Part shown: in pieces, positions 1-64,000 of the stretch | Position numbering within the stretch: position 1 is the first letter of the stretch | Layout: every line of letters starts with the position of its first letter | Assembly (NCBI GenBank): GCA_013348845.1 | Contig: CP054675.1 | Coordinates: 248,001 to 312,000, forward strand | Origin: Candidatus Tepidiaquacella proteinivora | GTDB lineage: Bacteria > Bacteroidota > Ignavibacteria > Tepidaquicellales > Tepidaquicellaceae | Length of the DNA: 64,000 nucleotides | Direction: 5' to 3' | Notes under the pieces: model-generated | Told to the model about the DNA's origin: nothing | The model's database searches: none | Seen by the model: only the letters and a program-made list of their open reading frames with translations | Made by a program: the position numbers and the translations under genes

Positions 1-1
1 A

Positions 2-1213
2 AAGGATTTGTCTAGTTTGAACTTTAGATACATTAAAAGGGGTGAAAGAAATATAACTAAAAAGGGATTAGATAATAGTAGTGCAAAATTATTGCCAGAA
101 GGAACTGTCTTATTAACTACACGCGCACCAGTTGGGTATTTAGCTATTGCTGCTAAGGAACTTGCAACAAATCAAGGATTTAGAAGTTTAATACCAAAAA
201 ATAAAATACTCTCTGAATTCTTATTTTATCTATTAAAAAAGAATGTAGAAATTTTAAAATCAAATGCAGGTGGTTCAACATTTGGTGAACTTTCAGGTAG
301 CAGATTAAAGGAACTTGAATTCCCCATCCCTCCCCTTACCGAACAGCGCGCCATCGCAAAAATCCTCTCTGACCTGGATGCGAAAATTGAACTCAATCAG
401 CAGATGAATAAAACGCTTGAAGAAATTGGCAGGGCTATTTTTAAGCACTGGTTTATAGATTTTGATTTCCCTAATGAAGAAGGCAAGCCATACAAAAGTT
501 CCGGTGGGGAGATGGTTTACAACGAAGAATTAGGCAAAGAGATACCGAAGGGGTGGTGGGTTGAACAATTAGGTAAATTAATTTTTAAAAACAGAAATAA
601 ATTATCTCAAAAGAGCCAATGGGAAAAGGAAAATGTTATTGATTTATCAAATATGCCAAGATTTTCAATATGTATTGATACCTTTCAAAAAGGTAAAAAT
701 TTTGAATCAAATATATATATACTAAAAGAATTTGATATTTTATTCGGTTCGATAAGGCCTTATTTTGGTAAAGCTGGTTTTTCGCCAATAAATGGTGTAG
801 TTACTGGTACAGTTTATTCTTTTTTACCAAAAAAAAAATATTTTTATTCATATTTACTGTTTCTAATTTCAAGTAAAGAATTTATTGAATATACAGTAAA
901 TTATTCAAAAGGAACAAAGATGCCTATAATTGGATGGGACGATTTTTGTTTGTATTTGGTAACCTTACCAGAAAATATTGACTTAATCGTAAAATTTAAT
1001 TCAATTATGTCACCATTAATAAGAAAAATTAAAGATAATATCTGTGAATCCCTCACCCTTTCCTCCATCCGCGACGCTCTTCTTCCCAAACTTATGTCCG
1101 GGAAAATTCGTGTGCCGGTTAGTATCGTTCAGGATTCATCTGCACACAAAGGGCAGGCAGAAAAACCTGCCAGCAAAATATGCACAGGTAAATCAAAAGA
1201 GGAAAAGGTATGA
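2..1213 (+). CDS. hsdS: Type I restriction-modification specificity subunit HsdS (5' partial)
   Basis: DNA-recognition subunit of a type I restriction-modification enzyme; it sets target specificity for the HsdM and HsdR partners. The frame is open to the left window edge, so the true start lies outside; the first residues are already inside target-recognition domain 1 (motif 'TRAPVG' near residue 40). The central conserved spacer helix follows at about residues 104-150 ('[20 protein letters not shown]'), then the second recognition domain, then the distal repeat with '[12 protein letters not shown]'. A tail of about 32 residues beyond that motif is unusual. The stop overlaps the hsdR start (ATGA). 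The conserved spacers look GC-richer than the very AT-rich recognition domains, fitting the recombinational swapping of recognition domains known in this family. Identification is firm; the specificity cannot be read. Confidence 0.93.
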
Positions 1214-4200
1214 AAAAAGCCATCTCTGAATCGGACCTTGAAGATTTTGTTCTATCGGTGTTGGGTAGCCTCGGTTATGAGGTTATTCGCGGAGACAGAG
1301 AGGAATATCTTCCGGGAGGGAGTTTTGCCTTAAGAAACGATTACAAAGAGGTTCTGCTTGTTGAAAGATTGAGAAATAGTTTAAGAAATATCAATCCTTC
1401 CACTACCACAGAATCAATAGAGCAAGCAATAAAACAGATTCTTACAAGTGAAAGTCAAAATCTGCTTTTTGAAAATGAAAGATTTCATAAAATGCTTGTT
1501 GATGGTGTTGATGTTGCAATTCGTAAAGATAGCGAGGAAAGATATGAAAAAATCTGGCTTTTTGATTTTAAGGATATTAGTAACAATGAATTTATGATTA
1601 CCAATCAGTTTACCGTTCTTGAAAATAATTATGAGCGACGCCCTGATATTGTAATTTTTATCAACGGCATACCTTTAGCTATAATGGAACTGAAGAATCC
1701 TGCCGATGAAAACGCCACGATCTGGGATGCTTACAATCAACTGCAAACTTATAAGGAACAGATTTCCACTCTCTTTAAATACAATGAAATTCTTGTTATC
1801 AGCGACGGCTTGCAGGCAAGGGCGGGAACAATCACGTCGGAGTCCGAACGATTTATGCAATGGAAAACCATCAACGGAGAAAAACCTGATAAGGATTTGA
1901 TTGAAATCGAAGTTCTGCTGCGGGGGATGTTTGATAAATCAAGAATCCTTGACATTATAAGAAATTTTATAGTATTTGAAAAAAATGGAGAAACTAAAAA
2001 GAAACTTGCTGCTTATCATCAATACTGGGCAGTCAACAAGGCAATAGAATCAACAATAAGGGCGAAAGCTGAAATGGAAATGCTCGTGAAAGAAGATCCC
2101 GAAAGTGTTGGTCTTCCTTCAGTTAAAAATCAACCTAAAGGAGATAAAAGAGCAGGTGTGGTATGGCATACGCAAGGTTCAGGTAAAAGCTTAACAATGA
2201 TATTTTATGCAGGCAAGGTTATCAGAGAATTTGATAATCCAACGATTGTTGTTTTAACCGATAGAAACGATTTAGACGATCAGCTATTTGGAACATTCTG
2301 CATGTGTCAGGATATTTTAAGACAGGCACCTATCCAGGCAGAAACGAGAAAAGATTTGCAGGAATTGTTAAAGGTGGCTTCTGGAGGGATTGTTTTTACC
2401 ACTATTCAGAAATTTTTCCCAGAAGAAGAGAGAGAAAAATATCCTGTTTTGTCAGAGAGAGACAATATCATTGTTATTGCAGATGAAGCTCATAGAAGTC
2501 AATATGGATTTTCTGCAAAAATTATGAATAAAAATGACAAAGCATTTATTACTTATGGTTATGCGAAATATCTGAGAGATGCCTTGCCTAATGCCACATT
2601 TATTGGGTTTACAGGAACTCCTATAGAAAAAGAGGATAGAAGCACACCGGCAGTGTTTGGTAATTATATTGATGTATATGATATTGAGCAAGCAGTCGAA
2701 GATGGAGCAACGGTAAAAATCTATTATGAGTCGCGTCTTGCAAAATTAGACCTTGCTCCTGAAGAAAAACCAAAAATAGATGAAGAATTCGAAGAAGTTA
2801 CTGAGGGTGAGGAAGTAGAGAGGAAAGAAATTTTAAAACGAAAATGGGCAAGTCTGAATAAAATTGCAGGTGCACCTAAACGGATAAAACAAATTGCAAA
2901 AGACATTATAGAACATTTTGAAAGCCGCATTTCAGTACTTGATGGCAAAGGGATGATTGTTTGTATGTCAAGAAGAATATGCATTGATTTATATAATGAA
3001 ATTATAAAATTAAGACCACAGTGGCATAGCGATGACGATGAGAAAGGTTTTATTAAAGTTGTTATTACAGGTTCTGCTTCAGATGATAAAGAATGGCAAA
3101 AACATATAAGGAATAAGCAGAGAAGAAGATATATTGGCGATAACTTCAAAGATCCCGGTCACGAATTAAAACTTCTAATTGTTAGAGATATGTTTTTAAC
3201 AGGTTTTGATGTGCCAAGTCTTCACACAATGTATTTAGACAAACCTATGCAGGGACATACATTGATGCAAGCAATCGCAAGAGTAAACCGCGTTTATCCG
3301 GGTAAAGAGGGAGGCTTAATAGTTGATTATATCGGTATTGGAGCTGAACTGAAAAAAGCTTTAATAGATTATACAGAAAGTGGAGGCAAAGGAAAGCCAA
3401 CATTAGACCAGCAGCTGGCAGTAAAATTAATGCTTGAAAAATACGAAATAGTTAAAGATATGTTTTATGGCTTTAATTATAAAAAATTCTTTATTCTAAA
3501 GCCGGAAGAAAGAGTTTCTTTTATACCTAATGCTTTAGAGCATATACTAAAAGAAAAAGACAAAAAAGATAGATTTATAAGAGAGTCAACATTATTAATT
3601 AAAGCATTAACTCTGGCTGTTCCCCATCCAGATGCGATGAAAATCAAAGAAGAAGTTGGATTCTTTCAAGCTGTAAAATCATCCTTAATAAAAGTTTCTG
3701 AAATTAAGAGATTAACAAACTTTTACTTTGAAACAGCCATTAAACAGATCATATCAAAAGCAGTAATTTCTGATAGGGTTATTGATATTTTAGAAGCTGC
3801 TGGACTTAAAAAACCTGATATATCAATTCTTTCTGAAAATTTTCTTGAAGAAATTAGGAGTTTACCACAAAAGAATCTGGCTTTAGAAGCGTTGAAAAAA
3901 TTGTTAAATGATGAAATAAGAATAATATCAAGAAGAAATCTTGTTCAGGGGAAGTCTTTTCTGAAGATGCTTGAGGAAACAATAAAAAAATATACTAACA
4001 GAAGTATAGAAGCGGCTCAGGTGATTGAAGAACTTATTGAGATTGCGAAAAAAATTAAAGATGATAAAAACAGAGGTAAAGTACTTAATTTGAGTGATGA
4101 TGAAATTGCATTTTATGATGCCCTCGGTGTAAATGATAGTGCTGTTAAAGTATTAGGGGATGAAACCCTGAGAAAAATTGCATTGGAATTAACAGAAATG

Positions 4201-4374
4201 ATAAGAAAGAGCGTTACCATAGACTGGACGCAACGGGAAAGTGTGCAGGCACAGATGAGGTTAAAGGTTAAGAGGATATTGAGGAAATATGGCTATCCGC
4301 CTGATAAAGAAAAATCAGCAACAGAAACTGTACTTCAACAGGCTGAGTTGATCGCGGGAAACTGGAAATTTTAA
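1210..4374 (+). CDS. hsdR: Type I restriction endonuclease subunit R (HsdR)
   Basis: Motor and nuclease subunit that translocates DNA and cleaves unmodified DNA. The 1054-residue length is normal for EcoR124-type HsdR. An N-terminal PD-(D/E)xK nuclease is visible (P145 D146, then E160-L-K162 in 'AIMELKNP'). The SF2 helicase core follows: Walker A 'TQGSGKS' at 321-327, DEAH at 425-428, '[11 protein letters not shown]' (motif III) and '[14 protein letters not shown]' (motif VI). The C-terminal helical region should contact HsdM/HsdS. It overlaps hsdS by four bases, so the two are co-translated. No frameshift is seen and all catalytic residues are present, so the subunit looks functional. HsdM is not in the window and presumably lies upstream. 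Confidence 0.96.
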
Positions 4375-4615
4375 AAGAATATTCAAGATTATAATAATTG
4401 GATTATAATTGCTGCTTAGTTGATTTATTAGAATTATTTAATAAATTTCTTCTGCTGTTTGAGTATAGGGGCTTAAAGAGATAAAATTTTCCAGAGAAAA
4501 GATTTTTGTTTTTAAATTTTGAATTGGGGATTTTTATTTGGGAATTTGGATTTAACATTTTTTTCAGAATTTAATTTATTAAATTATTGTTTATTTAAAA
4601 GAAAAAAGATAGGAT

Positions 4616-7366
4616 ATGAAATATAAAGAGAATATCGTGGAAGAAAACTGGCATTCGCTTACAGAGAAGGAAATTTTGAGAGTACTGGATACGAATGAAG
4701 CGGGACTTGATGCAGAGGAAGTAAATAAGAGGTTACAATTTTATGGTGAGAACAAATTACCTGAAGAGAAAAGAAGATCGCTGCTTAATATAATTTTACA
4801 TCAAATATTAAATCCACTTATTTTTATTCTTATTTTTGCTGCGTCTGCATCTATTGCTATTGGTGATGCAAGTGATGCAATTTTTATTTTCATAGTTATA
4901 TTTTTGAATAGTGCTTTGGGTGCTTTTCAGGAGTTTAATGCTGAAAAAAGCGCAAGTAGTTTGCAAAAGATGATTAAAATAAAGGCGCGTGTCAGAAGAG
5001 AAGGGAAAGAGTTTGAGGTAAGTTCTGAAAATCTTGTCCCCGGTGATGTTGTTTTACTTGAATCGGGTATGAAAGTACCGGCGGATATAAGGTTATTTGA
5101 AGTGGCAAGTCTGGAAATAGATGAGAGTTTTCTTACCGGTGAATTAATTGCAAATTTGAAGAATGTTTCTGTGTTAAAAGAAGAGACTGATGTTACTGAA
5201 AGAAGTAATATGGCTTTTGCGGGTTCTACTGTGTTGAAAGGGAGAGGTTTAGGGGTGGTTGTATGCACTGGTATTAATACTCAGGTTGGAAAAATTTCTA
5301 AAGATGTTACTGAATCGGTTTCTGCTAAACCACCACTGGTTTTAAGAATGGAAAAGTTTGTTAAGCAGATTAGTTTCTTTATCATAATTTTCAGTATTTT
5401 TCTTGCTATTTTGCTCAGGATTCAGGGAATGGATCTGGCCTCTATTTTCTTTTTTGTTGTTGCATTAGCAGTCTCGGCAATTCCTGAAGGACTACCTGTT
5501 GCATTAACTGTGGCGCTTTCTATTGCTACCAAGCGAATGGCTAAACGCAATGTAATTGTGCGTAGATTAACTTCTGTTGAGAGTTTGGGAAGTTGTACTG
5601 TAATTGCAAGTGATAAGACTGGTACTCTTACGGTAAATGAGCAAACAGCAAAAATAATTGTTTTACCTGACGGGTCTAAATTTGAAATAAACGGTCAGGG
5701 GTATAATGGTGAGGGTAATGTTATTAATGCAGATAATAAAGAAATAAAATTTAATGAGAATGAAGAGATTTTTAAAATTGCAACAATATCTGTTTTTGCT
5801 AATGAAGGGTCTTTGATTAAAGAAAGTGAAGGGTGGGTTCATTATGGAGATGCTATGGATGTGGCTTTACTTGGTATGAGTTATAAACTGGGAATTGAAC
5901 CTGTGAAATGGCAGAGTGAAATTAAAGAGATTGGAAAAATTCCTTATGAATCTGAGCGAAAGTTTAGCGCTTCATTCTTCAGAAAAGATGACTCGGTTTT
6001 TGTCGGGGTAAAAGGTGCTGTTGAAACTGTAATTGAATTTTGTGATAAAATGTCAATTAACGGTCATAATGAAAAAATTGATAAAGGCAAAATACTCAAT
6101 AAAGCAGAACAATTGGCAAAAGATGGTTATCGTGTATTGGCATTTGCGTTGGGAAAATGTAAAGGATTTAAAGAAAAGGAAAGTTATGAAGATGAAAAAA
6201 TCAAATCACTTACTTTTTATGGATTTGTTGGTTTTATAGACCCTTTAAGGCCTGAAGCAAAGGCATCTGTGCAGCAATGTTATGAAGCGGGGATTAAAGT
6301 AATAATGATTACAGGCGACCATCCGGAGACCGCCGGAAACATAGCCAGAGAATTAGGTATCGCAGGTAAAGATACACCAGTTGTAACCGGTCAAATGCTA
6401 TCAGATGCCGGTCCGTATGATAGTCCCGCTTTTGAAAAGTTAGTTGCTTCAACTACTGTATTTGCAAGAGTATCACCTACTCAAAAACTGCATATTGTGG
6501 ATGTGTTAATTCGTGATGGTGAGTTTGTTGCTGTTACTGGTGATGGTGTTAATGATGCCCCCGCTCTTAAGCGCGCAAATATAGGGGTTGCAATGGGGTC
6601 AGGTACTGATGTTGCAAAAGAAGTTGGTTCAATGATTGTAATTGATGATAATTTCAGGTCTATTGTTGCCGGTATTGAAGAGGGGAGGTTTGCTTATGAC
6701 AATGTGCGAAAGGTTATTTATCTTTTGATAGCAACAGGTGCAGCAGAAATTATTTTATTCATTTTATCTATTATTTGGGGGCTTCCGTTACCCTTGCTTC
6801 CTGTGCAATTGTTATGGTTGAATTTAGTTACTAATGGAATTCAGGATGTTGCCCTTGCTTTTGAAGGTGGAGAACCGGACGCAATGAAGCGACCGCCAAG
6901 GAAACCAAAAGAAAGAATATTTAACTCCCTTATGATAAAACAGACTGTTTTTTCCGGTGCAACAATAGGATTGATTGTATTTGGATTATGGTTTTATTTA
7001 AACAGATTTATACAAATGAATGAATATCACGCAAGAGACCTTATACTTTTGCTAATGGTATTTATGCAGAACTTTCATGTATTCAATGCACGGTCGGAAA
7101 GAGTATCAGCATTTAAAATTCCGATAAAAAGAAATGTCATACTCATTTTTGGTGTAATATTGGCTCAGGGTATTCATATTTTAAGTATGCAAATACCATT
7201 TATGCAAAATGTTTTACAAATTGAGCCAATAACTCCGGAAGAATGGTTTGTTATTTTATTATTAGCAATTCCAATTATAATTGTTATGGAGATATTTAAA
7301 TTCTTTAATAAATCAAAAGTAAATCAAAATGGAAAAAAGTACCAGCAAATCCCGACTCTCACTTAA
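4616..7366 (+). CDS. Cation-transporting P-type ATPase, P2 (Ca2+-ATPase-like)
   Basis: Inner-membrane ATP-driven cation pump of 916 residues, probably exporting Ca2+ or a related cation. Domains in order: N-terminal cation-ATPase domain (about 10-75), M1-M2, actuator, M3-M4 with 'PEGLP' at 290-294, phosphorylation loop DKTGT with D333, nucleotide-binding domain, hinge 'TGDGVNDAP' at 641-649, and a C-terminal six-helix domain. PEGLP in M4 is the P2A-type signature. The actuator loop usually reads TGES; here it reads TGEL (T174-L177), keeping the catalytic Glu176 but losing the Ser. The gene overlaps the next one by 38 bases. Family is certain; ion specificity is inferred. Confidence 0.93.
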   Translation: MKYKENIVEENWHSLTEKEILRVLDTNEAGLDAEEVNKRLQFYGENKLPEEKRRSLLNIILHQILNPLIFILIFAASASIAIGDASDAIFIFIVIFLNSALGAFQEFNAEKSASSLQKMIKIKARVRREGKEFEVSSENLVPGDVVLLESGMKVPADIRLFEVASLEIDESFLTGELIANLKNVSVLKEETDVTERSNMAFAGSTVLKGRGLGVVVCTGINTQVGKISKDVTESVSAKPPLVLRMEKFVKQISFFIIIFSIFLAILLRIQGMDLASIFFFVVALAVSAIPEGLPVALTVALSIATKRMAKRNVIVRRLTSVESLGSCTVIASDKTGTLTVNEQTAKIIVLPDGSKFEINGQGYNGEGNVINADNKEIKFNENEEIFKIATISVFANEGSLIKESEGWVHYGDAMDVALLGMSYKLGIEPVKWQSEIKEIGKIPYESERKFSASFFRKDDSVFVGVKGAVETVIEFCDKMSINGHNEKIDKGKILNKAEQLAKDGYRVLAFALGKCKGFKEKESYEDEKIKSLTFYGFVGFIDPLRPEAKASVQQCYEAGIKVIMITGDHPETAGNIARELGIAGKDTPVVTGQMLSDAGPYDSPAFEKLVASTTVFARVSPTQKLHIVDVLIRDGEFVAVTGDGVNDAPALKRANIGVAMGSGTDVAKEVGSMIVIDDNFRSIVAGIEEGRFAYDNVRKVIYLLIATGAAEIILFILSIIWGLPLPLLPVQLLWLNLVTNGIQDVALAFEGGEPDAMKRPPRKPKERIFNSLMIKQTVFSGATIGLIVFGLWFYLNRFIQMNEYHARDLILLLMVFMQNFHVFNARSERVSAFKIPIKRNVILIFGVILAQGIHILSMQIPFMQNVLQIEPITPEEWFVILLLAIPIIIVMEIFKFFNKSKVNQNGKKYQQIPTLT

Positions 7367-7571
7367 ACAGATTATTGATATTATACTGATTATCCTTTTG
7401 GTTGTTTTTATAGTGCAGAATGCTGATAATGTAAAAATGCGCTTTCTGTTTTTTGGCTTTGATTTACCACTTGTTATTATCATCGTGATTACTTTCTTTA
7501 TTGGCTTTTTAACTTCAATAGTTTTTCTGGGGAAAAAGGGAAATGAAGAAAAAGATTATCAGGGTAAATAA
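7329..7571 (+). CDS. LapA/DUF1049-like small membrane protein
   Basis: An 80-residue inner-membrane protein with two hydrophobic helices (about residues 14-31 and 45-68) separated by 'NADNVKMRFLFFGFDLPL', the layout of the LapA domain (lipopolysaccharide assembly protein A, DUF1049). LapA in E. coli works with LapB in controlling LPS synthesis; whether that role applies here is unknown. The start lies inside the 3' end of the P-type ATPase gene in another frame, so the two are probably translated together. The C-terminus is short, charged and probably cytoplasmic. Family assignment is moderately sure; role inferred only. Confidence 0.72.
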   Translation: MEKSTSKSRLSLKQIIDIILIILLVVFIVQNADNVKMRFLFFGFDLPLVIIIVITFFIGFLTSIVFLGKKGNEEKDYQGK

Positions 7572-7829
7572 ATAATTATGAAATATGGTAATAGGTTAAG
7601 CATTTATTAAAATAACAGGGTAATTTTTCAGGTGAATTTATAGTTGGAAATACATCAGAATTAGTGAAAGTTCCATTTTCAGATGGGGGATTTTTATCTG
7701 ATTTTATTGGTTTTTAGCCGATATTGGAAACTCTAAAAATATGCAATAAATAAAAATTTTATCATTTATTTAATAAAATAAAACTTTTATTTTAAATTGG
7801 ATAATTATTTTAAATTAAATTAATATTCA

Positions 7830-9146
7830 ATGTTTAACATACAAAAGTACAAATCAAAGATAGTATCTGCTGAAGAAGCAGTAAAAGTTGTGAAATCCGG
7901 TGATCGAGTGGTATTACATGCTAACAGTTGTTACCCTGAGATTTTAGTAAATGCAATGTGTGAAAGATATCAGGAACTAAATGATGTTGAAATAGCACAC
8001 CTGACAATTTTCCAGAAGCCAAGATTTATTGATCCTGAAATGCAAGGGCATTTTCGCCACAACGCTCTCTTCACCAGTGGCGTTACACGGAAAGCCATTA
8101 ATGAAGGGAGAGCAGATTTTACACCAATTTTTCTTTCGGAAATTCCCATTGCAATTGAAAAAGGCGTTATCCCAGTTGATGTTTTATTTTTAAATCTTTC
8201 TCCACCTGATAAACATGGTTATTGTTCTTTCGGCGTTAGTAACGAAATTTCAAAAACTGCTGCCGAATGTGCTAAAATTGTCATTGCTCAAATTAATCCC
8301 AAAATGCCGAGAGTTCTCGGTGATAATTTTATTCATATTGATAAGATTGATTATCTTGTTGAGTGTGAACAGGAACTGGTTGATGTACCGATGGTTGACC
8401 CTAATATAACACCTGAAGAGCAGAAAGTATATACAAGAATTGGTGAAATTATTGCTTCTATGATTAAGGATGGGGATACTTTGCAGATGGGTATTGGTGC
8501 AATTCCTGATGCTGTGCTGAGTTTCCTTACTGATAAAAAAGATCTCGGAATTCATACAGAAATGTTTTCAGATGGCTTAATTGATTTGATTGAAATGGGA
8601 GTGGTAACCTGTGATAAGAAATCCTTGCTGCCCGGTAAAATAGTTGCAAGTTTCGTAATTGCAACCAAAAAGACTTTTGATTATATAGATAATAATCCAT
8701 TTATTGAATTCCGTACGACGAAATTTGTTAATGACCCATTCAACATAGCAAGAAATGATAATATGGTATCAATTAATTCTGCAATTGAAGTGGATTTAAC
8801 CGGTCAGGTTTGTTCACATTCAATTGGTCATAAGATTTATTCCGGATTTGGTGGCCAGGTTGATTTCATAAGAGGCGCATCAAGGAGTAAAAATGGAAGG
8901 GCGATATTAGCTTTTCCATCTACCGCAAAAAATGATACCATATCCAAGATTGTTCCAACCCTAAACTACGGTGCTGGTGTAACTGATACACAGGCAGATG
9001 TTCATTATATTGTAACAGAATATGGAGTTGCTAATTTATGGGGCAAGACATTAAGAGAAAGAGTAAAGGAATTAATAAAAATAGCACATCCTAAATTCAG
9101 GGATGAACTCGAAAAGAAAGCAAGAGAATTCAAATATTTGTGGTAA
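7830..9146 (+). CDS. Acetyl-CoA hydrolase/transferase family, 4-hydroxybutyrate CoA-transferase-like
   Basis: Cytoplasmic class I CoA-transferase of 438 residues, moving CoA between an acyl-CoA and a free carboxylate (acetate, butyrate or 4-hydroxybutyrate in known members). The active-site region reads 'GIHTEMFSDG'; E244 matches the catalytic glutamate that forms the glutamyl-CoA intermediate in Clostridium aminobutyricum 4-hydroxybutyrate CoA-transferase. The CoA-pocket loop 'SGFGGQVDFIRGA' is intact and the C-terminal 'TEYGVANLWGKT' is typical. Four bases separate it from queC, suggesting one transcript although the functions are unrelated. It fits a fermentative or anaerobic metabolism, as does the dehydratase activase at the right edge. 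The exact acyl substrate cannot be decided. Confidence 0.88.
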   Translation: MFNIQKYKSKIVSAEEAVKVVKSGDRVVLHANSCYPEILVNAMCERYQELNDVEIAHLTIFQKPRFIDPEMQGHFRHNALFTSGVTRKAINEGRADFTPIFLSEIPIAIEKGVIPVDVLFLNLSPPDKHGYCSFGVSNEISKTAAECAKIVIAQINPKMPRVLGDNFIHIDKIDYLVECEQELVDVPMVDPNITPEEQKVYTRIGEIIASMIKDGDTLQMGIGAIPDAVLSFLTDKKDLGIHTEMFSDGLIDLIEMGVVTCDKKSLLPGKIVASFVIATKKTFDYIDNNPFIEFRTTKFVNDPFNIARNDNMVSINSAIEVDLTGQVCSHSIGHKIYSGFGGQVDFIRGASRSKNGRAILAFPSTAKNDTISKIVPTLNYGAGVTDTQADVHYIVTEYGVANLWGKTLRERVKELIKIAHPKFRDELEKKAREFKYLW

Positions 9147-9149
9147 ATT

Positions 9150-9842
9150 TTGAGTAAGAAAGAAACAGCAATTGTACTTGTAAGCGGTGGTATGGATAGC
9201 GCACTTACTGCCGCTTATGCTTTTTTAAAATACAGGTTGGCATTCCTGCATTTTAATTATGGTCAGAGAACTGAACGGAGGGAATTGAAAGCATTTAATG
9301 ATTTGGCTGATTATTATAATGTTGATATAAGAAAGGTTTTTAATCTCAATCATTTTAAAGAAATTGGTGGTTCTTCTCTTACAGATAAGAAAATCAAAGT
9401 ATCAAAAGCAGATTTAAAATCCAAAAGAATTCCTTCTTCTTATGTTCCGTTCAGAAATGCAAATTTTCTTGCTGTTGCTGTTAGTTGGGCTGAAGTAATA
9501 GGCGCGTCAAGGATTTTCATTGGTGCTGTGGAAGAAGATTTTAGCGGATATCCGGATTGCCGGAAAATTTTTTTTAAAGATTTTAATAATCTTATCAAAA
9601 CCGGAACTAAAATATCGTCAAAGTTAAAAGTTGAAACACCTATTATTAATTTTGATAAAAAGAAAATCGTTTTACAATCTTTAAAAATGAAGGTACCTTT
9701 GAATTTAACCTGGTCGTGTTATAAAAACGGTGATATTGCTTGCGGTGAGTGTGATAGTTGCGCTTTAAGATTAAGAGGATTTCAGCAGGCAGGTGTTAAA
9801 GACCCTTTAAAATATAAAATAATCAAAAGTTATTTACAATGA
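9150..9842 (+). CDS. queC: 7-cyano-7-deazaguanine synthase QueC
   Basis: Makes preQ0 from 7-carboxy-7-deazaguanine, ammonia and ATP in the queuosine tRNA-modification pathway. The 230-residue protein starts with an ATP-pyrophosphatase loop, 'SGGMDS' at residues 12-17, and ends with the zinc site Cys190, Cys198, Cys201 and Cys204 (spacing C-x7-C-x2-C-x2-C). The start is a TTG: no ATG lies between the preceding stop and the SGGMDS loop. The stop overlaps the start of the next gene by four bases (ATGA). A QueD-like gene lies about 42 kb away at 51666; QueE and QueF are not in this window. Identification is firm. Confidence 0.95.
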   Translation: MSKKETAIVLVSGGMDSALTAAYAFLKYRLAFLHFNYGQRTERRELKAFNDLADYYNVDIRKVFNLNHFKEIGGSSLTDKKIKVSKADLKSKRIPSSYVPFRNANFLAVAVSWAEVIGASRIFIGAVEEDFSGYPDCRKIFFKDFNNLIKTGTKISSKLKVETPIINFDKKKIVLQSLKMKVPLNLTWSCYKNGDIACGECDSCALRLRGFQQAGVKDPLKYKIIKSYLQ

Positions 9843-10981
9843 ACGAAATAAAATCAGATAAATTCAAAAATTTTGTTTTAGGAATTATTTTGCTCGGGTT
9901 TTTATATGTGATTTTGAAAGAATTGCATTCTATACTGATTCCGTTTTTTGTGGCTATAATTATTGCTTTTATTTTTGAACCGTTTTATTCCTGGATGTGT
10001 AAAAAGAAAATACCCGGGATAATTGCTCTTATTATTATTGTAATTCTGATACTGATTATTGCTAATATATCCAGCGTATTTATTTTCACAAGCATTTCTT
10101 CATTTGAATCGCAGGCACCAACATATCAGAATAAGTTTATGACTATTTTTGCTGAGGTGGGTAAACTTATTCAGTCAAATGAAATGATAAGTAATTTTGT
10201 AATGAATAATTTAAAACTGGAAGAACAATTGAAAAAAATTGATATTGGTGCAATTTTAACATCAGTAATATCCGGTTTAGCTGGAATATTCGGTAATTTC
10301 ATTTTGATAATGATTTATGTAGTGTTTCTGATTCCCGAAATAGGAGATTTCCGGAAACGATTAAAACAAGCATATACATTAAAGAAGGCAACTACAATAA
10401 CTAATGTGATTGATGATGTTTTTGATGATATAAAGAAATATTTATTAAATAAAACATTGATAAATTTTACTCACGCAGTCTTAGCTTATATAATCTTAAT
10501 AATATTTAATGTAGATTTTGCTATTGTGTGGGCATTCCTGATATTTTTTGGTTCTTATATTCCGAATATTGGAGCTACAGTTATGACGATTATTCCTTTT
10601 CTCTCTGCACTGCTACAGTATGAAAGCTTCGGAATACCTTTAATTATTCTTATTCTGCTTACTGTGTTGGCTTTTACTATGGGGAATATAATAGAACCGA
10701 AAGTCTTTGGTAACACTTTAAATCTCAGTCCGATTCTGATAATATTTTCTCTTATTTTCTGGGGCTACTTATGGGGAATTGTCGGAATGTTTCTTGCCGT
10801 TCCGATTATGAGTATGATAAAAATTATATTAAGTAAGTTTGAAGGTACAAAAAGTATTTCTCTTATGATGTCAAATGAAATAAGGGTATCTTTAGTTGGA
10901 GGGGCAAAATCAAAGCAAATGGATATAAGTTTTAAAGAAGAAAATAAAGAATTAAAAAAGGAAGATAATGACAAAGAATAA
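9839..10981 (+). CDS. AI-2E family transporter (PerM/UPF0118)
   Basis: Polytopic inner-membrane protein of 380 residues from the AI-2E/PerM exporter family. Two N-terminal helices (about 12-45), a third near 60-85, a soluble segment at about 90-145, then five helices to about residue 330; the conserved 'IIEPKVFG' and '[13 protein letters not shown]' segments near the end are diagnostic. The last 45 residues are hydrophilic, Lys/Glu-rich and probably cytoplasmic. Members transport different substrates (autoinducer-2, Na+/H+ antiport, unknown), so a substrate cannot be given. It overlaps queC by four bases and pckG by 14 bases, so it sits within one operon. Confidence 0.88.
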
Positions 10982-12746
10982 AAAATTATTAAAATGGGTT
11001 GATGAGATTGCAAAGTTATGCAAACCCGATAAAATTCACTGGTGCGATGGCTCACAGGAAGAAAATGACGCATTGATAAAAATATGTGTTGAGAATGGTT
11101 CTTTTGTCCCTATACCAAAGAGAGAAAATTCTTACTGGGTTGTTTCTGACCCGAAAGATGTTGCCCGCGTAGAAGACAGAACTTTTATTTGTTCACGAAA
11201 TAAAGATGATGCAGGACCAACAAACAACTGGATGGATCCGGATGAAATGAAAAAAATTATGCTTGGTCTTTATGATGGATGTATGAGAGGCAGAACAATG
11301 TATATAATCCCGTACTCAATGGGACCACTCGGCTCGAGAATTTCATATATAGGTGTGGAAATAACTGATTCAATTTATGTTGTGGTTAATATGCGTATTA
11401 TGACAAGAATGGGAAAAGCAGTTCTTGATGTTTTAGGTGAAGATGGGGATTTTGTACCGTGTCTTCATAGTGTCGGATATCCTTTGGTTGATGGAAAGAA
11501 AGATGTTCACTGGCCCTGTAATGAAGTAAAATATATAACACATTTTCCGGAAGAAAGAGCGATTTGGTCTTTTGGTTCCGGTTATGGTGGTAATGCTTTG
11601 CTTGGGAAGAAATGTTTCTCACTCAGAATTGCTTCTGTTATGGCACATGATGAAGGCTGGTTAGCTGAACATATGCTAATTGTTGGTGTTACTCCTCCAA
11701 ACGGTGAAAAGAAATATATTGCAGCAGCTTTTCCTTCTGCATGCGGAAAAACAAACCTTGCGATGATGAAACCTTCTCTCCCCGGCTGGAAAGTTGAAAC
11801 AGTAGGAGATGATATTGCATGGATGAAATTCGGACCTGATGGAAGATTGTATGCAATTAATCCGGAATATGGGTTCTTTGGTGTTGCTCCCGGTACTTCT
11901 ATGGAGTCTAATGAAAATGCAATGCTAACTATGACGAAGAACTCAATTTTCACAAATGTTGCTTTTACTGATGATGGTGATGTCTGGTGGGAAGGAATGA
12001 CAAAGCAAAAACCCGCTCATTTGCTTGACTGGAATAAAAATGACTGGACTCCGGATTGTGGTAGAAATGCTGCACATCCGAATGCAAGATTTACTACTCC
12101 GGCTTCTCAATGCCCTGTTATAGATCCGGATTGGGAAAATCCGAATGGCGTTCCGATTAGTGCTTTTCTTTTTGGTGGCAGGCGGTCTTCTGTTGTTCCT
12201 CTGGTGTATGAAGCTTATGATTGGAATCATGGAGTATTTATGGGCTCTGCTGCTGCATCAGAAACAACCGCTGCTGCTGCTGGTGCTGTTGGTAAATTAA
12301 GACACGACCCATTTGCTATGTTACCTTTCTGTGGTTATAATATGGCTGATTATTTCGCTCACTGGATTCAAATTGGCAGAATGACTTTTCCCAATAAACT
12401 TCCAAAAATATTTTATGTTAACTGGTTCCGAAAAGATGAAAATGGCAGATTTATCTGGCCCGGTTATGGTGATAATATCAGAGTAATTAAATGGATTCTT
12501 GAAAGAATAGATGAGAAAGGTGATTATGTTGAAACTCCTATCGGAATTCTTCCTGCTAAAGGTGCGATAGATATTTCAGGATTAAGGATATCGAATGAGA
12601 ATCTCGATAAGATTTTAAGTATCAATAAAGAAGAATGGTTTAAAGAAGTGCAGGAAATGCGTGAATATTATAAGATTTTCGGGAATAGATTACCCAATCA
12701 ATTAGTTGAAGAGTTGAATAAAATTGAAGAAAGATTGAAAAAGTAA
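10968..12746 (+). CDS. pckG: Phosphoenolpyruvate carboxykinase (GTP)
   Basis: Interconverts oxaloacetate plus GTP with phosphoenolpyruvate, CO2 and GDP; a gluconeogenic or, in anaerobes, carboxylating enzyme of the cytoplasm. The 592-residue length matches the GTP-dependent family (about 600) and not the shorter ATP form. Visible motifs: '[12 protein letters not shown]' substrate loop, P-loop 'FPSACGKTN' with Lys261, metal-site region '[11 protein letters not shown]', and '[11 protein letters not shown]' in the nucleotide lid region. The start overlaps the AI-2E gene by 14 bases, with a weak purine stretch (AGGAAG) before ATG. No missing catalytic residue was noticed. Firm assignment. Confidence 0.97.
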
Positions 12747-12780
12747 TTGGCTTCAATTTGAATACTTTTTATATTGAGCA

Positions 12781-13536
12781 ATGAATAAAATCAAAATATT
12801 TACTTTAATTTATTTATCTTTCTTTGTAAGTGCATTATTGCTTGCACAATCTTTATCAAAGAACCCACCGAAACTTACAGAATATGTAACAGATGAAACG
12901 GGAACATTGACCAGTGAGCAATTAAGGACTTTAAGATTAAAATTAAAAGCTTTTGATGATTCTACATCTACTCAAATTGTTGTTCTAATAATAAACTCAT
13001 TATATGGTGAGCCTATTGAATTTGTAGCGAATAGTATATTTAAATATAATAAAATAGGTTCAGAAGGGAAAAATAACGGAGTACTTTTATTGATTTCAAA
13101 AGGGGATAGAAAAATAAGAATTGAAGTTGGATATGGTCTGGAAGGTGTTTTACCTGATGCACTTGCCAAAAGAATTATAAAAAATGAAATTGCTCCTGAA
13201 CTAAAAAAAGATAATTATTACGATGGTATAGTTAATGGGATTAATTCAATAATTAAGGTTACCAAAGGCGAATATAGCAGGGAAGAAGATGAAGAAGGAA
13301 TGAGCTTATCTACTATAGTTATCCTCTCTTTATTTCCGGCGATTATAATTTTAATTATAATTGTGTCAGTTATTCAAAGTAAAAGAGGTGGGTCAGGTAG
13401 TTATTCAGGTTCAGGTTACAGTTCTTCTTCTTATGATTCTTCATCATCAGATTATTCATCAAGTTCTTCTGATAGTTCCGGATTTTCAGGAGGAGGTGGC
13501 GACTCCGGCGGCGGTGGTGCGAGTGGCGACTACTAA
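12781..13536 (+). CDS. TPM-domain membrane protein (YgcG family)
   Basis: Exported, membrane-anchored protein of 251 residues. A signal peptide ends near residue 22 ('ALLLAQS'), followed by a TPM domain at about 30-150 with the family hallmarks 'YVTDETGTLT' and 'IRIEVGYGLEG'. One transmembrane helix lies at about 176-197, then a low-complexity Ser/Gly/Tyr tail ending 'GGGGASGDY'. TPM domains occur in thylakoid TLP18.3 and bacterial YgcG proteins; some have acid phosphatase activity, but function in bacteria is unclear. A TATATTG box at about 12771 precedes the ATG. The Ser/Gly-rich tail after the membrane helix is typical of the family. Confidence 0.83.
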   Translation: MNKIKIFTLIYLSFFVSALLLAQSLSKNPPKLTEYVTDETGTLTSEQLRTLRLKLKAFDDSTSTQIVVLIINSLYGEPIEFVANSIFKYNKIGSEGKNNGVLLLISKGDRKIRIEVGYGLEGVLPDALAKRIIKNEIAPELKKDNYYDGIVNGINSIIKVTKGEYSREEDEEGMSLSTIVILSLFPAIIILIIIVSVIQSKRGGSGSYSGSGYSSSSYDSSSSDYSSSSSDSSGFSGGGGDSGGGGASGDY

Positions 13537-13564
13537 AATAGTTTTTGAAATTCTGATTATAATA

Positions 13565-15292
13565 TTATTTTAGCAAAATCATTTTCTTTACTTCATTAAA
13601 ATCATTTCCGTTATTTATAATTAACCGATAGAAATAAATTCCGCTTGGAATTTCATTACCATTAAAGGTATATTTATAATTTCCCGATGTTTGAAATTCA
13701 TTTACCAGTGTTTTAATAACTTTTCCTGTTATATCAAAAACTTCAAGTGTAACAAAAGAATTCCTGTATAAGTCGTATGCTATTTCGGTATTTGGATTAA
13801 ATGGATTGGGATAATTTTGATATAATTTGTATGTTAATTGTGTTTCATTATTATTGATTCCGCTTGATTGAGTTACAAATATATAACTTGTTTTAATTAA
13901 AGTATCTGAACCCAGAAGATTTGCAGCAACAAGTTTGACTTCGTATATTCCACTATTTAAATATTTAATACCGGTCGGATTTTGTGCTTGTGAGCTTGAT
14001 GGGGTTGCTCCTGTGAAAGTCCATTCCCAGCTTGTTGGTGAATAAGATGATTGGTCATAGAAATTAACAGAATCTCCGGCAAAAATATCTCTTGAACTAA
14101 CTCTGAAATCAGCGACTGGTTTTCTGTTTATATTAGGTTTATAAGCGGTTATCTGATAACCACTGCCAATTGTTATAAAAATACCTTCCTTTCCAATAGG
14201 GCATCCGGAATAATAAATATATGGAATATTAAGTTGCCATTTAATTGTCTGAAGGTCTGGTGTAAAAGCAAAATATCTGCCATTAGCAGCTTCTACTGTA
14301 TTTACATAAATTGTGGAATCATAATCGACTGTAACATACCCTGCTAAAGTATTAACTGAATCTATAACCTGACCGTTTAAACCATTTACTCTCATCAGTT
14401 TACCGCTGCTTATACCATTATTAACATTGGCGCAATATAAGATATTGTTAGGACCGAACGATTTTACAAGAACAGCAGGAGTTAAAGTCCACTTTTGAGT
14501 AAATCCTGTACCATTATCAATAAAAGCGTGAAGTGAGCCACCATCTCTTGCAATATATATAGTTCCATCAGGTCCTACAACTAAATCGTTTTCCTGGTCT
14601 CCATCACCCGGAAGTGCATCAGACATATATTTAGTTAATCCTGTATTTATGTCAATCGCAATAAGTTTTTTAGGTGTTGTAATTGATCCTGTCCAGTGAT
14701 AATATGTATTACCATAAACAACATAACCACCATCAGGGCTTACCGGTATAATATAATTATTCGTCCATTTTGGCACACCGGTTTTTCTATCCAATCTTTT
14801 CTGAAATATGATTGGATCACCATCTGGAGCAAAGCATATACCGGTATTTCCGGGAAACATATCTGCGCTAATCCACCATTTTACAGAACCATCGGATATA
14901 TTCAAAGCGTATAGTTTCATATCTTTATAATCATGCGCATATACTGCATCTTCTGTGAAACCAACCGCGTACATCCTTGCGCTATCTGATACCGTCTTTT
15001 GCCATATAAGTTCTCCGTTAAATAAATTTCTAAGTTCTATTATACCTTTATATGGAGAAAGTATAACTCTGGAAGTAACAAACTTATCACCAAAAGTATA
15101 TACAGCATTTCCCCATGCTGTATAATTAGTGCTATTCACCGACCAGAACGGAGTGGAAACACTAATTGGTCCCGTCATTTTGGTCACACCATTTTTCTGA
15201 TTATTTCCGGCAAAAGTGTACCAATTCTGAGAATAAGAATTAAAATAAATAACAAATATAAAAATAATTACAGCAAAAAATATTTTTTTCAT
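13565..15292 (-). CDS. T9SS-sorted PQQ-type beta-propeller protein with PKD domain
   Basis: Secreted protein of 575 residues. Signal peptide at 1-21 ('IFVIYFNSYSQ'); a pyrrolo-quinoline-quinone-like beta-propeller from about 25 to 390, with repeats such as 'YALNISDGSVKWW' and 'DPIIFQKRLDRKTGVPKW'; a PKD domain at 391-475 ('SWEWTFTGATPSSSQAQNP'); and a T9SS type A sorting domain at 488-575 opening with 'YQNYPNPFNPNTEIAYDL' and ending 'KKMILLK'. The sorting domain should be cleaved on export through the SprA-type channel and the protein fixed to the surface or released. The ligand is unknown. A TAnnTTTG-type box (TATATTTG) lies 16 bases before the start. Convergent with the TPM gene. Confidence 0.88.
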   Translation of the reverse strand: MKKIFFAVIIFIFVIYFNSYSQNWYTFAGNNQKNGVTKMTGPISVSTPFWSVNSTNYTAWGNAVYTFGDKFVTSRVILSPYKGIIELRNLFNGELIWQKTVSDSARMYAVGFTEDAVYAHDYKDMKLYALNISDGSVKWWISADMFPGNTGICFAPDGDPIIFQKRLDRKTGVPKWTNNYIIPVSPDGGYVVYGNTYYHWTGSITTPKKLIAIDINTGLTKYMSDALPGDGDQENDLVVGPDGTIYIARDGGSLHAFIDNGTGFTQKWTLTPAVLVKSFGPNNILYCANVNNGISSGKLMRVNGLNGQVIDSVNTLAGYVTVDYDSTIYVNTVEAANGRYFAFTPDLQTIKWQLNIPYIYYSGCPIGKEGIFITIGSGYQITAYKPNINRKPVADFRVSSRDIFAGDSVNFYDQSSYSPTSWEWTFTGATPSSSQAQNPTGIKYLNSGIYEVKLVAANLLGSDTLIKTSYIFVTQSSGINNNETQLTYKLYQNYPNPFNPNTEIAYDLYRNSFVTLEVFDITGKVIKTLVNEFQTSGNYKYTFNGNEIPSGIYFYRLIINNGNDFNEVKKMILLK

Positions 15293-15308
15293 AATATAGT
15301 TTTTATTA

Positions 15309-15316
15309 CAAATATA
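15309..15316 (-). promoter_or_regulatory. Putative -7 box of a Bacteroidota-type promoter
   Basis: On the minus strand the bases read TATATTTG, an exact match to the TAnnTTTG box known from Bacteroidota primary sigma factor promoters, 16 bases before the ATG of the PQQ-propeller gene. No good TTG partner is seen at the usual distance, so the call rests on the box and its position only. Confidence 0.4.
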
Positions 15317-15520
15317 ACAATTTTAAAATAAATTATTAGTCTATGCATTTCGCAGCAGTATTTACTGTAGCCAATTAGAAAATATAAATTATCTTTTTAC
15401 ATTTAATATAGGTTAGGATTTTATGTCAGGTTATTTAATTAAATAATTATATAAATTAAGAATTTATTTTCTTCATTTTTTGTTAGGTAGGATTATTTTA
15501 ATTTGAAGAAAAAGCTTGTT

Positions 15521-16309
15521 ATGAATTTAAATAATATTAGTAAGAAAGCAAAGATTGGGAATAATGTTTTTATTGGTAATTATACAGTTATAGAAGATGA
15601 TGTTGTTATTGGTGATAATGTTTATATTGGTCATGGAGTTATGATTTATAATGGTGCAAGAATAGGGGAAGAGGTGAAGATTTATCATGCTTCTACTATT
15701 GGGAGTATTCCGAATTCTGTTGATTATAAAGGTGAAAATACGACTGTGGAAATCGGAGCCGGCACTTTAATAAAAGAGCATACTGTTATTTCAAAAGGAA
15801 CAAAACACAGTTATAAAACAATAATTGGCGAGAATTGTTTTATAATGGATAATGTTCATATTGGTCATGATGTGATTATCGGTAACAATGTGATTTTGAC
15901 AGTTGGATGTTCAATATCCGGACATGTAGAGATAGGGAATTTTGCCAACATCGGTGGTATGACTGGTATTCATCAATTTTGTAGAATAGGGAAGTATTGT
16001 ATGGTTCCTGCTTTAACAGGTATTGGGAAAGATATTCCGCCATTTTCTCTTGCGGCAAGAAACCCCGTAAGATATATAAGTCCTAATCTGATTGGTTTAA
16101 AAAGAAGAGGATTTTCAAAAGAAGAAATTGAGGAAATTAAAGCTGTCTATAATATAATTTATTATTCAGGATTGAATTTTAGTGATGCTGTCAAAAAAGT
16201 TAAAGAAGATTTTGAAGTTAAAGGAAATGTTAAGGATATAGTAGATTTTATAGAGTCAAGTAAGAGAGGTTTAATACCTTCATTAAAAGAAAAGGGTGAG
16301 GATTTTTAA
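15521..16309 (+). CDS. lpxA: Acyl-ACP--UDP-N-acetylglucosamine O-acyltransferase LpxA
   Basis: First step of lipid A synthesis: transfers a hydroxyacyl chain from ACP to UDP-GlcNAc in the cytoplasm. The protein is a left-handed parallel beta-helix made of hexapeptide repeats such as 'IGNNVF IGNYTV IEDDVV'. The family-specific stretch 'GSIPNSVDYKGENT' and the catalytic block 'MDNVHIGHDVIIGNN' are present; the second His of HIGHD (about residue 116) corresponds to E. coli His125. A C-terminal helical domain follows. I chose the ATG at 15521; an in-frame TTG at 15503 would add six residues. No other lpx gene is nearby. It shows that the organism makes lipid A. Confidence 0.9.
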   Translation: MNLNNISKKAKIGNNVFIGNYTVIEDDVVIGDNVYIGHGVMIYNGARIGEEVKIYHASTIGSIPNSVDYKGENTTVEIGAGTLIKEHTVISKGTKHSYKTIIGENCFIMDNVHIGHDVIIGNNVILTVGCSISGHVEIGNFANIGGMTGIHQFCRIGKYCMVPALTGIGKDIPPFSLAARNPVRYISPNLIGLKRRGFSKEEIEEIKAVYNIIYYSGLNFSDAVKKVKEDFEVKGNVKDIVDFIESSKRGLIPSLKEKGEDF

Positions 16310-16394
16310 TTAATTTAGAATTTTGATTTTATGTTTTATGGAATTAAAAAAGTCTAATATAATTTTAGATTATATTTATTGAAAATTTTTTTTA

Positions 16395-18812
16395 TTAATT
16401 AGCTGGGGAAATTTTTAATAATTTTCCTTCGCCGGGGTTAAATAGTGCAATAGTTATATATCCTGAATTATTTTTGTTAAAAGTAGTAAGTAATGAATCA
16501 TTAGCTATATCAGTGATTTTCCAATTATCATATTTGGGTAGAAACGCGGGATTAAATTTTATCTCAAGTATTCTTAAATCTCCATCGTTGTTAATATTCG
16601 GGAAGGTTCGTTTATTTACTACATATAAAAATTTACTTAATTCATTTTTGTTGGTAGAATTAAAAAATCCTAATTCCCAGTATCTTTCTTCGGGGCAATC
16701 ATAGTATTTGTTAATTCCTCCACCGGACATACATGGATTAACGCCTGAAATTAATGGTGCCATACTTCTTATATCAGAAACATAAGAGTACGGTAAGCCC
16801 TGAAATTGTGCCGGATACGATACTGAGTTTACAGTAATAGTATTTTCGTGTTTTAAATGTTTATCTAATGAGTCATACGGATACATATAGTTTCCAATAA
16901 CCTGTAATTTTCTATTCAGTTCAGAAATGTAATTCCATTTTTCCTGATAATAATAATTATAGAATCTTTTATTACTATAATTATCTGTGTTGGAAGTTGT
17001 AAGACCCATATTATAACAAAAGCCGGAAGCTTCTTTTCTTTGTTGCGATGTTGTGTAAGAAAATTCAAGTAATATTTTTGCACCGTGTGCTAAAGAAATA
17101 TTAAGAATAGCCGAAATTTCTTCACAGGTAGGCTCTCGTAATCCCCAATCATCAGGACCGCCGGTTCCTTTAATTAAACTTTCATCACTATTAATTTGAT
17201 TTACAACTGCATAAATCAAACCAAGACTCTTGGCTTTCTCTATGTAATATTTATGTTGTCTGACATACCAGGAAAAGGCAGATTGAATGCTATTCTGACT
17301 GTATGTGTAATCATCATAATTGTTTGCTTTTCTAAAAAATCTTGTGGCAGGGAATGAATCACTTTGATTGATTTTAAGGTTTGACGGATATTTAGTATTA
17401 TAAAAAACCGGAAACCATTGAGTTAACATAATATCTGAAATAGCGCCAATTTTAAAAGCAAAATTAATACAACTATCCCATAAAGCAAGATTATTATCTT
17501 CTTTATATTTTAAACCCGACCATCCCATAAAAGCGATAGGATCTGTGAGAAATATTAAAGAAAACTTATTATCAGAATATTCTTTGACAAGGCGATTTAC
17601 TTCCGCGATACATTCTAAATTTGCAAACTGTACTTCATCAATCCAGAAACAAGCAAGACCATCCACATTTTTAAAAGCATTTACTTCTTCCCAGATTCGT
17701 TCCCTGAATTTCCATATATTATAACTGGGATATGAAAAACCAACCTGCCAGGTATCAGTAAATAAATAATGAGCCCATGCGTCATCTACTCTTACATAAT
17801 CCAGGCATACATCAACTTTACCAAGCCATTTAACAATGTAATCTACTTTACAGGTTTCAACTTTGCCGGCTCCGATAGCTAATGAATCTGCTTTTACTGA
17901 CAGGTAATTTACAGAATCCTGAAAGTTATAATATCTCTCTAAGTATTGCCCGTTATATTGGGGATTGGCAGGATTTGAATAATCAATAAAGTTTTTACAT
18001 TTAATAAATGTTGAATCAATAATTTTTCCATCAAATCTTTTTATATATACAACGACAACGGTATCCTCCGGGTGGGATTTTGCGTAATCTGGATCAATTC
18101 TCATTCTTGGTTTTACAAACCATCTGTTATTATATTTAGGTTGCTTTATATCGGAGTATAATCTTCCATGACCAATGCTGTTTATGTTATCATCCACAAT
18201 AGTTAGGTCATTTACCTGTCCCAGGTTTTCAATTAAATTCTTTACTATGTAGCCGGGTTTATCTCTTCCTTTTATACACTTACGTGCTGTAACATTCTCA
18301 CCGAGCCAGAATTCGGTTGTGTCTTTTCCTGTCATATTTTCATTTGTATCATAACCGTAAGCAGGGAATCTTGTTATCCAGTTTTTTTTGCCCTGTTGTT
18401 CTGCCTGATAGGTAAATCGCTGTCCGTAAGCAGGTCGCAATATTTTTTCTCTTTCCATTATGAGAGAATTTCTTCCGGATAAAAATTTCCATTGCATTAT
18501 TGCATTTCGAATAAAATCTGCATAATCAGATGAGTCTTCAAAAAAGCCACCATCTCGTTGTGATGTGTTTTTCCATTCTTTTGGAAGAAAATCAAAATGA
18601 CCACTATAATTTTGCATTATATTAAATGAAAGTGAATCATACCATTTTAGATGAGTTGGTGTTCTGAGTCTTTCTTCAAAAAAGAAATTCATAGGACCAA
18701 TATAAAATCCACGTGTTAAATCATTCCCGCTCTGCTGCTTTTCATTGGAAATTCCAAGTAATATTATTACCAAAGTTATTATAAGTAATGTTATTATTAT
18801 CCCTTTTCTCAT
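16395..18812 (-). CDS. Large exported protein of unknown family
   Basis: Not recognised. The chosen ATG gives 805 residues; an in-frame TTG at 18863 would add 17 basic residues but fits worse with an export signal. An N-terminal hydrophobic helix (about 4-22, 'IIITLLIITLVIILLGI') is a signal peptide or anchor. The rest is soluble and rich in aromatic residues. The central segment 'GLACFWIDEVQFANLECIA' and the later 'IFLTDPIAFMGWSGLKY' alternate beta-like and acidic turns as in TIM-barrel glycosidases, and the end ('ITIALFNPGEGKLLKISP') looks like a terminal beta-sandwich strand. A secreted glycoside hydrolase-like enzyme is therefore possible, not shown. It has no T9SS sorting domain, unlike its neighbours. 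Confidence 0.75.
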   Translation of the reverse strand: MRKGIIITLLIITLVIILLGISNEKQQSGNDLTRGFYIGPMNFFFEERLRTPTHLKWYDSLSFNIMQNYSGHFDFLPKEWKNTSQRDGGFFEDSSDYADFIRNAIMQWKFLSGRNSLIMEREKILRPAYGQRFTYQAEQQGKKNWITRFPAYGYDTNENMTGKDTTEFWLGENVTARKCIKGRDKPGYIVKNLIENLGQVNDLTIVDDNINSIGHGRLYSDIKQPKYNNRWFVKPRMRIDPDYAKSHPEDTVVVVYIKRFDGKIIDSTFIKCKNFIDYSNPANPQYNGQYLERYYNFQDSVNYLSVKADSLAIGAGKVETCKVDYIVKWLGKVDVCLDYVRVDDAWAHYLFTDTWQVGFSYPSYNIWKFRERIWEEVNAFKNVDGLACFWIDEVQFANLECIAEVNRLVKEYSDNKFSLIFLTDPIAFMGWSGLKYKEDNNLALWDSCINFAFKIGAISDIMLTQWFPVFYNTKYPSNLKINQSDSFPATRFFRKANNYDDYTYSQNSIQSAFSWYVRQHKYYIEKAKSLGLIYAVVNQINSDESLIKGTGGPDDWGLREPTCEEISAILNISLAHGAKILLEFSYTTSQQRKEASGFCYNMGLTTSNTDNYSNKRFYNYYYQEKWNYISELNRKLQVIGNYMYPYDSLDKHLKHENTITVNSVSYPAQFQGLPYSYVSDIRSMAPLISGVNPCMSGGGINKYYDCPEERYWELGFFNSTNKNELSKFLYVVNKRTFPNINNDGDLRILEIKFNPAFLPKYDNWKITDIANDSLLTTFNKNNSGYITIALFNPGEGKLLKISPAN

Positions 18813-19008
18813 TTTTCTTTTAATAATTTTAGTTTTAATGTTGTTGTAGATATATTTTTTCAAACAACTTATGATGTTAATTTAGAAAAAAACATTTTTT
18901 AAATCTATATGTAAATATATAACAATATCAGTTATTAAATAGTAACATCAGGTTTTTTGTCATTTTAATGATTCTGTATTGAATTGTGATGATTATTTCT
19001 TCAGTATT

Positions 19009-20388
19009 TTATTTTATAAGAACCATCTTTTTCACATCAGAAAAATAAATATTTTTGTCTTTTATGATAATTTCATAAAAGTAAATACCACTCGATAATC
19101 GGAAAGAGTTAAAATTGATATTATATCTACCTTCAGATTTTAATTCATTAATTAGTGTTAATATTTCTTCACCGATTATATTATATATTTTTAGTTGCAC
19201 AAATCCCCCTTTTACGCAGTCAAACATAATATTTGTGGATTGATTAAAAGGATTAGGATAATTTTGATATAACTTAAAATCATCTGGAATTTCAGTTCCG
19301 ATTTTTTTTATGTTTGAAGGTATTCCTCTATACCAGATTTTTCCTTCAGAAGAACCGCAGTAAATTTTTGAGTCATTCCAATTATATAAACAATCAAACC
19401 AGACATTAGTATTTTCTTCTATTTCCCAATTAGTTCCTCCATTATAAGTAACAAGAATCGCACCAGTAGTCGGGGTACCGTGTACAGCCCAGCCAGTGTT
19501 ATTATCAATGAAAATTATGTCATTAATTTGTGAATAAGGAAACTGAACGACCGGGTTATTTTGAAAAACCCAATTTAAACCAAAATTAGTTGTCTTATAA
19601 ATATTTTTATGGTCTATATTACTACCTCCAATCCATCCCGTATTACCATTGAAGTAGATACATAATAAAGCGTTAACCCCATTGGAAGTTGGTGGAATAT
19701 TTGGAAAATAATTGATGAAATTTAAACCCCCATTTGTAGATTTCATCAAAAAGTTTTTACCACAAATAAAACCAGTATTAGCATCTAACCAGAATTGTCC
19801 GAAAAGTTCATTTTCATTTGAAGTTGAAGCTACAATTTCCTGCCAGTTAAGTCCTCCGTTTGTTGTCCTGATTATACAGGAATTAAAAGAAGCAGTTTTT
19901 CTACCTATTGCAATGCCAGTATTTGAATTAAAGAAATAGACAGAATTCAAAACCCCTGAGACAGGTGGGGGTATTTGTCTTACCCAATTAAAGCCACCGT
20001 TTGTGGTTTTCCTTATTTGCATTGCACCACCAACAACCCATCCTGTAAGTGAATTAACAAAATGAATTCCATTAAATAAAGTAGTAAATGTTGTATCATT
20101 AAAAGAAATTTCTAACCAATTTAAACCACTATTTGTTGATATGATAATTCCCATTCCGGTGTGTGTAGCATACGCAAAAGGTAATGGGAAGAATATATCA
20201 GTAATTTGATTTGTAATGGGAGTTTGAATATACTCCCATATAATCGGATTATTTGCTATTTTATTGCTGTTATTATACTTTGCAGCAGGTATGAATAAAT
20301 TGCAGTCATAATAATAGGAATAATTTTGCGGAAAACTAAAATCAGAAAATGAAAAAATTATTAATATTATTAATAATGCCCTTTTCAT
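19009..20388 (-). CDS. T9SS-sorted YCF48/BNR-repeat propeller protein
   Basis: Secreted 459-residue protein. Signal peptide at about 1-20 ('IFSFSDFSFPQN'); several YCF48/BNR-like propeller repeats between about 60 and 350 with the signature 'TTNGGFNW', 'TTNGGLNW', 'STNGGLNF' and 'TTNFGLNW', each next to 'NTGWVVGG'-type strands; and a T9SS type A sorting domain at 371-459 ('YQNYPNPFNQSTNIMFD', ending 'KKMVLIK'). In this domain the usual FNPxT reads FNQST. Such proteins are common surface adhesin-like or structural proteins in Ignavibacteria-type genomes; the ligand is unknown. Same strand as the flanking gene at 20505 but 116 bases away. Confidence 0.87.
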   Translation of the reverse strand: MKRALLIILIIFSFSDFSFPQNYSYYYDCNLFIPAAKYNNSNKIANNPIIWEYIQTPITNQITDIFFPLPFAYATHTGMGIIISTNSGLNWLEISFNDTTFTTLFNGIHFVNSLTGWVVGGAMQIRKTTNGGFNWVRQIPPPVSGVLNSVYFFNSNTGIAIGRKTASFNSCIIRTTNGGLNWQEIVASTSNENELFGQFWLDANTGFICGKNFLMKSTNGGLNFINYFPNIPPTSNGVNALLCIYFNGNTGWIGGSNIDHKNIYKTTNFGLNWVFQNNPVVQFPYSQINDIIFIDNNTGWAVHGTPTTGAILVTYNGGTNWEIEENTNVWFDCLYNWNDSKIYCGSSEGKIWYRGIPSNIKKIGTEIPDDFKLYQNYPNPFNQSTNIMFDCVKGGFVQLKIYNIIGEEILTLINELKSEGRYNINFNSFRLSSGIYFYEIIIKDKNIYFSDVKKMVLIK

Positions 20389-20504
20389 TTCTTTTTATTT
20401 TTTTTAGAAATTAAGGATAAATATTTATAAATTCAATATGCTATTTATTCCTTTTAAATGCCCCTTTAATATCGGGAATAGGGATAAATTATTATTTATA
20501 GAAA

Positions 20505-23500
20505 TCAAAAATTATAACCAAATAATACTCCAAAATACAACCGCCATTCTTTACCATAAGTTACTTTTTCTCCTCTGAAAGTTTTGGTGAACTTATCAAA
20601 TCCGTAGGCAGCATTGAAAAATATACTTGTTGGAAAAGCATAAAAAGAAAATGCTTGTAATCTGATTTCAATGCCGGCGTCTTTTTTTAATTCATTTAAA
20701 TGAACTTTATCTTCTTCCCATGCATCACCAATATCAGCATAAAGACCTAAATATAATTTATCGAAATACAAGGGTGAAATTCTCAAGTCTATATTTTCGA
20801 AAAGAGGGAATCTGTAAGTGATATTTAAAGATGCAATTCTTCCACCCCCAAGGGCAAAGAATGGATAGCCTTTCATCCCTGTAATTCCTGAAACATATAA
20901 ATTGTAAAAATTATCTACCTCCGGTCCAAAAATAGTTCCACCTCTTAATTTCAATGATAGTGAATGTTGGTTGTTGAATAGTCCGAATGATTCAATCCAC
21001 TCTCCTTCAAGTTTATGAAGTTTGTTGTGAGTGTATTTTGTTATGATTGAACCGTCATTTTCGACGGTGTATTCAGGGTTAATGTCACTGGATTCGTAAT
21101 CATATCTTATGAAAAATTTTCTTCCGATTGGGTTTATATCTGTGTTTCTTGTTCGTAAATAAGAAGAATAATCATAAATAAGAGAAAAACTATGTGCTTT
21201 AAAATAATCCTGTGAAGAACCTCTGACTGAAATTCCACTACTCGGGATTAAAAATGGGTCAATGCTTGATTGATATTTATTATAACCATATTCAAATCTT
21301 AGAAGATGGTTATCATTGAAAATATTCATTTCCATTCCAAGAATAAACGCAAGTAAATTGTATTCTACACCAACATTTATTGAATCAATACCTGCAATAA
21401 CTTCAGCATCTGCTTTACGGGTAACATTATAACCTTCAAAAAATAATTTTGGAGAGAAACTAAATTTTTTTATCAGGAAATCTTTAGCGACAGGGAAGCC
21501 ATTGTCGTAGGTGAACTGAAGAAATAAGTCCCTTTCCATTTTTCTATTGATAAAAGCACCACCAAAGATGGAAAATCTTGTCATTAATTCATCTGAATAA
21601 AAATATAAACCGGGCTTAATAGCATCAAGTATTTTATTATCTTTAGTATAGTTGTCAAATCTTATAACAGGGAATATGGATAGTTGATTAAAAATCGTTT
21701 TGTAATTACTATAGTTATAGTCTTTAACTGTTTTGTCGTCAAAGTTTTTGAGCTTATGCCAGTTAAATTTGTTTTTCTCAGTATTGGGAAGTGAATCTAT
21801 ATTTGCATACTTTTCGATGAGTCGTGATGGTGGAATGTAATTTTTAATTTGTGAGTTCTCAAAGTTACTAATATTTTTTAATTCTTCTATCTTAAATCCG
21901 GTAGAGTAGTAAGAAGAGTAAACGATGTTATCATTATTATCAAAAGAAGGCATAAAAGCACCCCCTAATACATTTGTAATCTGTTTTATTTCTTTTGATT
22001 CAAAATCATATCTATATATATTGAATATTCCCGTTTTGTTGCAGGAGAAGTAAATAAATTTGCCATCTTTAGAAAATTCAGGATTCCTGAAGTCAGTTTC
22101 CCGCTCATTTAAAAGGAAATAAAAATTTTTCGTTTCTAAATCCAGATATGCAATTTTTCTTGCTTCCTCAAGAGAATATTCAAAAATAATCAGTTTTCCA
22201 CCAGGAGAAAATTTTGGGTTATAAAGTTGCTCACCATTGCTGAAATCAGTTAGTCTCTGAGGGTTTTTTGCTTTTTCATCTGCTATCTCTAAATTTATTG
22301 TACCATCGTTGTTTACAAGATACGCTATCTTTTTACCATCCGGAGAGTATGAAGGTGAAGTAGCACGTTTATTTTCAGTTAATTTTTCTTGCTTTTTCGT
22401 TTTAATATTGTATTCATATAAATCATATATGGTTATGCCGTCAAGTTTTGGTGGTATATCCCTTTCAGAGAAAATGATTTTCTCTCCATCTGGTGACCAT
22501 GAAAAATATGAAACCGGAAACCCTAATTCTTCCTTGATTTTTGTTGTTCTATCATAGATAACAAGGCGTGTTAGTGAAAAATCATGCCCCTTGTTAGTAA
22601 GATAAGCAATTTTTTTCCCATCGGGAGAATATTTCGGGGAGAAATTGGCAAATCCATCAGTCTCAATAATATCACCAGATATTTTTGTTTCTTTAACACC
22701 TTTTAATCTCTTCGAGTAATCTTTTTTAAGAAATTCTTTCCATTCGTTGTATAATTCATTTCCGCTTTTACCTATGATTTTTTGTAAAGCATTATCAAAA
22801 CTGAAATTAAAAAATTTTGATAATCCATAAGTTATTTCTCTTAATTTTTCTTCTCCGTATTTCTCTGAAATATATCGAACAAGTGCATATCCTGAGTTAT
22901 AAATTGATTCTGCTTTTAATGAAGTAATTGAAGAAAACTGTCCTATCTCGTTGTATGAAAGCATATTATCATCTTCAATGTACATTCTTAATATCATATC
23001 CCGTTGAGCATCCCAGTGATCGTACCCTAATGCCTGTCTTTGATATTGCGCAGTACCTTCGGCAAACCATGCAGGTACATTTATACCTGAAATAGGATAA
23101 GAAACAATAGCATTTGGGTAGCCATAAAGAACATCAGGTCTTCTTTCCTTTTCATAATTTAACCATTGTAAATAAATCGCAGGTATTTTTCTTGAAAATT
23201 TCATTGATGCCTGTAATTGAACCATATGAGTGAACTCATGTGTAATAACATTTCTGAGCCAATTGTGTGTTCCTCTTAATTCAAAATCAAGTGCAGACGC
23301 AAAAATTTCTATTCTGTTATTAAAAAAATCAGTTGCTCCATTGGAAATATCAGATAAATCATTAACTATGATATTGGTTTTTGTATCAGGTTTGTAATTA
23401 TATAATGATGTAATAGGTCCATAAATTTCCTCTGATATTTTCGCTGTAAGCTTTGCAGTTCTTTCAGAGCCTTTATGGAAAACTATATTGAAATTCTCTG

Positions 23501-23624
23501 TCTCTATTGTGTACCAATTTATATCGGGGTGGGGTTCAAATTGTGGTAATGCCTGGAGCGGTATTAAGATTATTAATAGTATTAGGAATTTTTGTTTCAA
23601 GGTATTATAAGTTAGATTAAACAT
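20505..23624 (-). CDS. Outer-membrane fusion: gluzincin-type peptidase domain, PD40/TolB propeller, BamA-like barrel
   Basis: A 1039-residue envelope protein with three parts. (1) After a signal peptide (about 1-28), a metalloprotease-like domain with 'HEFTH' (H129, E130, H133) and downstream 'WFAEGTAQY' supplying E189, the gluzincin pattern of the peptidase MA family. (2) About 325-610, five to six PD40/TolB-type repeats ('YSPDGKKIAYL', 'WSPDGEKIIFSE', 'FSPGGKLIIFEYS'). (3) About 680-1039, a beta-barrel resembling bacterial surface antigen (BamA/TamA) domains, ending in an aromatic residue ('FGVLFGYNF'), which suits BAM insertion. All putative zinc ligands are present. It is divergent from sprA. 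Precise role unknown; envelope proteolysis or outer-membrane assembly is an inference. A strong AAGGAGGT lies 22 bases before the ATG. Confidence 0.85.
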   Translation of the reverse strand: MFNLTYNTLKQKFLILLIILIPLQALPQFEPHPDINWYTIETENFNIVFHKGSERTAKLTAKISEEIYGPITSLYNYKPDTKTNIIVNDLSDISNGATDFFNNRIEIFASALDFELRGTHNWLRNVITHEFTHMVQLQASMKFSRKIPAIYLQWLNYEKERRPDVLYGYPNAIVSYPISGINVPAWFAEGTAQYQRQALGYDHWDAQRDMILRMYIEDDNMLSYNEIGQFSSITSLKAESIYNSGYALVRYISEKYGEEKLREITYGLSKFFNFSFDNALQKIIGKSGNELYNEWKEFLKKDYSKRLKGVKETKISGDIIETDGFANFSPKYSPDGKKIAYLTNKGHDFSLTRLVIYDRTTKIKEELGFPVSYFSWSPDGEKIIFSERDIPPKLDGITIYDLYEYNIKTKKQEKLTENKRATSPSYSPDGKKIAYLVNNDGTINLEIADEKAKNPQRLTDFSNGEQLYNPKFSPGGKLIIFEYSLEEARKIAYLDLETKNFYFLLNERETDFRNPEFSKDGKFIYFSCNKTGIFNIYRYDFESKEIKQITNVLGGAFMPSFDNNDNIVYSSYYSTGFKIEELKNISNFENSQIKNYIPPSRLIEKYANIDSLPNTEKNKFNWHKLKNFDDKTVKDYNYSNYKTIFNQLSIFPVIRFDNYTKDNKILDAIKPGLYFYSDELMTRFSIFGGAFINRKMERDLFLQFTYDNGFPVAKDFLIKKFSFSPKLFFEGYNVTRKADAEVIAGIDSINVGVEYNLLAFILGMEMNIFNDNHLLRFEYGYNKYQSSIDPFLIPSSGISVRGSSQDYFKAHSFSLIYDYSSYLRTRNTDINPIGRKFFIRYDYESSDINPEYTVENDGSIITKYTHNKLHKLEGEWIESFGLFNNQHSLSLKLRGGTIFGPEVDNFYNLYVSGITGMKGYPFFALGGGRIASLNITYRFPLFENIDLRISPLYFDKLYLGLYADIGDAWEEDKVHLNELKKDAGIEIRLQAFSFYAFPTSIFFNAAYGFDKFTKTFRGEKVTYGKEWRLYFGVLFGYNF

Positions 23625-23858
23625 AGAGTCAATGTATTACTATATAACCTCCTTTTTAAAAATTAAACCGATTATTCTCCATAAAAGTTTTATTCTAAAA
23701 ATATGAGTTTTCTTTATATTTAAAAGTCATTTATGAAATAATTCGTAAATTTTATTTTTATTTTGATTTTATTATTTATTTTCAATATGTTTTAATCAAA
23801 AAACAGGAGAGTAATATAGATATATATATACTATGTTGAAAATACTAAATTTTCAGAT

Positions 23859-23874
23859 AAACTATAGATAGTTT
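23859..23874 (+). repeat. Inverted repeat abutting the sprA start codon
   Basis: AAACTAT-AG-ATAGTTT is a perfect palindrome ending on the base before the TTG start of sprA. It could fold over the initiation region or be a protein-binding site. It is AT-rich and short, so chance is possible. A 12-codon frame (ATG at 23833, stop at 23869-23871) runs across it. Confidence 0.4.
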
Positions 23875-26800
23875 TTGAAAAAACTATATATTGAAATATT
23901 GTTGGTAATTATATCGGTTACTTTCCTGACACAGAATTTGAATGCACAGGGGAGAAGAGATATTGATGGTAAGAGGTTTATTTCAGGTGATAGTTCCTAT
24001 ATTAAAGGAAAGGATACTTTAATATTTAGAGATACAATAAATGTTTTTAAAGGGGATTCTACGGCAAGGATTAAATATTTTGTTTATGAAAAGCCATTTT
24101 CTTTTACTACTAAAATTGAATATAATATCTCACCGCTATTATTAGGTGATGCTTCTGCAATAAAAAAAGAAGTAAAATTTGATTCTTTAGGTAACATTAG
24201 TATAGTTAAAACTTTTAATGGTGAACCGATAAATATTCCTCTTGTATTAACTCTTGATGAATATTTGGAGAAAGTATCAGAAGTGAATTATAATACATCG
24301 ATGTATAATATCGCTTCTGAAAAGTTTAAAGGTCAATTAGTTGATGACATATCAAAACTCTTTGAAAAATTTACTGATATTACAATACCGCTCCCATTTA
24401 AAACAGAAACAATTTTCGGACCACCAACTATAAACTTAAGAATAAATGGCACAGTAGATTTAACGGCATCTTATCAAAGTATAAAGAGTGACCAGGTTAT
24501 TTTAAGTAGTTTACTTGGCAATCAAAAGAATATTAATTTTAAGCAAGATTTACAAATAACTGCAAAGGGGACTGTTGGAGATAAATTAACAATTGATGCT
24601 GACTGGAATACCCAAAGGACATTTGAATTTGAGAATCAGTTACGGATAAAATATACTGGTTATAAAGACGAGGTTATACAAAAAATTGAGGGTGGTAATG
24701 TATCCCTTGAAACAGGTTCAAGTTTAATTCAGTCATCGCAAGCTCTATTTGGAGTTAAAGGTGATTTCAAACTTGGACCATTAACATTGACTTCAGTTTT
24801 TTCACAAAAAAAGAGTAAGCGCGAAAGGAAAGATTTCACTGGAGGAAGTCAGTCTCAGGATTTTCAAATTAATGTTTTTGATTATTCTGATAATCATTAT
24901 TTTCTTGATACTATATATAAATCGAGTTTTCTTGATTATTATAATAATACTACAGGTGTAATTAGTCCTAAAACCGATAGTAATCAGGTATTGGCAGGTG
25001 ATAATAGTTTTGAAGTGTGGGTTCAGACTGATATAACGGATAGCCGTAAGAGAAGTGCTGTTGCAATTACAATGTTGCCGGAAGCATCAACAGTTAATTA
25101 TGATACTTTAATAAATACAAATGAAATACAAGGGATAAGGTTTTTTGGTTTGTTCAGGAAACTTGAAGCAAATGAATACTATATTAATCCTTATGCAGGT
25201 TTTATAAGTTTGAAGGTTAACATTCCGGAAAACTTTGTTGTTGCTGTGACATATAGAACCAAAAAGGGTGAAAAGTTTGGTAGAAGCAGTAAAGATAAAC
25301 CGCAGAATAGTGATACGCTTGTATTGAAGATGGTTAAATGTCGTAATTTAAATCCTGAATCTACCCCACTTGCGTGGGAACTGAAGTTACGGAATATTTA
25401 TAGATTGCCGGTATCAAAAGTAATTCAGGAAGGTTTTAATCTTAATATTTATTACACGAATGAAGAAAATATTGATGTTACTACCATACCTACACAAAGT
25501 GGGCAGAAACAATTGTTGCAAATAGTTGGATTAGATAGATATCAAGGTACAACAAGGAATCCACCACCCGATAATATTTTTGATTTCATACCCGGTCTTA
25601 CAATAAATGTTGAAACAGGGGATATTATTTTCCCAACTTTAAGGCCCTTTTTTGATAATATTAGTGAAGCAGGAGCGGATACTTCTTATTTCTTTTCACA
25701 ATTATATACTAAAGTAAAAAATGAAGCTATTACTTTTCCCTTGGCAACAAGATACAAAATAAAAGGTACAGCAAAGGGAGAAAGTGGTTTAACAAATACA
25801 ATCAATCTTGGTTTCAATGTTGTAGTTGGAAGTGTAGAGATCTATGACAGAGAGCAGAAACTTATTGAAAATGTTGATTATACTGTGGATTATTCTACAG
25901 GAATAGTTGTAATCAGAAATCCACAGGCACTTGCTTCTTCAGGATTGCGAATTTCTTATGAAACAAATGATTTGTTCTCTCTTGCTTCAAAAACTTTAAT
26001 AGGTGCAAGAGCAAATTATAAGATATCAGATAAAACAAGCTTCGGGTTCACATTTGTGAATTTGAGACAGGAAACTCTTAATGATAAAGTAAGAATTGGG
26101 GAAGAACCAACGAATAACTCCATATTCGGATTGGATTTCAAAAGCGAATTTAAGTTAAAACAGCTTACTAATTTAGTTAACTTTTTACCGGGGTATAACA
26201 CGAAAGATGAATCAGTTATTACTCTTAATTCAGAATTTGCTTTAATTACACCTGACCCGAATACATTAAAGAGTAGAATACCACAGGATAATAATGAAGC
26301 AATTGCCTATATTGATGATATGGAAGGAGCAAAAAAGATTATTTCATTGGGGACGACATTTTCTCAATGGACGATAGGCTCATTACCTAATGACTCATCA
26401 ATAGGAATTACAGATTCGCTTAAACAGGCAAAAAGAGGAAGGATGCGATGGTTCAATATACAAGGAGATGTTGAAGTAAAAAAGGTTTATCCTGCGAGAG
26501 ATGTTCAACCTGGTCAGGATAGATTAACTCCGTTATATATTGTATTTAATCCCAATCAAAGGGGTGTTTATAATTATTATGCTAAAGGATTTGATACAAC
26601 AAATAGATATACTAATTGGAATGGCATTATGAAATTTCTGAATACAACCACAACGGATTTGCTTAACGAGAATATCAGTTTCATTGAGTTTAATATGAAA
26701 ATCGAAAATACTGGTAACAATCAGAATTTTAACCAGGCAAAAATATACATAGATTTAGGTCAAATTTCTGAAGATGCAATTCCTAATGGGATTTTAGATA

Positions 26801-29800
26801 CAGAAGATAAAAACAGTAATGGGCAACTTGACCCTAATGAAGATATAGGTTTGGATTTTCTTACTGACCCTGAAGAGCTTGCTTTATTTAATTTACTCAA
26901 TGATACTAATCTTACACTAAATGATTTCCCATATCAGGACCCTGCCGGGGATGATAACAGCAAAGTCCAAGGCGTGATAAATTTTGATATCATTAATGGA
27001 ACTCAAAACAATGCATATTTTGAAGGGGGAAATAGACCGGATACAGAAGACCTTAACAGAAATAGTGCACTTGATACTTATAATGCATATTTTGAATATG
27101 AAATTTCATTAGATACAACAAATAACAAGAGAATATCCGGACGAGGTGAACCTGGAAGTGGCTGGTTCCAATATAGAATCCCACTTTCAGAATTTTCCAA
27201 AGTGGTAAATAATCCATCACTTACCAACATCGAATTTGTTAGATTCTGGATAAAGGGCGTAAATCAAGAAGTTAAACTGGCGATTGTTGATTTTAATCTC
27301 GTCGGTAATCAATGGTATAAACCTGATAAGAGTGATACTACATATAATATATCAGTAGTTAGTATTGAAGAAAATCCGCAAATTTATCAAAGCCCTGTCC
27401 CAGGTGATGTTTTAAGACAAACAATAAGAAATGCAAGTGGGGTAGATACTAAATCAAATGAACAGTCACTTTCACTTGAAGTTAAAAATTTAGTAAATGG
27501 TCAGAGAAAACTTGTTGTGAAGGATTATAAAACTCAAACTTTGGATTTATTTAATTATAAATTGATGAAGTTATTTGTTAATGGTGACCCAAACTTTAAT
27601 TATACTAATGAAACAGTTTATGATGCTACTATGATAATAAGATTTGGTACTGATTCGAATAATTATTATGAATATAGAGCACCAATACATCCGGATATAA
27701 GACCAGGGCAACCATGGAATAAGAATAATGAAGTAACAATTGTTTTTGCTGATTTAACAAGTCTGAAAATTTCAAGAGACTCTGTAGGTGAAATAGTAGA
27801 AAAACCTGTTCCTAATGGTCCACCAGGTGCATATTATAGAATTAAAGGAAATCCTTCGCTTAATTCAATAAAACAATTCGAACTTGGGGTAGAGAAAAAC
27901 AAAGCTGGTCCAAATGCAGTTTTAACCGGTAGTGTCTGGTTCAATGAGCTTAGAGTATTAAAAGTAAATGACGATAATGGATATGCATTTAATGTTAATG
28001 CATCAATCAAAGTTGCGGATCTTGCTAATATTAATATCAACTTCAATAAAGTTGATCCCAATTTCCATTCTGTTGATACACGGGTGGGAAGTAGAGTAAC
28101 AGGAACGCAATGGGATGTAGGAATTAATTTAAATCTACATAAAATAATAAACAATGCTCTATCCTTGGCTATTTCGAAAGAATGGAAAGACTTTTTGTAT
28201 CTGCCAATAAATTTCAGACATTATGAAAATATGATTAATCCCAAATACTATCCCGGTTCTGATATTGAATTGGAAAAAGCAGCGGAAGAAAAATACAAAC
28301 AGGTTTTTGCTCTCACAAAAGATGAAAATTTGGCAAGAGAAGCATCAGAGAATATTAAATTAGAAGCGCAGACCTTAACAGTCAGAGATGAATTCTCTAT
28401 AAACGGTGCTAATATTAAAATACCGAGTGATAATTATTTTATAAAGACATTTGTTAATTCTCTGTCTCTGAACTTTTCTTCTATGAATCAAACTTATAGA
28501 GATTATACATTTAAAAATAAATATGAATTTAGTTATAATGGAGCGCTTATTTTTAACACTGATTTTGGATTTTCAAAGTCATTAAATTTCAATATTAATA
28601 AATTAATTAATCTCGGGGAAGAGTATAGTAATGCAAAAATATATTTATTTGTTCCTCTGATTCCATTTGTTCCTTTATTCTCAGATAATTTCTCCGCCAG
28701 TATCGATTTTATCAGGTCACAAAGCAGAGCGCGGCAAAGGAAATTAATATTTGATGATCCTATAGGAAGGAATTTCAGATCGAATAGGGGTTTTAACTTT
28801 AACTGGAAATTTATTGAAAATTGGGTTGTGGATTTAACAGGTTCCTATACTATTAAAATCGGGAGTGATTTATCTGGTTTTGAAACTTATGGTGATAGCA
28901 GTATGTATCAAAGAACTGGTTCTGAAATTCTCAAAGAAATATTTTTCAATCAGGCATTTGTAAACTTCGGTAGAGACCTTGATTTTCAACAGACAAATGT
29001 TTTTAATCCCAAGTTCAACATACCAATATTAAAAAATTATTTTGATCTGAACTTAAATTATAATGTAACTTATGGATGGATGAACCCAAACACGACAAGA
29101 AATGTAGGATATAACGTCGGTTTTTCTAATAATATCAATACCACTGCAAACTTAAAGATAGGGGAGATATTTAAATTATTCAGAGGTGAAGATGATGGAA
29201 TTAAAATCAAACGATTGAGTTCACAAGCACAACCTGATGCTAAAACTTCAAAAACGCTTTTTGATGACCAGATTGATTTATTGAAAATTATAAGGTCTTT
29301 TATTCCGGATAATATTTCAGTTAATTTTACTCAAACAAATACGATAGCCAATAATGGTGTTGAGGGTAGGCCTGGCTTTACAAATTTCTGGTTGGGATTT
29401 TTAGCAGATGAAAAATACGGTCCCCCATTGAATTATCAACTTGGTTTCAATAGAAACCCGGGTAAAAGAGTACCGGATGTTATTATCAATGACCAGAATA
29501 ATCAAACAAATTCTTTAACTCTGAACGCTATAATTACACCTATAATTCCATCGTCAATAAGAGTTAATTTAACATTTAAAAAGAATTTCGGACATAGTGA
29601 TAATGTTCAATATACTTCAGCACCTGATGGGGTAGGAAGGATTAATCCGGTTACTAATAGCAGTGTATCAGATGGATATTCGATTTTCCTTATTGGAGAT
29701 GTTGAGAAGTTCCGTTATGAAGGTTCAACGAATCCCGATGAAAATATAAAAAATCTATCCAGTAGTTTTAAAAAGAATATTTCTTCATTCCCATTTCCAA

Positions 29801-30441
29801 ATTGGTCGTTAACAATATCAGGGCTGGAATCATTCCCGTTATTCGCTGAATTTGCGACTTCAGTAACAATAGAAAACACATTTACTTCTGAATATATTGA
29901 ATCTTCAAAAACAGATTTCAGGGGAATACAACTTATTGATAGACAGACTGTAACCCAAGCTTTTAATCCTTTGTTGGGTATAAATGTTACATTTAAGGAG
30001 ATTTTTGGAGGAAATCTGACTGCATCGTTTAGAATAAATAAATCACGAAATTTGATTCTAACCCCGTCATCTTCTTTGATTCAATCCCTGTATACAAATG
30101 ATTTTGCAATTACTGCAAACTTTTCTAAAGCGGGGTTCGATTTACCTTTATTTGGATTATATTTGAAAAATGATCTATCTGTATCATTAACTATTAGTAA
30201 AAATAACAACGAACCTATAGATTATCGCTTTAATGTTGGTTTTGGTGAACCTGAAAGAATCCCCGGTAGTGGTTCTTCTGTTACTACAATAAACCCAACT
30301 TTACAATATTCGCTCAGCTCGAAAGTACAATTACAATTTTTCTATAAATATATCAGAACAGAACCTTTACAAAATACATTAACTACTATACCGAGGACAT
30401 CTAATGAGGGTGGGCTTAATATAAGAATTTCAATTAACTAA
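23875..30441 (+). CDS. sprA: T9SS outer-membrane translocon SprA (Sov)
   Basis: The giant barrel through which type IX secretion substrates cross the outer membrane. It has 2188 residues, a little shorter than the roughly 2400-2500 of F. johnsoniae SprA and P. gingivalis Sov. Signal peptide at 1-25 ('VTFLTQNLNAQG'). Family features: N-terminal 'FKQDLQITAKGTVGDKLTI', the internal 'EAIAYIDDMEGAKK' segment, many amphipathic beta-strand pairs throughout, and the final strand 'SNEGGLNIRISIN'. The start is TTG; no ATG lies between it and the signal peptide. It is the natural export route for the three sorting-domain proteins in this window. No porV, sprE, gldK-N or porU is seen here. The 1039-residue envelope protein is divergent from it. 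Confidence 0.93.
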   Translation: MKKLYIEILLVIISVTFLTQNLNAQGRRDIDGKRFISGDSSYIKGKDTLIFRDTINVFKGDSTARIKYFVYEKPFSFTTKIEYNISPLLLGDASAIKKEVKFDSLGNISIVKTFNGEPINIPLVLTLDEYLEKVSEVNYNTSMYNIASEKFKGQLVDDISKLFEKFTDITIPLPFKTETIFGPPTINLRINGTVDLTASYQSIKSDQVILSSLLGNQKNINFKQDLQITAKGTVGDKLTIDADWNTQRTFEFENQLRIKYTGYKDEVIQKIEGGNVSLETGSSLIQSSQALFGVKGDFKLGPLTLTSVFSQKKSKRERKDFTGGSQSQDFQINVFDYSDNHYFLDTIYKSSFLDYYNNTTGVISPKTDSNQVLAGDNSFEVWVQTDITDSRKRSAVAITMLPEASTVNYDTLINTNEIQGIRFFGLFRKLEANEYYINPYAGFISLKVNIPENFVVAVTYRTKKGEKFGRSSKDKPQNSDTLVLKMVKCRNLNPESTPLAWELKLRNIYRLPVSKVIQEGFNLNIYYTNEENIDVTTIPTQSGQKQLLQIVGLDRYQGTTRNPPPDNIFDFIPGLTINVETGDIIFPTLRPFFDNISEAGADTSYFFSQLYTKVKNEAITFPLATRYKIKGTAKGESGLTNTINLGFNVVVGSVEIYDREQKLIENVDYTVDYSTGIVVIRNPQALASSGLRISYETNDLFSLASKTLIGARANYKISDKTSFGFTFVNLRQETLNDKVRIGEEPTNNSIFGLDFKSEFKLKQLTNLVNFLPGYNTKDESVITLNSEFALITPDPNTLKSRIPQDNNEAIAYIDDMEGAKKIISLGTTFSQWTIGSLPNDSSIGITDSLKQAKRGRMRWFNIQGDVEVKKVYPARDVQPGQDRLTPLYIVFNPNQRGVYNYYAKGFDTTNRYTNWNGIMKFLNTTTTDLLNENISFIEFNMKIENTGNNQNFNQAKIYIDLGQISEDAIPNGILDTEDKNSNGQLDPNEDIGLDFLTDPEELALFNLLNDTNLTLNDFPYQDPAGDDNSKVQGVINFDIINGTQNNAYFEGGNRPDTEDLNRNSALDTYNAYFEYEISLDTTNNKRISGRGEPGSGWFQYRIPLSEFSKVVNNPSLTNIEFVRFWIKGVNQEVKLAIVDFNLVGNQWYKPDKSDTTYNISVVSIEENPQIYQSPVPGDVLRQTIRNASGVDTKSNEQSLSLEVKNLVNGQRKLVVKDYKTQTLDLFNYKLMKLFVNGDPNFNYTNETVYDATMIIRFGTDSNNYYEYRAPIHPDIRPGQPWNKNNEVTIVFADLTSLKISRDSVGEIVEKPVPNGPPGAYYRIKGNPSLNSIKQFELGVEKNKAGPNAVLTGSVWFNELRVLKVNDDNGYAFNVNASIKVADLANININFNKVDPNFHSVDTRVGSRVTGTQWDVGINLNLHKIINNALSLAISKEWKDFLYLPINFRHYENMINPKYYPGSDIELEKAAEEKYKQVFALTKDENLAREASENIKLEAQTLTVRDEFSINGANIKIPSDNYFIKTFVNSLSLNFSSMNQTYRDYTFKNKYEFSYNGALIFNTDFGFSKSLNFNINKLINLGEEYSNAKIYLFVPLIPFVPLFSDNFSASIDFIRSQSRARQRKLIFDDPIGRNFRSNRGFNFNWKFIENWVVDLTGSYTIKIGSDLSGFETYGDSSMYQRTGSEILKEIFFNQAFVNFGRDLDFQQTNVFNPKFNIPILKNYFDLNLNYNVTYGWMNPNTTRNVGYNVGFSNNINTTANLKIGEIFKLFRGEDDGIKIKRLSSQAQPDAKTSKTLFDDQIDLLKIIRSFIPDNISVNFTQTNTIANNGVEGRPGFTNFWLGFLADEKYGPPLNYQLGFNRNPGKRVPDVIINDQNNQTNSLTLNAIITPIIPSSIRVNLTFKKNFGHSDNVQYTSAPDGVGRINPVTNSSVSDGYSIFLIGDVEKFRYEGSTNPDENIKNLSSSFKKNISSFPFPNWSLTISGLESFPLFAEFATSVTIENTFTSEYIESSKTDFRGIQLIDRQTVTQAFNPLLGINVTFKEIFGGNLTASFRINKSRNLILTPSSSLIQSLYTNDFAITANFSKAGFDLPLFGLYLKNDLSVSLTISKNNNEPIDYRFNVGFGEPERIPGSGSSVTTINPTLQYSLSSKVQLQFFYKYIRTEPLQNTLTTIPRTSNEGGLNIRISIN

Positions 30442-30473
30442 ATTTTAATTCGTTATCAAATTTTATAGATAAA

Positions 30474-31490
30474 TCATTTAGAATATACCTTTATTTCACC
30501 ATTTACAATTTTATTCCGTATTTCTTCTACTTTTTTATGTATATTATCGGGAATTAAATGCTTATTATTTTCATCATATACATAATCTACACCTTTCTCT
30601 TTTAATCCTATATTTTTAATTCCGCCTTTAAAAGAATTATTTACATAATCTCTTGCAGCAAGTAGAATCATTTCATCAACTTGTTTGGTCATACTTGTAA
30701 GAATATATCCCGGTGCTTCTGACCATTGATTTAAATCTACACCAATTGCGAGTTTATTCATATCACGTGTTGCTTCGAAAACTCCTAAACCAGATAATCC
30801 GGATGCATGATAAATTATGTCTGCATTGTTATTATATTGTGTAATAGCAATTTCTTTTGCTTTGGGTGCATTTTTAAAACCTTCGCCAGTAACACTAATG
30901 TAAGAAACTAAAATATTGCAATCCGGACATACATATTTTACTCCATTTACAAATCCATCTTCGAATTTTTTAATCAGGGAGGACTGCATTCCACCAATGA
31001 AACCTACTGTTTTAGTTTTAGTTGTTAATCCGGCAATTGCACCTACTAAGAATGAACCTTCTTCTTCTTTAAATGTAATAGCAAGAAGATTTTGTGGTAT
31101 TTGTTTATTAGAATCTATAGTATAATCAATGCAAACAAATTTTTTGTCGGGAAATTCTTTCGCAATATTCGTAATATCATCGGTGAAAATAAAACCCACA
31201 CCGAAAATGAGTCCGATATCATTTTTAGCCGCTAATATTCTCAAAGCGGATTCCCTATCTGCACCATCTCCCGGGTCAATTACTTCAAAATCAATTCCTA
31301 ATTCTGCTTTTGCCCTTTCCAGTCCTTTGTATGCTGCATCATTAAAGGATTTATCACCCCTACCCCCAACATCAAATACTAAACCCAATTTCACCTTTTG
31401 AGATTGTTTTTCTCTTCTTGTGCAAGATATAAAAAATAATGAGGATAACAGAGTTATCAGGCAGATAATAATTATTAATTTTTTATTCAT
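30474..31490 (-). CDS. BMP-family nucleoside-binding lipoprotein (PnrA/TmpC-like)
   Basis: Substrate-binding lipoprotein of 338 residues for an ABC importer, of the basic membrane protein family whose best-known members (Treponema PnrA) bind purine nucleosides. Lipoprotein signal with Cys23 ('LFFISC'); then the two-lobe fold with the family hallmark 'DVGGRGDKSFNDAAYKGL' and 'IDYTIDSN', 'GFIGGMQ' and 'IGVDLNQWSEAPGYILTSM'. It follows tdk on the same strand after 18 bases and cdd before that, so a nucleoside ligand is well supported by context. No permease or ATPase partner is seen nearby. The ligand itself is inferred. Confidence 0.88.
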   Translation of the reverse strand: MNKKLIIIICLITLLSSLFFISCTRREKQSQKVKLGLVFDVGGRGDKSFNDAAYKGLERAKAELGIDFEVIDPGDGADRESALRILAAKNDIGLIFGVGFIFTDDITNIAKEFPDKKFVCIDYTIDSNKQIPQNLLAITFKEEEGSFLVGAIAGLTTKTKTVGFIGGMQSSLIKKFEDGFVNGVKYVCPDCNILVSYISVTGEGFKNAPKAKEIAITQYNNNADIIYHASGLSGLGVFEATRDMNKLAIGVDLNQWSEAPGYILTSMTKQVDEMILLAARDYVNNSFKGGIKNIGLKEKGVDYVYDENNKHLIPDNIHKKVEEIRNKIVNGEIKVYSK

Positions 31491-31508
31491 TGTCTTAAAT
31501 TAATTTGA

Positions 31509-32093
31509 TTATTCTGATACAGTATGGTGTAATCTACATCTGGCTTCGTAATGGTCTTTACCTCCGACAAGCACTCTATCTGACTCTTTAGTTACTCTTT
31601 GTGTCCTATTTGCAGGAGCACCACATACCACACACACAGCATGTATTTTTGTTATGTATTCTGCTATTGCAAGTAATTGTGGAATTGGTTCAAAAGGTTT
31701 TGCTCTGTAATCCTGATCTAAACCAGCAACTATGACTCGCTTTCCGGAATCAGCTAACATTTGACATACTTCAATTAAATCATTATCAAAAAATTGTGCT
31801 TCATCAATACCAATTACTTCATAGTCGAAACATTTATCAGGTATATCACTCGCTTTTTCCACAACTTCTGAGGGATAAGATTGTTCATTATGGGTTACAA
31901 TAGATGAATCACTGTATCTGTTATCAATTTTAGGTTTAAACACCTTAACCCTCTGTTTTGCAATTTCCGCTCTTCTAATTCTTCGGATTAATTCTTCTGT
32001 TTTGCCAGAAAACATACTTCCGCAGATTACTTCAATATGTCCGGATTTTTTATAGGTTCTTATTTGCAGGTGTTCATTCATTTCTGCTGTCAT
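31509..32093 (-). CDS. tdk: Thymidine kinase (type II)
   Basis: Phosphorylates thymidine with ATP in pyrimidine salvage, in the cytoplasm. The 194-residue protein has P-loop '[14 protein letters not shown]' (Lys31), 'DEAQFF' for the general-base glutamate, the lasso region with '[13 protein letters not shown]', and a structural zinc site completed by 'CRLHH'. The first ATG (32093) was kept; a second ATG four codons on is possible. Lies 17 bases after cdd and 18 before the nucleoside-binding lipoprotein gene on the same strand, forming a salvage operon. Firm. Confidence 0.95.
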
Positions 32094-32110
32094 AATGGTT
32101 CACTATTAAT

Positions 32111-32497
32111 TTATAAGTTAAATTTTTTGGGTAATAAATTTTTTAAATTAAAAATTTTAATATCTTTTTTATTCTTTATTAAAATAACTTTTAAATTAAT
32201 TGAAAATTCAGCCATAAATTGTAAACATGCACCACAGGGATAAAATATTTTATTTCGATTTGTTGATATTGCGATTGCAGTAAATCTTTTTTCTCCTTCT
32301 GATATGGCTTTAGCAAATGCAACTCTTTCAGCACATAATGTCAATGATAATGAAGAGATTTCAATATTACATCCGGTGTAAATTTTATTGGATTTTGTTA
32401 GAAGGGCAGCGCCTACTCTGAAACCTGAAAAGGGAGCGTAAGCGCTCTTCTTCGCTTTTATGGAGCTTTCTATTAATATATTAAAATTTTTATGCAT
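32111..32497 (-). CDS. cdd: Cytidine deaminase
   Basis: Zinc enzyme converting cytidine or deoxycytidine to uridine or deoxyuridine. The 128-residue protein is typical of the small tetrameric form. Zinc ligands Cys55, Cys88 and Cys91 and the catalytic Glu57 lie in 'CAERVAF' and 'PCGACLQFM'; the substrate loop 'GCNIEISSLSLT' corresponds to the usual GCNVENAS. PCGACLQ has Leu where many enzymes have Arg. First gene of the likely cdd-tdk-BMP operon. Confidence 0.94.
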   Translation of the reverse strand: MHKNFNILIESSIKAKKSAYAPFSGFRVGAALLTKSNKIYTGCNIEISSLSLTLCAERVAFAKAISEGEKRFTAIAISTNRNKIFYPCGACLQFMAEFSINLKVILIKNKKDIKIFNLKNLLPKKFNL

Positions 32498-32571
32498 TTT
32501 ATATACTTGGATATAATTGATAATTTATAAATTTATAGGTAAATTATCAAAGATTAAATTCAGTTTTTATA

Positions 32572-33735
32572 TTGATGAAGAGAAAACCTATTTACCGAAA
32601 ACTCGACAGGTTTATAGGAATACCCATTGTTCAATTTCTTAGACTTTTTATTAGAAAGAAGAAAAGAAAAATTCCAGAGAAAATAAAAAGTATATTCTTT
32701 ATTAAATTTGCTGCTATAGGTGATATAGTATTACTTGTCCCTACGATTAGACTTCTCAGAAGGAATTATCCTGATGCAAAGATTACCTTTCTGTGTACAG
32801 AGTTAAATGTATCAATGGTAAATCGAATCCCTTATCTCGATGAAGTTATCAGTATAAATGTTTATGAATTTCTGAAAAATATTTTTAAATTTATAAAGTT
32901 TATTAGATTTTTAAGGGAAAAGGAGTATGATCTTGTAATTGATGGTGAGCAGTGGTCAAGAATAGATACGATAATTACCGCTTTTATGCGGCATAAATTT
33001 TTAATAGGATATAAGATAGAAAATCAGTATAAACATTATTTCTTCGATGTAACAGCGGAACATCTGAGAACCCGTCACGAAGTTGAAAATTTTCTTGCTC
33101 TTTTAGCACCGCTTGGAATTTATCCTGTTAACGAAGAGGATAAACAATTAGAATTTACATTATCTCCGGAAGAAGTAAAATTTGCAGAAGAGTTTTGGAA
33201 AAATGAGAAATTGAAAGATAAGTATGTTATAATTTTTCATCCGGGATTTGGGACTAATGGTTATGCAAGAGATTGGAGCAATGATAATTTCATCGATTTA
33301 GGCAAGAAAATAACTTCTGATTTTCCATTTGTTAAGATAATAGTCACAGGGAATGTGAATGATTTTTCAATGTGTAAGAAAATTGCTGATGGGATAAAAT
33401 CCAATTCTTCTATATTTGTCCAGAAGAATTTAGGTAATGCTCTTTCTATTATTAAGTATTCAGATGTTATTATTTGTGGAAATACTGGCATATTGCATTT
33501 AGCTGCAAGTCTCGGAACCAAGATTATTTCATTGAATGGACCATCAAATCCAAAAATTTGGGGTGCTTATTCTAAAAATGCTATTGAAATTCAGAGTGAT
33601 ATATATTGTAGCCCTTGTTTGTATCTTGGTCATGAATATGGCTGTAACAAGCCACAGTGTATGTCCCGTATTAAAGTAGATGATGTTTATTTGATCTTAA
33701 GACAATGTATTTTAGATAAGATTAAGATGACTTAA
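32572..33735 (+). CDS. Glycosyltransferase family 9 (heptosyltransferase-like)
   Basis: GT-B fold transferase of 387 residues related to the heptosyltransferases of LPS core synthesis. Visible family motifs: 'FIKFAAIGDIVLLVPTIRLL' near residues 43-62 (acceptor side), 'FHPGFGTNGYARDWSNDNF' (donor loop) and 'ICGNTGILHLAASLGTKII' (donor-binding helix), then a Cys-containing end 'CSPCLYLGHEYGC'. The basic start ('KKRKIPEK') suits membrane association. It stands alone with its own upstream region. Donor and acceptor sugars cannot be read. Confidence 0.9.
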   Translation: MMKRKPIYRKLDRFIGIPIVQFLRLFIRKKKRKIPEKIKSIFFIKFAAIGDIVLLVPTIRLLRRNYPDAKITFLCTELNVSMVNRIPYLDEVISINVYEFLKNIFKFIKFIRFLREKEYDLVIDGEQWSRIDTIITAFMRHKFLIGYKIENQYKHYFFDVTAEHLRTRHEVENFLALLAPLGIYPVNEEDKQLEFTLSPEEVKFAEEFWKNEKLKDKYVIIFHPGFGTNGYARDWSNDNFIDLGKKITSDFPFVKIIVTGNVNDFSMCKKIADGIKSNSSIFVQKNLGNALSIIKYSDVIICGNTGILHLAASLGTKIISLNGPSNPKIWGAYSKNAIEIQSDIYCSPCLYLGHEYGCNKPQCMSRIKVDDVYLILRQCILDKIKMT

Positions 33736-33795
33736 TAATCTTCTAATAATTTTTTATATTTAAAATAAGATAATTTATAAATTAAATATTAAGTT

Positions 33796-34872
33796 ATGGC
33801 AACATTTGAAATTACAAAAACAAAAAAATCACGATTAAACGAGATTAACTGGAATGACTTAAAATTTGGAATTTATTTTTCAGACCATATGTTCATTTCT
33901 GACTATAGAAATGGTAAATGGGATGGTGGTCGTATTGTTCCTTATTCTGCTATGGATGTAGATCCTGCAATGTGCACTTTACATTATGCACAATCAATTT
34001 TTGAGGGTCTTAAAGCCTTCAGGTCTGTAAAAGGTGGTGCAAATATATTTAGACCCGATATGAATGCGAAGAGATTGAATAATTCTGCAAGAATGTTGTG
34101 TATTCCTGAGTTTGATGAGAATCTGCTTATTGAAGCAATGGTTGAATTAGTGAAATTAGATTACGATTTTATTCCTAAAGTAAGAGGTCAATCCCTTTAT
34201 ATTAGGCCTTTTATTTATGGTACTGGTAGTTTTCTCGGCGTTACCGCTTCTGAAACTTACAGATTAGCGATTATTACATCACCAGTGGCTTCTTATTATC
34301 CGGAGGGGCTAAAACCTGTTAAAATTTTAGTATCAACTGAATATGTAAGAGCAGTAAAAGGAGGATTGGGAATGTGCAAGGCAGCTGCTAATTATGCTGC
34401 ATCTTTAAAGGCTGGTTTCGAAGCTCATAAAAAAGGTTTCTCTCAGGTCCTGTGGTTAGATGGGATTTCCCGAAAATATATTGATGAAGTTGGCGCTATG
34501 AATATTATGTTTGTAATTGGTGATGAATTAATTACACCTTCTTTAGAGCGAGGTGCTATTCTTCCAGGTATTACTCGTATGTCTGTATTACAACTTGCAA
34601 GGGAATGGGGAATGAAAGTTAGTGAGAGAGAGATTTCTATTGATGAAGTTGTGGAAAGTTATAAAAACGGAACTTTGAAAGAAGTTTTTGGTACTGGTAC
34701 TGCAGCTGTTATTTCTCCGGTTGGATTGTTACATTATAAAGGTATGGATATGGTTATTAATAATAATGAAATTGGACCTGTAGCACAAAAATTTTATGAT
34801 ACAATTACAGGACTTCAATATGGAGAAATTGAAGATACCAGAAATTGGATTTTAAGAATTGAAATAAGTTAA
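33796..34872 (+). CDS. ilvE: Branched-chain amino acid aminotransferase
   Basis: PLP enzyme for the last step of leucine, isoleucine and valine synthesis and the first of their breakdown. The 358-residue length and 'SIFEGLKAFR', 'LYIRPFIYGTG', 'VLWLDGISRKYIDEVGAMN' and 'EVFGTGTAAVISPVG' are typical of the longer (type II) BCAT family. Lys195 in 'GMCKAAANYAAS' is the expected Schiff-base lysine. No leader or attenuator was seen upstream. Monocistronic by spacing. Confidence 0.94.
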   Translation: MATFEITKTKKSRLNEINWNDLKFGIYFSDHMFISDYRNGKWDGGRIVPYSAMDVDPAMCTLHYAQSIFEGLKAFRSVKGGANIFRPDMNAKRLNNSARMLCIPEFDENLLIEAMVELVKLDYDFIPKVRGQSLYIRPFIYGTGSFLGVTASETYRLAIITSPVASYYPEGLKPVKILVSTEYVRAVKGGLGMCKAAANYAASLKAGFEAHKKGFSQVLWLDGISRKYIDEVGAMNIMFVIGDELITPSLERGAILPGITRMSVLQLAREWGMKVSEREISIDEVVESYKNGTLKEVFGTGTAAVISPVGLLHYKGMDMVINNNEIGPVAQKFYDTITGLQYGEIEDTRNWILRIEIS

Positions 34873-34910
34873 TCTATTTATTAATAAACAGACATTATTA
34901 ATTAATATTT

Positions 34911-35738
34911 ATGGACAATATGTTACTTATGTCATATTCTTACTTAAAGAAAATATTCATCAGTGTATTTTTAATTTTGTTTATATTATCAGGTTGTGAA
35001 GGGAAAAAAGAAGAAAGCAAGATTGAACATGAGAATAAAATAAAAGACAGAAAATACCAAAATGAAGAGGTTATTATAAGAACGAGTGATGATTTAAATT
35101 TATCTGCAAAATATTATTACATTGAAGATAATAAAGATGTTAAGCAACCATTTGTTATTCTGATACATCAATTTAAATCAAATAAAGAGCAATGGAGTGA
35201 TATTCTGATAGATTCACTCGTTAGTAATGGTATTAAAGTTTTAACAGTAGATTTAAGAAGCCATGGCAAATCAGATAAAGCTAATGTTAATATAGACAAA
35301 TTATTGACAGATCCTAAACAAACCCCGCGGGATATAGAAGCAGTTGTAAAATGGGCTAAAAGTAATACTGGTATAGATTCAAATAGAATTGGAATTGCTG
35401 GGACTTCTATTGGCGGTTCTTTAGCTTTTTATGGTTCTTTTTATTTGAATATTAAAGCAATAGTCGGGATCTCTGTTGGTAAGCTTACATTTGAAAACTT
35501 AACTGGGAATTTCGAGAGTATGATGGGTAAATTAACACCAAGAGTTAAAGGTGTATTACTTATTTGTGGCACAAGAGATGGTGAATATTATAAAGATTCA
35601 AAAATGATTTTCGATAATTATGTTGATGACCCAAAGGAATTTAAAGAATTTGAGTCAGATAAACATGGAAAGGATTTAGTAACTGATTATCCCGGTATAA
35701 ATGACCTTATTATCAGATGGTTTAAAGTAAATTTATAA
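34911..35738 (+). CDS. Alpha/beta-hydrolase lipoprotein
   Basis: Probable periplasmic or outer-membrane lipoprotein of 275 residues: lipobox 'ILSGC' with Cys29, then an alpha/beta-hydrolase domain (about 45-275). The nucleophile elbow reads 'GTSIGGS'; the acid is probably in 'CGTRDGEYY', and the His in 'SDKHGKDL'. The oxyanion region 'LIHQFKSNKEQW' matches dienelactone-hydrolase or acyl-peptidase-like esterases. Substrate unknown. An in-frame ATG at codon 7 is an alternative start. A short AT-only inverted repeat lies between it and ilvE. Confidence 0.82.
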   Translation: MDNMLLMSYSYLKKIFISVFLILFILSGCEGKKEESKIEHENKIKDRKYQNEEVIIRTSDDLNLSAKYYYIEDNKDVKQPFVILIHQFKSNKEQWSDILIDSLVSNGIKVLTVDLRSHGKSDKANVNIDKLLTDPKQTPRDIEAVVKWAKSNTGIDSNRIGIAGTSIGGSLAFYGSFYLNIKAIVGISVGKLTFENLTGNFESMMGKLTPRVKGVLLICGTRDGEYYKDSKMIFDNYVDDPKEFKEFESDKHGKDLVTDYPGINDLIIRWFKVNL

Positions 35739-35754
35739 TTTTATTTAGTATATT

Positions 35755-36504
35755 CTAATTCAGATTTTTCTGCCTGAAAATTTCATATAAAATAATTCCG
35801 GCAGAAACAGATACATTTAAAGAATCTATTTTTGCAGTTAAAGGAATTCTTATTACTGAATCGCAGAGGGTAAGAATTCCTTTTCTTATGCCTTTACCTT
35901 CACTACCCAGAACTAAAGCCATTGGTTTCTTATAGTCTATTTCATATAAGTAGTTATTAGTCTTAACATCAGCGCCAACAATGAAGTAATTCTTTTCTTT
36001 TAATAATCTGATTGTATTAATTAAATTAGTTTCTTTTGCGATAGGGATTAATTTTGCTGTACCTGCTGAAGACTTTAAAGAAGTATGATTAATATCAGCA
36101 GAATCATGTTTAGGTATAATTATCCCATCAGCTCCAAGGCATACTGCCGAGCGTATAATTGCCCCGAGATTATGTGGGTCTGTAATAGAATCCAGTATTA
36201 CAATTAATGGGTATGGCATTTTTTCAAACTTTTGTAGCATTTCTTTTAGGGAAGCATAATGAAAATTTTTAATAAAACCTAATACCCCCTGAGATACTCC
36301 TTCAGATTTATTTTTTCTGCTAAAGTATTTTACAAATCCTTCTTTACTCAATGTCATTATGTTAATTCTATTAGTCTCAGCTAATTTATATATCTCTTTT
36401 ATCCTATCATCATTCTTTAATCCTTTTAGGATTATGATTTTACTAAATTCTTTTGGTTCAGTCCTGAGAATTTCTAATATCGGATTTTTTCCAATTACAA
36501 GCAT
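35755..36504 (-). CDS. rlmB: TrmH-family RNA 2'-O-methyltransferase, RlmB-like
   Basis: SPOUT-fold rRNA methyltransferase of 249 residues, most like the enzyme making Gm2251 in 23S rRNA. N-terminal substrate-binding domain (about 1-75) and SpoU domain with motif I 'DPHNLGAIIRSA', motif II 'VLGSEGKGI' and motif III 'IPLTAKIDSLNVSVSAGI'. Divergent from rsmI; the two starts are very close. A second SpoU gene at 50878 differs in sequence. RlmB is the best fit; another 2'-O site is possible. Confidence 0.88.
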   Translation of the reverse strand: MLVIGKNPILEILRTEPKEFSKIIILKGLKNDDRIKEIYKLAETNRINIMTLSKEGFVKYFSRKNKSEGVSQGVLGFIKNFHYASLKEMLQKFEKMPYPLIVILDSITDPHNLGAIIRSAVCLGADGIIIPKHDSADINHTSLKSSAGTAKLIPIAKETNLINTIRLLKEKNYFIVGADVKTNNYLYEIDYKKPMALVLGSEGKGIRKGILTLCDSVIRIPLTAKIDSLNVSVSAGIILYEIFRQKNLN

Positions 36505-36578
36505 TGTATTTATTATTTTTTTTGTTTTTCAATATAATTATATTAATTTTTAAATTGACTGAAAAAAATTTTTTTAAA

Positions 36579-37295
36579 TTGGATAATAAAGATTTTGAAA
36601 ATTTTTTGTGCATAAATGAAGAAGAACTTTTTGAGAAAACTTTGTATGTGGTATCAACTCCAATCGGAAACCTAAATGATATATCATTCAGAGCATTACA
36701 TATTTTAAAAAACTGTGATTTAATTGCGGTTGAAGATACAAGAAAGGCATCAATTCTTCTGAACCATTATGGAATAAAGAAAAAGATGGTAAGTTATTAT
36801 TCTAAAAATCAGATTTACAGGACTGATTATATTATAAATGAGTTACTATCAGGAAAAAAAGTTGCTTTACTTTCAGATGCGGGAACCCCTTGTATTTCAG
36901 ACCCGGGGAGTATTCTGATTTCAAAATGTATTGAAAATGATATTCTGATAAAACCTATACCGGGAGCAAGCTCATTAATTCACTCGCTGGTAATTTCCGG
37001 ATTCAATTCAAACCGATTCTTTTTTCAGGGATTTCTTCCCCATAAGGGCAGAGAGAATATTTTGAAGAATTTAGAAAAAATTAGAATGGTTATAATTATT
37101 TTTGAGTCAAAATATAAAATTAGAGCTACATTAAAAGATTTAATGATTTACTTCAAAAACAAAGAAATTGCTGTTTGCAGGGAATTAACAAAAGTTTATG
37201 AAGATATTTACAGGGGTAAATGTAAAGATATCGATATTAATAAAGTAAAAGAAAAAGGAGAATTTGTTATAGTTATTGATAACAATTCTCCCTAA
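36579..37295 (+). CDS. rsmI: 16S rRNA (cytidine1402-2'-O)-methyltransferase RsmI
   Basis: Tetrapyrrole-methylase-fold enzyme methylating C1402 of 16S rRNA near the decoding site. Motifs: 'LYVVSTPIGNLNDISFRAL', 'AVEDTRKASILL', 'LLSDAGTPCISDPGS', 'PIPGASSLIHSL' and 'FFQGFLPHKGRE', all typical. The start is uncertain: no ATG exists in frame near the conserved beginning. I chose TTG at 36579 (238 residues); TTGs at 36504, 36555, 36606 and 36642 also exist, and 36504 would overlap the divergent rlmB start. A hairpin follows the stop. Function firm, start weak. Confidence 0.9.
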   Translation: MDNKDFENFLCINEEELFEKTLYVVSTPIGNLNDISFRALHILKNCDLIAVEDTRKASILLNHYGIKKKMVSYYSKNQIYRTDYIINELLSGKKVALLSDAGTPCISDPGSILISKCIENDILIKPIPGASSLIHSLVISGFNSNRFFFQGFLPHKGRENILKNLEKIRMVIIIFESKYKIRATLKDLMIYFKNKEIAVCRELTKVYEDIYRGKCKDIDINKVKEKGEFVIVIDNNSP

Positions 37296-37317
37296 AATTA
37301 TTTAAAGTTGTAAAATT

Positions 37318-37337
37318 CCATCATTATTAAATGATGG
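37318..37337 (+). terminator. Hairpin terminator after rsmI
   Basis: CCATCATT-ATTA-AATGATGG forms an 8-bp stem with a 4-base loop, followed 6 bases later by a run of T (GTTTTTT). It lies between the convergent ends of rsmI and the 30-codon minus-strand gene and may work in both directions. Confidence 0.65.
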
Positions 37338-37347
37338 TCAGTGTTTT

Positions 37348-37440
37348 TTAGATTTTCTTTTTATGCCGGTTCTTGCGGAGTCTTTTTTTCCTTTTATGAG
37401 TTGACATTTTTGCTCTTTTTCTTTTTCTGCCACAAGGCAT
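37348..37440 (-). CDS. 30-residue basic protein, AURKAIP1/COX24-domain (ribosomal type)
   Basis: A very short gene; the product has 17 Lys/Arg in 30 residues, starting 'MPCGRKRKRAKMSTHKRKKR' and ending 'LRKNRHKKKI'. This matches the small conserved Bacteroidota proteins annotated as AURKAIP1/COX24 domain-containing (typical start MPSGKKRKR, end KRLRKNRHKKK). The domain's mitochondrial relative is ribosomal protein mS38, so a ribosome-bound role is likely. An AAGGAG sequence lies 7 bases before the ATG, a good Shine-Dalgarno sequence, rare in this window. It follows the HU gene by 15 bases and ends just before a hairpin, so it is probably the last gene of the TPR-sppA-HU operon. Confidence 0.88.
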   Translation of the reverse strand: MPCGRKRKRAKMSTHKRKKRLRKNRHKKKI

Positions 37441-37455
37441 CTTTTTACTCCTTTT

Positions 37456-37743
37456 TTATTTTACTAATGAATCTATAACTGCTTTTTTAAATTCTTTTGA
37501 TACTTTGAAATAAGGTATATATCTCTTTTTCAAATCTATCGTTTCACCAGTCTTGGGATTTCTTGCCTTTCGAGCTTCTCGTTTCTTGTTTTTAAATGTA
37601 CCAAAACCTCTTATTTCGATGCTGTCGTCATTTTTTAAACAATCAATTATAATACCTATGAATCCTTCTATTATTAATTCCACTTCCTTTTTACTTATGC
37701 CGGTTGCATCAGAAATTTTCGCTACAATTTGAGCTTTTGTCAT
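37456..37743 (-). CDS. hup: HU/IHF-family DNA-binding protein
   Basis: Nucleoid protein of 95 residues that bends DNA as a dimer. N-terminal helices ('AQIVAKISDATGISKKEVEL'), then the saddle and arm with 'IEIRGFGTFKNKKREARKAR' and 'NPKTGETI', the HU/IHF signature, then a terminal helix 'SKEFKKAV'. The start overlaps the sppA stop (ATGA), so expression is coupled to the protease gene. HU or an IHF-like subunit cannot be told apart by eye; the arm 'RNPKTGE' is standard. Confidence 0.95.
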   Translation of the reverse strand: MTKAQIVAKISDATGISKKEVELIIEGFIGIIIDCLKNDDSIEIRGFGTFKNKKREARKARNPKTGETIDLKKRYIPYFKVSKEFKKAVIDSLVK

Positions 37744-38705
37744 TTTCTTATTTCATATTTATATTGTAAAATAGGTTTGTTTAAATATTCTTCTTTTATC
37801 AGATTGTTTAATTCACTTAATCCAATCTGAGAAATTTTTTCTAATAATAAATCAAGAAAATATGTTTTCTTTTTTTCCTTAATTATAGTTGGTTCTCCTT
37901 TGATGTTGCTTAGTTCTGCTGCTATTTTTATTGCATCATCTAATGTACCTAATGTATCTATCAATCCTATTTTTAATGCCTGTCTGCCTGTATATACCCT
38001 ACCGGTAGCAACATTTTTTAATGTATCAATATTAATATTTCTTTCTTTTGCAACTATTTCTAAAAATAATTCATAGCTATCATTTATTATATCCTGTAAA
38101 TATTTTTTGTCTCTTTCATTTACATCTCTGAATGGATTTCCGGTATCTTTAAGGTCGCCACTGGTAATGGTTACATCCTTAATACCAAGTTTTTCCGCTA
38201 AATCTCTTATAGTTATGTATTGAATAATAACTCCGATACTGCCAACAAGAGAACTTGGATTTGCTACAATTTTATTTGCTCCGCATGCTACATAGTAACC
38301 GCCACTTGCTGCTACAGTACCAACTGATACAACGATAGGTTTTCCGCTATCTCTGGTTTTTTTAACTTCTTCATACATTTCGTGAGTTGCAGCTGAACCT
38401 CCACCAGGTGAGTCGATTCTTAAAACTATTGCTTTTATTGATTTATCTTCCCTGAACTTTTTTATCTGTTTTACTAAAATATCCGGTGTTATTATTGTGT
38501 AGTCTAAATCAACTATGGCAATTTTTTCCTTCCCTGATTTAATCACTTCATATTCATATTCAGTAGTACTTATACCAGAAAATATTGATTTAAATATTAG
38601 TAAAACAATAATGATTCCAAATAAAAAACATAAACTTAAAAATGAAATTAAGACTATCCAAAATGCCTTTCTGTTTTTTCTTTTATTTTGTTCTGGTTGA
38701 GTCAT
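37740..38705 (-). CDS. sppA: Signal peptide peptidase SppA (short form)
   Basis: Membrane serine protease (S49) that degrades cleaved signal peptides. At 321 residues it is the short, single-domain form (as in Bacillus), not the 67-kDa E. coli form. One N-terminal membrane helix (about 15-38); catalytic Ser134 in 'VAASGGYYVACG' and Lys186 in 'TSGDLKD'; the 'IDSPGGGSAA' and 'SLVGSIGVI' elements around the active site are intact. It overlaps the upstream TPR lipoprotein gene by one base (TAATG) and the HU gene by four. Confidence 0.93.
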   Translation of the reverse strand: MTQPEQNKRKNRKAFWIVLISFLSLCFLFGIIIVLLIFKSIFSGISTTEYEYEVIKSGKEKIAIVDLDYTIITPDILVKQIKKFREDKSIKAIVLRIDSPGGGSAATHEMYEEVKKTRDSGKPIVVSVGTVAASGGYYVACGANKIVANPSSLVGSIGVIIQYITIRDLAEKLGIKDVTITSGDLKDTGNPFRDVNERDKKYLQDIINDSYELFLEIVAKERNINIDTLKNVATGRVYTGRQALKIGLIDTLGTLDDAIKIAAELSNIKGEPTIIKEKKKTYFLDLLLEKISQIGLSELNNLIKEEYLNKPILQYKYEIRK

Positions 38706-39625
38706 TATTCTTTTATTAATTTCTCCTTAAGTTTCATTATTTCTTCAGCTTTTTCTTCTTCACCTAATGCCTGATAAGAAGAATATAAATATTCATATAA
38801 ATCTTTGAGCAATTTTTCATCTTTACTATTTAATAATCTCTCAAAATATACATTGGCTTCTTTTAGATATGGTTTATAATCTTTATCTTCTTTAGAAACG
38901 ATTAACGCTTCCTGATAATAGTTAATACCAATATTCAATATACTCGCTTCATAATATTGATTATCTGTTGGTAATGCTTTTAATTCCATTACTTCTTTAA
39001 GAGCATTAACTGATTCTTCGAATTTCTCATCAAGTCTTAACTTTAAGCCTTTTTTATAAATAGTCTTAGCTAAGTTAACAGCATCGTCTTTAGAATTTGT
39101 TTTTCCGTATGGAATTCGATAAAACTCAATCGCTTTATCATAATTTTCTAAATAATAATAAGCATCTCCTGCGACCCTGTAACTTTCAAGGCTATCTGGA
39201 ATTATTGCAATCGCTGCAAGGGCGTAATCTAAAGAAATAATTAGATTATTTGCAGTAGTCGCTGAATCTTTTCCAACAGCAGAGTTAAAATATTTTATAC
39301 ATTCATTAAATTTTAGTTTCCAGTATTCAAGTCTTTCATCTTCATACTGTTTGGAAACTTTCATAGCAGTTTCAAAAGATTTTCTTGCTTCATCATATTT
39401 CTTCAATTCAGTTTGACTAACAGCCAACATATACCAACCTTCGGCATCATTTTTATCAATTTCTAATCCTTTTTTAAGATTAATTTCTGCCTTTTCAAAA
39501 TCGCGTTGCTGAAACGCAAGTTTTCCGGTGGTTAATTCTGCTGATGCGCAACTCCATAGGATAATACCCATTAGTAATAATGCAACACCCGAAAACAAAA
39601 AAAGAATCTTAGTTGAATTTTTCAT
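38705..39625 (-). CDS. TPR-repeat lipoprotein
   Basis: Lipoprotein of 306 residues from the ATG at 39625 (an in-frame TTG at 39637 is a weaker start). GGAG lies six bases before that ATG. Lipobox 'ILWSC' with Cys26, then about six tetratricopeptide repeats, the clearest 'EKAEINLKKGLEIDKNDAEG' and 'YDEARKSFETAMKVSKQYED', and a Lys/Glu-rich end. Such proteins scaffold complexes at the periplasmic face. First gene of the minus-strand operon with sppA and HU; partner unknown. Confidence 0.83.
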   Translation of the reverse strand: MKNSTKILFLFSGVALLLMGIILWSCASAELTTGKLAFQQRDFEKAEINLKKGLEIDKNDAEGWYMLAVSQTELKKYDEARKSFETAMKVSKQYEDERLEYWKLKFNECIKYFNSAVGKDSATTANNLIISLDYALAAIAIIPDSLESYRVAGDAYYYLENYDKAIEFYRIPYGKTNSKDDAVNLAKTIYKKGLKLRLDEKFEESVNALKEVMELKALPTDNQYYEASILNIGINYYQEALIVSKEDKDYKPYLKEANVYFERLLNSKDEKLLKDLYEYLYSSYQALGEEEKAEEIMKLKEKLIKE

Positions 39626-39945
39626 TTTTGACTCCAAATGTTTGTTAAAAAATATTCATAAATATAAATAAAATAATATATTTATGCAATTAAGGAATGA
39701 ATTGTTAAAATATTCCATCTAATTTTTTACGTTCAATTTTTAAGAGAGTATTGAAATTATTTTCATTGATAACTATTGATGATATAAATAAAATTATTTT
39801 TTACAATAGCGTTTTCTCAAATAGGAGTGATTTCTTTTGATTGATTAAATTAACAGATAAAATTCTGTATAAATATATAATCTCTCCTGATTTAATGAAT
39901 TTCAATTTAAATTTATTTTTAAATTTAACTTAGTTAGATTGTAAT
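39626..39945. other. Intergenic region between two divergent operons
   Basis: About 320 bases, strongly AT-rich, between the TPR-lipoprotein operon (leftward) and the PASTA operon (rightward). No open frame of note, tRNA or hairpin with a GC stem was seen. It should hold promoters for both operons. A TTAGATTG box lies about 5 bases before the PASTA start; no TTG partner is clear. Confidence 0.5.
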
Positions 39946-40902
39946 ATGATTAAAAAAATGTTATTAATATTTGCGGTAATCTTTATTTTGGTTTTAGTCT
40001 TGAACTATGTTGCAATGCCGCTATATGTTAAACATTCAAGTTTAAATAGGGTACCTGATGTTGTGGGTTTGCATTTTAATGAAGCGAAGAAAATTCTTGA
40101 AGATGCTGGCTTAAGTGTTAAACAGGGTGATATAAGATATGATAGCACAACACCAGTGGGGGTAATTCTTGAACAGAATCCCCCAGCAGGGCAAATGGTA
40201 AAGAGTGGAAGAAGAATTTATCTTGTTGTATGTGGTGGTGAGCAGTTGGTCGAAGTACCAAGATTATCAGGGAGAACCATAAGGGATGCAAAATTCACAT
40301 TAGACCAAAGGAATTTACAAATAGGTGAAATAATTAAGAAATTCTCAAATCAATATCCGGAAGATGTAGTTATTTCTCAGGTAGTTCAACCAGGGAGCAA
40401 AGTTAAAAGAATGACCAAAATAGATGTAATAGTTAGTAATGGTCCACAGGTGGGAAACATTTTAATTCCTGATTTAATAGGAAAAACTCTTGAAGAAGCA
40501 AAAAAAATCCTGACAGAGAAAAAGCTGAAAGTCGGAAGAATTACTTATCAATATAGTGATTTACCGGCAGGGCAGATTTTAGATCAATATCCTAAAAAGG
40601 ATAAATCAGCTACAGAGAATACATCAGTAGATTTATTTGTTGCCAAGAAAAAAGTTATAAAACCCAAAGAAGAAATTGAAGATGTGCCATCTGATGAAAA
40701 AGTTGAAAAAGAGATTCCCAAGAAGAAAGAAGGTGTGATTGAAGGTAAAACAAAAGAAGAGACTCCAAAACAGAAGCAGGATGTCCCCAAAACAGACACA
40801 AAAGAAAAGAAAGATGTTCTCCCCAAGGAAAAGCCGAAAATAGGGACTGATAAACAAAAACCAAAAGAGAATACAGATAAAGATAAACAAAAACAAAAAT
40901 AA
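39946..40902 (+). CDS. Membrane-anchored triple PASTA-domain protein with charged tail
   Basis: A 318-residue protein: cytoplasmic start, one membrane helix (about 4-24, 'LLIFAVIFILVLVLNYVAM'), three extracytoplasmic PASTA domains at about 35-101 ('VPDVVGLHFNEAKKILEDAG'), 106-172 ('VPRLSGRTIRDAKFTLDQR') and 176-238 ('IPDLIGKTLEEAKKILTEKK'), then about 80 Lys/Glu/Pro-rich, low-complexity residues ending 'DKDKQKQK'. PASTA domains bind peptidoglycan or muropeptides in Ser/Thr kinases and penicillin-binding proteins; here neither a kinase nor a transpeptidase domain is attached. It starts a long plus-strand run that also holds a PP2C phosphatase. Role (cell-wall sensing) is an inference. Confidence 0.9.
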   Translation: MIKKMLLIFAVIFILVLVLNYVAMPLYVKHSSLNRVPDVVGLHFNEAKKILEDAGLSVKQGDIRYDSTTPVGVILEQNPPAGQMVKSGRRIYLVVCGGEQLVEVPRLSGRTIRDAKFTLDQRNLQIGEIIKKFSNQYPEDVVISQVVQPGSKVKRMTKIDVIVSNGPQVGNILIPDLIGKTLEEAKKILTEKKLKVGRITYQYSDLPAGQILDQYPKKDKSATENTSVDLFVAKKKVIKPKEEIEDVPSDEKVEKEIPKKKEGVIEGKTKEETPKQKQDVPKTDTKEKKDVLPKEKPKIGTDKQKPKENTDKDKQKQK

Positions 40903-40914
40903 AATATTTTATTT

Positions 40915-41574
40915 ATGAAAGGATTATATACTTCAGTACTGTCTGCTGATTTTTCAAAATTAGAATCAGAGATTAAATTAGTTGAGAGCGCTGGTGTAAA
41001 TGGGATACATTGTGACATTATGGATGGTCATTTTGTACCGAATATATCTTATGGTGCAATGGTAGTATCTGCTATAAATAAAATTACAGATTTACCACTT
41101 GATGTCCATTTAATGATAGATAATTGTGATTTGTTTATAAAAGATTTTGTAAATGCCGGAGCAGACTATATTTCAGTACATATTGAAAATAATATTCATC
41201 TCCATAGAACAGTTAGTTTAATAAAAAGCTATAATATAAAAGCAGGGGTAGCGATAAATCCTTCAACACCAATAACACATTTGATAGAGATATTACCGTT
41301 TTTGGATTTTGTATTAATTATGAGTGTTAACCCGGGTTTTGGCGGACAAAAATTTATTAGTACCACATTGGAAAAAATTAAATGCATCAGGAAACTAATT
41401 AAGCAAAACAAATACAATTGTCATATTGAGGTAGATGGTGGTATTGATGCAAGTAATATAAAGACAGTCAGAAAGGCAGGTGCAGATATGTTCGTTGCGG
41501 GTGCTTCCATATACAGGGCTGAAGATAAAATTAAAGCAACAGAATTAATACTAAAAGAAATTAATTCAAAATGA
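40915..41574 (+). CDS. rpe: Ribulose-phosphate 3-epimerase
   Basis: Pentose phosphate enzyme interconverting ribulose-5-phosphate and xylulose-5-phosphate. A TIM barrel of 219 residues with 'LSADFSKLE', metal-binding 'HCDIMDGHFVPNIS', 'DVHLMI', 'MSVNPGFGGQKFI' and phosphate-binding 'VDGGIDASNI', all as expected. It begins 12 bases after the PASTA gene and overlaps nnr by four bases. Firm. Confidence 0.96.
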   Translation: MKGLYTSVLSADFSKLESEIKLVESAGVNGIHCDIMDGHFVPNISYGAMVVSAINKITDLPLDVHLMIDNCDLFIKDFVNAGADYISVHIENNIHLHRTVSLIKSYNIKAGVAINPSTPITHLIEILPFLDFVLIMSVNPGFGGQKFISTTLEKIKCIRKLIKQNKYNCHIEVDGGIDASNIKTVRKAGADMFVAGASIYRAEDKIKATELILKEINSK

Positions 41575-43139
41575 AGAATGTTTTTTTCAATAAAGATATT
41601 CTTGAAGCTGAAAAATCAATAATAAAAGAACTTAATATCCCATCTATTTTATTAATGGAGAATGCAGGGAAAAACTCTGCAGATATAATATTAAAAGTTA
41701 TTAAAGAATCGGGCATTGATAATATTGTTGTTTTATCAGGAAAAGGTAATAATGCTGGTGATGCTTTCGTGATTGCAAGACATCTGGTAGAAAAAAAAAT
41801 AAAAATCAGTATCATTTCTTTATATCCTTTTTCAGAACTTACTAGCGATGCTGAAATTAATTATACTGTTTTAAAGAATTTAAATTCTGATTGTATTCGT
41901 TTTTATGAAGTCGAAACTCTTAAGAATTTTAAAAAAACTATCCTGGCAAAAGATTTAGGAAAGAGTTTCATATTACTTGATGCTGTATTTGGGATCGGTT
42001 TCAAAGGAGAACTTGAGGGTAGAATAAAAGATATTTTTAATTATATTAACTTATTGCAGAATATAAAAATTATAGCAATAGATACAGTAAGCGGGCTTAA
42101 GAATCATTATGAAGGCAATGATTTACTCAAGGCCGATTTAACTATTACAATGTCTCAGAAAAAATTTTATACACTTTTCAATAAAGGTAAAGAGTTAAGC
42201 GGAAAAATAATTTGTGTCCCGATTGGAATTCCTGAAGAATGTTTTAAACCATATAATAAAAATAATATTTACGAAATAGAAGAAAAGGACTTACTTGGAA
42301 TTATTCCGAAAAGAAATATTAATTCTCATAAATATAATAACGGTAAAGTATTTATTTTAGGAGGTTCACCAGGTTTTACTGGTGCCGTTTATTTAAGTTC
42401 TCTGGCTGCTTTAAGAATGGGGAGCGGCGCTGTTGTTCTTGGAGTACCTGATTCTATACATGATATAATGGAAATAAAAACAACTGAAGTAATAACTGTT
42501 CCATTTAATTCAAATTTAGATAAAAGTTTATCTTTAAATTCATATAATGATATATTAAAAAGAGTTGAATGGAGTGATGTTACACTAATTGGTCCGGGTA
42601 TTGGAAGACATCCGGAAACTATGGAATTGGTTAGGAAGTTGATTTCAACTGTAGATGCAAATTATGTTATTGATGCTGATGGAATTTTTGCTTTTAAAGA
42701 TAATCTGGAAATATTGAAGAGAAGAAAGAACAAAATTATACTTACTCCACATTATGGGGAGTTTTCGCTCTTAACAGGTTATTCAAATAAAAAGATTACA
42801 GAGAATTTTTATCTGCTGTCTAAAGAATTTGCGAAAGTATATAATGTAATTCTCGTTTTGAAAAATGCTCCATCAGTTATCACAGATGGAGAATATTTCT
42901 ATATAAATTCTACCGGAAGAGAAAACCTTGCTACGATTGGCAGTGGGGACGTTCTTTCTGGTATTATAGCATCTGCTTACTCGTTATGTAAAAATCCAAT
43001 CAATTCAGTATTGATTGGATGTTATATACATGGCAGATGTGGAGATATACTTTTTGATAAATTTGGTTGCAGTTCGACTATTGCAGGTGATTTGCTATCG
43101 CAAATAAATCAAGTTAAAATGGAGTTGAATATTGTTTAA
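41571..43139 (+). CDS. nnr: Bifunctional NAD(P)H-hydrate epimerase/dehydratase
   Basis: Repairs hydrated NADH and NADPH. A 522-residue fusion: N-terminal YjeF epimerase domain (about 1-215, 'LMENAGKNSADIIL' and 'GKGNNAGDAFVIARHL') and C-terminal ADP-dependent dehydratase of the ribokinase-like fold (about 230-520, 'GGSPGFTGAVYLSSLAALRM', 'LTPHYGEFSLLTG' and 'TIGSGDVLSGIIA'). The ATG overlaps the rpe stop; the next start lies inside its last codons. Firm; both active-site regions look intact. Confidence 0.94.
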   Translation: MKNVFFNKDILEAEKSIIKELNIPSILLMENAGKNSADIILKVIKESGIDNIVVLSGKGNNAGDAFVIARHLVEKKIKISIISLYPFSELTSDAEINYTVLKNLNSDCIRFYEVETLKNFKKTILAKDLGKSFILLDAVFGIGFKGELEGRIKDIFNYINLLQNIKIIAIDTVSGLKNHYEGNDLLKADLTITMSQKKFYTLFNKGKELSGKIICVPIGIPEECFKPYNKNNIYEIEEKDLLGIIPKRNINSHKYNNGKVFILGGSPGFTGAVYLSSLAALRMGSGAVVLGVPDSIHDIMEIKTTEVITVPFNSNLDKSLSLNSYNDILKRVEWSDVTLIGPGIGRHPETMELVRKLISTVDANYVIDADGIFAFKDNLEILKRRKNKIILTPHYGEFSLLTGYSNKKITENFYLLSKEFAKVYNVILVLKNAPSVITDGEYFYINSTGRENLATIGSGDVLSGIIASAYSLCKNPINSVLIGCYIHGRCGDILFDKFGCSSTIAGDLLSQINQVKMELNIV

Positions 43140-43524
43140 AGAGTTCTTCAAATACCATTTCCCTGTTATAGCATATTTAATAATAATATTTATATTTTCT
43201 TCAATACCGGGTGATGACTTACCGGATTTATCTTATACAATATCCGATAAAATTATTCACGCTTTAATCTACTTTTTTGCTTTTTTACTTTTCTATATAT
43301 CACTTTCACATACAAGAAGAGATTCATTTTTTCATAAGAATTCTATATTATTTTCAATTATATTTGCAACTATATATGCTTTGAGCGATGAATTCCATCA
43401 ATCGTTTGTTCCCAATAGGGATGCAGATATATTTGATTTTCTTGCTGATTTTGCAGGTGTTTTAGCCGGATTTATTTTTATAATAATTTTAGATAAAATT
43501 AAATTTAGGAAAATAATTTTATAA
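43132..43524 (+). CDS. VanZ-like family membrane protein
   Basis: A 130-residue protein with about four membrane helices and the VanZ-like pattern: 'IFSSIPGDDLP' after helix 1, 'DKIIHALIYFFAFLLFY' and 'YALSDEFHQSFVPNRDADIFD' with the conserved D-x-x-H and DE-x-H-Q segments. VanZ in enterococci raises teicoplanin resistance; bacterial VanZ-like proteins outside that operon have no agreed role. The start is TTG, overlapping nnr by eight bases; no ATG is available near it. Confidence 0.82.
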   Translation: MFKEFFKYHFPVIAYLIIIFIFSSIPGDDLPDLSYTISDKIIHALIYFFAFLLFYISLSHTRRDSFFHKNSILFSIIFATIYALSDEFHQSFVPNRDADIFDFLADFAGVLAGFIFIIILDKIKFRKIIL

Positions 43525-43529
43525 TTTTT

Positions 43530-44957
43530 ATGATTAAGTCACAGGATTTGTTAAATATATTGCCTACAATGATATTAGCTGGTATGGCAATAATATTATT
43601 GTTTATCGGAGTAATATATAAAAAAAGCCATAGGTTAGTTATATTGCTTTCTATATTAACTGTTCTTTCTGCAATTTACTTTTTATATAAGAATCTTGGC
43701 AAAGATTTATATGTATTTGGAGATTTTGTCGCAATAAATACTAATAATACCATTTTTTCAGTTATTACTCTCATTGCTGTTTTGTTTAGTATAATGGCTT
43801 CATACTATTATTTAATTAAACAAAGGATAAATTATCCGGAATTTTATCCACTTATTTTATTTGCTACTGTCGGTATGCTTGTGATGATACAGGCTAATGA
43901 TTTAATAACTGTTTTCATTGGTTTGGAATTTATGTCAATTTGTTTCTATATACTGACAGGTTTTTTCAGAAAAAAAATTATTTCTAATGAAAGTGCATTG
44001 AAATATTTCTTCTTTGGTGCTTTTATGACCGGTTTTCTATTATTTGGTATTGCTTTAATTTTCGGAAGTGTTGGTTCTACTAAATATCAGATTATTTTCT
44101 CAGATTTATCGGTTATCAAACAACCTATATTTATCATCGGTTCTGTTCTTTTCTTTACAGGGTTCTTTTTCAAAATAGGTCTTTTCCCTTTTCATTTCTG
44201 GGTACCTGATGTCTATGAAGGAGCGCCAACAACTGTTACAGGTCTTATGTCAACTTCCGGTAAAATTGCTGCGGTAGGGACTCTTTTATCTTTTGTTATT
44301 AGATTAAATGTTGATACTTATCAGGGTTTGTTTAGTATTATTGCTGTTTTAACAATTCTTGTCGGAAATGTTCTTGCATTAACTCAATCCAATATTAAAA
44401 GACTTCTTGCGTACTCTTCGATAGGAAGCGCTGGATATATATTCGTTGCTGTTTGTGCTAATACAGATTTAGCATACAAAGGAATTGCATTTTATCTATT
44501 ATCCTATGTATTTATGCAATTAGGTGCATTTATAATTGTTTCAATTATAGAGAAATCATCAACAGAGTCTGGTCAATACATTAATGTAAATATTGAGGAT
44601 TATAAAGGTCTATCGAAAACAAATCCATATTTAGCAACCATACTGACAATATTTATGGTTTCTTTAGCAGGTATTCCACCTTTAGCCGGATTCTGGGGTA
44701 AGTATTATATCTTTTATGCTGCGATTAAAGAAAATCTTATTACTATATCTGTCATTGCTATTGTGTTCAGTGTAATTTCAATTTATTATTATTTAAAAGT
44801 TGTTGTTTATATGTGGTTTTATGAGAGTAAAAGTAGTGAAGTATATCATATCGATACTTATTCATCACTTGCAATTTTTATTGGTGCAGCATTAACTTTT
44901 ATTATCGGCGTTTATCCTGAAATATTTTTCTCATTTTTTAAAACTATTTTAAAATAA
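43530..44957 (+). CDS. nuoN: NADH-quinone oxidoreductase subunit N
   Basis: Antiporter-like membrane subunit of respiratory complex I, part of the proton-pumping arm. The 475-residue protein has about 14 helices. Conserved segments: 'GLEFMSICFYILTGF', 'ALKYFFFGAFMTGFLLFG', 'FPFHFWVPDVYEGAPTTVTG' and 'LAYSSIGSAGYIFVAV', plus 'LAGIPPLAGFWGKYYIF', all NuoN hallmarks. No other nuo gene is in this window, so it stands apart from its complex, inside a run of unrelated genes. Distinguished from NuoL/NuoM by length and motifs. Confidence 0.92.
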   Translation: MIKSQDLLNILPTMILAGMAIILLFIGVIYKKSHRLVILLSILTVLSAIYFLYKNLGKDLYVFGDFVAINTNNTIFSVITLIAVLFSIMASYYYLIKQRINYPEFYPLILFATVGMLVMIQANDLITVFIGLEFMSICFYILTGFFRKKIISNESALKYFFFGAFMTGFLLFGIALIFGSVGSTKYQIIFSDLSVIKQPIFIIGSVLFFTGFFFKIGLFPFHFWVPDVYEGAPTTVTGLMSTSGKIAAVGTLLSFVIRLNVDTYQGLFSIIAVLTILVGNVLALTQSNIKRLLAYSSIGSAGYIFVAVCANTDLAYKGIAFYLLSYVFMQLGAFIIVSIIEKSSTESGQYINVNIEDYKGLSKTNPYLATILTIFMVSLAGIPPLAGFWGKYYIFYAAIKENLITISVIAIVFSVISIYYYLKVVVYMWFYESKSSEVYHIDTYSSLAIFIGAALTFIIGVYPEIFFSFFKTILK

Positions 44958-44958
44958 C

Positions 44959-45840
44959 TTGAGAAAATTAGCTCTAAATATTTCTTTATTATTTCTATTG
45001 TTACTTACAGTAGAAAATACTTTTTCATTTGGGTCTATAGATACAAATCTTTTATTGCATAAATCAGTCAGAGGTTTCAAAAATGCAATCTCTATTACGA
45101 CTGATTTCAAAGGAAACATTTATGTGCTTGATTACGAAACTTGTGAAGTAATAAAATACGATGGTAATCTAAATGAACTGAAAAGAATAGGCAAGAAAGG
45201 GTGGAACAATAGTGAATTTTTTAATCCAACCCATATAGATGGTACGAGTGGTGTAAATTTATTTGTCTCTGATAAAATGAATAGCAGGATTCAGGTATTT
45301 GATTTGAATCTTGGTTTTGTAAATGCTATAATGACGGATATAGAATCTATTGAAGAAAGATTTAGAATAAGAAAACCAATATGTTCTATTTTAATTAATT
45401 CGCAGGATTTATATGTGATTGATGGTGATGATCCCAGAGTAGTAATTTTTTCAAATCAAAAAATTCCACTAACTTATTTTGGAAGTTATCAATCCGGACA
45501 AGTCTCTTTGATTAAGCCAAAGAAAATGGTAAAAGATTCTAAAAATATTTTATACATTTTTGATGAGAAAAGGTCGCAGATACTGAAGTTCGATAGTTTT
45601 GGTGGATATATTTCTTCTATAAATTTAGAAGATATTATTTCTTTGTGCATATATAATGATTTTTTATATATATTAACCAAAGACTTTATTTTTATCTACG
45701 ATACTATCAGAGGTTCATTTACTGAAAGATTCGGGTTTGAAATTACAAATAATAATTCTCTAACTGATATTTTGGTAGCTTCTTCTGATAAATTTTTTAT
45801 TCTCGGAAAAGAAATTTTATATTTATTTAAAATAATTTAA
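44959..45840 (+). CDS. Exported NHL-like beta-propeller protein
   Basis: Not identified beyond fold. The 293-residue protein has a signal peptide (about 1-22, 'LLFLLLLTVENTFSFGS') and repeats resembling the NHL or six-bladed propeller type ('KNAISITTDFKGNIYVLDYE', 'VNLFVSDKMNSRIQVFD', 'DSKNILYIFDEKRSQILKFD'). No catalytic or sorting signal was seen. The start is TTG, one base after the nuoN stop. A soluble periplasmic protein is most likely; ligand unknown. Confidence 0.75.
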   Translation: MRKLALNISLLFLLLLTVENTFSFGSIDTNLLLHKSVRGFKNAISITTDFKGNIYVLDYETCEVIKYDGNLNELKRIGKKGWNNSEFFNPTHIDGTSGVNLFVSDKMNSRIQVFDLNLGFVNAIMTDIESIEERFRIRKPICSILINSQDLYVIDGDDPRVVIFSNQKIPLTYFGSYQSGQVSLIKPKKMVKDSKNILYIFDEKRSQILKFDSFGGYISSINLEDIISLCIYNDFLYILTKDFIFIYDTIRGSFTERFGFEITNNNSLTDILVASSDKFFILGKEILYLFKII

Positions 45841-45846
45841 TTTTTT

Positions 45847-46275
45847 ATGAGCAAAGGATTAAACAAGGTAATTTTAATTGGTAGGTTGGGTCAGGATCCT
45901 GAGTTGAAATATACACCGGATGGGATTGCCTATTGCAAATTTTCCTTAGCAACTGATAATGTATATAAAGATAAACAAGGGAATAGGGTTACACAAACAG
46001 AATGGCATTCTATTGTAGCTTGGAGAAAATTAGCCGAATTATGCCATACATATTTAAAGAAGGGTAGTCTTATTTATTGTGAAGGGATACTTAGATATAA
46101 TGTTTATGAAAGAGACAATGTGAAATTTAAGTCAGCTTTTGTTACTATAAATGATTTCGGAATGCTTGAACCCAAAAAAGCTGAAGTTGAAGATAAGAAT
46201 GAGGTGATTCAGAATGGAAATGAAGATTTTGGTGATACAATTTCTCAGGTATCAGATAATGAACCACCATTTTAA
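45847..46275 (+). CDS. ssb: Single-stranded DNA-binding protein
   Basis: OB-fold protein (142 residues) coating single-stranded DNA in replication and repair. The OB domain covers about 1-110 ('LNKVILIGRLGQDPELKY', 'FSLATDNVYKD' and 'TEWHSIVAWRKLAELC'); a short linker leads to the acidic tip 'DNEPPF', a variant of the DDDIPF that recruits partner proteins. Seven bases separate it from the propeller gene. Confidence 0.96.
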   Translation: MSKGLNKVILIGRLGQDPELKYTPDGIAYCKFSLATDNVYKDKQGNRVTQTEWHSIVAWRKLAELCHTYLKKGSLIYCEGILRYNVYERDNVKFKSAFVTINDFGMLEPKKAEVEDKNEVIQNGNEDFGDTISQVSDNEPPF

Positions 46276-46293
46276 TAAAATAAAAATTTTGCT

Positions 46294-46875
46294 TTGACTT
46301 TCCCTAATCAATTGTCGATAGTTAGAATTATTTTATCCCCGGTATTTCTATTTTTAGCACTTTCTGACGATGTTATTTTATTCAGACTTTCTTTTATTGT
46401 TTATTTAATAGCAACAATTACAGATTGGTATGATGGATGGTATGCGAGAAAGTATAAAACAATTACAAGAATGGGGATTTTTTTAGACCCATTTGCTGAT
46501 AAAGTTTTAACTACATTTGCATTTATTTTCTTCTATATTAATAGAATTATGCCACTATGGATGCTGATTATTATTGCTGCAAGGGATTTAATTGTTACTT
46601 TGCTTCGCTCTTATGATGAATTTAGAGGAATTACGTTAAAAACATCTTATATTGCAAAAGTAAAAACTTTTATTCAGATGACATATATTTTTGTAATTCT
46701 TGTATTAATGAATTTTGAAAAGATTATTCAGGATAATTCAGTTTCTAAAGTGATTAATTACTTTTTGTATGAGTCTGATATTAATTTTTTATTACTTTTA
46801 TTAATAACTATTTTAACAATATATAGTGGGTTAGAATATTTCTTTGTAAAAACAAGAAAAGTTGAGAATAATTAA
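46294..46875 (+). CDS. pgsA: CDP-diacylglycerol--glycerol-3-phosphate 3-phosphatidyltransferase
   Basis: Inner-membrane enzyme making phosphatidylglycerol phosphate. The CDP-alcohol phosphotransferase signature is complete: D-x2-DG-x2-AR-x8-G-x3-D-x3-D in 'DWYDGWYARKYK' through 'GIFLDPFADK'. About six helices in 193 residues. The start is TTG at 46294: no ATG lies before 'FPNQLSIVRIILSP', the conserved N-terminus. It overlaps pgpA, the next enzyme of the pathway, by 14 bases. Confidence 0.93.
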   Translation: MTFPNQLSIVRIILSPVFLFLALSDDVILFRLSFIVYLIATITDWYDGWYARKYKTITRMGIFLDPFADKVLTTFAFIFFYINRIMPLWMLIIIAARDLIVTLLRSYDEFRGITLKTSYIAKVKTFIQMTYIFVILVLMNFEKIIQDNSVSKVINYFLYESDINFLLLLLITILTIYSGLEYFFVKTRKVENN

Positions 46876-47377
46876 GAAAAAAGAAATAATTGACAATAAT
46901 ATAAGAGTTAATTTTTTTGCTCTGATATTTAATAGTTTCTTTTTTATCGGGTTTATTCCTGTCGCAAGTGGTACTTTCGCAAGCGCTTTTTCATTATTAC
47001 CTTTTTTAATTAAACCTTTCAATGACATTTTCGTTCTTATTCTTTTTATAGTAATTTTTTTCATTATTTCTCTATTTACAGGAAAATCTCTTATTGAAAA
47101 ATATGGGAAAGACCCATCAATTTTTGTAATGGATGAAGTAATTGGTATGTGGTTAACTATGTTTGTAATAAGAATTTTTTTCTCAGATATATTATTAACT
47201 GATTTTGTCATAGGATTTTTGAGTTTCAGATTTTTTGATATAGTTAAAATTCAACCATCAATATATTTTGATAAATTAAACAATTCATTTGGAATTTTAA
47301 TGGATGATGTTATTTCCGGAATTTATGCTGGTTTTGCATCTTCACTTTTAATTTATCTAATTAAACCAATATTATAA
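46862..47377 (+). CDS. pgpA: Phosphatidylglycerophosphatase A
   Basis: Dephosphorylates phosphatidylglycerol phosphate to phosphatidylglycerol. The 171-residue PgpA-type membrane protein shows 'GFIPVASGTFASAFSLLPF' and 'DPSIFVMDEVIGMWLTMF', whose acidic pair 'DEV' is conserved, and 'FLSFRFFDIVKIQPS'. Start is TTG; no ATG is available in the first 30 codons. Coupled to pgsA, so two consecutive steps are made together. Confidence 0.9.
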   Translation: MRIIKKKEIIDNNIRVNFFALIFNSFFFIGFIPVASGTFASAFSLLPFLIKPFNDIFVLILFIVIFFIISLFTGKSLIEKYGKDPSIFVMDEVIGMWLTMFVIRIFFSDILLTDFVIGFLSFRFFDIVKIQPSIYFDKLNNSFGILMDDVISGIYAGFASSLLIYLIKPIL

Positions 47378-47378
47378 T

Positions 47379-48629
47379 ATGCTGAGCGCGAAAATTATTT
47401 CTGTAGGGAATGAAATTTTAATTGGACAAATTACAAATACTAATGCTACTTTTATTTGCGAAAAACTTTTTTCTGTAAATATTGGTGTCAGAAAAATTGT
47501 TTCAATTGGTGATTTAGAAAAAGATCTATTTGATGAATTATCAGATTCAGAAAAATTTTATGACATTACTATTATTACAGGTGGATTAGGTCCTACTTCA
47601 GATGATATTACAAAAAGTGTTTTGGTAGAATTTTTTAATGATAAACTTGTCTTTAATGAAAAAATTTTTGAAAACATAGAAAATATTTTTAAAAGCCGTA
47701 ATATCAAAACCCCGGTAATAAACAAAGAACAAGCGATGGTCCCTTCTGATGCTAAAATTATATGGAACAGGCTTGGTACTGCTCCCGGCTTTTGCTTTGA
47801 AAAAAATGATAAATTATTTATAGCTTTACCAGGTGTTCCTTATGAGATGGAAGAAATGATGAATAATTCTGTCATACCTATGATTACAGAAAAATTTGTA
47901 GATAAGGTTGAATTTATTCAAAAATCTAAGACTTTTCTTACAATTGGTATTAGTGAGTCTTCTCTGGCTGAACTAATCGGTAATATCAACGAGTTGGTTG
48001 GTGAAAATTATTTAGCATTTTTACCATCTTTAATTGGTGTAAGATTAAGAGTGGATGTTAAAGCAAAAACAAATCAGGAAGCAGATGAAGTTATAGAAAG
48101 TATCGAAAGAAAACTACACGCAAAAATAGGGGAATATATCTATGGAGTTAATAATGATTTACTCGAACAAATTGTTGGCAATTTATTAAAAGATAAAAAC
48201 CTTACGCTTGCAACTGCTGAATCTTGCACAGGCGGTTTACTTGCAAGTAAAATAACTGATATAAGCGGAAGTTCGCAATATTTTTTAGGTGGAGTTAATG
48301 TTTATTCAAATGAGTCAAAAATAAAAATATTAGGTGTTAATGATTCAACAATCAGAGAGAAGGGAGCTGTTAGTGAAGAAACTGCGATTGAAATGGCATA
48401 TAAGGTAAGGTTATTATTTAATTCTGATATTGGAGTTTCAATAACCGGAATTGCCGGTCCCGAGGGTGGAACGGATGAGAAACCAGTCGGGCTTGTTTAT
48501 ATTGGGTATTCAGATAATAATAAAACTTTTACAAGGAAATTTTATTTGGGACATTTTAGATTAAGAAATAAAACAAGGGCGGCATATTACGCTTTAAATA
48601 TTATTCGAGAAGAAATTTTAAAGTATTAG
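47379..48629 (+). CDS. cinA: CinA family: competence/damage-inducible protein with nicotinamide-nucleotide amidase domain
   Basis: A 416-residue two-domain protein. N-terminal MoaB/MogA-like domain (about 1-170, 'IISVGNEILIGQITNTNA', 'TGGLGPTSDDITK' and 'ALPGVPYEMEEMM'), linked to ADP-ribose pyrophosphatase activity in studied CinA; C-terminal PncC-type nicotinamide mononucleotide deamidase (about 250-416, 'ATAESCTGGLLASKITDISG' and 'TGIAGPEGGTDEKPVG'). Acts in pyridine nucleotide recycling, with nnr nearby in the same gene run. One base after pgpA. Firm. Confidence 0.94.
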   Translation: MLSAKIISVGNEILIGQITNTNATFICEKLFSVNIGVRKIVSIGDLEKDLFDELSDSEKFYDITIITGGLGPTSDDITKSVLVEFFNDKLVFNEKIFENIENIFKSRNIKTPVINKEQAMVPSDAKIIWNRLGTAPGFCFEKNDKLFIALPGVPYEMEEMMNNSVIPMITEKFVDKVEFIQKSKTFLTIGISESSLAELIGNINELVGENYLAFLPSLIGVRLRVDVKAKTNQEADEVIESIERKLHAKIGEYIYGVNNDLLEQIVGNLLKDKNLTLATAESCTGGLLASKITDISGSSQYFLGGVNVYSNESKIKILGVNDSTIREKGAVSEETAIEMAYKVRLLFNSDIGVSITGIAGPEGGTDEKPVGLVYIGYSDNNKTFTRKFYLGHFRLRNKTRAAYYALNIIREEILKY

Positions 48630-48685
48630 GTTTTTGTTTTAAATGATTTTTAAAATAATTATATTAATATTGTAAATTAAAATTT

Positions 48686-50272
48686 ATGAATGAAAATATC
48701 GATAATCCATCAACGTTAACGATTGTATCTAAAACAGACACAGGCAGAGTTCGTTCTAATAATGAAGATTTTTATGACTTCTTCAGCTCTGATTTTGGGG
48801 AAGTATTTATTATTTGTGATGGTATGGGTGGATACTCTGGTGGTGAAATAGCCTCAAAACTTGCAACAAATACTATTAAGAACAGAATTCAGAATAATCC
48901 ACATAGATTAACTTATCCTCCTGACATAATTAGAGAAGCAATTGATGTTGCTAATAAAGTTATTATTGACAAAAGTAATGAAGATACTTCATTAAGGGGA
49001 ATGGGGACAACAGTTGTTATATTGATTATTAAAAACAATTTTGCCTATTATGGACATGTAGGTGATTCAAGACTTTATTTATCACGGGGTAATATTTTTA
49101 CAGGTTTAACTAAAGACCATTCTTTTGTCCAGCAATTAGTTGATAAAGGATTGATTACACCTAAAGAGGCTGAAACACATCCAAGGAAAAATGAAATTAC
49201 AAAAGCATTGGGGATTTCAGAAAATTTAAATCCCGAAATTCGTCAGGATGGTTTAAAAATATACAAAGGGGATAAATTTTTACTTTGTTCAGATGGGCTT
49301 AATTCAATGGTAAGCGATGAAGAAATTTCTAAAATTCTGTCTGATTATGATATTGAAGATGCAGCAGATATTTTGATTGAAAAGGCGAATGAATACGGTG
49401 GTAAAGATAACATTACTTTACAGATTGTTAGAGTAGATGAAGGCGAAGAATTAACTGAAGAAGTAGAAATAGGAAATCTCGAATTTCAACCGAAAGCTGA
49501 GAAAGTTGATATTGAATTTGACGATGAAGATTCTGATGAGGTCATTAATGAAATCCCTGAGTTACCGAAGAAAAAATCCTCCTTTTTTAAATTTTTTTAC
49601 TTTCTACTACCTCTGATATTGGTATTAATTATTTTTGTTTTGATTTATATAATGTTTATACACGATAAAAGAGACTCAAAGAGGAAAACAACCACAGATA
49701 CAACCGTATTAAATACAACAAAATCTGCAGATAAGATTACAACAGGCATCAACAAAGATAGTTTGGTTTTAGAAATACTGAAAGATTTATATGCAGGTAA
49801 GAAAAATAATCAACTATATAATGCTAACAATATTGAATACATTGGTATGAAAAGCAAAGAAAGTATGACAGAAGATGATTTTATAAAAAATTTAAAAGAT
49901 TATTATATTGAATTTAAAAATATAGAAGGGAATATTAATTCAAATGGAGATACTGTCAGTTGTGAATATAAAATTTCGTTGGGTAAGGATAAATCAGCAA
50001 TATATGAGATATTTATAAATTTTAGTCAAAAACCGTATAAAATTGATAGGATTAAATTTAAGAAAGAATTAAAAACTGAATCTGGTGTTAAGCCTCCCGT
50101 AGAAAAGAAAAAGGAAATTAAAAAAGAACAAGATAAAAATAAAAAAGAGCAAATTAAAAAGCCTAAAGAAGAAATTAAGCAGGATGAGAAAAAAGAATCA
50201 AAAGTAAAGGAATACCGAAAAGATCTTAACAAAGAAGAACAAAATCAGGAGAATAATAAACAAAAACAATAA
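48686..50272 (+). CDS. Transmembrane PP2C-type Ser/Thr phosphatase with extracytoplasmic domain and charged tail
   Basis: A 528-residue protein. Cytoplasmic PPM/PP2C domain (about 1-250) with metal-binding residues in 'FIICDGMGGYSGGEIAS', 'GHVGDSRLYL', 'LCSDGLNSMVSDEEI' and 'GGKDNITLQIVRV'. Then an acidic linker, one membrane helix (about 306-328), a small extracytoplasmic domain (about 355-450, unrecognised) and a Lys/Glu-rich tail of about 70 residues ending 'ENNKQKQ'. PP2C usually opposes Ser/Thr kinases; none is seen in the window. The next gene encodes a YARHG lipoprotein, and a PASTA protein lies upstream with a similar tail. The extracytoplasmic part could sense a signal; that is inference. 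Confidence 0.9.
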   Translation: MNENIDNPSTLTIVSKTDTGRVRSNNEDFYDFFSSDFGEVFIICDGMGGYSGGEIASKLATNTIKNRIQNNPHRLTYPPDIIREAIDVANKVIIDKSNEDTSLRGMGTTVVILIIKNNFAYYGHVGDSRLYLSRGNIFTGLTKDHSFVQQLVDKGLITPKEAETHPRKNEITKALGISENLNPEIRQDGLKIYKGDKFLLCSDGLNSMVSDEEISKILSDYDIEDAADILIEKANEYGGKDNITLQIVRVDEGEELTEEVEIGNLEFQPKAEKVDIEFDDEDSDEVINEIPELPKKKSSFFKFFYFLLPLILVLIIFVLIYIMFIHDKRDSKRKTTTDTTVLNTTKSADKITTGINKDSLVLEILKDLYAGKKNNQLYNANNIEYIGMKSKESMTEDDFIKNLKDYYIEFKNIEGNINSNGDTVSCEYKISLGKDKSAIYEIFINFSQKPYKIDRIKFKKELKTESGVKPPVEKKKEIKKEQDKNKKEQIKKPKEEIKQDEKKESKVKEYRKDLNKEEQNQENNKQKQ

Positions 50273-50291
50273 TAAATTAAAAATATAAAAT

Positions 50292-50840
50292 ATGAAATAT
50301 TTAATCGTTTTTTTAATCGCTATTTTAATTTTATTTGCAGGTTGTAATCTTTTTGATAAAAGTAAGGATTCAGATAAAAAGACAGAAGATGTACAGGACC
50401 AAACTATTGAAGCCAAGAAAGAAGGAGAGATTTCCGATCTGACTAAAAAGGAAGAAGAATTAAAGAAAAAAGAACTCGAACTCAAAGAGGAAGAATTAAG
50501 ACTTAAGGAAGAAGAATTACAAAAAAGGAAAGAAACTCCCATTGAGCCACCAACCACAAAGAAGAAATCATATAAATCTAATTATGGTATCCCTGGAGAC
50601 TATCCGGAGGCTTCTATTCGTTATCTTACTTATTCAGATATTTATGGTAAATCAAAATGGGAACTGAGTGTAATGAGAAATGAAATTTATGCAAGACATG
50701 GATACATTTTTACGAAAAATATGGCAATAAGAAATCACTTCCTTCGTCAAAGTTGGTATTATCCACAGTATTATAATGTTGAACACCTATTAAGTGATAT
50801 AGAAAAATATAATATTGCTTTTATAAAAAGTTACGAATAA
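50292..50840 (+). CDS. YARHG-domain lipoprotein with charged helix
   Basis: A 182-residue lipoprotein: lipobox 'LFAGC' (Cys18), then about 45 residues of alternating Glu/Lys (around 'KEEELKKKELELKEEELRLK'), which should form a long single helix or coiled coil, then a YARHG domain at about 110-180 with the eponymous 'RNEIYARHGYIF'. YARHG is an extracellular domain of unknown function, found mostly in Gram-positive and FCB surface proteins. It starts 19 bases after the PP2C gene, so the two probably work together. Role unknown. Confidence 0.85.
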   Translation: MKYLIVFLIAILILFAGCNLFDKSKDSDKKTEDVQDQTIEAKKEGEISDLTKKEEELKKKELELKEEELRLKEEELQKRKETPIEPPTTKKKSYKSNYGIPGDYPEASIRYLTYSDIYGKSKWELSVMRNEIYARHGYIFTKNMAIRNHFLRQSWYYPQYYNVEHLLSDIEKYNIAFIKSYE

Positions 50841-50877
50841 AAATAATCTGTTTTAAGTTTGTGAGACTGATTAGATG

Positions 50878-51660
50878 TTAATTTAATATGCTGAGTTTAA
50901 GATAGGATAGAATAATTCCTGCTGCTACTGAAACATTAAGAGACTCACAGTTTGTGAAGGAATTTATTTTAATGGTTTTATAATTATTATTTCCCAGTAA
51001 AGTTTTGGAAATACCTTTAACTTCATTTCCAAATACAATAACGTATTTTTTATCCCCACTGAATTTCTCCTTGGTAAGCAGGTTTTCTGTATTTAAAGTA
51101 GTTAAGTAAATTAAATAATTTTCTTTATATAAATACTCAAGGTATTCATTCAGATTTATGTCTGTTTTAATTGAGATATTGAATATAGCTCCCTGAGAAG
51201 CTCTTAAAACTTTCGGATTATAAATATCTGATGAGTCTTTACTTATTATAACTCTTTTAATTCCAAACCACCAGCAGGTTCGTAAGATTGTTCCTAAGTT
51301 ACCAGGGTCATTTATACAATCAAGACATATAATAACATCATCTTTAAGATTTTCTTCTCTTATTTCTCCGGGCATATTTATAACACCAATAATTCCTTCC
51401 GGATTTTCTGTATCGGAAATTTTGTTAAAAGTTTTTGGCTCTACATATTCTAATTTATATTTATATCGGTTCAACTTTTCAATTAAACCAGTATTTTTAA
51501 AATTTTTTTGTATTATAATAAAATCAACAAGCTCTTTAAATATACTTGAATCAATACACTCTTCTATCAGGTGAGAACCTTCTATTATGAATTTTTTCTC
51601 TAATAATCTATATTTTTTCTGTTTTAATTTCTGAATATTTTTGATTTGATTTTTTGTCAT
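50878..51660 (-). CDS. SpoU/TrmH-family RNA methyltransferase
   Basis: SPOUT methyltransferase of 260 residues acting on a ribose 2'-OH of rRNA or tRNA. Starts with a short helical N-terminus, then substrate-binding 'KKFIIEGSHLIEECI', then motif I 'DPGNLGTILRTCWWFG', motif II 'FGNEVKGIS' and motif III 'INSFTNCESLNVSVAAGIIL'. Differs from the RlmB-like gene at 35755 and resembles the less specific TsnR/YsgA-type group. Target base not predictable. Six bases separate it from the QueD-like gene. Confidence 0.87.
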   Translation of the reverse strand: MTKNQIKNIQKLKQKKYRLLEKKFIIEGSHLIEECIDSSIFKELVDFIIIQKNFKNTGLIEKLNRYKYKLEYVEPKTFNKISDTENPEGIIGVINMPGEIREENLKDDVIICLDCINDPGNLGTILRTCWWFGIKRVIISKDSSDIYNPKVLRASQGAIFNISIKTDINLNEYLEYLYKENYLIYLTTLNTENLLTKEKFSGDKKYVIVFGNEVKGISKTLLGNNNYKTIKINSFTNCESLNVSVAAGIILSYLKLSILN

Positions 51661-51665
51661 CGCAT

Positions 51666-52067
51666 TTATCCTCTATACTCAATTATATTTTTTTCTGTTT
51701 CATATATTTTTATAGAGAAAAGTTTCACTTTATAGGATTCTATCTTTGATTTTAGTATTTTCCAAAAAACAACAGCCATATTCTCAGTAGTTGGGATTAT
51801 TCCTTTAAACATACTTAATTCATTTAATAATTTATGGTCAACTTTTTTAATTATCTCTTCATTAATTATTCTACTCAATAATTTTAAGTCAAAAACATAA
51901 CCGCTCTTATTATTAATTTTACCACAAACCGTAACTTCAATGTAGTAATTGTGCCCATGATATTCATTACATTTACCGAATATATCCTTGTTCTTCTTAT
52001 AAGTAAGATTTTTATTAGTTAAAATGTGTGCTGCTGAAAAGTGTTCTCTTCTTGTTAAATAATGCAT
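51666..52067 (-). CDS. queD: 6-pyruvoyl-tetrahydropterin synthase/QueD family protein
   Basis: A 133-residue T-fold protein. Zinc ligands His14 (in 'HFSAAHIL'), His37 and His39 (in 'CNEYHGHNYYIEV') are all present, with the catalytic Cys33 four residues before the first of the pair; 'PTTENMAVVFW' supplies the conserved glutamate region. QueD makes 6-carboxy-tetrahydropterin for queuosine; PTPS makes pyruvoyl-tetrahydropterin. The C-x3-HGH pattern and the presence of queC favour QueD, although the two genes are far apart. Family firm, QueD role likely. Confidence 0.8.
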   Translation of the reverse strand: MHYLTRREHFSAAHILTNKNLTYKKNKDIFGKCNEYHGHNYYIEVTVCGKINNKSGYVFDLKLLSRIINEEIIKKVDHKLLNELSMFKGIIPTTENMAVVFWKILKSKIESYKVKLFSIKIYETEKNIIEYRG

Positions 52068-52308
52068 ATCAAATTTTTTAATAAAACATAAACAATAATC
52101 TTAAATTATTAAATATAAATTCTATTGCATAAATTATCTGGAATGGTATTAGAAAATAAATAATTTTGAATTTACAAGTTATATTTAGTGTTATATATTA
52201 AAATAAAAGGAATTTGTATTTTATGTAGAAACTATTTTGGGTTTTACGGATTTTATTGTGATGGAACAAGGTTTAATGTTTATAATTTAATTGCAGAATA
52301 AAACTTGT

Positions 52309-52316
52309 TATTTTTG
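52309..52316 (+). promoter_or_regulatory. Putative -7 box before the YbaN-like gene
   Basis: TATTTTTG matches TAnnTTTG, with a TTG 15 bases upstream (52291), shorter than the usual spacing. The ATG starts 11 bases after the box, which would leave a transcript with almost no leader. Position and match only; moderate to low certainty. Confidence 0.35.
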
Positions 52317-52327
52317 CAAATATTTTT

Positions 52328-52777
52328 ATGGAAGGAATAAATAAATATAATTCTAATATAGATAATAAATTTGAGAATAAGTCTGAAGAAATATATAGGA
52401 GTAAGATAATAAGATTAATACTTTTAATTATTGGTACGGTATCATTAGCACTTGGCATTATAGGAATATTTATCCCATTATTACCTACTACTCCTTTTCT
52501 TCTTCTTTCCGCTGCTTGCTATGCAAAAAGTTCCAGAAAATTTTATTTATGGATGATGAATAACAGGTATTTCGGTAAATATATAAGCAAATATAAAGAA
52601 AGGAAAGGAATTCCACTTAAAATAAAAATTTATTCCTGTTCTTTACTCTGGTTGACTATTTTATTTTCTGTGTTATTCGTAATTAATAATATTATTGTAA
52701 AATTTTTACTTGTTATTATTGCTGTTTCAGTAACATATCATATCGTTTCCATTAAAACACTTAAAGAGAATAAGTAA
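52328..52777 (+). CDS. DUF454/YbaN-like membrane protein
   Basis: A 149-residue inner-membrane protein. After about 40 hydrophilic residues it carries the YbaN/DUF454 pattern 'LGIIGIFIPLLPTTPFLLLS' (the 'LPTTPF' turn is diagnostic) and 'ACYAKSSRKFYLWMMNN', then two helices near the C-terminus. The function of the family is unknown. Long intergenic stretches on both sides suggest it is transcribed alone. Confidence 0.82.
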   Translation: MEGINKYNSNIDNKFENKSEEIYRSKIIRLILLIIGTVSLALGIIGIFIPLLPTTPFLLLSAACYAKSSRKFYLWMMNNRYFGKYISKYKERKGIPLKIKIYSCSLLWLTILFSVLFVINNIIVKFLLVIIAVSVTYHIVSIKTLKENK

Positions 52778-53122
52778 TCTGAAATAACTTATATTTAAAT
52801 ATAAAATAATATTTTATTATTTGTACAAATATAACTTCGTGTAAGGAAATGAATTTTTACGGAAATTACATTAATCTAATATTCTTGAAATGCTTATTTA
52901 AAATTGAATAAGTGTGATGATATATCTTATAGAATTTTAAAATGAAATTGTAATATGGGTTAAATTTATATTCAACTGATTAAATAATTTATGCTTCAAA
53001 TTATTTCTTTAAAATTATTGCTCTTGACTTGATATTAATAGTTTATAATATACATAAAAATAATTGTTGACATTTAAAATTTATTTTTGTACCTTGCAAT
53101 AACCTAAACTAAATATAAAATT
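52778..53122. other. AT-rich intergenic region upstream of the LamG protein
   Basis: About 345 bases with no plausible gene, tRNA or GC-stemmed hairpin. The right end holds a promoter (see 53067). The rest is simple AT-rich sequence in which I see no structure. Confidence 0.55.
53067..53097 (+). promoter_or_regulatory. Promoter of the LamG surface-protein gene
   Basis: TTGACA at 53067-53072, 17 bases, then TACCTTGC at 53090-53097, close to the Bacteroidota pattern TTG(AC)-spacer-TAnnTTTGC with one T missing. A TATTTTTG at 53082-53089 also fits the -7 box but at a poorer distance. The ATG follows about 25 bases later without a Shine-Dalgarno sequence. Confidence 0.5.
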
Positions 53123-54667
53123 ATGAAGAAAACACATTACCTTTTTGTTTTACTTCTCACTGTACTTCTTATTGGGAGTATTTCTGCACAAACTCCACAA
53201 TATTACAATTATAATAATGTTGGAACAAGCAGTAATACTTTCCCATTTGGTCAGGCAGCTGGTAAGGCTGTACAATGGCTATTTCTTGCTGGTGATTTAA
53301 ACCAACCAGCACCATTACCACCAGGGTATCAATTTACGAAAGTTTGGTTTTTTATTACGACAGGAGGGACAAGAACATTCACAGATTTACGAATTTTAAT
53401 AGCGCAGGATACAATAACTTCATTAACTTATGGAGCATTTTATAATGGACTATGGGATACTGTATATTACAAGGCGTCTGTAACAATTACTGCTCCGTCT
53501 AATGGATGGGTTGACATTACTCTTGATAAACCTTATCCTTATGATCCCACAAAAAGTATGATTGTTATGGTGGGTCAATGTGGTTCCAGTGGTAGTGGTT
53601 TTTATGTTAGACAAAATGTATTAACAGGGTACAGAAGAGTCTGGTCTGTTGGAGGGTGCCCGTTCACACCATACAGTGGTGGCGATGCTTCAACCGTTAA
53701 TTTTGGTGTTGATGTAGAACCAGTACCAAATTTTGTTCCCACAGTACTTTATTACAAATTTGAGAACAACCCAACGCTAACTTCTGTACTTAACTGTGCA
53801 AATCCTGGTGCCGGAACTCAGGTTGCACCAATTGCAAATGTAACCCTTTCCGCTGGAGGACAATTTGATTCCTGTATTACCGGAACAGGCTTAAGTAGTT
53901 CAGGAGTAACAACAGGATGGAATTGTGATTTTGGTACATCAAGCTGGACAATAAGTATGTGGATGGAAATACCAACAAATTCTTCAGGAACAGCATATTA
54001 TCTATTTGGGGATGTTGGTTCTGGCAGTTTCAGATGTTTCCACAACGGAGTAGCATATCCTGACAGTATTATTTTAAGGGGAACCGGAATAACAGATACA
54101 AGAATACCCCAAACAGGTCCAGCACCAACGCAGGTAGCATTTGTATATGATTCAGCGATGGCATCAATACTATGTTATAAGAACGGAGTATTAGTAAGGA
54201 CGGTACCCCAATCACCATTAAACATAGCAACAGGTTCTGGTTTCAGGGTGGGTGGATATAGTACAAGTCCATCGTTTATAGGGAAGTTAGATGAGTTTAG
54301 GGTATATAAGAGAGCCTTATCAGCTTCAGAGATGGCTGCATCCTGGAATATGGATATTGCCTGCGGATTAGTAACTGGTATGAGTAAGAATATACCATTA
54401 CCGGAGACATATATGTTATGTCAGAACTATCCGAATCCATTCAATCCTACTACAAAGATAGGTTTTGCATTACCGAGGTCAGGATTTGTAACATTAAAGG
54501 TGTATGATATACTCGGGAAAGAAGTAGCGACATTGATAAATGAGTATAAGACAGCAGGTAATTATATTTATGAATTCAATGCGTCAAATCTTTCAACAGG
54601 AGTATATTTCTACACAATAAATGTAAATGGGTTTACAGATACAAAGAGAATGATACTGGTTAAATAA
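53123..54667 (+). CDS. T9SS-sorted LamG-domain surface protein
   Basis: A 514-residue secreted protein. Signal peptide 1-22 ('LLIGSISAQTP'); an N-terminal beta-rich domain (about 25-205, unrecognised, 'TKVWFFITTGGTRTFTDLRI'); a LamG/concanavalin-like domain at about 208-415 ('WTISMWMEIPTNSSGTAYY', 'GKLDEFRVYKRALSASEMAA'); and a T9SS type A sorting domain at 430-514 ('NYPNPFNPTTKIGFALPRSG', ending 'TKRMILVK'). LamG domains bind sugars or proteins, so an adhesin or carbohydrate-binding role is plausible. It has its own promoter and a strong terminator, so it is a single-gene unit. Ligand unknown. Confidence 0.9.
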   Translation: MKKTHYLFVLLLTVLLIGSISAQTPQYYNYNNVGTSSNTFPFGQAAGKAVQWLFLAGDLNQPAPLPPGYQFTKVWFFITTGGTRTFTDLRILIAQDTITSLTYGAFYNGLWDTVYYKASVTITAPSNGWVDITLDKPYPYDPTKSMIVMVGQCGSSGSGFYVRQNVLTGYRRVWSVGGCPFTPYSGGDASTVNFGVDVEPVPNFVPTVLYYKFENNPTLTSVLNCANPGAGTQVAPIANVTLSAGGQFDSCITGTGLSSSGVTTGWNCDFGTSSWTISMWMEIPTNSSGTAYYLFGDVGSGSFRCFHNGVAYPDSIILRGTGITDTRIPQTGPAPTQVAFVYDSAMASILCYKNGVLVRTVPQSPLNIATGSGFRVGGYSTSPSFIGKLDEFRVYKRALSASEMAASWNMDIACGLVTGMSKNIPLPETYMLCQNYPNPFNPTTKIGFALPRSGFVTLKVYDILGKEVATLINEYKTAGNYIYEFNASNLSTGVYFYTINVNGFTDTKRMILVK

Positions 54668-54697
54668 AATTATTATTAATACCGGATTTAAGAATTT

Positions 54698-54724
54698 AAA
54701 GCCCGATAAACTTTATCGGGCTTT
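54698..54724 (+). terminator. Strong Rho-independent terminator after the LamG gene
   Basis: AAAGCCCGATAA-ACT-TTATCGGGCTTT followed by more T: a 9-bp core stem (12 with the A/T flanks), loop of 3, then a T-run. The clearest terminator in the window. Confidence 0.9.
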
Positions 54725-54816
54725 TTATTTAAATTATATTATTTCCTATATTTAGAAAATGAAACTAACTATATTAAAAATCGTATTTATATTGTAGTAA
54801 TTTAAATACTTTTAAT

Positions 54817-56160
54817 ATGAAAAATATAATTTTATTATTTTTAGTAATTCTGATTAATGGAAAGATTTTATATGCACAGGAATTGATTGATTTAAACACT
54901 GCAATTAAAAGAGCAATAAAGAACAACCCGGACATTAGTCTAATCCAGAGCAATATTCAAATTCAAAAATTGAATATTCAGGTAAAAAAAGGAGATCTAT
55001 ATCCTACACTTTCATTATCGTCCGGGTGGAGTAAAAATAACACTTTTTCAAAAGGTGGAGTAATTATTCAGAATGGAATTCCAATTTTTATAGGTGATCA
55101 GAGTCGTTGGGAAGATAATTATTTCGCAGGATTAAATTCACAGGTGATTTTATACAATGGTTTCGCAAATTATGAATCGATAGAACTTGAACGACAGAAT
55201 GAAGCATCAATAAAAATGAACCTTGAAAAGCTTAAATATGATATTGTAATAAATATTTATGCAAAGTATTTTGATGTTTTGAAAAAGGAAAAGATTGTAA
55301 TGATTAATGAAGAAAATCTGATAAATTCACAAGATCAACTCGAGAAGATAAAAGAATATGTAGATATTGGTATTAAGAGAGCATCAGAGATTTATAAACA
55401 GGATGCACAGGTTGCTCAAAATGAACTTGAATTAGAAAGGGCAAAAAATGATTTATCAAAAGCAAAGGTGGACTTGCTTGCAAGTATGTACGAAAATGTA
55501 AATAAAGATATTTCCGTTACATCTTCTGGTCTGGATATTAGTTTTAATACTGAGAACTTATATAAAATAAAAGAATCATATAAGGATGCAGATATTTTGA
55601 CAAACCAGGCACTTGAAAACAGATATGATTATAAACTTGCTTTACAGGAAATAACAATAAATGAAATAAAACTTGATATTGCTAAAAAGAACTTATACTT
55701 CCCAACTATTTCAGCATTCGGAAATTATAATATAAGTGGCAGGCAAATTAGCGATATAACGAATAATAGGGTATTAACATTCGGGATTTCATTAAATTAT
55801 AGTATTTTTCAGGGCTTTAAACTTGATGTAAATAGGCAAATAGCGGAGGTTAATGTTAAACAAAAAAATGAGGAAATAAATAAACTTAGATACCAGATAT
55901 ATTCTGATATTAAGAAAGCAATTATTGATTTGGAAACAAGTTATAAGCAGGTAGAAATTATTGATAGAAATATAAAAGCTGCAGAACAGGATAAGATACT
56001 TTCTGAAGAGAATTTCAGAATTGGATATGGTACATTACTTGATGTTCAAACAGCAACAACAAGATATAATAATTTACTTATTGAAAGAATAAATTCAGTT
56101 TATAATTTTTATTTAGCAAAAACTCAAATTGATTATTTATCAGGGAAACTAAAATATTAA
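54817..56160 (+). CDS. TolC-family outer membrane efflux protein
   Basis: Outer-membrane channel of a tripartite exporter, 447 residues. Signal peptide ending near residue 20 ('GKILYAQ'); then two TolC repeats, each with long periplasmic helices ('IDLNTAIKRAIKNNPDISL' near the start, 'LTNQALENRYDYKLALQEIT' in the middle) and a beta-strand segment, ending 'FYLAKTQIDYLSGKL'. Five bases separate it from the adaptor gene. First gene of a five-gene operon; a TATATTG box lies about 20 bases before the ATG. Confidence 0.9.
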   Translation: MKNIILLFLVILINGKILYAQELIDLNTAIKRAIKNNPDISLIQSNIQIQKLNIQVKKGDLYPTLSLSSGWSKNNTFSKGGVIIQNGIPIFIGDQSRWEDNYFAGLNSQVILYNGFANYESIELERQNEASIKMNLEKLKYDIVINIYAKYFDVLKKEKIVMINEENLINSQDQLEKIKEYVDIGIKRASEIYKQDAQVAQNELELERAKNDLSKAKVDLLASMYENVNKDISVTSSGLDISFNTENLYKIKESYKDADILTNQALENRYDYKLALQEITINEIKLDIAKKNLYFPTISAFGNYNISGRQISDITNNRVLTFGISLNYSIFQGFKLDVNRQIAEVNVKQKNEEINKLRYQIYSDIKKAIIDLETSYKQVEIIDRNIKAAEQDKILSEENFRIGYGTLLDVQTATTRYNNLLIERINSVYNFYLAKTQIDYLSGKLKY

Positions 56161-56164
56161 TTAA

Positions 56165-57490
56165 ATGGATAAAGAAAAAAAACCTGTATTATCAAACAAT
56201 CGTAAAAAAAGAAAAAGAAAACGATTATTCTGGTTATTTTTCATTATTGTAGTATTTTTAATCATAATTGCACTTGTCCTGTCAAGTAAAAAAGAACGAT
56301 TAATCGAAGTTCAGACAGAAAAGGTAACAAGAAGAAATATCACTCAGATAGTTACCGCAACCGGGAAAGTGCAGGCAGAGAAAAAGGTAAATATAAGTGC
56401 GGAGGTCAGTGGTGAAATAATTTCGCTTCCTTATAAAGAAGGGGATGAAGTTAAAAAAGGTAGCGTGGTTGTTAAAATAAAACCAGATGCTTATTATCCA
56501 CAACTGAAGCAACAAAGAGCCGGGATCAGGGTTCAGGAAGAAAACTTAAAGGCGCAGGAAGTTAATTTGAGAAAATATGAGATTGAGTTGAAAAGGATTC
56601 AGGAGTTACATCAGAAAGGTCTTGCTTCGCAAAGTGAACTTGATAACGCTCAGGCAAATTATGATGCTACTGTTGCAAATATGAATACAATAAAGGCTCA
56701 GATTAATCAGCAGAGAGCTGGTCTTTCAGCGGTAAGTTATGATTTATCTAAAACAACAATTTACGCACCAATGTCAGGTACGGTTACTCAATTAAATAAT
56801 GAGGTTGGGGAAAAAGTACTTGGCACAATGTCAAATATGGGGTCGAATATATTAACTATCTCTGATTTATCAAGTATGATATGTGAAGTAGAAGTTGGTG
56901 AAACAGATGTAACACTTGTTAAAATCGGAGATAAAGCAAAAATTGAAATAGATGCTTTTGCAGATAAAATATTTAATGGTACTGTTTATGAAATTGCAAA
57001 TACTGCAAAAGCAAAAGGAACAGGTACTCAGGAAGAAGTAGTGAACTTTATAGTTAAGATAAGAATAGATAAAGAGGGATATGAGTTAAGACCCGGTATG
57101 AGCTGTACTGCGGATATTGAAGTTGAACATAAAGAAAATGTAATTGCTGTGCCTATTCAGGCAGTTACAACAAGAGATGAAGATTCAGCAAAAGTAGATG
57201 AAATAGTGCAGGATGGTGAACAACAGGTAATAAATTTAAAATTAGAGGAGAAAGGAGTTAAAAAAATCAAACCCAGGGAAATTGTTTTTGTAAATGAAAA
57301 TGGTTTTGCTAAAAAAAGATTTGTAAAAACAGGAATAAGTGATGATGCATATATTGAAATAATAGAAGGTATAAATGAAGGAGAAGAGGTAATAAAGGGT
57401 GGCTTTAAAGCAATAAGTAAAGAGCTTGAAGATAATTCCAAAATAAAAGTAGAAAATACAAAGAAAAAAGAACCAAAAGAAGAGAAGTAA
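56165..57490 (+). CDS. Periplasmic adaptor (HlyD/MacA-like) of ABC exporter
   Basis: Membrane-fusion protein of 441 residues that joins the inner-membrane transporter to the TolC channel. Basic start, one membrane helix (about 20-40), lipoyl half ('[20 protein letters not shown]'), coiled-coil hairpin at about 110-180, second lipoyl half ('[20 protein letters not shown]'), beta-barrel ('[18 protein letters not shown]') and membrane-proximal domain. The C-terminus has a charged tail ('KKKEPKEEK'). Its order before an ATPase and two FtsX-type permeases shows a MacAB-type system, not RND. Confidence 0.92.
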
Positions 57491-57500
57491 ATTATATTAT

Positions 57501-58199
57501 ATGAGTGCATTAATTGAATTAAAAGGAATTGTGAAAAAGTATGAAATGGGAGAAGAGATTCTATTCGCGATAAACAATGTTTCATTTTCAGTTGAAAAGA
57601 ATGAGTATCTTGCTATTATGGGTCCGTCAGGTTCAGGTAAATCTACTTTAATGAATATAATAGGATGCCTTGATACACCAACTGAAGGCGAATATATTCT
57701 TGATGGCAAAAATGTAAGTGAGATGACTGATAGTGAACTTGCTTTTATTAGAAATAAACAAATCGGTTTTGTTTTTCAAACATTTAATTTGCTACCGAGA
57801 AGCGATGCATTACATAATGTTGAATTGCCGCTGATTTATTCCGGAATGCCTAAATCTGAAAGAATGGAAAAAGCCAGACAGGCATTGATAAATGTAGGAC
57901 TTGGAGATAGAATGAAGCATAAACCGAATGAATTATCTGGTGGACAAAGGCAGCGTGTTGCAATAGCAAGAGCAATAGCAAATAATCCTGCAATTATTCT
58001 TGCAGATGAACCGACAGGTAATCTTGATTCAAAAACCGGAGAAGAAATTATGAGTTTATTTGGTGAATTGAATAGACTTGGTAATACAATTATCGTAGTC
58101 ACTCATGCAGAAGAAGTCGCACGACATGCTAATAGAATAATAAAACTATTTGATGGAAAAATAGAATCGGATACAAGGTTAAAAAAGCGTGATATATGA
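57501..58199 (+). CDS. ABC transporter ATP-binding protein (MacB/LolD type)
   Basis: ATPase of 232 residues of the MacB/LolD/FtsE group. Walker A 'GPSGSGKS' at 41-48, Q-loop '[10 protein letters not shown]', signature 'LSGGQ' at 145-149, Walker B '[13 protein letters not shown]' with D169/E170, and switch His in 'VVTHAEEVA'. All sites intact. In MacB the ATPase is fused to the permease; here it is a free subunit driving two separate permeases that follow immediately (start overlap of four bases). Confidence 0.95.
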
Positions 58200-59422
58200 C
58201 TTTTTTTATTGCCATAAAGGAAAATATAATAATTAGTTTTAAAGCAATAACTGCAAATAAAATGCGTTCATTTCTTGCTACGCTTGGGATTGTGATTGGA
58301 ATTACAGCAGTTACACTAATGCAGACAGCGATTGAAGGAATTAATAGAGCTTTTGAAAGTAGTATTGCTTCAATTGGTTCAGATGTTTTATATGTTCAGA
58401 AATATGAGTGGTTTGGCAGAGAGGATTGGGAATATTACAGGAATAGAAAAGATATTACTATGAAGCATTATGAATTTTTAAAGAGAAATTTACAGACTGC
58501 ATCATCAGTCAGTCCATCAGTTGGTACATCAAAATCAATTCAATATCAATCTCTTTATCTTGAAAATGTATTTGTAATTGGAACAGATTATGAATATCAG
58601 AAAACTGTTAGTTTAAATATTGAAGAAGGAAGATTCTTTTCACAGAGAGAGTCGGAGAATGGTTATCCTTTTGCAGTTATTGGTATGGATGTTAAAAATG
58701 CATTTTTCCCGAATTCTAATCCTGTTGGAAAAATCATTAAAGTAGGGACATATTCATTTAGAGTTGTCGGAGTTGTTGAAAAACAGGGAAGTCTGCTAGG
58801 ACTTTTTAGTCTGGATAACAGAATAATAATTCCGATAAAAAGGTTTTTTAAATTGTATGGAACAAAAAGAACGATCACAATAAATGTAAAAGCGGTCGAT
58901 ATGAATAATCTTGATGAAACAAGACAGGAATTAAATTTTGCGATGAGAAAAATTAGAAAAATTCAACCAGGACAAAAAAATGATTTTGGAATAAATGCCC
59001 AGGAAGCATTTAAGCAAACTTATGACCAGTTAACTTCATTGATAAAGATTATAGGATTGATTATAACTTCTTTATCTTTAATTGTAGGTTCTGTGGGTAT
59101 TGCTAATATTATGTTTGTTTCGGTAAAGGAAAGAACTAAGGAAATAGGTATAAGAAAAGCAATAGGCGCAAGAAGGGGAGTAATTCTGTCTCAGTTTTTA
59201 ATTGAGTCATCTATTATTTGTTTGTTAGGGGGGATTGTTGGTTTATTAATTGCTTATCCGATAAGTCTTATAATTGATGCATTTATCTTACCGACTGTTA
59301 TGCCTTTGTGGATTGTATTTCTTGGATTATTCATATCACTTATGTTTGGAGTAATATCAGGATTTTTCCCTGCGTATAATGCTTCTAAATTAGACCCTGT
59401 TGAATCTTTAAGATATGAATGA
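58196..59422 (+). CDS. MacB/FtsX-type ABC permease 1
   Basis: A 408-residue permease with the MacB layout: helix 1 (about 23-43, '[18 protein letters not shown]'), a large periplasmic MacB-PCD domain (about 50-275), then three C-terminal helices starting '[20 protein letters not shown]' and the coupling region '[18 protein letters not shown]'. Overlaps the ATPase and the next permease. Probably dimerises with the product of the next gene, not with itself. Confidence 0.93.
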
Positions 59423-60648
59423 TGATTATAGGTGAAATAATAAAATTAGCTTTAAATACAATAAGGACAAATAAGTTAAGGGCATCGCTTACTCTTTCAG
59501 GAATTGTTATTGGCGTTTTTTCCATAATAGCGATTATGACCGCTCTTGCTGCACTTCAGAAAGGGATTGAAAGTGGATTAACAGTTTTAGGGACTAATTC
59601 ATTTCAAATACAAAAAATGCCTGTGTTGAATGTTGGTGGACCACAATCAAGAAAATACAGAAACAGACCTGATATAACTTATGAACAAGGATTGCAATTG
59701 ATGGAGAGAGCAACTGAATATAAACATATATGCCTTGAAGACTGGAAAATGGCAAAAGTATTTAAATATGGAAAATACTCTACAAACCCCAATATGTTTT
59801 TAGGAGGAGTAACTGCAGATTTTTTACCAACAAATGATTATTCTATTAAAGAGGGAAGATTTTTTACAGAGAGAGAAATACAAAGCGCTTCTGCAGTAAC
59901 GGTTATTGGACTTGAAGTTGTTGATAAATTGTTTCCAAAAGAAAATCCATTATTAAAGCAGGTTATACTTGATGGTCATGAATATACAGTAATTGGTATT
60001 CTTGAAAGCAAGGGGGAAAGCTTTGGACAAAGCAGAGATAATATAGCATTAGTTCCGATAACCAAAACTCTTGAAATCTATGGTAAAGATGTATCAATAA
60101 ATATTTCTGTGCAGGCAAGAAGCAGAGAGACATATAATGATTGTATGGAAAATATTATCAATACTTTCAGGATTATTAGAAAAGTGAAACCCGGTGAAGA
60201 AAATAATTTTGAGATTTTTTCTAATGAATCACTAATTGCCTCTGTAAATAATTTTACAAAATATTTTAAATATGGTGCAGGTTTTATTTCCTTTATTGCT
60301 TTAATTGCCGCAGGTATTGGGATAATGAATATAATGCTTGTATCTGTGACAGAAAGAACAAGGGAAATTGGAATTCGGAAAGCAGTAGGTGCAACTAATT
60401 CGAATATATTATTTCAGTTTCTCATTGAAGCAATTACATTATGTCAAATCGGGGGTATGGTTGGAATTTTACTTGGGATTATTTCAGGAAATTTATTGGG
60501 TGCTTATCTTAAATCTGAGGTTGTAATTCCTCTGGATTGGGTAATTATTGGCTTTTTGATTTGTGCAATTGTTGGAGTTATATTTGGGGTTTATCCTGCT
60601 TATAAAGCATCTAAATTAAATCCTATTGATGCTTTGAGGTATGAATAG
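59419..60648 (+). CDS. MacB/FtsX-type ABC permease 2
   Basis: A second permease (409 residues), a paralogue of the preceding one with the same topology ('LRASLTLSGIVIGVFSIIAI' at the start, 'SVTERTREIGIRKAVGAT' at the coupling site) but a divergent periplasmic domain. Two unlike permeases with one ATPase imply a heterodimeric exporter. The substrate is unknown: toxic compounds, lipids or peptides are known cargo of relatives. Its stop abuts the convergent kinase gene. Confidence 0.92.
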   Translation: MMIIGEIIKLALNTIRTNKLRASLTLSGIVIGVFSIIAIMTALAALQKGIESGLTVLGTNSFQIQKMPVLNVGGPQSRKYRNRPDITYEQGLQLMERATEYKHICLEDWKMAKVFKYGKYSTNPNMFLGGVTADFLPTNDYSIKEGRFFTEREIQSASAVTVIGLEVVDKLFPKENPLLKQVILDGHEYTVIGILESKGESFGQSRDNIALVPITKTLEIYGKDVSINISVQARSRETYNDCMENIINTFRIIRKVKPGEENNFEIFSNESLIASVNNFTKYFKYGAGFISFIALIAAGIGIMNIMLVSVTERTREIGIRKAVGATNSNILFQFLIEAITLCQIGGMVGILLGIISGNLLGAYLKSEVVIPLDWVIIGFLICAIVGVIFGVYPAYKASKLNPIDALRYE

Positions 60649-61620
60649 TTAATTGACTAATTTCCGAAGTTTTTTATATAAATTATTTTCCGGTAATTCA
60701 TTAAGAACAGAACCTAAATTCCTTAAACCTTTTTTTATTCTTTCTATTTGATAATTATCATTAGTATTGCTGTAAATTAATCCATAACTACCCAGCATTT
60801 GTATTATTCTTATTAGTGCGAATTCATAATAATAATCCATAAATATTTTTTCTGAAATTCCTTTCCTATCGATTAAGTTTTTGTAATGATGAAATAAATA
60901 TTCTCTTTCTTCATCGTTAATGCATATACTACTTGAATATAGAAAAGACGCTATATCATATTGTAATGGTCCTTTTCTACCGGATTGGTAATCTATATAA
61001 TAATTTTTTTCATTAAATATCATTATATTTCTTGGTTGAAAATCTCTATACATAAAATATAAATCGTTTTGTTCTGTAAGTTTAATATTTAAATCCTTAA
61101 AATCACCAATATTGATGTCATTGTATAAATCTTTTCTGAATAATTTTAAATAGTTTTCTAAAAATTTATTTTCGTCAAGTAAAATTTGTTCAATGTTGAA
61201 TTGTTTTGTTTGATAACATAAATCAAAATTTATAATTTTTATACCCTTGAACTGAAAATCTAATAAATCATTTAAAGCCTGAATATGATGTTCAATAATT
61301 TTAAATCTTGACTTTTCAAGAATTGAATAAGAGTGTAAAGTTACATCGCCCAAATCTTCTTCAAGGTATATTTTATAATCGGAATCTATAAACAAAATTT
61401 CCGGAACGTTAAATCCATAACTTTTGAAAGTTCTGGAAAATTCGCAAAAAGCAATGTTTTCCTTTATGTTTTCATTATGAATACCGATACAATTATACCT
61501 TTGCGATTTTAGCCTTACAATTTTTCGTTCAGATGCACCACCTGCAAGATCTATTACTTCAGAAGGTTCTTCTCCGAAATAATTCTCAAATAATTTAAAT
61601 AATTTCTGATGATATCCCAT
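60649..61620 (-). CDS. Aminoglycoside phosphotransferase-fold kinase (COG3178-like)
   Basis: A 323-residue kinase-fold protein resembling the COG3178 group that includes AmgK (sugar 1-kinase in peptidoglycan recycling). N-terminal 'DLAGGASERKIVRL' matches the group's start. The catalytic loop reads 'YRDFQPRNIM': the usual His is Tyr but the catalytic Asp and the Asn are kept; the metal site is 'IDYQSGRKGP'. It overlaps the TIGR01777 gene by one base (TAATG). Substrate not determined; many COG3178 proteins lack proven activity. Confidence 0.8.
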   Translation of the reverse strand: MGYHQKLFKLFENYFGEEPSEVIDLAGGASERKIVRLKSQRYNCIGIHNENIKENIAFCEFSRTFKSYGFNVPEILFIDSDYKIYLEEDLGDVTLHSYSILEKSRFKIIEHHIQALNDLLDFQFKGIKIINFDLCYQTKQFNIEQILLDENKFLENYLKLFRKDLYNDINIGDFKDLNIKLTEQNDLYFMYRDFQPRNIMIFNEKNYYIDYQSGRKGPLQYDIASFLYSSSICINDEEREYLFHHYKNLIDRKGISEKIFMDYYYEFALIRIIQMLGSYGLIYSNTNDNYQIERIKKGLRNLGSVLNELPENNLYKKLRKLVN

Positions 61621-62549
61621 TATTTTGCAAGTAAATTTGCTAATGCATTTTCAAGTTTTTCATATTTAAATTTAAATCCTGTTTCTAAAGTCTTTTCCGG
61701 AATTACCTGTATCCCTTCAAGAACATTTATTGCGAAATCACCTAAAACAATTTTTAAAACAAATGATGGAAGTTTAAATACTGCTGGTCTCTTTAAAACT
61801 TTTGCAAGAGTTTTTGTAAATTCAGAATTAGTTACCTGATGTGGTGAAGTTGCATTTAATGCCCCTGCAATACTTTCATTTTCAATACAATATAATATTA
61901 AATTTATTAAGTCATCAATATGTATAAACGGCATCCATTGTTTACCTGTACCTAAAACACCCCCTAAAAACATTTTAAATACTGGTGCCATTCTACCAAG
62001 AGCACCACCTTTATGAGTTAACACAATTCCTGTTCTTAAAACAACAGTTCTGATTCCTGCTTCTTTAGCTTTCATTGCTTCTTTTTCCCAGTTAATACAA
62101 AGTTCAGGAATAAAACCTTTACCGGGAGGGGATTTTTCTGTAACCTTTTCTTTATAATCAAATCCATAATAGCCAATAGCAGACATATTAATGAATACCC
62201 TTGGTTTATTCTTGCAGTCTTTCATTTGATTTACCAATTCTTTTGTAACATCGACTCTACTTGATATAAGAATTTTTTTATATTCGTCTGTCCATTTTCT
62301 CTTTGAAATTGGGGCACCGGAAAAATTAATTACAGCGTATGAATCATCAAGTATATTTGAAATTGAATTTTTATTTTTTACTGGATAAAATTCATATATT
62401 TCAATATTCTGATAATTGGATAATGTCTTTCTTGCGGTTTCCAAATTTCTCGTTAATAAATAAGGCTTATATCCCTTCTTTAAAACTTCATTCAGGAAAT
62501 ATTTCCCTATTAAACCTGTCCCGCTGTTTATTATTATTTTTTTATTCAT
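61620..62549 (-). CDS. TIGR01777-family epimerase (SDR39U1-like)
   Basis: Extended short-chain dehydrogenase-fold protein of 309 residues. NAD(P)-binding start 'INSGTGLIGKYF' and family segments 'AVINFSGAPISKRKWTDEYK', 'MSAIGYYGFDYKE', 'VVLRTGIVLTHKGGALG', 'WMPFIHIDDLI' and 'GALNATSPHQVTNSEFTKTL'. Mammalian SDR39U1 is the nearest named relative; the bacterial family has no established substrate. Co-transcribed with the kinase above. Confidence 0.88.
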   Translation of the reverse strand: MNKKIIINSGTGLIGKYFLNEVLKKGYKPYLLTRNLETARKTLSNYQNIEIYEFYPVKNKNSISNILDDSYAVINFSGAPISKRKWTDEYKKILISSRVDVTKELVNQMKDCKNKPRVFINMSAIGYYGFDYKEKVTEKSPPGKGFIPELCINWEKEAMKAKEAGIRTVVLRTGIVLTHKGGALGRMAPVFKMFLGGVLGTGKQWMPFIHIDDLINLILYCIENESIAGALNATSPHQVTNSEFTKTLAKVLKRPAVFKLPSFVLKIVLGDFAINVLEGIQVIPEKTLETGFKFKYEKLENALANLLAK

Positions 62550-62729
62550 ATAATTAAAATACTCCTTTTTAATGCGATATTCAATAAATTCTGTTAATTT
62601 TATATGTTGCGGGTAAATGATAAAATTTAAAAGTAATAAAAAGTTTAATTTAAATGATATTATGATGTATTAAATTAAGTTTTGAATTGAGTAGAAAATT
62701 ATGATTACTTATAATTATTTTTATATGAT

Positions 62730-64000
62730 ATGAACGAAAATGATATTATTATTGGAGTATGTATAGGAGCTTCTACAATTTCATTTGTGAAAGCAAAAAA
62801 AGGGGGAAATTTAATAACAATAATTAATGTAGAATCTCTGGAACATCACGGAAATCCGAAAAAAGTTTTGAGTGATTATTTTAAGAAGTTGGAGACAGAG
62901 AATTTTTCTGTTGTTTTTACGGGAAGAAAATTTAAGAATATAATTAATGGATTTAGTATCCCTGAACCAGAAGCAATAGAAACAGCTTTAAAATATCTTA
63001 AGTTAGATGGTAAATTTGATGTAATCGCAAGTCTTGGCGGAGAAAACTTTATAGTTTATACTTTGAATAAAAACGGCTCAATTCTCACTGTATTCACCGG
63101 TAATAAATGTGCATCTGGAACAGGGGAATTTTTTCTTCAACAGATTGGCAGGATGAATTTAAATGTCCAGCAGGCGATAAATCTATCTGAATCTGATAAA
63201 ATTTATAGGGTTTCCGGAAGGTGCAGTGTTTTTTGTAAAAGTGATTGTACACACGCTTTAAATAAGGGTATTCCCAAAGAGCAGGTTGTATCAGGGTTAA
63301 GTAAAATGATTGCTGATAAAGCACTTGAGCTTTTATCTAAACAAAAATCTAAAAATCTGCTTGTTATCGGTGGAGTATCTCAGAATAAAGGTGTCATAAA
63401 ATTTTTAAAAGAATCATATCCTGAATTATTTATACCGGCAGAAGCAACTTATTTTGAAGCACTTGGTGCTTGTGTGAAAGCAGCTGAAAAAGAATATAAA
63501 ATAGATATAAATAATTTATACAAGAAAGTTTCACACAATTTTACTTTTCTTACACCACTCGATAAAAACAGCATTAATGTAGTTTTTAAAGATATAAATA
63601 AATCCGAAGCAAAAGAAAATGATATATGTATTATTGGTTTAGATGTTGGATCTACGACAACGAAAGCTGTTTTATTAAGGGTTTCTGACAATGCAATTTT
63701 AGCATCAGAATATTTAAGAACAAATGGAAATCCTGTTGAAGCATCGATTGAATGTTATAAATCAATAAGGAATCAGGTAAAAGCCCCTGTAAAAATTATA
63801 GGGTTAGGTACGACTGGTTCTGGCAGATATATATCTGCATTACATGCTTTAACAGATGGGGTTATTAATGAAATAATTGCGCATGCAGTTGCTGCTGCAT
63901 ATTTTGATAAAGAAGTTGATACTATTTTCGAAATAGGTGGTCAGGATGCAAAATATACTTATCTGACAAATGGTATTGCAAGTGATTATGCAATGAATGA
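62730..64000 (+). CDS. Large acyl-CoA dehydratase activase, 3' partial (BadF/HgdC type)
   Basis: ATP-driven, iron-sulfur-containing activator of the 2-hydroxyacyl-CoA dehydratase or benzoyl-CoA reductase type; it runs off the right edge. Two ASKHA-fold modules: the first (about 1-260) opens 'GVCIGASTISFVK' and has cluster cysteines Cys127 ('KCASGTGEFF') and Cys165 ('SGRCSVFCKSDC'); the second opens 'GLDVGSTTTKAV' at residue 303 with 'EIGGQDAKYTYL' near the edge. Two modules in one chain mark the large (about 1000-1500 residue) form. Cys127 and Cys165 match the pair that bridges the [4Fe-4S] cluster in HgdC. Its partner dehydratase, if present, lies to the right. Confidence 0.88.
   Translation, partial: MNENDIIIGVCIGASTISFVKAKKGGNLITIINVESLEHHGNPKKVLSDYFKKLETENFSVVFTGRKFKNIINGFSIPEPEAIETALKYLKLDGKFDVIASLGGENFIVYTLNKNGSILTVFTGNKCASGTGEFFLQQIGRMNLNVQQAINLSESDKIYRVSGRCSVFCKSDCTHALNKGIPKEQVVSGLSKMIADKALELLSKQKSKNLLVIGGVSQNKGVIKFLKESYPELFIPAEATYFEALGACVKAAEKEYKIDINNLYKKVSHNFTFLTPLDKNSINVVFKDINKSEAKENDICIIGLDVGSTTTKAVLLRVSDNAILASEYLRTNGNPVEASIECYKSIRNQVKAPVKIIGLGTTGSGRYISALHALTDGVINEIIAHAVAAAYFDKEVDTIFEIGGQDAKYTYLTNGIASDYAMN

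Follow-up and report, generated by a model that had tools for sequence, protein, structure and literature searches.

Most of what is established about the T9SS comes from Porphyromonas and Flavobacterium, and the N-terminal domains of Omp85 proteins are usually periplasmic. A WD40-Omp85 subfamily, in which a TolB-like propeller precedes the Omp85 barrel, was described by Heinz and Lithgow in 2014 (PMC4104836, cited here from excerpts), and the periplasmic zinc peptidase BepA is described, in the excerpts of a second paper, as both assisting and degrading its outer-membrane client (PMC8423444). Here we describe a gene which combines a propeller and an Omp85-type barrel with a predicted peptidase domain, and which appears to be an accessory component of the T9SS that has gone unnoticed.

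This gene (the focal gene) lies in a window of 64,000 nucleotides, meaning the whole stretch of DNA that was analysed, within a source genome of 2.40 Mb in one contig; a search of genome contigs with it found 7 loci, all from close relatives mostly named Ignavibacteria bacteria. It is a single frame from ATG to TGA with a C-terminal Phe (Table 1), and open frames reached at most 169 codons when this stretch was shuffled 20 times, compared to its 1039 residues. A sequence-only reading had described a fusion of an HExxH protease-like domain, a PD40 propeller and a BamA-like barrel ending in Phe, with a gluzincin motif formed by H129, E130, H133 and E189; Pfam, motif and fold matches bear this fusion out, and the motif positions were exact. 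Peptidase_MA_2 (PF13485) matched the focal protein at 3.5e-10 (40.5 bits compared to a curated cut-off of 32.4) and was found in 37 of the 37 N-terminal domains scanned with Pfam. All four motif residues were invariant, as were W186 and G190, which flank E189, in an alignment of 72 distinct orthologues (31-83% identity) that leaves out duplicates, one fragment (L024) and paralogues. With HExxH and a downstream Glu conserved and PF13485 over its cut-off, the sequence has the marks of the peptidase MA clan (gluzincin type), and the gene probably encodes a zinc protease on an outer-membrane barrel. The fold of the protease domain is assigned from Pfam and the motif; a profile search for solved relatives (E up to 1) found none for this domain or for the barrel. 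The signal-peptide-like stretch has no lipobox Cys, and Gln28 was kept in at least 97% of the 72 orthologues. The PD40 match (8.7e-16) was above the curated Pfam cut-off, and about 400 residues follow the propeller. Pfam and NCBIfam scans of the protein found no T9SS cargo sorting domain (TIGR04183, PF18962, TIGR04131), Pfam found no patatin domain such as would mark a type Vd patatin autotransporter, and no NCBIfam model scored above its cut-off for the family.

Table 1. Features of the focal gene and its immediate neighbours (window coordinates).
Feature	Position	Strand	Basis or remark
Focal gene: peptidase MA, TolB-like propeller and Omp85 barrel	20505..23624	-	1039 aa
Probable Sec signal peptide, residues 1-27	23544..23624	-	Sequence; cleavage site by eye
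Peptidase MA domain, residues 28-314	22683..23543	-	Pfam PF13485
HEFTH zinc/catalytic motif (predicted), residues 129-133	23226..23240	-	H, E, H in 72/72 orthologues and both paralogues
E189 in WFAEG, presumed third zinc ligand	23058..23060	-	72/72 orthologues
TolB-like beta-propeller, residues 315-600	21825..22682	-	PD40; Z ~25 to TolB
Omp85-type barrel, residues 636-1039	20508..21719	-	Barrel model; Pfam in homologues
sprA/sov, T9SS translocon, 2188 aa	23875..30441	+	TIGR04189, 1.3e-282
Divergent intergenic region, focal gene/sprA, 250 bp	23625..23874	.	Frame coordinates
BNR/Ycf48-like propeller protein with T9SS type A sorting domain, downstream neighbour	19009..20388	-	Pfam/NCBIfam

An AlphaFold2 model of the whole protein, made from eight sequences, was of modest confidence (pLDDT 64.9, pTM 0.49), and a fold search matched its residues 312-590 to TolB. 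Because the propeller filled this search, the last 440 residues were folded alone (pLDDT 66.8, pTM 0.63), giving a barrel of, as modelled, roughly sixteen strands which matched BamA and TamA (Z 17-19.6 over ~300 residues, rmsd 4-6; the best match was BamA, with Z 19.6 over 310 residues and rmsd 5.6) and also Sam50 barrels, and which thus folds as one in the model, as the sequence-only reading needed it to. Pfam gave no barrel match in the focal protein itself, and Omp85 (PF01103) matched 7 of the 37 homologous barrels (best 9.5e-9) and one same-genome paralogue (1.6e-12); it is from these homologues and the BamA/TamA/Sam50 fold matches that we call the barrel Omp85-type. The predicted grouping with BamA and TamA also fits the main rival to our preferred reading, a role in T9SS-barrel assembly, which we consider somewhat unlikely. 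The protein would then be an outer-membrane assembly or quality-control factor, with the barrel as insertase, the propeller replacing POTRA domains or BamB, and the protease removing stalled SprA, PorV or DUF5683 protein, much as BepA does for LptD. The excerpts of the two papers lend this idea precedents, in that the 2014 authors likened WD40-Omp85 proteins to a BamA-BamB fusion (PMC4104836) and that BepA is a periplasmic zinc metallopeptidase which promotes or degrades LptD on BAM (PMC8423444).

The gene had been read as divergent from sprA, and it is (Table 1). The first sprA match lay 220-410 bp from the focal gene in its own family (f1), and the two genes were divergent in 22 of 22 own-family loci with enough upstream sequence (two further loci, which end at a contig edge, are outside this count) and in 7 of 7 loci of a second own-family set, which shares several genomes with the 22. 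A survey of this neighbourhood had been proposed, and it is conserved within the family but not generally, as in the sister family f32 sprA was divergent in 0 of 4 informative loci. We therefore rejected the sprA neighbourhood as the main general evidence for a T9SS link, since the divergent arrangement was seen in f1 only. The sequence-only reading had linked the gene to the T9SS by position alone; that position proved local to the family, but the link itself holds through adjacency to M6i, porU and porV in two classes and a near-perfect co-occurrence with M6i, both set out below. Six loci of other families chosen for closeness (L075-L080) had sprA a few kb downstream of the focal gene on the same strand, and in several of these families LptF/LptG-type genes lay on the opposite strand between a DUF5683 gene and sprA.

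The downstream neighbour of the focal gene (Table 1) is, by its sorting domain, a predicted T9SS cargo and would be at most a candidate for a place in a module with the focal gene and M6i. A second protein with a T9SS type A sorting domain, carrying PQQ/PKD repeats, is encoded nearby (13565-15292), suggesting that T9SS cargo genes cluster here. An 822-aa ORF at 16395-18863 was without NCBIfam matches, and its one Pfam match (DUF7226, E 0.083) fell below the threshold. The region after sprA (30474-32497) encodes a PnrA-like BMP-family binding protein, a thymidine kinase and a 128-aa ORF, a block also found beside sprA in three other loci (L039, L042, L045).

Outside its own order (f1 and f32) the focal gene usually stands in the order porU-porV-M6i-focal-DUF5683, where M6i is NF052323, named by NCBIfam “T9SS-dependent M6-like inactivated metalloprotease”. 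NCBIfam identified the T9SS enzyme PorU (NF033707), the shuttle PorV (NF033710) and M6i in both L084 and L085, in which the downstream gene carries DUF5683 (a weak match in L084), and NCBIfam/Pfam place T9SS sorting domains on PorU and M6i. Among 20 loci read, which came from many families, M6i was the gene directly upstream in 16, and in one further locus a single gene separated the two; porU-porV-M6i-focal were contiguous in 10, most of the other loci ending before porU, and the DUF5683 gene (a cluster of ~300 aa) was directly downstream in 16. A conserved 219-aa ORF (c24) was seen directly upstream of the focal gene in L075 and L093, and in L075 it lies between the focal gene and M6i. For the class outside the own order, among the matches listed, 102 of 106 genomes had M6i upstream of the focal gene in the same orientation and at most 6 kb away, and the remaining 4 had the two genes on separate contigs (coordinates from 153 of 171 focal and 150 of 170 M6i genomes, own order included, with both in 138). 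In a second class, that of G042, M6i stood upstream within 6 kb, again in the orientation of the focal gene, in 102 of 105 genomes (coordinates of 105 focal and 105 M6i genes, with split matches merged or the nearest pieces taken). In the own order M6i was adjacent in 0 of 32 genomes, among the matches listed, suggesting that linkage is not needed for function, and in the source genome porU, porV and M6i lie together (873.7, 297.7 and 807.7 bits respectively) ~61 kb away from the focal gene. The simplest account is a move of this gene in its own order, which in f1 brought it next to sprA. The presence of barrel genes among its neighbours (porV, and sprA in the own family) would also suit an assembly factor.

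In 441 genomes the focal gene and M6i were both present in 281 and both absent from 157, with the focal gene alone in 2 and M6i alone in 1; these three genomes are fragmented into 200 to 440 contigs, and the 281 joint presences come from related genomes and are not 281 independent events. Presence of the focal gene was called at a best E of 1e-80 or below in the phylum and own-class samples and of 1e-60 or below, with the G042 query, in the class of G042; 19 further genomes of the phylum sample with weaker matches (3.6e-31 or worse) were treated as paralogue carriers. SprA was found in 91 of the 118 genomes of the phylum sample and the focal gene in 47, with M6i in the identical 47, and of the 145 genomes of the G042 class 143 had SprA and 105 had the focal gene, with M6i in precisely these 105. 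The own-class sample (235 genomes) had SprA in 234 and PorU in 233, compared to 171 with the focal gene and 170 with M6i, so SprA assembles without the focal gene; this, and the fact that the co-inherited partner is M6i and not a barrel, argue against an assembly factor. Both genes were missing together from 128 SprA-positive genomes, and so the module is not core; the focal gene itself was absent from 129 of the 411 SprA-positive genomes (out of 441, summed over the three samples), unlike a core component of the T9SS. Conversely, only 1 of 283 focal-positive genomes, the fragmented G413, had no SprA match (282 did), which agrees with the co-occurrence with the T9SS that the sequence-only reading had asked about. 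The gene thus has the restriction to T9SS genomes and the clustering with T9SS genes of an accessory part, most of the sampled genomes being SprA-positive anyway. The idea that the module replaces PorZ was rejected, as PorZ was found in 81 of the 118 genomes, including most module carriers.

Two distant same-genome paralogues with the peptidase-propeller architecture (L037:4803-7964 and L038:5254-8073) retain the H, E, H and E of the motif, and that of L038 is Omp85 by Pfam. No T9SS genes were found neighbouring either of them in the loci read, so this architecture extends beyond the T9SS and is not, on its own, a sign of it. Such paralogues, together with the own order, where linkage to porU-porV-M6i is lost, could be taken to mean that the link is one of history only and that the protein is a general envelope protease which happens to stay in the operon. 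This we already disfavour and hold to be very unlikely, because the co-occurrence (281 genomes with both genes compared to 3 with one alone) persists where linkage is broken, in f1 and f32, and because both genes were lost jointly within one genus (g57 of f22; 5 genomes with both, 7 with neither) while SprA was kept. Joint absence alongside joint presence was also found in families f30 and f54.

HExxH is lost from all 14 of the M6i sequences examined, whereas all 72 focal orthologues retain it. At the site of the HExxHxxG consensus of M6 proteases, M6i reads, for example, ASIASHLGLPDL. Thus M6i would be an exported dead protease tied to a motif-intact, membrane-tethered one. As to the client of the focal protein, which had been suggested to process or quality-check surface or secreted proteins, the data point first to M6i, before sorting-domain proteins in general.

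The domains, the conserved motif, the operon, the co-inheritance and the loss of HExxH from M6i are all observed, and they best fit an optional T9SS module which would comprise an outer-membrane-anchored zinc protease and an exported pseudoprotease, and which probably handles M6i or T9SS clients near PorU, PorV and SprA. From these we infer zinc catalysis, topology, contact with M6i and substrate as follows. The focal protein would be exported by Sec, its C-terminal barrel would sit in the outer membrane, and the zinc-peptidase domain and propeller would most probably face the periplasm, because the N-terminal domains of Omp85 proteins normally lie there. M6i, as a T9SS-sorted M6-type protease without HExxH, would be its obligate partner; docking would probably fall to the propeller and the effector role to the peptidase, which may trim, mature or clear M6i or M6i-marked clients at the PorU/PorV/SprA site. 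We judge the chances that this full explanation is correct to be about even. An unlikely variant would have the N-terminal domains pass through or around their own barrel, like the patatin of PlpD, and act as a surface protease beside the attachment complex (PorU, PorV and M6i). PorU and M6i carry sorting domains and should both end outside, and PlpD, according to the excerpts of the 2014 paper, uses an Omp85 barrel to bring its enzyme domain to the cell surface (PMC4104836), but propeller and protease together, at ~600 residues, would be a large load.

The T9SS in large parts of the Bacteroidota beyond the model species may, we tentatively suggest and would sooner doubt than assert, include a second proteolytic station. 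Alongside the sortase PorU, an active outer-membrane metalloprotease and an exported pseudoprotease would work as an obligate pair that matures or polices surface proteins, by a route with no known counterpart in Porphyromonas or Flavobacterium. Such a protease/pseudoprotease pair stands beside the sortase operon in many lineages, and work on the Porphyromonas and Flavobacterium models may never reveal it.

Compared to known systems, the focal protein has in common with the WD40-Omp85 proteins a propeller before an Omp85 barrel and no POTRA domain (PMC4104836), and we liken it to them by this architecture and not by membership of the published cluster. The text of that paper contains no occurrence of the word “peptidase” and gives no peptidase domain for the cluster, and its excerpts hold no T9SS link (PMC4104836). 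Its Omp85 “Metallo” subfamily likewise joins an enzyme domain to the barrel, but that domain is PF00149 and the one here is an HExxH peptidase (PMC4104836). TolB of Tol-Pal has the propeller fold in common with the focal protein (Z ~25), which is nevertheless below the TolB equivalog cut-off (TIGR02800, 104.9 compared to 343 bits), and NF052323 (M6i) is an operon partner co-inherited with the focal gene, a partner and not, as found here, a homologue. BepA of E. coli, an M48 zinc metallopeptidase which is periplasmic and located at outer-membrane assembly, offers a possible mode of work; unlike BepA the focal protein has no Pfam M48 match, and BepA, to our knowledge, carries no fused barrel. 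The open-licence literature searched yielded no paper on the T9SS with an M6 family metalloprotease, and none on a peptidase on a propeller-Omp85 protein, its pairing with M6i or its place in a porU-porV operon. Already known, then, are the propeller-Omp85 architecture (since 2014) and the tie of M6i to the T9SS, through the name given by NCBI curators; new, within the literature searched, is the functional context that the pair gives to WD40-Omp85 proteins, namely a peptidase domain, pairing with M6i and a T9SS operon.

What the first reader, a model, noticed from the sequence alone, without database searches (positions are those of the whole stretch)
37348..37440. A 30-codon ribosomal-type gene with a strong Shine-Dalgarno sequence
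The product is over half Lys/Arg and matches the Bacteroidota AURKAIP1/COX24-domain proteins, relatives of mitochondrial mS38. It is short enough to be missed by gene finders. It has AAGGAG at 7 bases from its ATG, whereas most starts here have none. In Flavobacteriia, a Shine-Dalgarno on a ribosomal protein gene (rpsU) has been tied to autoregulation through an otherwise hidden anti-Shine-Dalgarno; a similar control is possible here.
Basis: partly seen in the sequence, partly recalled or inferred. Interest (0 to 1): 0.6.

Follow-up and report, generated by a model that had tools for sequence, protein, structure and literature searches.

The report
Ribosomal protein bS22 with conserved Shine-Dalgarno
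The 30-codon gene encodes a known tiny ribosomal protein (bS22), and the ribosome-binding motif in front of it is real and conserved across its bacterial class, but an ordinary ribosomal gene (rpsB) has an equally conserved motif, so nothing points to a special control circuit here.

Summary
The ORF at 37440..37348 (-) encodes a 30-aa protein, 17/30 Lys/Arg, with AAGGAG 7 nt before its ATG. It is an orthologue of ribosomal protein bS22, already seen in Flavobacterium johnsoniae and Borrelia ribosome structures. It occurs in 289 of 296 Bacteroidota genomes. The window is from class Ignavibacteria. The Shine-Dalgarno (SD) is not chance: 48 of 54 orthologues in relatives pair with the 16S tail at -8 kcal/mol or better, against 8% of own-genome ORFs, 2/30 rpsT, 4/38 HU and 4/26 rpsR. 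The conservation is clade-limited: it is absent at bS22 in all ten Flavobacterium-type genomes examined. The proposed hidden-anti-SD autoregulation is not supported. rpsB carries an equally conserved SD (22/30), about 8% of genes here have a correctly positioned SD, the bS21 residue Tyr54 that helps hide the anti-SD in Flavobacterium is Arg in all 45 relatives, and the bS22 SD (-8.8 kcal/mol) is far weaker than rpsU's (-14.2). Most likely it is an ordinary functional SD on one of a small set of genes. A better lead for autoregulation is rpsU in this class: UUG start (38/45) plus an extended SD (median -13 kcal/mol).

The parts
37348..37440 (-). bS22 (AURKAIP1/COX24-domain, mS38-like) 30-aa small-subunit ribosomal protein gene
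   Evidence: phmmer vs PDB: Borrelia bS22 8fmw_V E 4.7e-8, 9i5v_10 E 9.7e-8, F. johnsoniae 7jil_5 E 6.4e-7, full length and ungapped; 55/59 relatives; 289/296 phylum genomes
37448..37453 (-). Shine-Dalgarno AAGGAG, 7 nt before the ATG
   Evidence: sequence; pairing -8.8 kcal/mol with the family 16S tail GAUUACCUCCUUUCU; conserved in 48/54 orthologues at <= -8
37456..37743 (-). HU-type DNA-binding protein, upstream in the same direction, 15 nt before bS22; its own start has no SD
   Evidence: PF00216 E 8.6e-32; SD absent here and in 34 of 38 HU genes compared
37740..38705 (-). SppA-like signal peptide peptidase (S49), overlaps the HU start by 4 nt
   Evidence: PF01343 E 1.7e-52; same order sppA-HU-bS22 in family relatives
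37318..37337 (.). hairpin just past the bS22 stop; scores as terminator for the convergent rsmI-like gene on +
   Evidence: only terminator-like site in 36900-38900; 0.6 expected by chance

Best explanation
The gene encodes bS22, a 30-aa basic helix that sits in the small subunit between 16S helices h2, h27, h44 and h45 and touches the large subunit (shown for orthologues, inferred here). It follows the HU gene by 15 nt in the same direction and is probably co-transcribed with sppA and HU. Its AAGGAG is an ordinary, functional Shine-Dalgarno site that pairs with the 16S tail and raises initiation on a very short gene. Ignavibacteria keep such sites on a minority (about 8%) of genes, including rpsB, rplL, rplV and rpsU, because their anti-SD is probably less tightly occluded than in Bacteroidia. 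No gene-specific feedback is needed.
For: Identity; binding site in orthologues: PMC10618245, PMC10085706. SD conserved 48/54 vs 23/294 own ORFs, and 13/20 vs 34/309 local ORFs class-wide. SD retained although upstream neighbour and spacing change between families. SD motifs positioned at -14..-11 across the genome. Same conservation at rpsB, 22/30 (Fisher p 0.12 against bS22), but not rpsT, HU or rpsR. Intact anti-SD CCUCCUUUC in all 12 relatives read. bS21 Tyr54 replaced by Arg in 45/45.
Against: The own 16S gene is not in the assembly, so its tail is inferred from relatives. Strong class-wide maintenance on a 30-codon gene could reflect regulation as well as efficiency. Anti-SD accessibility in Ignavibacteria is inferred from one residue; I know of no ribosome structure from this class.
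Confidence: 0.8

Rival explanations
1. One reading: bS22 autoregulates its translation through its SD. 30S subunits lacking bS22 would have a freer 16S 3' end (bS22 contacts h44/h45, next to the tail) and would translate bS22 mRNA preferentially.
For: SD conserved across the class; bS22 binds h44 and h45, which directly precede the anti-SD tail; precedent for rpsU/bS21 (PMC9976891).
Against: rpsB shares the conserved SD; bS22 pairing is usually -8 to -13, weaker than the < -13 kcal/mol typical of autoregulated rpsU; no SD at bS22 in Flavobacterium-type genomes where the anti-SD is known to be hidden. No report known to me of bS22 affecting the tail.
Confidence: 0.06
2. SD regulon of bS21: bS21-deficient ribosomes in Ignavibacteria favour all SD genes, so bS22, rpsB and others are co-regulated with rpsU as a set.
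For: rpsU has an extended SD and UUG start in this class; bS22 and rpsB have conserved moderate SDs.
Against: In F. johnsoniae a weak SD (AGGA) did not respond and only strong or extended pairing did (PMC9976891); Tyr54 of bS21 is absent here, so bS21 control of the tail is itself untested.
Confidence: 0.12
3. The SD-like motif is a chance purine run in an A-rich spacer.
For: The spacer is A-rich, and a few orthologues (e.g. L058) have only a purine run without a real SD.
Against: Fisher p 1.6e-34 vs own-genome ORFs (phylogeny not corrected); conserved while spacing and flanks change; neighbours HU and rpsT lack it.
Confidence: 0.02

Closest known systems
Ribosomal protein bS22 (F. johnsoniae PDB 7jil chain 5; Borrelia 8fmw chain V; also Mycobacterium and Cutibacterium)
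   Same: Full-length ungapped match, MP-C/S-G-[KR]KRKR start, THKRKK..R.NRHKK core, about 30 aa, over half basic
   Different: Nothing of substance in sequence; here it carries an SD, which F. johnsoniae-type orthologues lack
Mitochondrial mS38 (AURKAIP1/COX24, PF08213) and eukaryotic eL41
   Same: Same ribosomal pocket according to PMC10618245; weak COX24_C match to residues 5-29
   Different: PF08213 8.3 bits, below its 23-bit cut-off; mS38 is longer
rpsU/bS21 autoregulation by SD in Flavobacteriales (PMC9976891)
   Same: A ribosomal protein gene with an SD in a phylum that mostly lacks SDs
   Different: Moderate rather than extended SD, anti-SD-occluding residue absent, motif shared with rpsB, no evidence of feedback

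Membership tests
bS22 ribosomal protein | Short, highly basic peptide matching solved bS22 chains over full length | tested here: met
bS22 ribosomal protein | Single-copy, near universal in the phylum | tested here: met
   1 copy in own genome; 289/296 genomes, 138/139 genera
bS22 ribosomal protein | Bound in the h2/h27/h44/h45 pocket of the 30S subunit | not testable with these tools
   shown for orthologues in PMC10618245 and PMC10085706
COX24_C (PF08213) | Score above gathering cut-off | tested here: not met
   8.3 bits vs 23; NCBIfam: no hit
SD-dependent autoregulation (rpsU type) | Exceptionally strong SD, below -13 kcal/mol | tested here: not met
   -8.8 in the window; median -9.3 in 54 orthologues
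SD-dependent autoregulation (rpsU type) | Anti-SD sequestered by bS21 (Tyr54), bS18 and bS6 | tested here: inconclusive
   Tyr54 is Arg in 45/45 bS21; the other pocket residues were not tested
SD-dependent autoregulation (rpsU type) | SD restricted to the autoregulated gene | tested here: not met
   rpsB 22/30 SD; about 8% of genes
SD-dependent autoregulation (rpsU type) | Translation rises when the encoded protein is missing | not testable with these tools
   needs a depletion experiment

The most novel reading that the evidence does not exclude
In Ignavibacteria a small set of ribosomal genes (rpsU, rpsB, bS22) keeps conserved SDs as a regulon read preferentially by ribosomes whose 16S tail is freed, by loss of bS21 or bS22, coupling late 30S assembly to synthesis of late-binding proteins.
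Probability: 0.1. Interest if true: 0.6.

Novelty: new member of a known kind. Interest (0 to 1): 0.25.

Why it matters
bS22 is easily missed by annotation because it is so short. The class-specific conservation of its SD shows that translation initiation differs inside Bacteroidota: Ignavibacteria keep working SDs on a defined minority of genes, whereas Flavobacteria have almost none. That makes Ignavibacteria a useful comparison for how the anti-SD became hidden.

Tried and rejected
NCBIfam gave no hit for the peptide and Pfam only a sub-threshold COX24_C match; PDB sequences settled identity. 16S was searched in the own genome: none assembled, so relatives were used. RNA fold around the start: no unusual structure (z 0.39). 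Rfam over 36000-39800: nothing. Jha et al. 2021 (PMC7797042) is not held and is used only through PMC9976891. First rpsU start calls included a few wrong starts; redone by anchoring on residue 1.

Full report
Observation. The ORF is at 37440..37348 on the minus strand, 30 codons plus TAA, product MPCGRKRKRAKMSTHKRKKRLRKNRHKKKI, 17 of 30 residues Lys or Arg. AAGGAG lies 7 nt before the ATG.

Identity. Against all PDB chains the peptide matches bS22 of the Borrelia ribosome (8fmw_V, E 4.7e-8), an AURKAIP1/COX24-domain chain in 9i5v (E 9.7e-8) and the F. johnsoniae ribosome chain 7jil_5, deposited as 'S22' or 'L38' (E 6.4e-7), all over essentially the full length without gaps. The Pfam COX24_C match is far below cut-off. 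The own genome has one copy, 55 of 59 relatives have it, and 289 of 296 sampled Bacteroidota genomes, 138 of 139 genera, have it. Substitutions against 29 relatives concentrate at third codon positions (94/42/349). In orthologues the protein sits between 16S h2, h27, h44 and h45 and touches the 23S rRNA (PMC10618245; PMC10085706). This is a known protein.

Organism. The window is therefore from class Ignavibacteria. This is an inference from relatives.

Surroundings. The order sppA, HU, bS22 is kept in the same family and partly in the next. bS22 starts 15 nt after the HU stop. In other families of the class the upstream neighbour is a protein with a zinc-ribbon-like N-terminus (by sequence pattern only), yet an SD is usually still present. 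A hairpin at 37318-37337 follows the bS22 stop and scores as terminator for the convergent rRNA methyltransferase-type gene. No known structured RNA lies there and the start region is not unusually folded.

Is the SD more than chance? The 16S tail in six same-family genomes is GGAUUACCUCCUUUC, and the tails of all 12 relatives read keep ACCUCC; the own 16S is not in the assembly. Pairing was computed for -22..-3 upstream of starts. In 54 orthologues, 48 reach -8 kcal/mol, median -9.3; in 294 own-genome ORFs 23 do, and with mutated tails 1-2%. SD hexamers in the own genome peak at -14..-11, 25 hits against 3 for reversed motifs, so the minority of SD genes is real. Across the class, 13 of 20 bS22 genes reach the threshold against 34 of 309 neighbouring ORFs in the same stretches. 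Sequences are related, so the Fisher p values overstate independence, but the motif persists while spacing, flanks and neighbour genes change.

Where it is absent. In ten Flavobacterium-type (family f32) genomes none has an SD at bS22, and in 19 other phylum members outside the class 1 of 19 does. One other family (f34) has GGTGAT-type complementarity at several bS22 genes. So the SD is lineage-specific.

Is it special to bS22? Control genes in the same set of relatives: rpsT 2/30, HU 4/38, rpsR 4/26 at <= -8, but rpsB 22/30 at <= -8 and 30/30 at <= -6. Own-genome SD genes include, by my reading of the sequences, glmS, fusA, gyrA, rpsB, rplL, rplV, ferritin and secY. bS22 thus belongs to a set of SD genes and does not stand alone as rpsU does in Flavobacteriales (PMC9976891).

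Is the anti-SD hidden here? In F. johnsoniae the tail is held by bS21, bS18 and bS6, and Tyr54 of bS21 matters (PMC9976891). The equivalent residue is Arg in all 45 bS21 sequences from this class. PMC9976891 reports that Chlorobia also lack Tyr54 while other contact residues are conserved, so occlusion is not excluded. The premise of a hidden anti-SD is therefore doubtful in Ignavibacteria, not disproved.

Mechanism. Shown: gene, protein identity, SD, its conservation, its sharing with rpsB. Inferred: co-transcription, SD-16S pairing in vivo, efficient initiation as the purpose. Autoregulation through bS22-less ribosomes remains possible because bS22 contacts h44/h45 beside the tail, but no evidence singles it out.

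Side result. rpsU in this class uses UUG (38 of 45) or GUG (5) and has an SD of median -13.0 kcal/mol, 23 of 45 at <= -13; in the window's genome AGAAAGAGGTAAT, -14.2. That fits the published rpsU autoregulation better than bS22 does, and suggests the pattern extends to Ignavibacteria with an unusual start codon.

Noticed in passing
L079 (own genome G000:C1:318403, outside the window) and L071-L100, L137-L151: rpsU (bS21) starts with UUG in 38/45 and GUG in 5/45 relatives and has an extended SD (median -13.0 kcal/mol; own AGAAAGAGGTAAT). A conserved weak start codon plus extended SD fits bS21 autoregulation in Ignavibacteria.
   Followed up: partly
L252, L253, L255-L258, L261, L262: In phylum family f34 and a neighbour (f49), bS22 genes carry a different complementarity to the 16S tail, (A)GGTGA(T), just before the start; its identity as an SD and the family's name were not settled.
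   Followed up: no
G198, G244, G248 (family f44, genus g134): Three near-complete Bacteroidota genomes of one genus lack any detectable bS22, in a phylum where it is nearly universal; possible true loss.
   Followed up: no
L273, L274, L284, L289, L290, L300, L302, L305, L315: bS22 nearly identical to the Ignavibacteria form occurs in records named Calditrichota and Delongbacteria, mostly with SD-like motifs; some MAG names may be wrong.
   Followed up: partly
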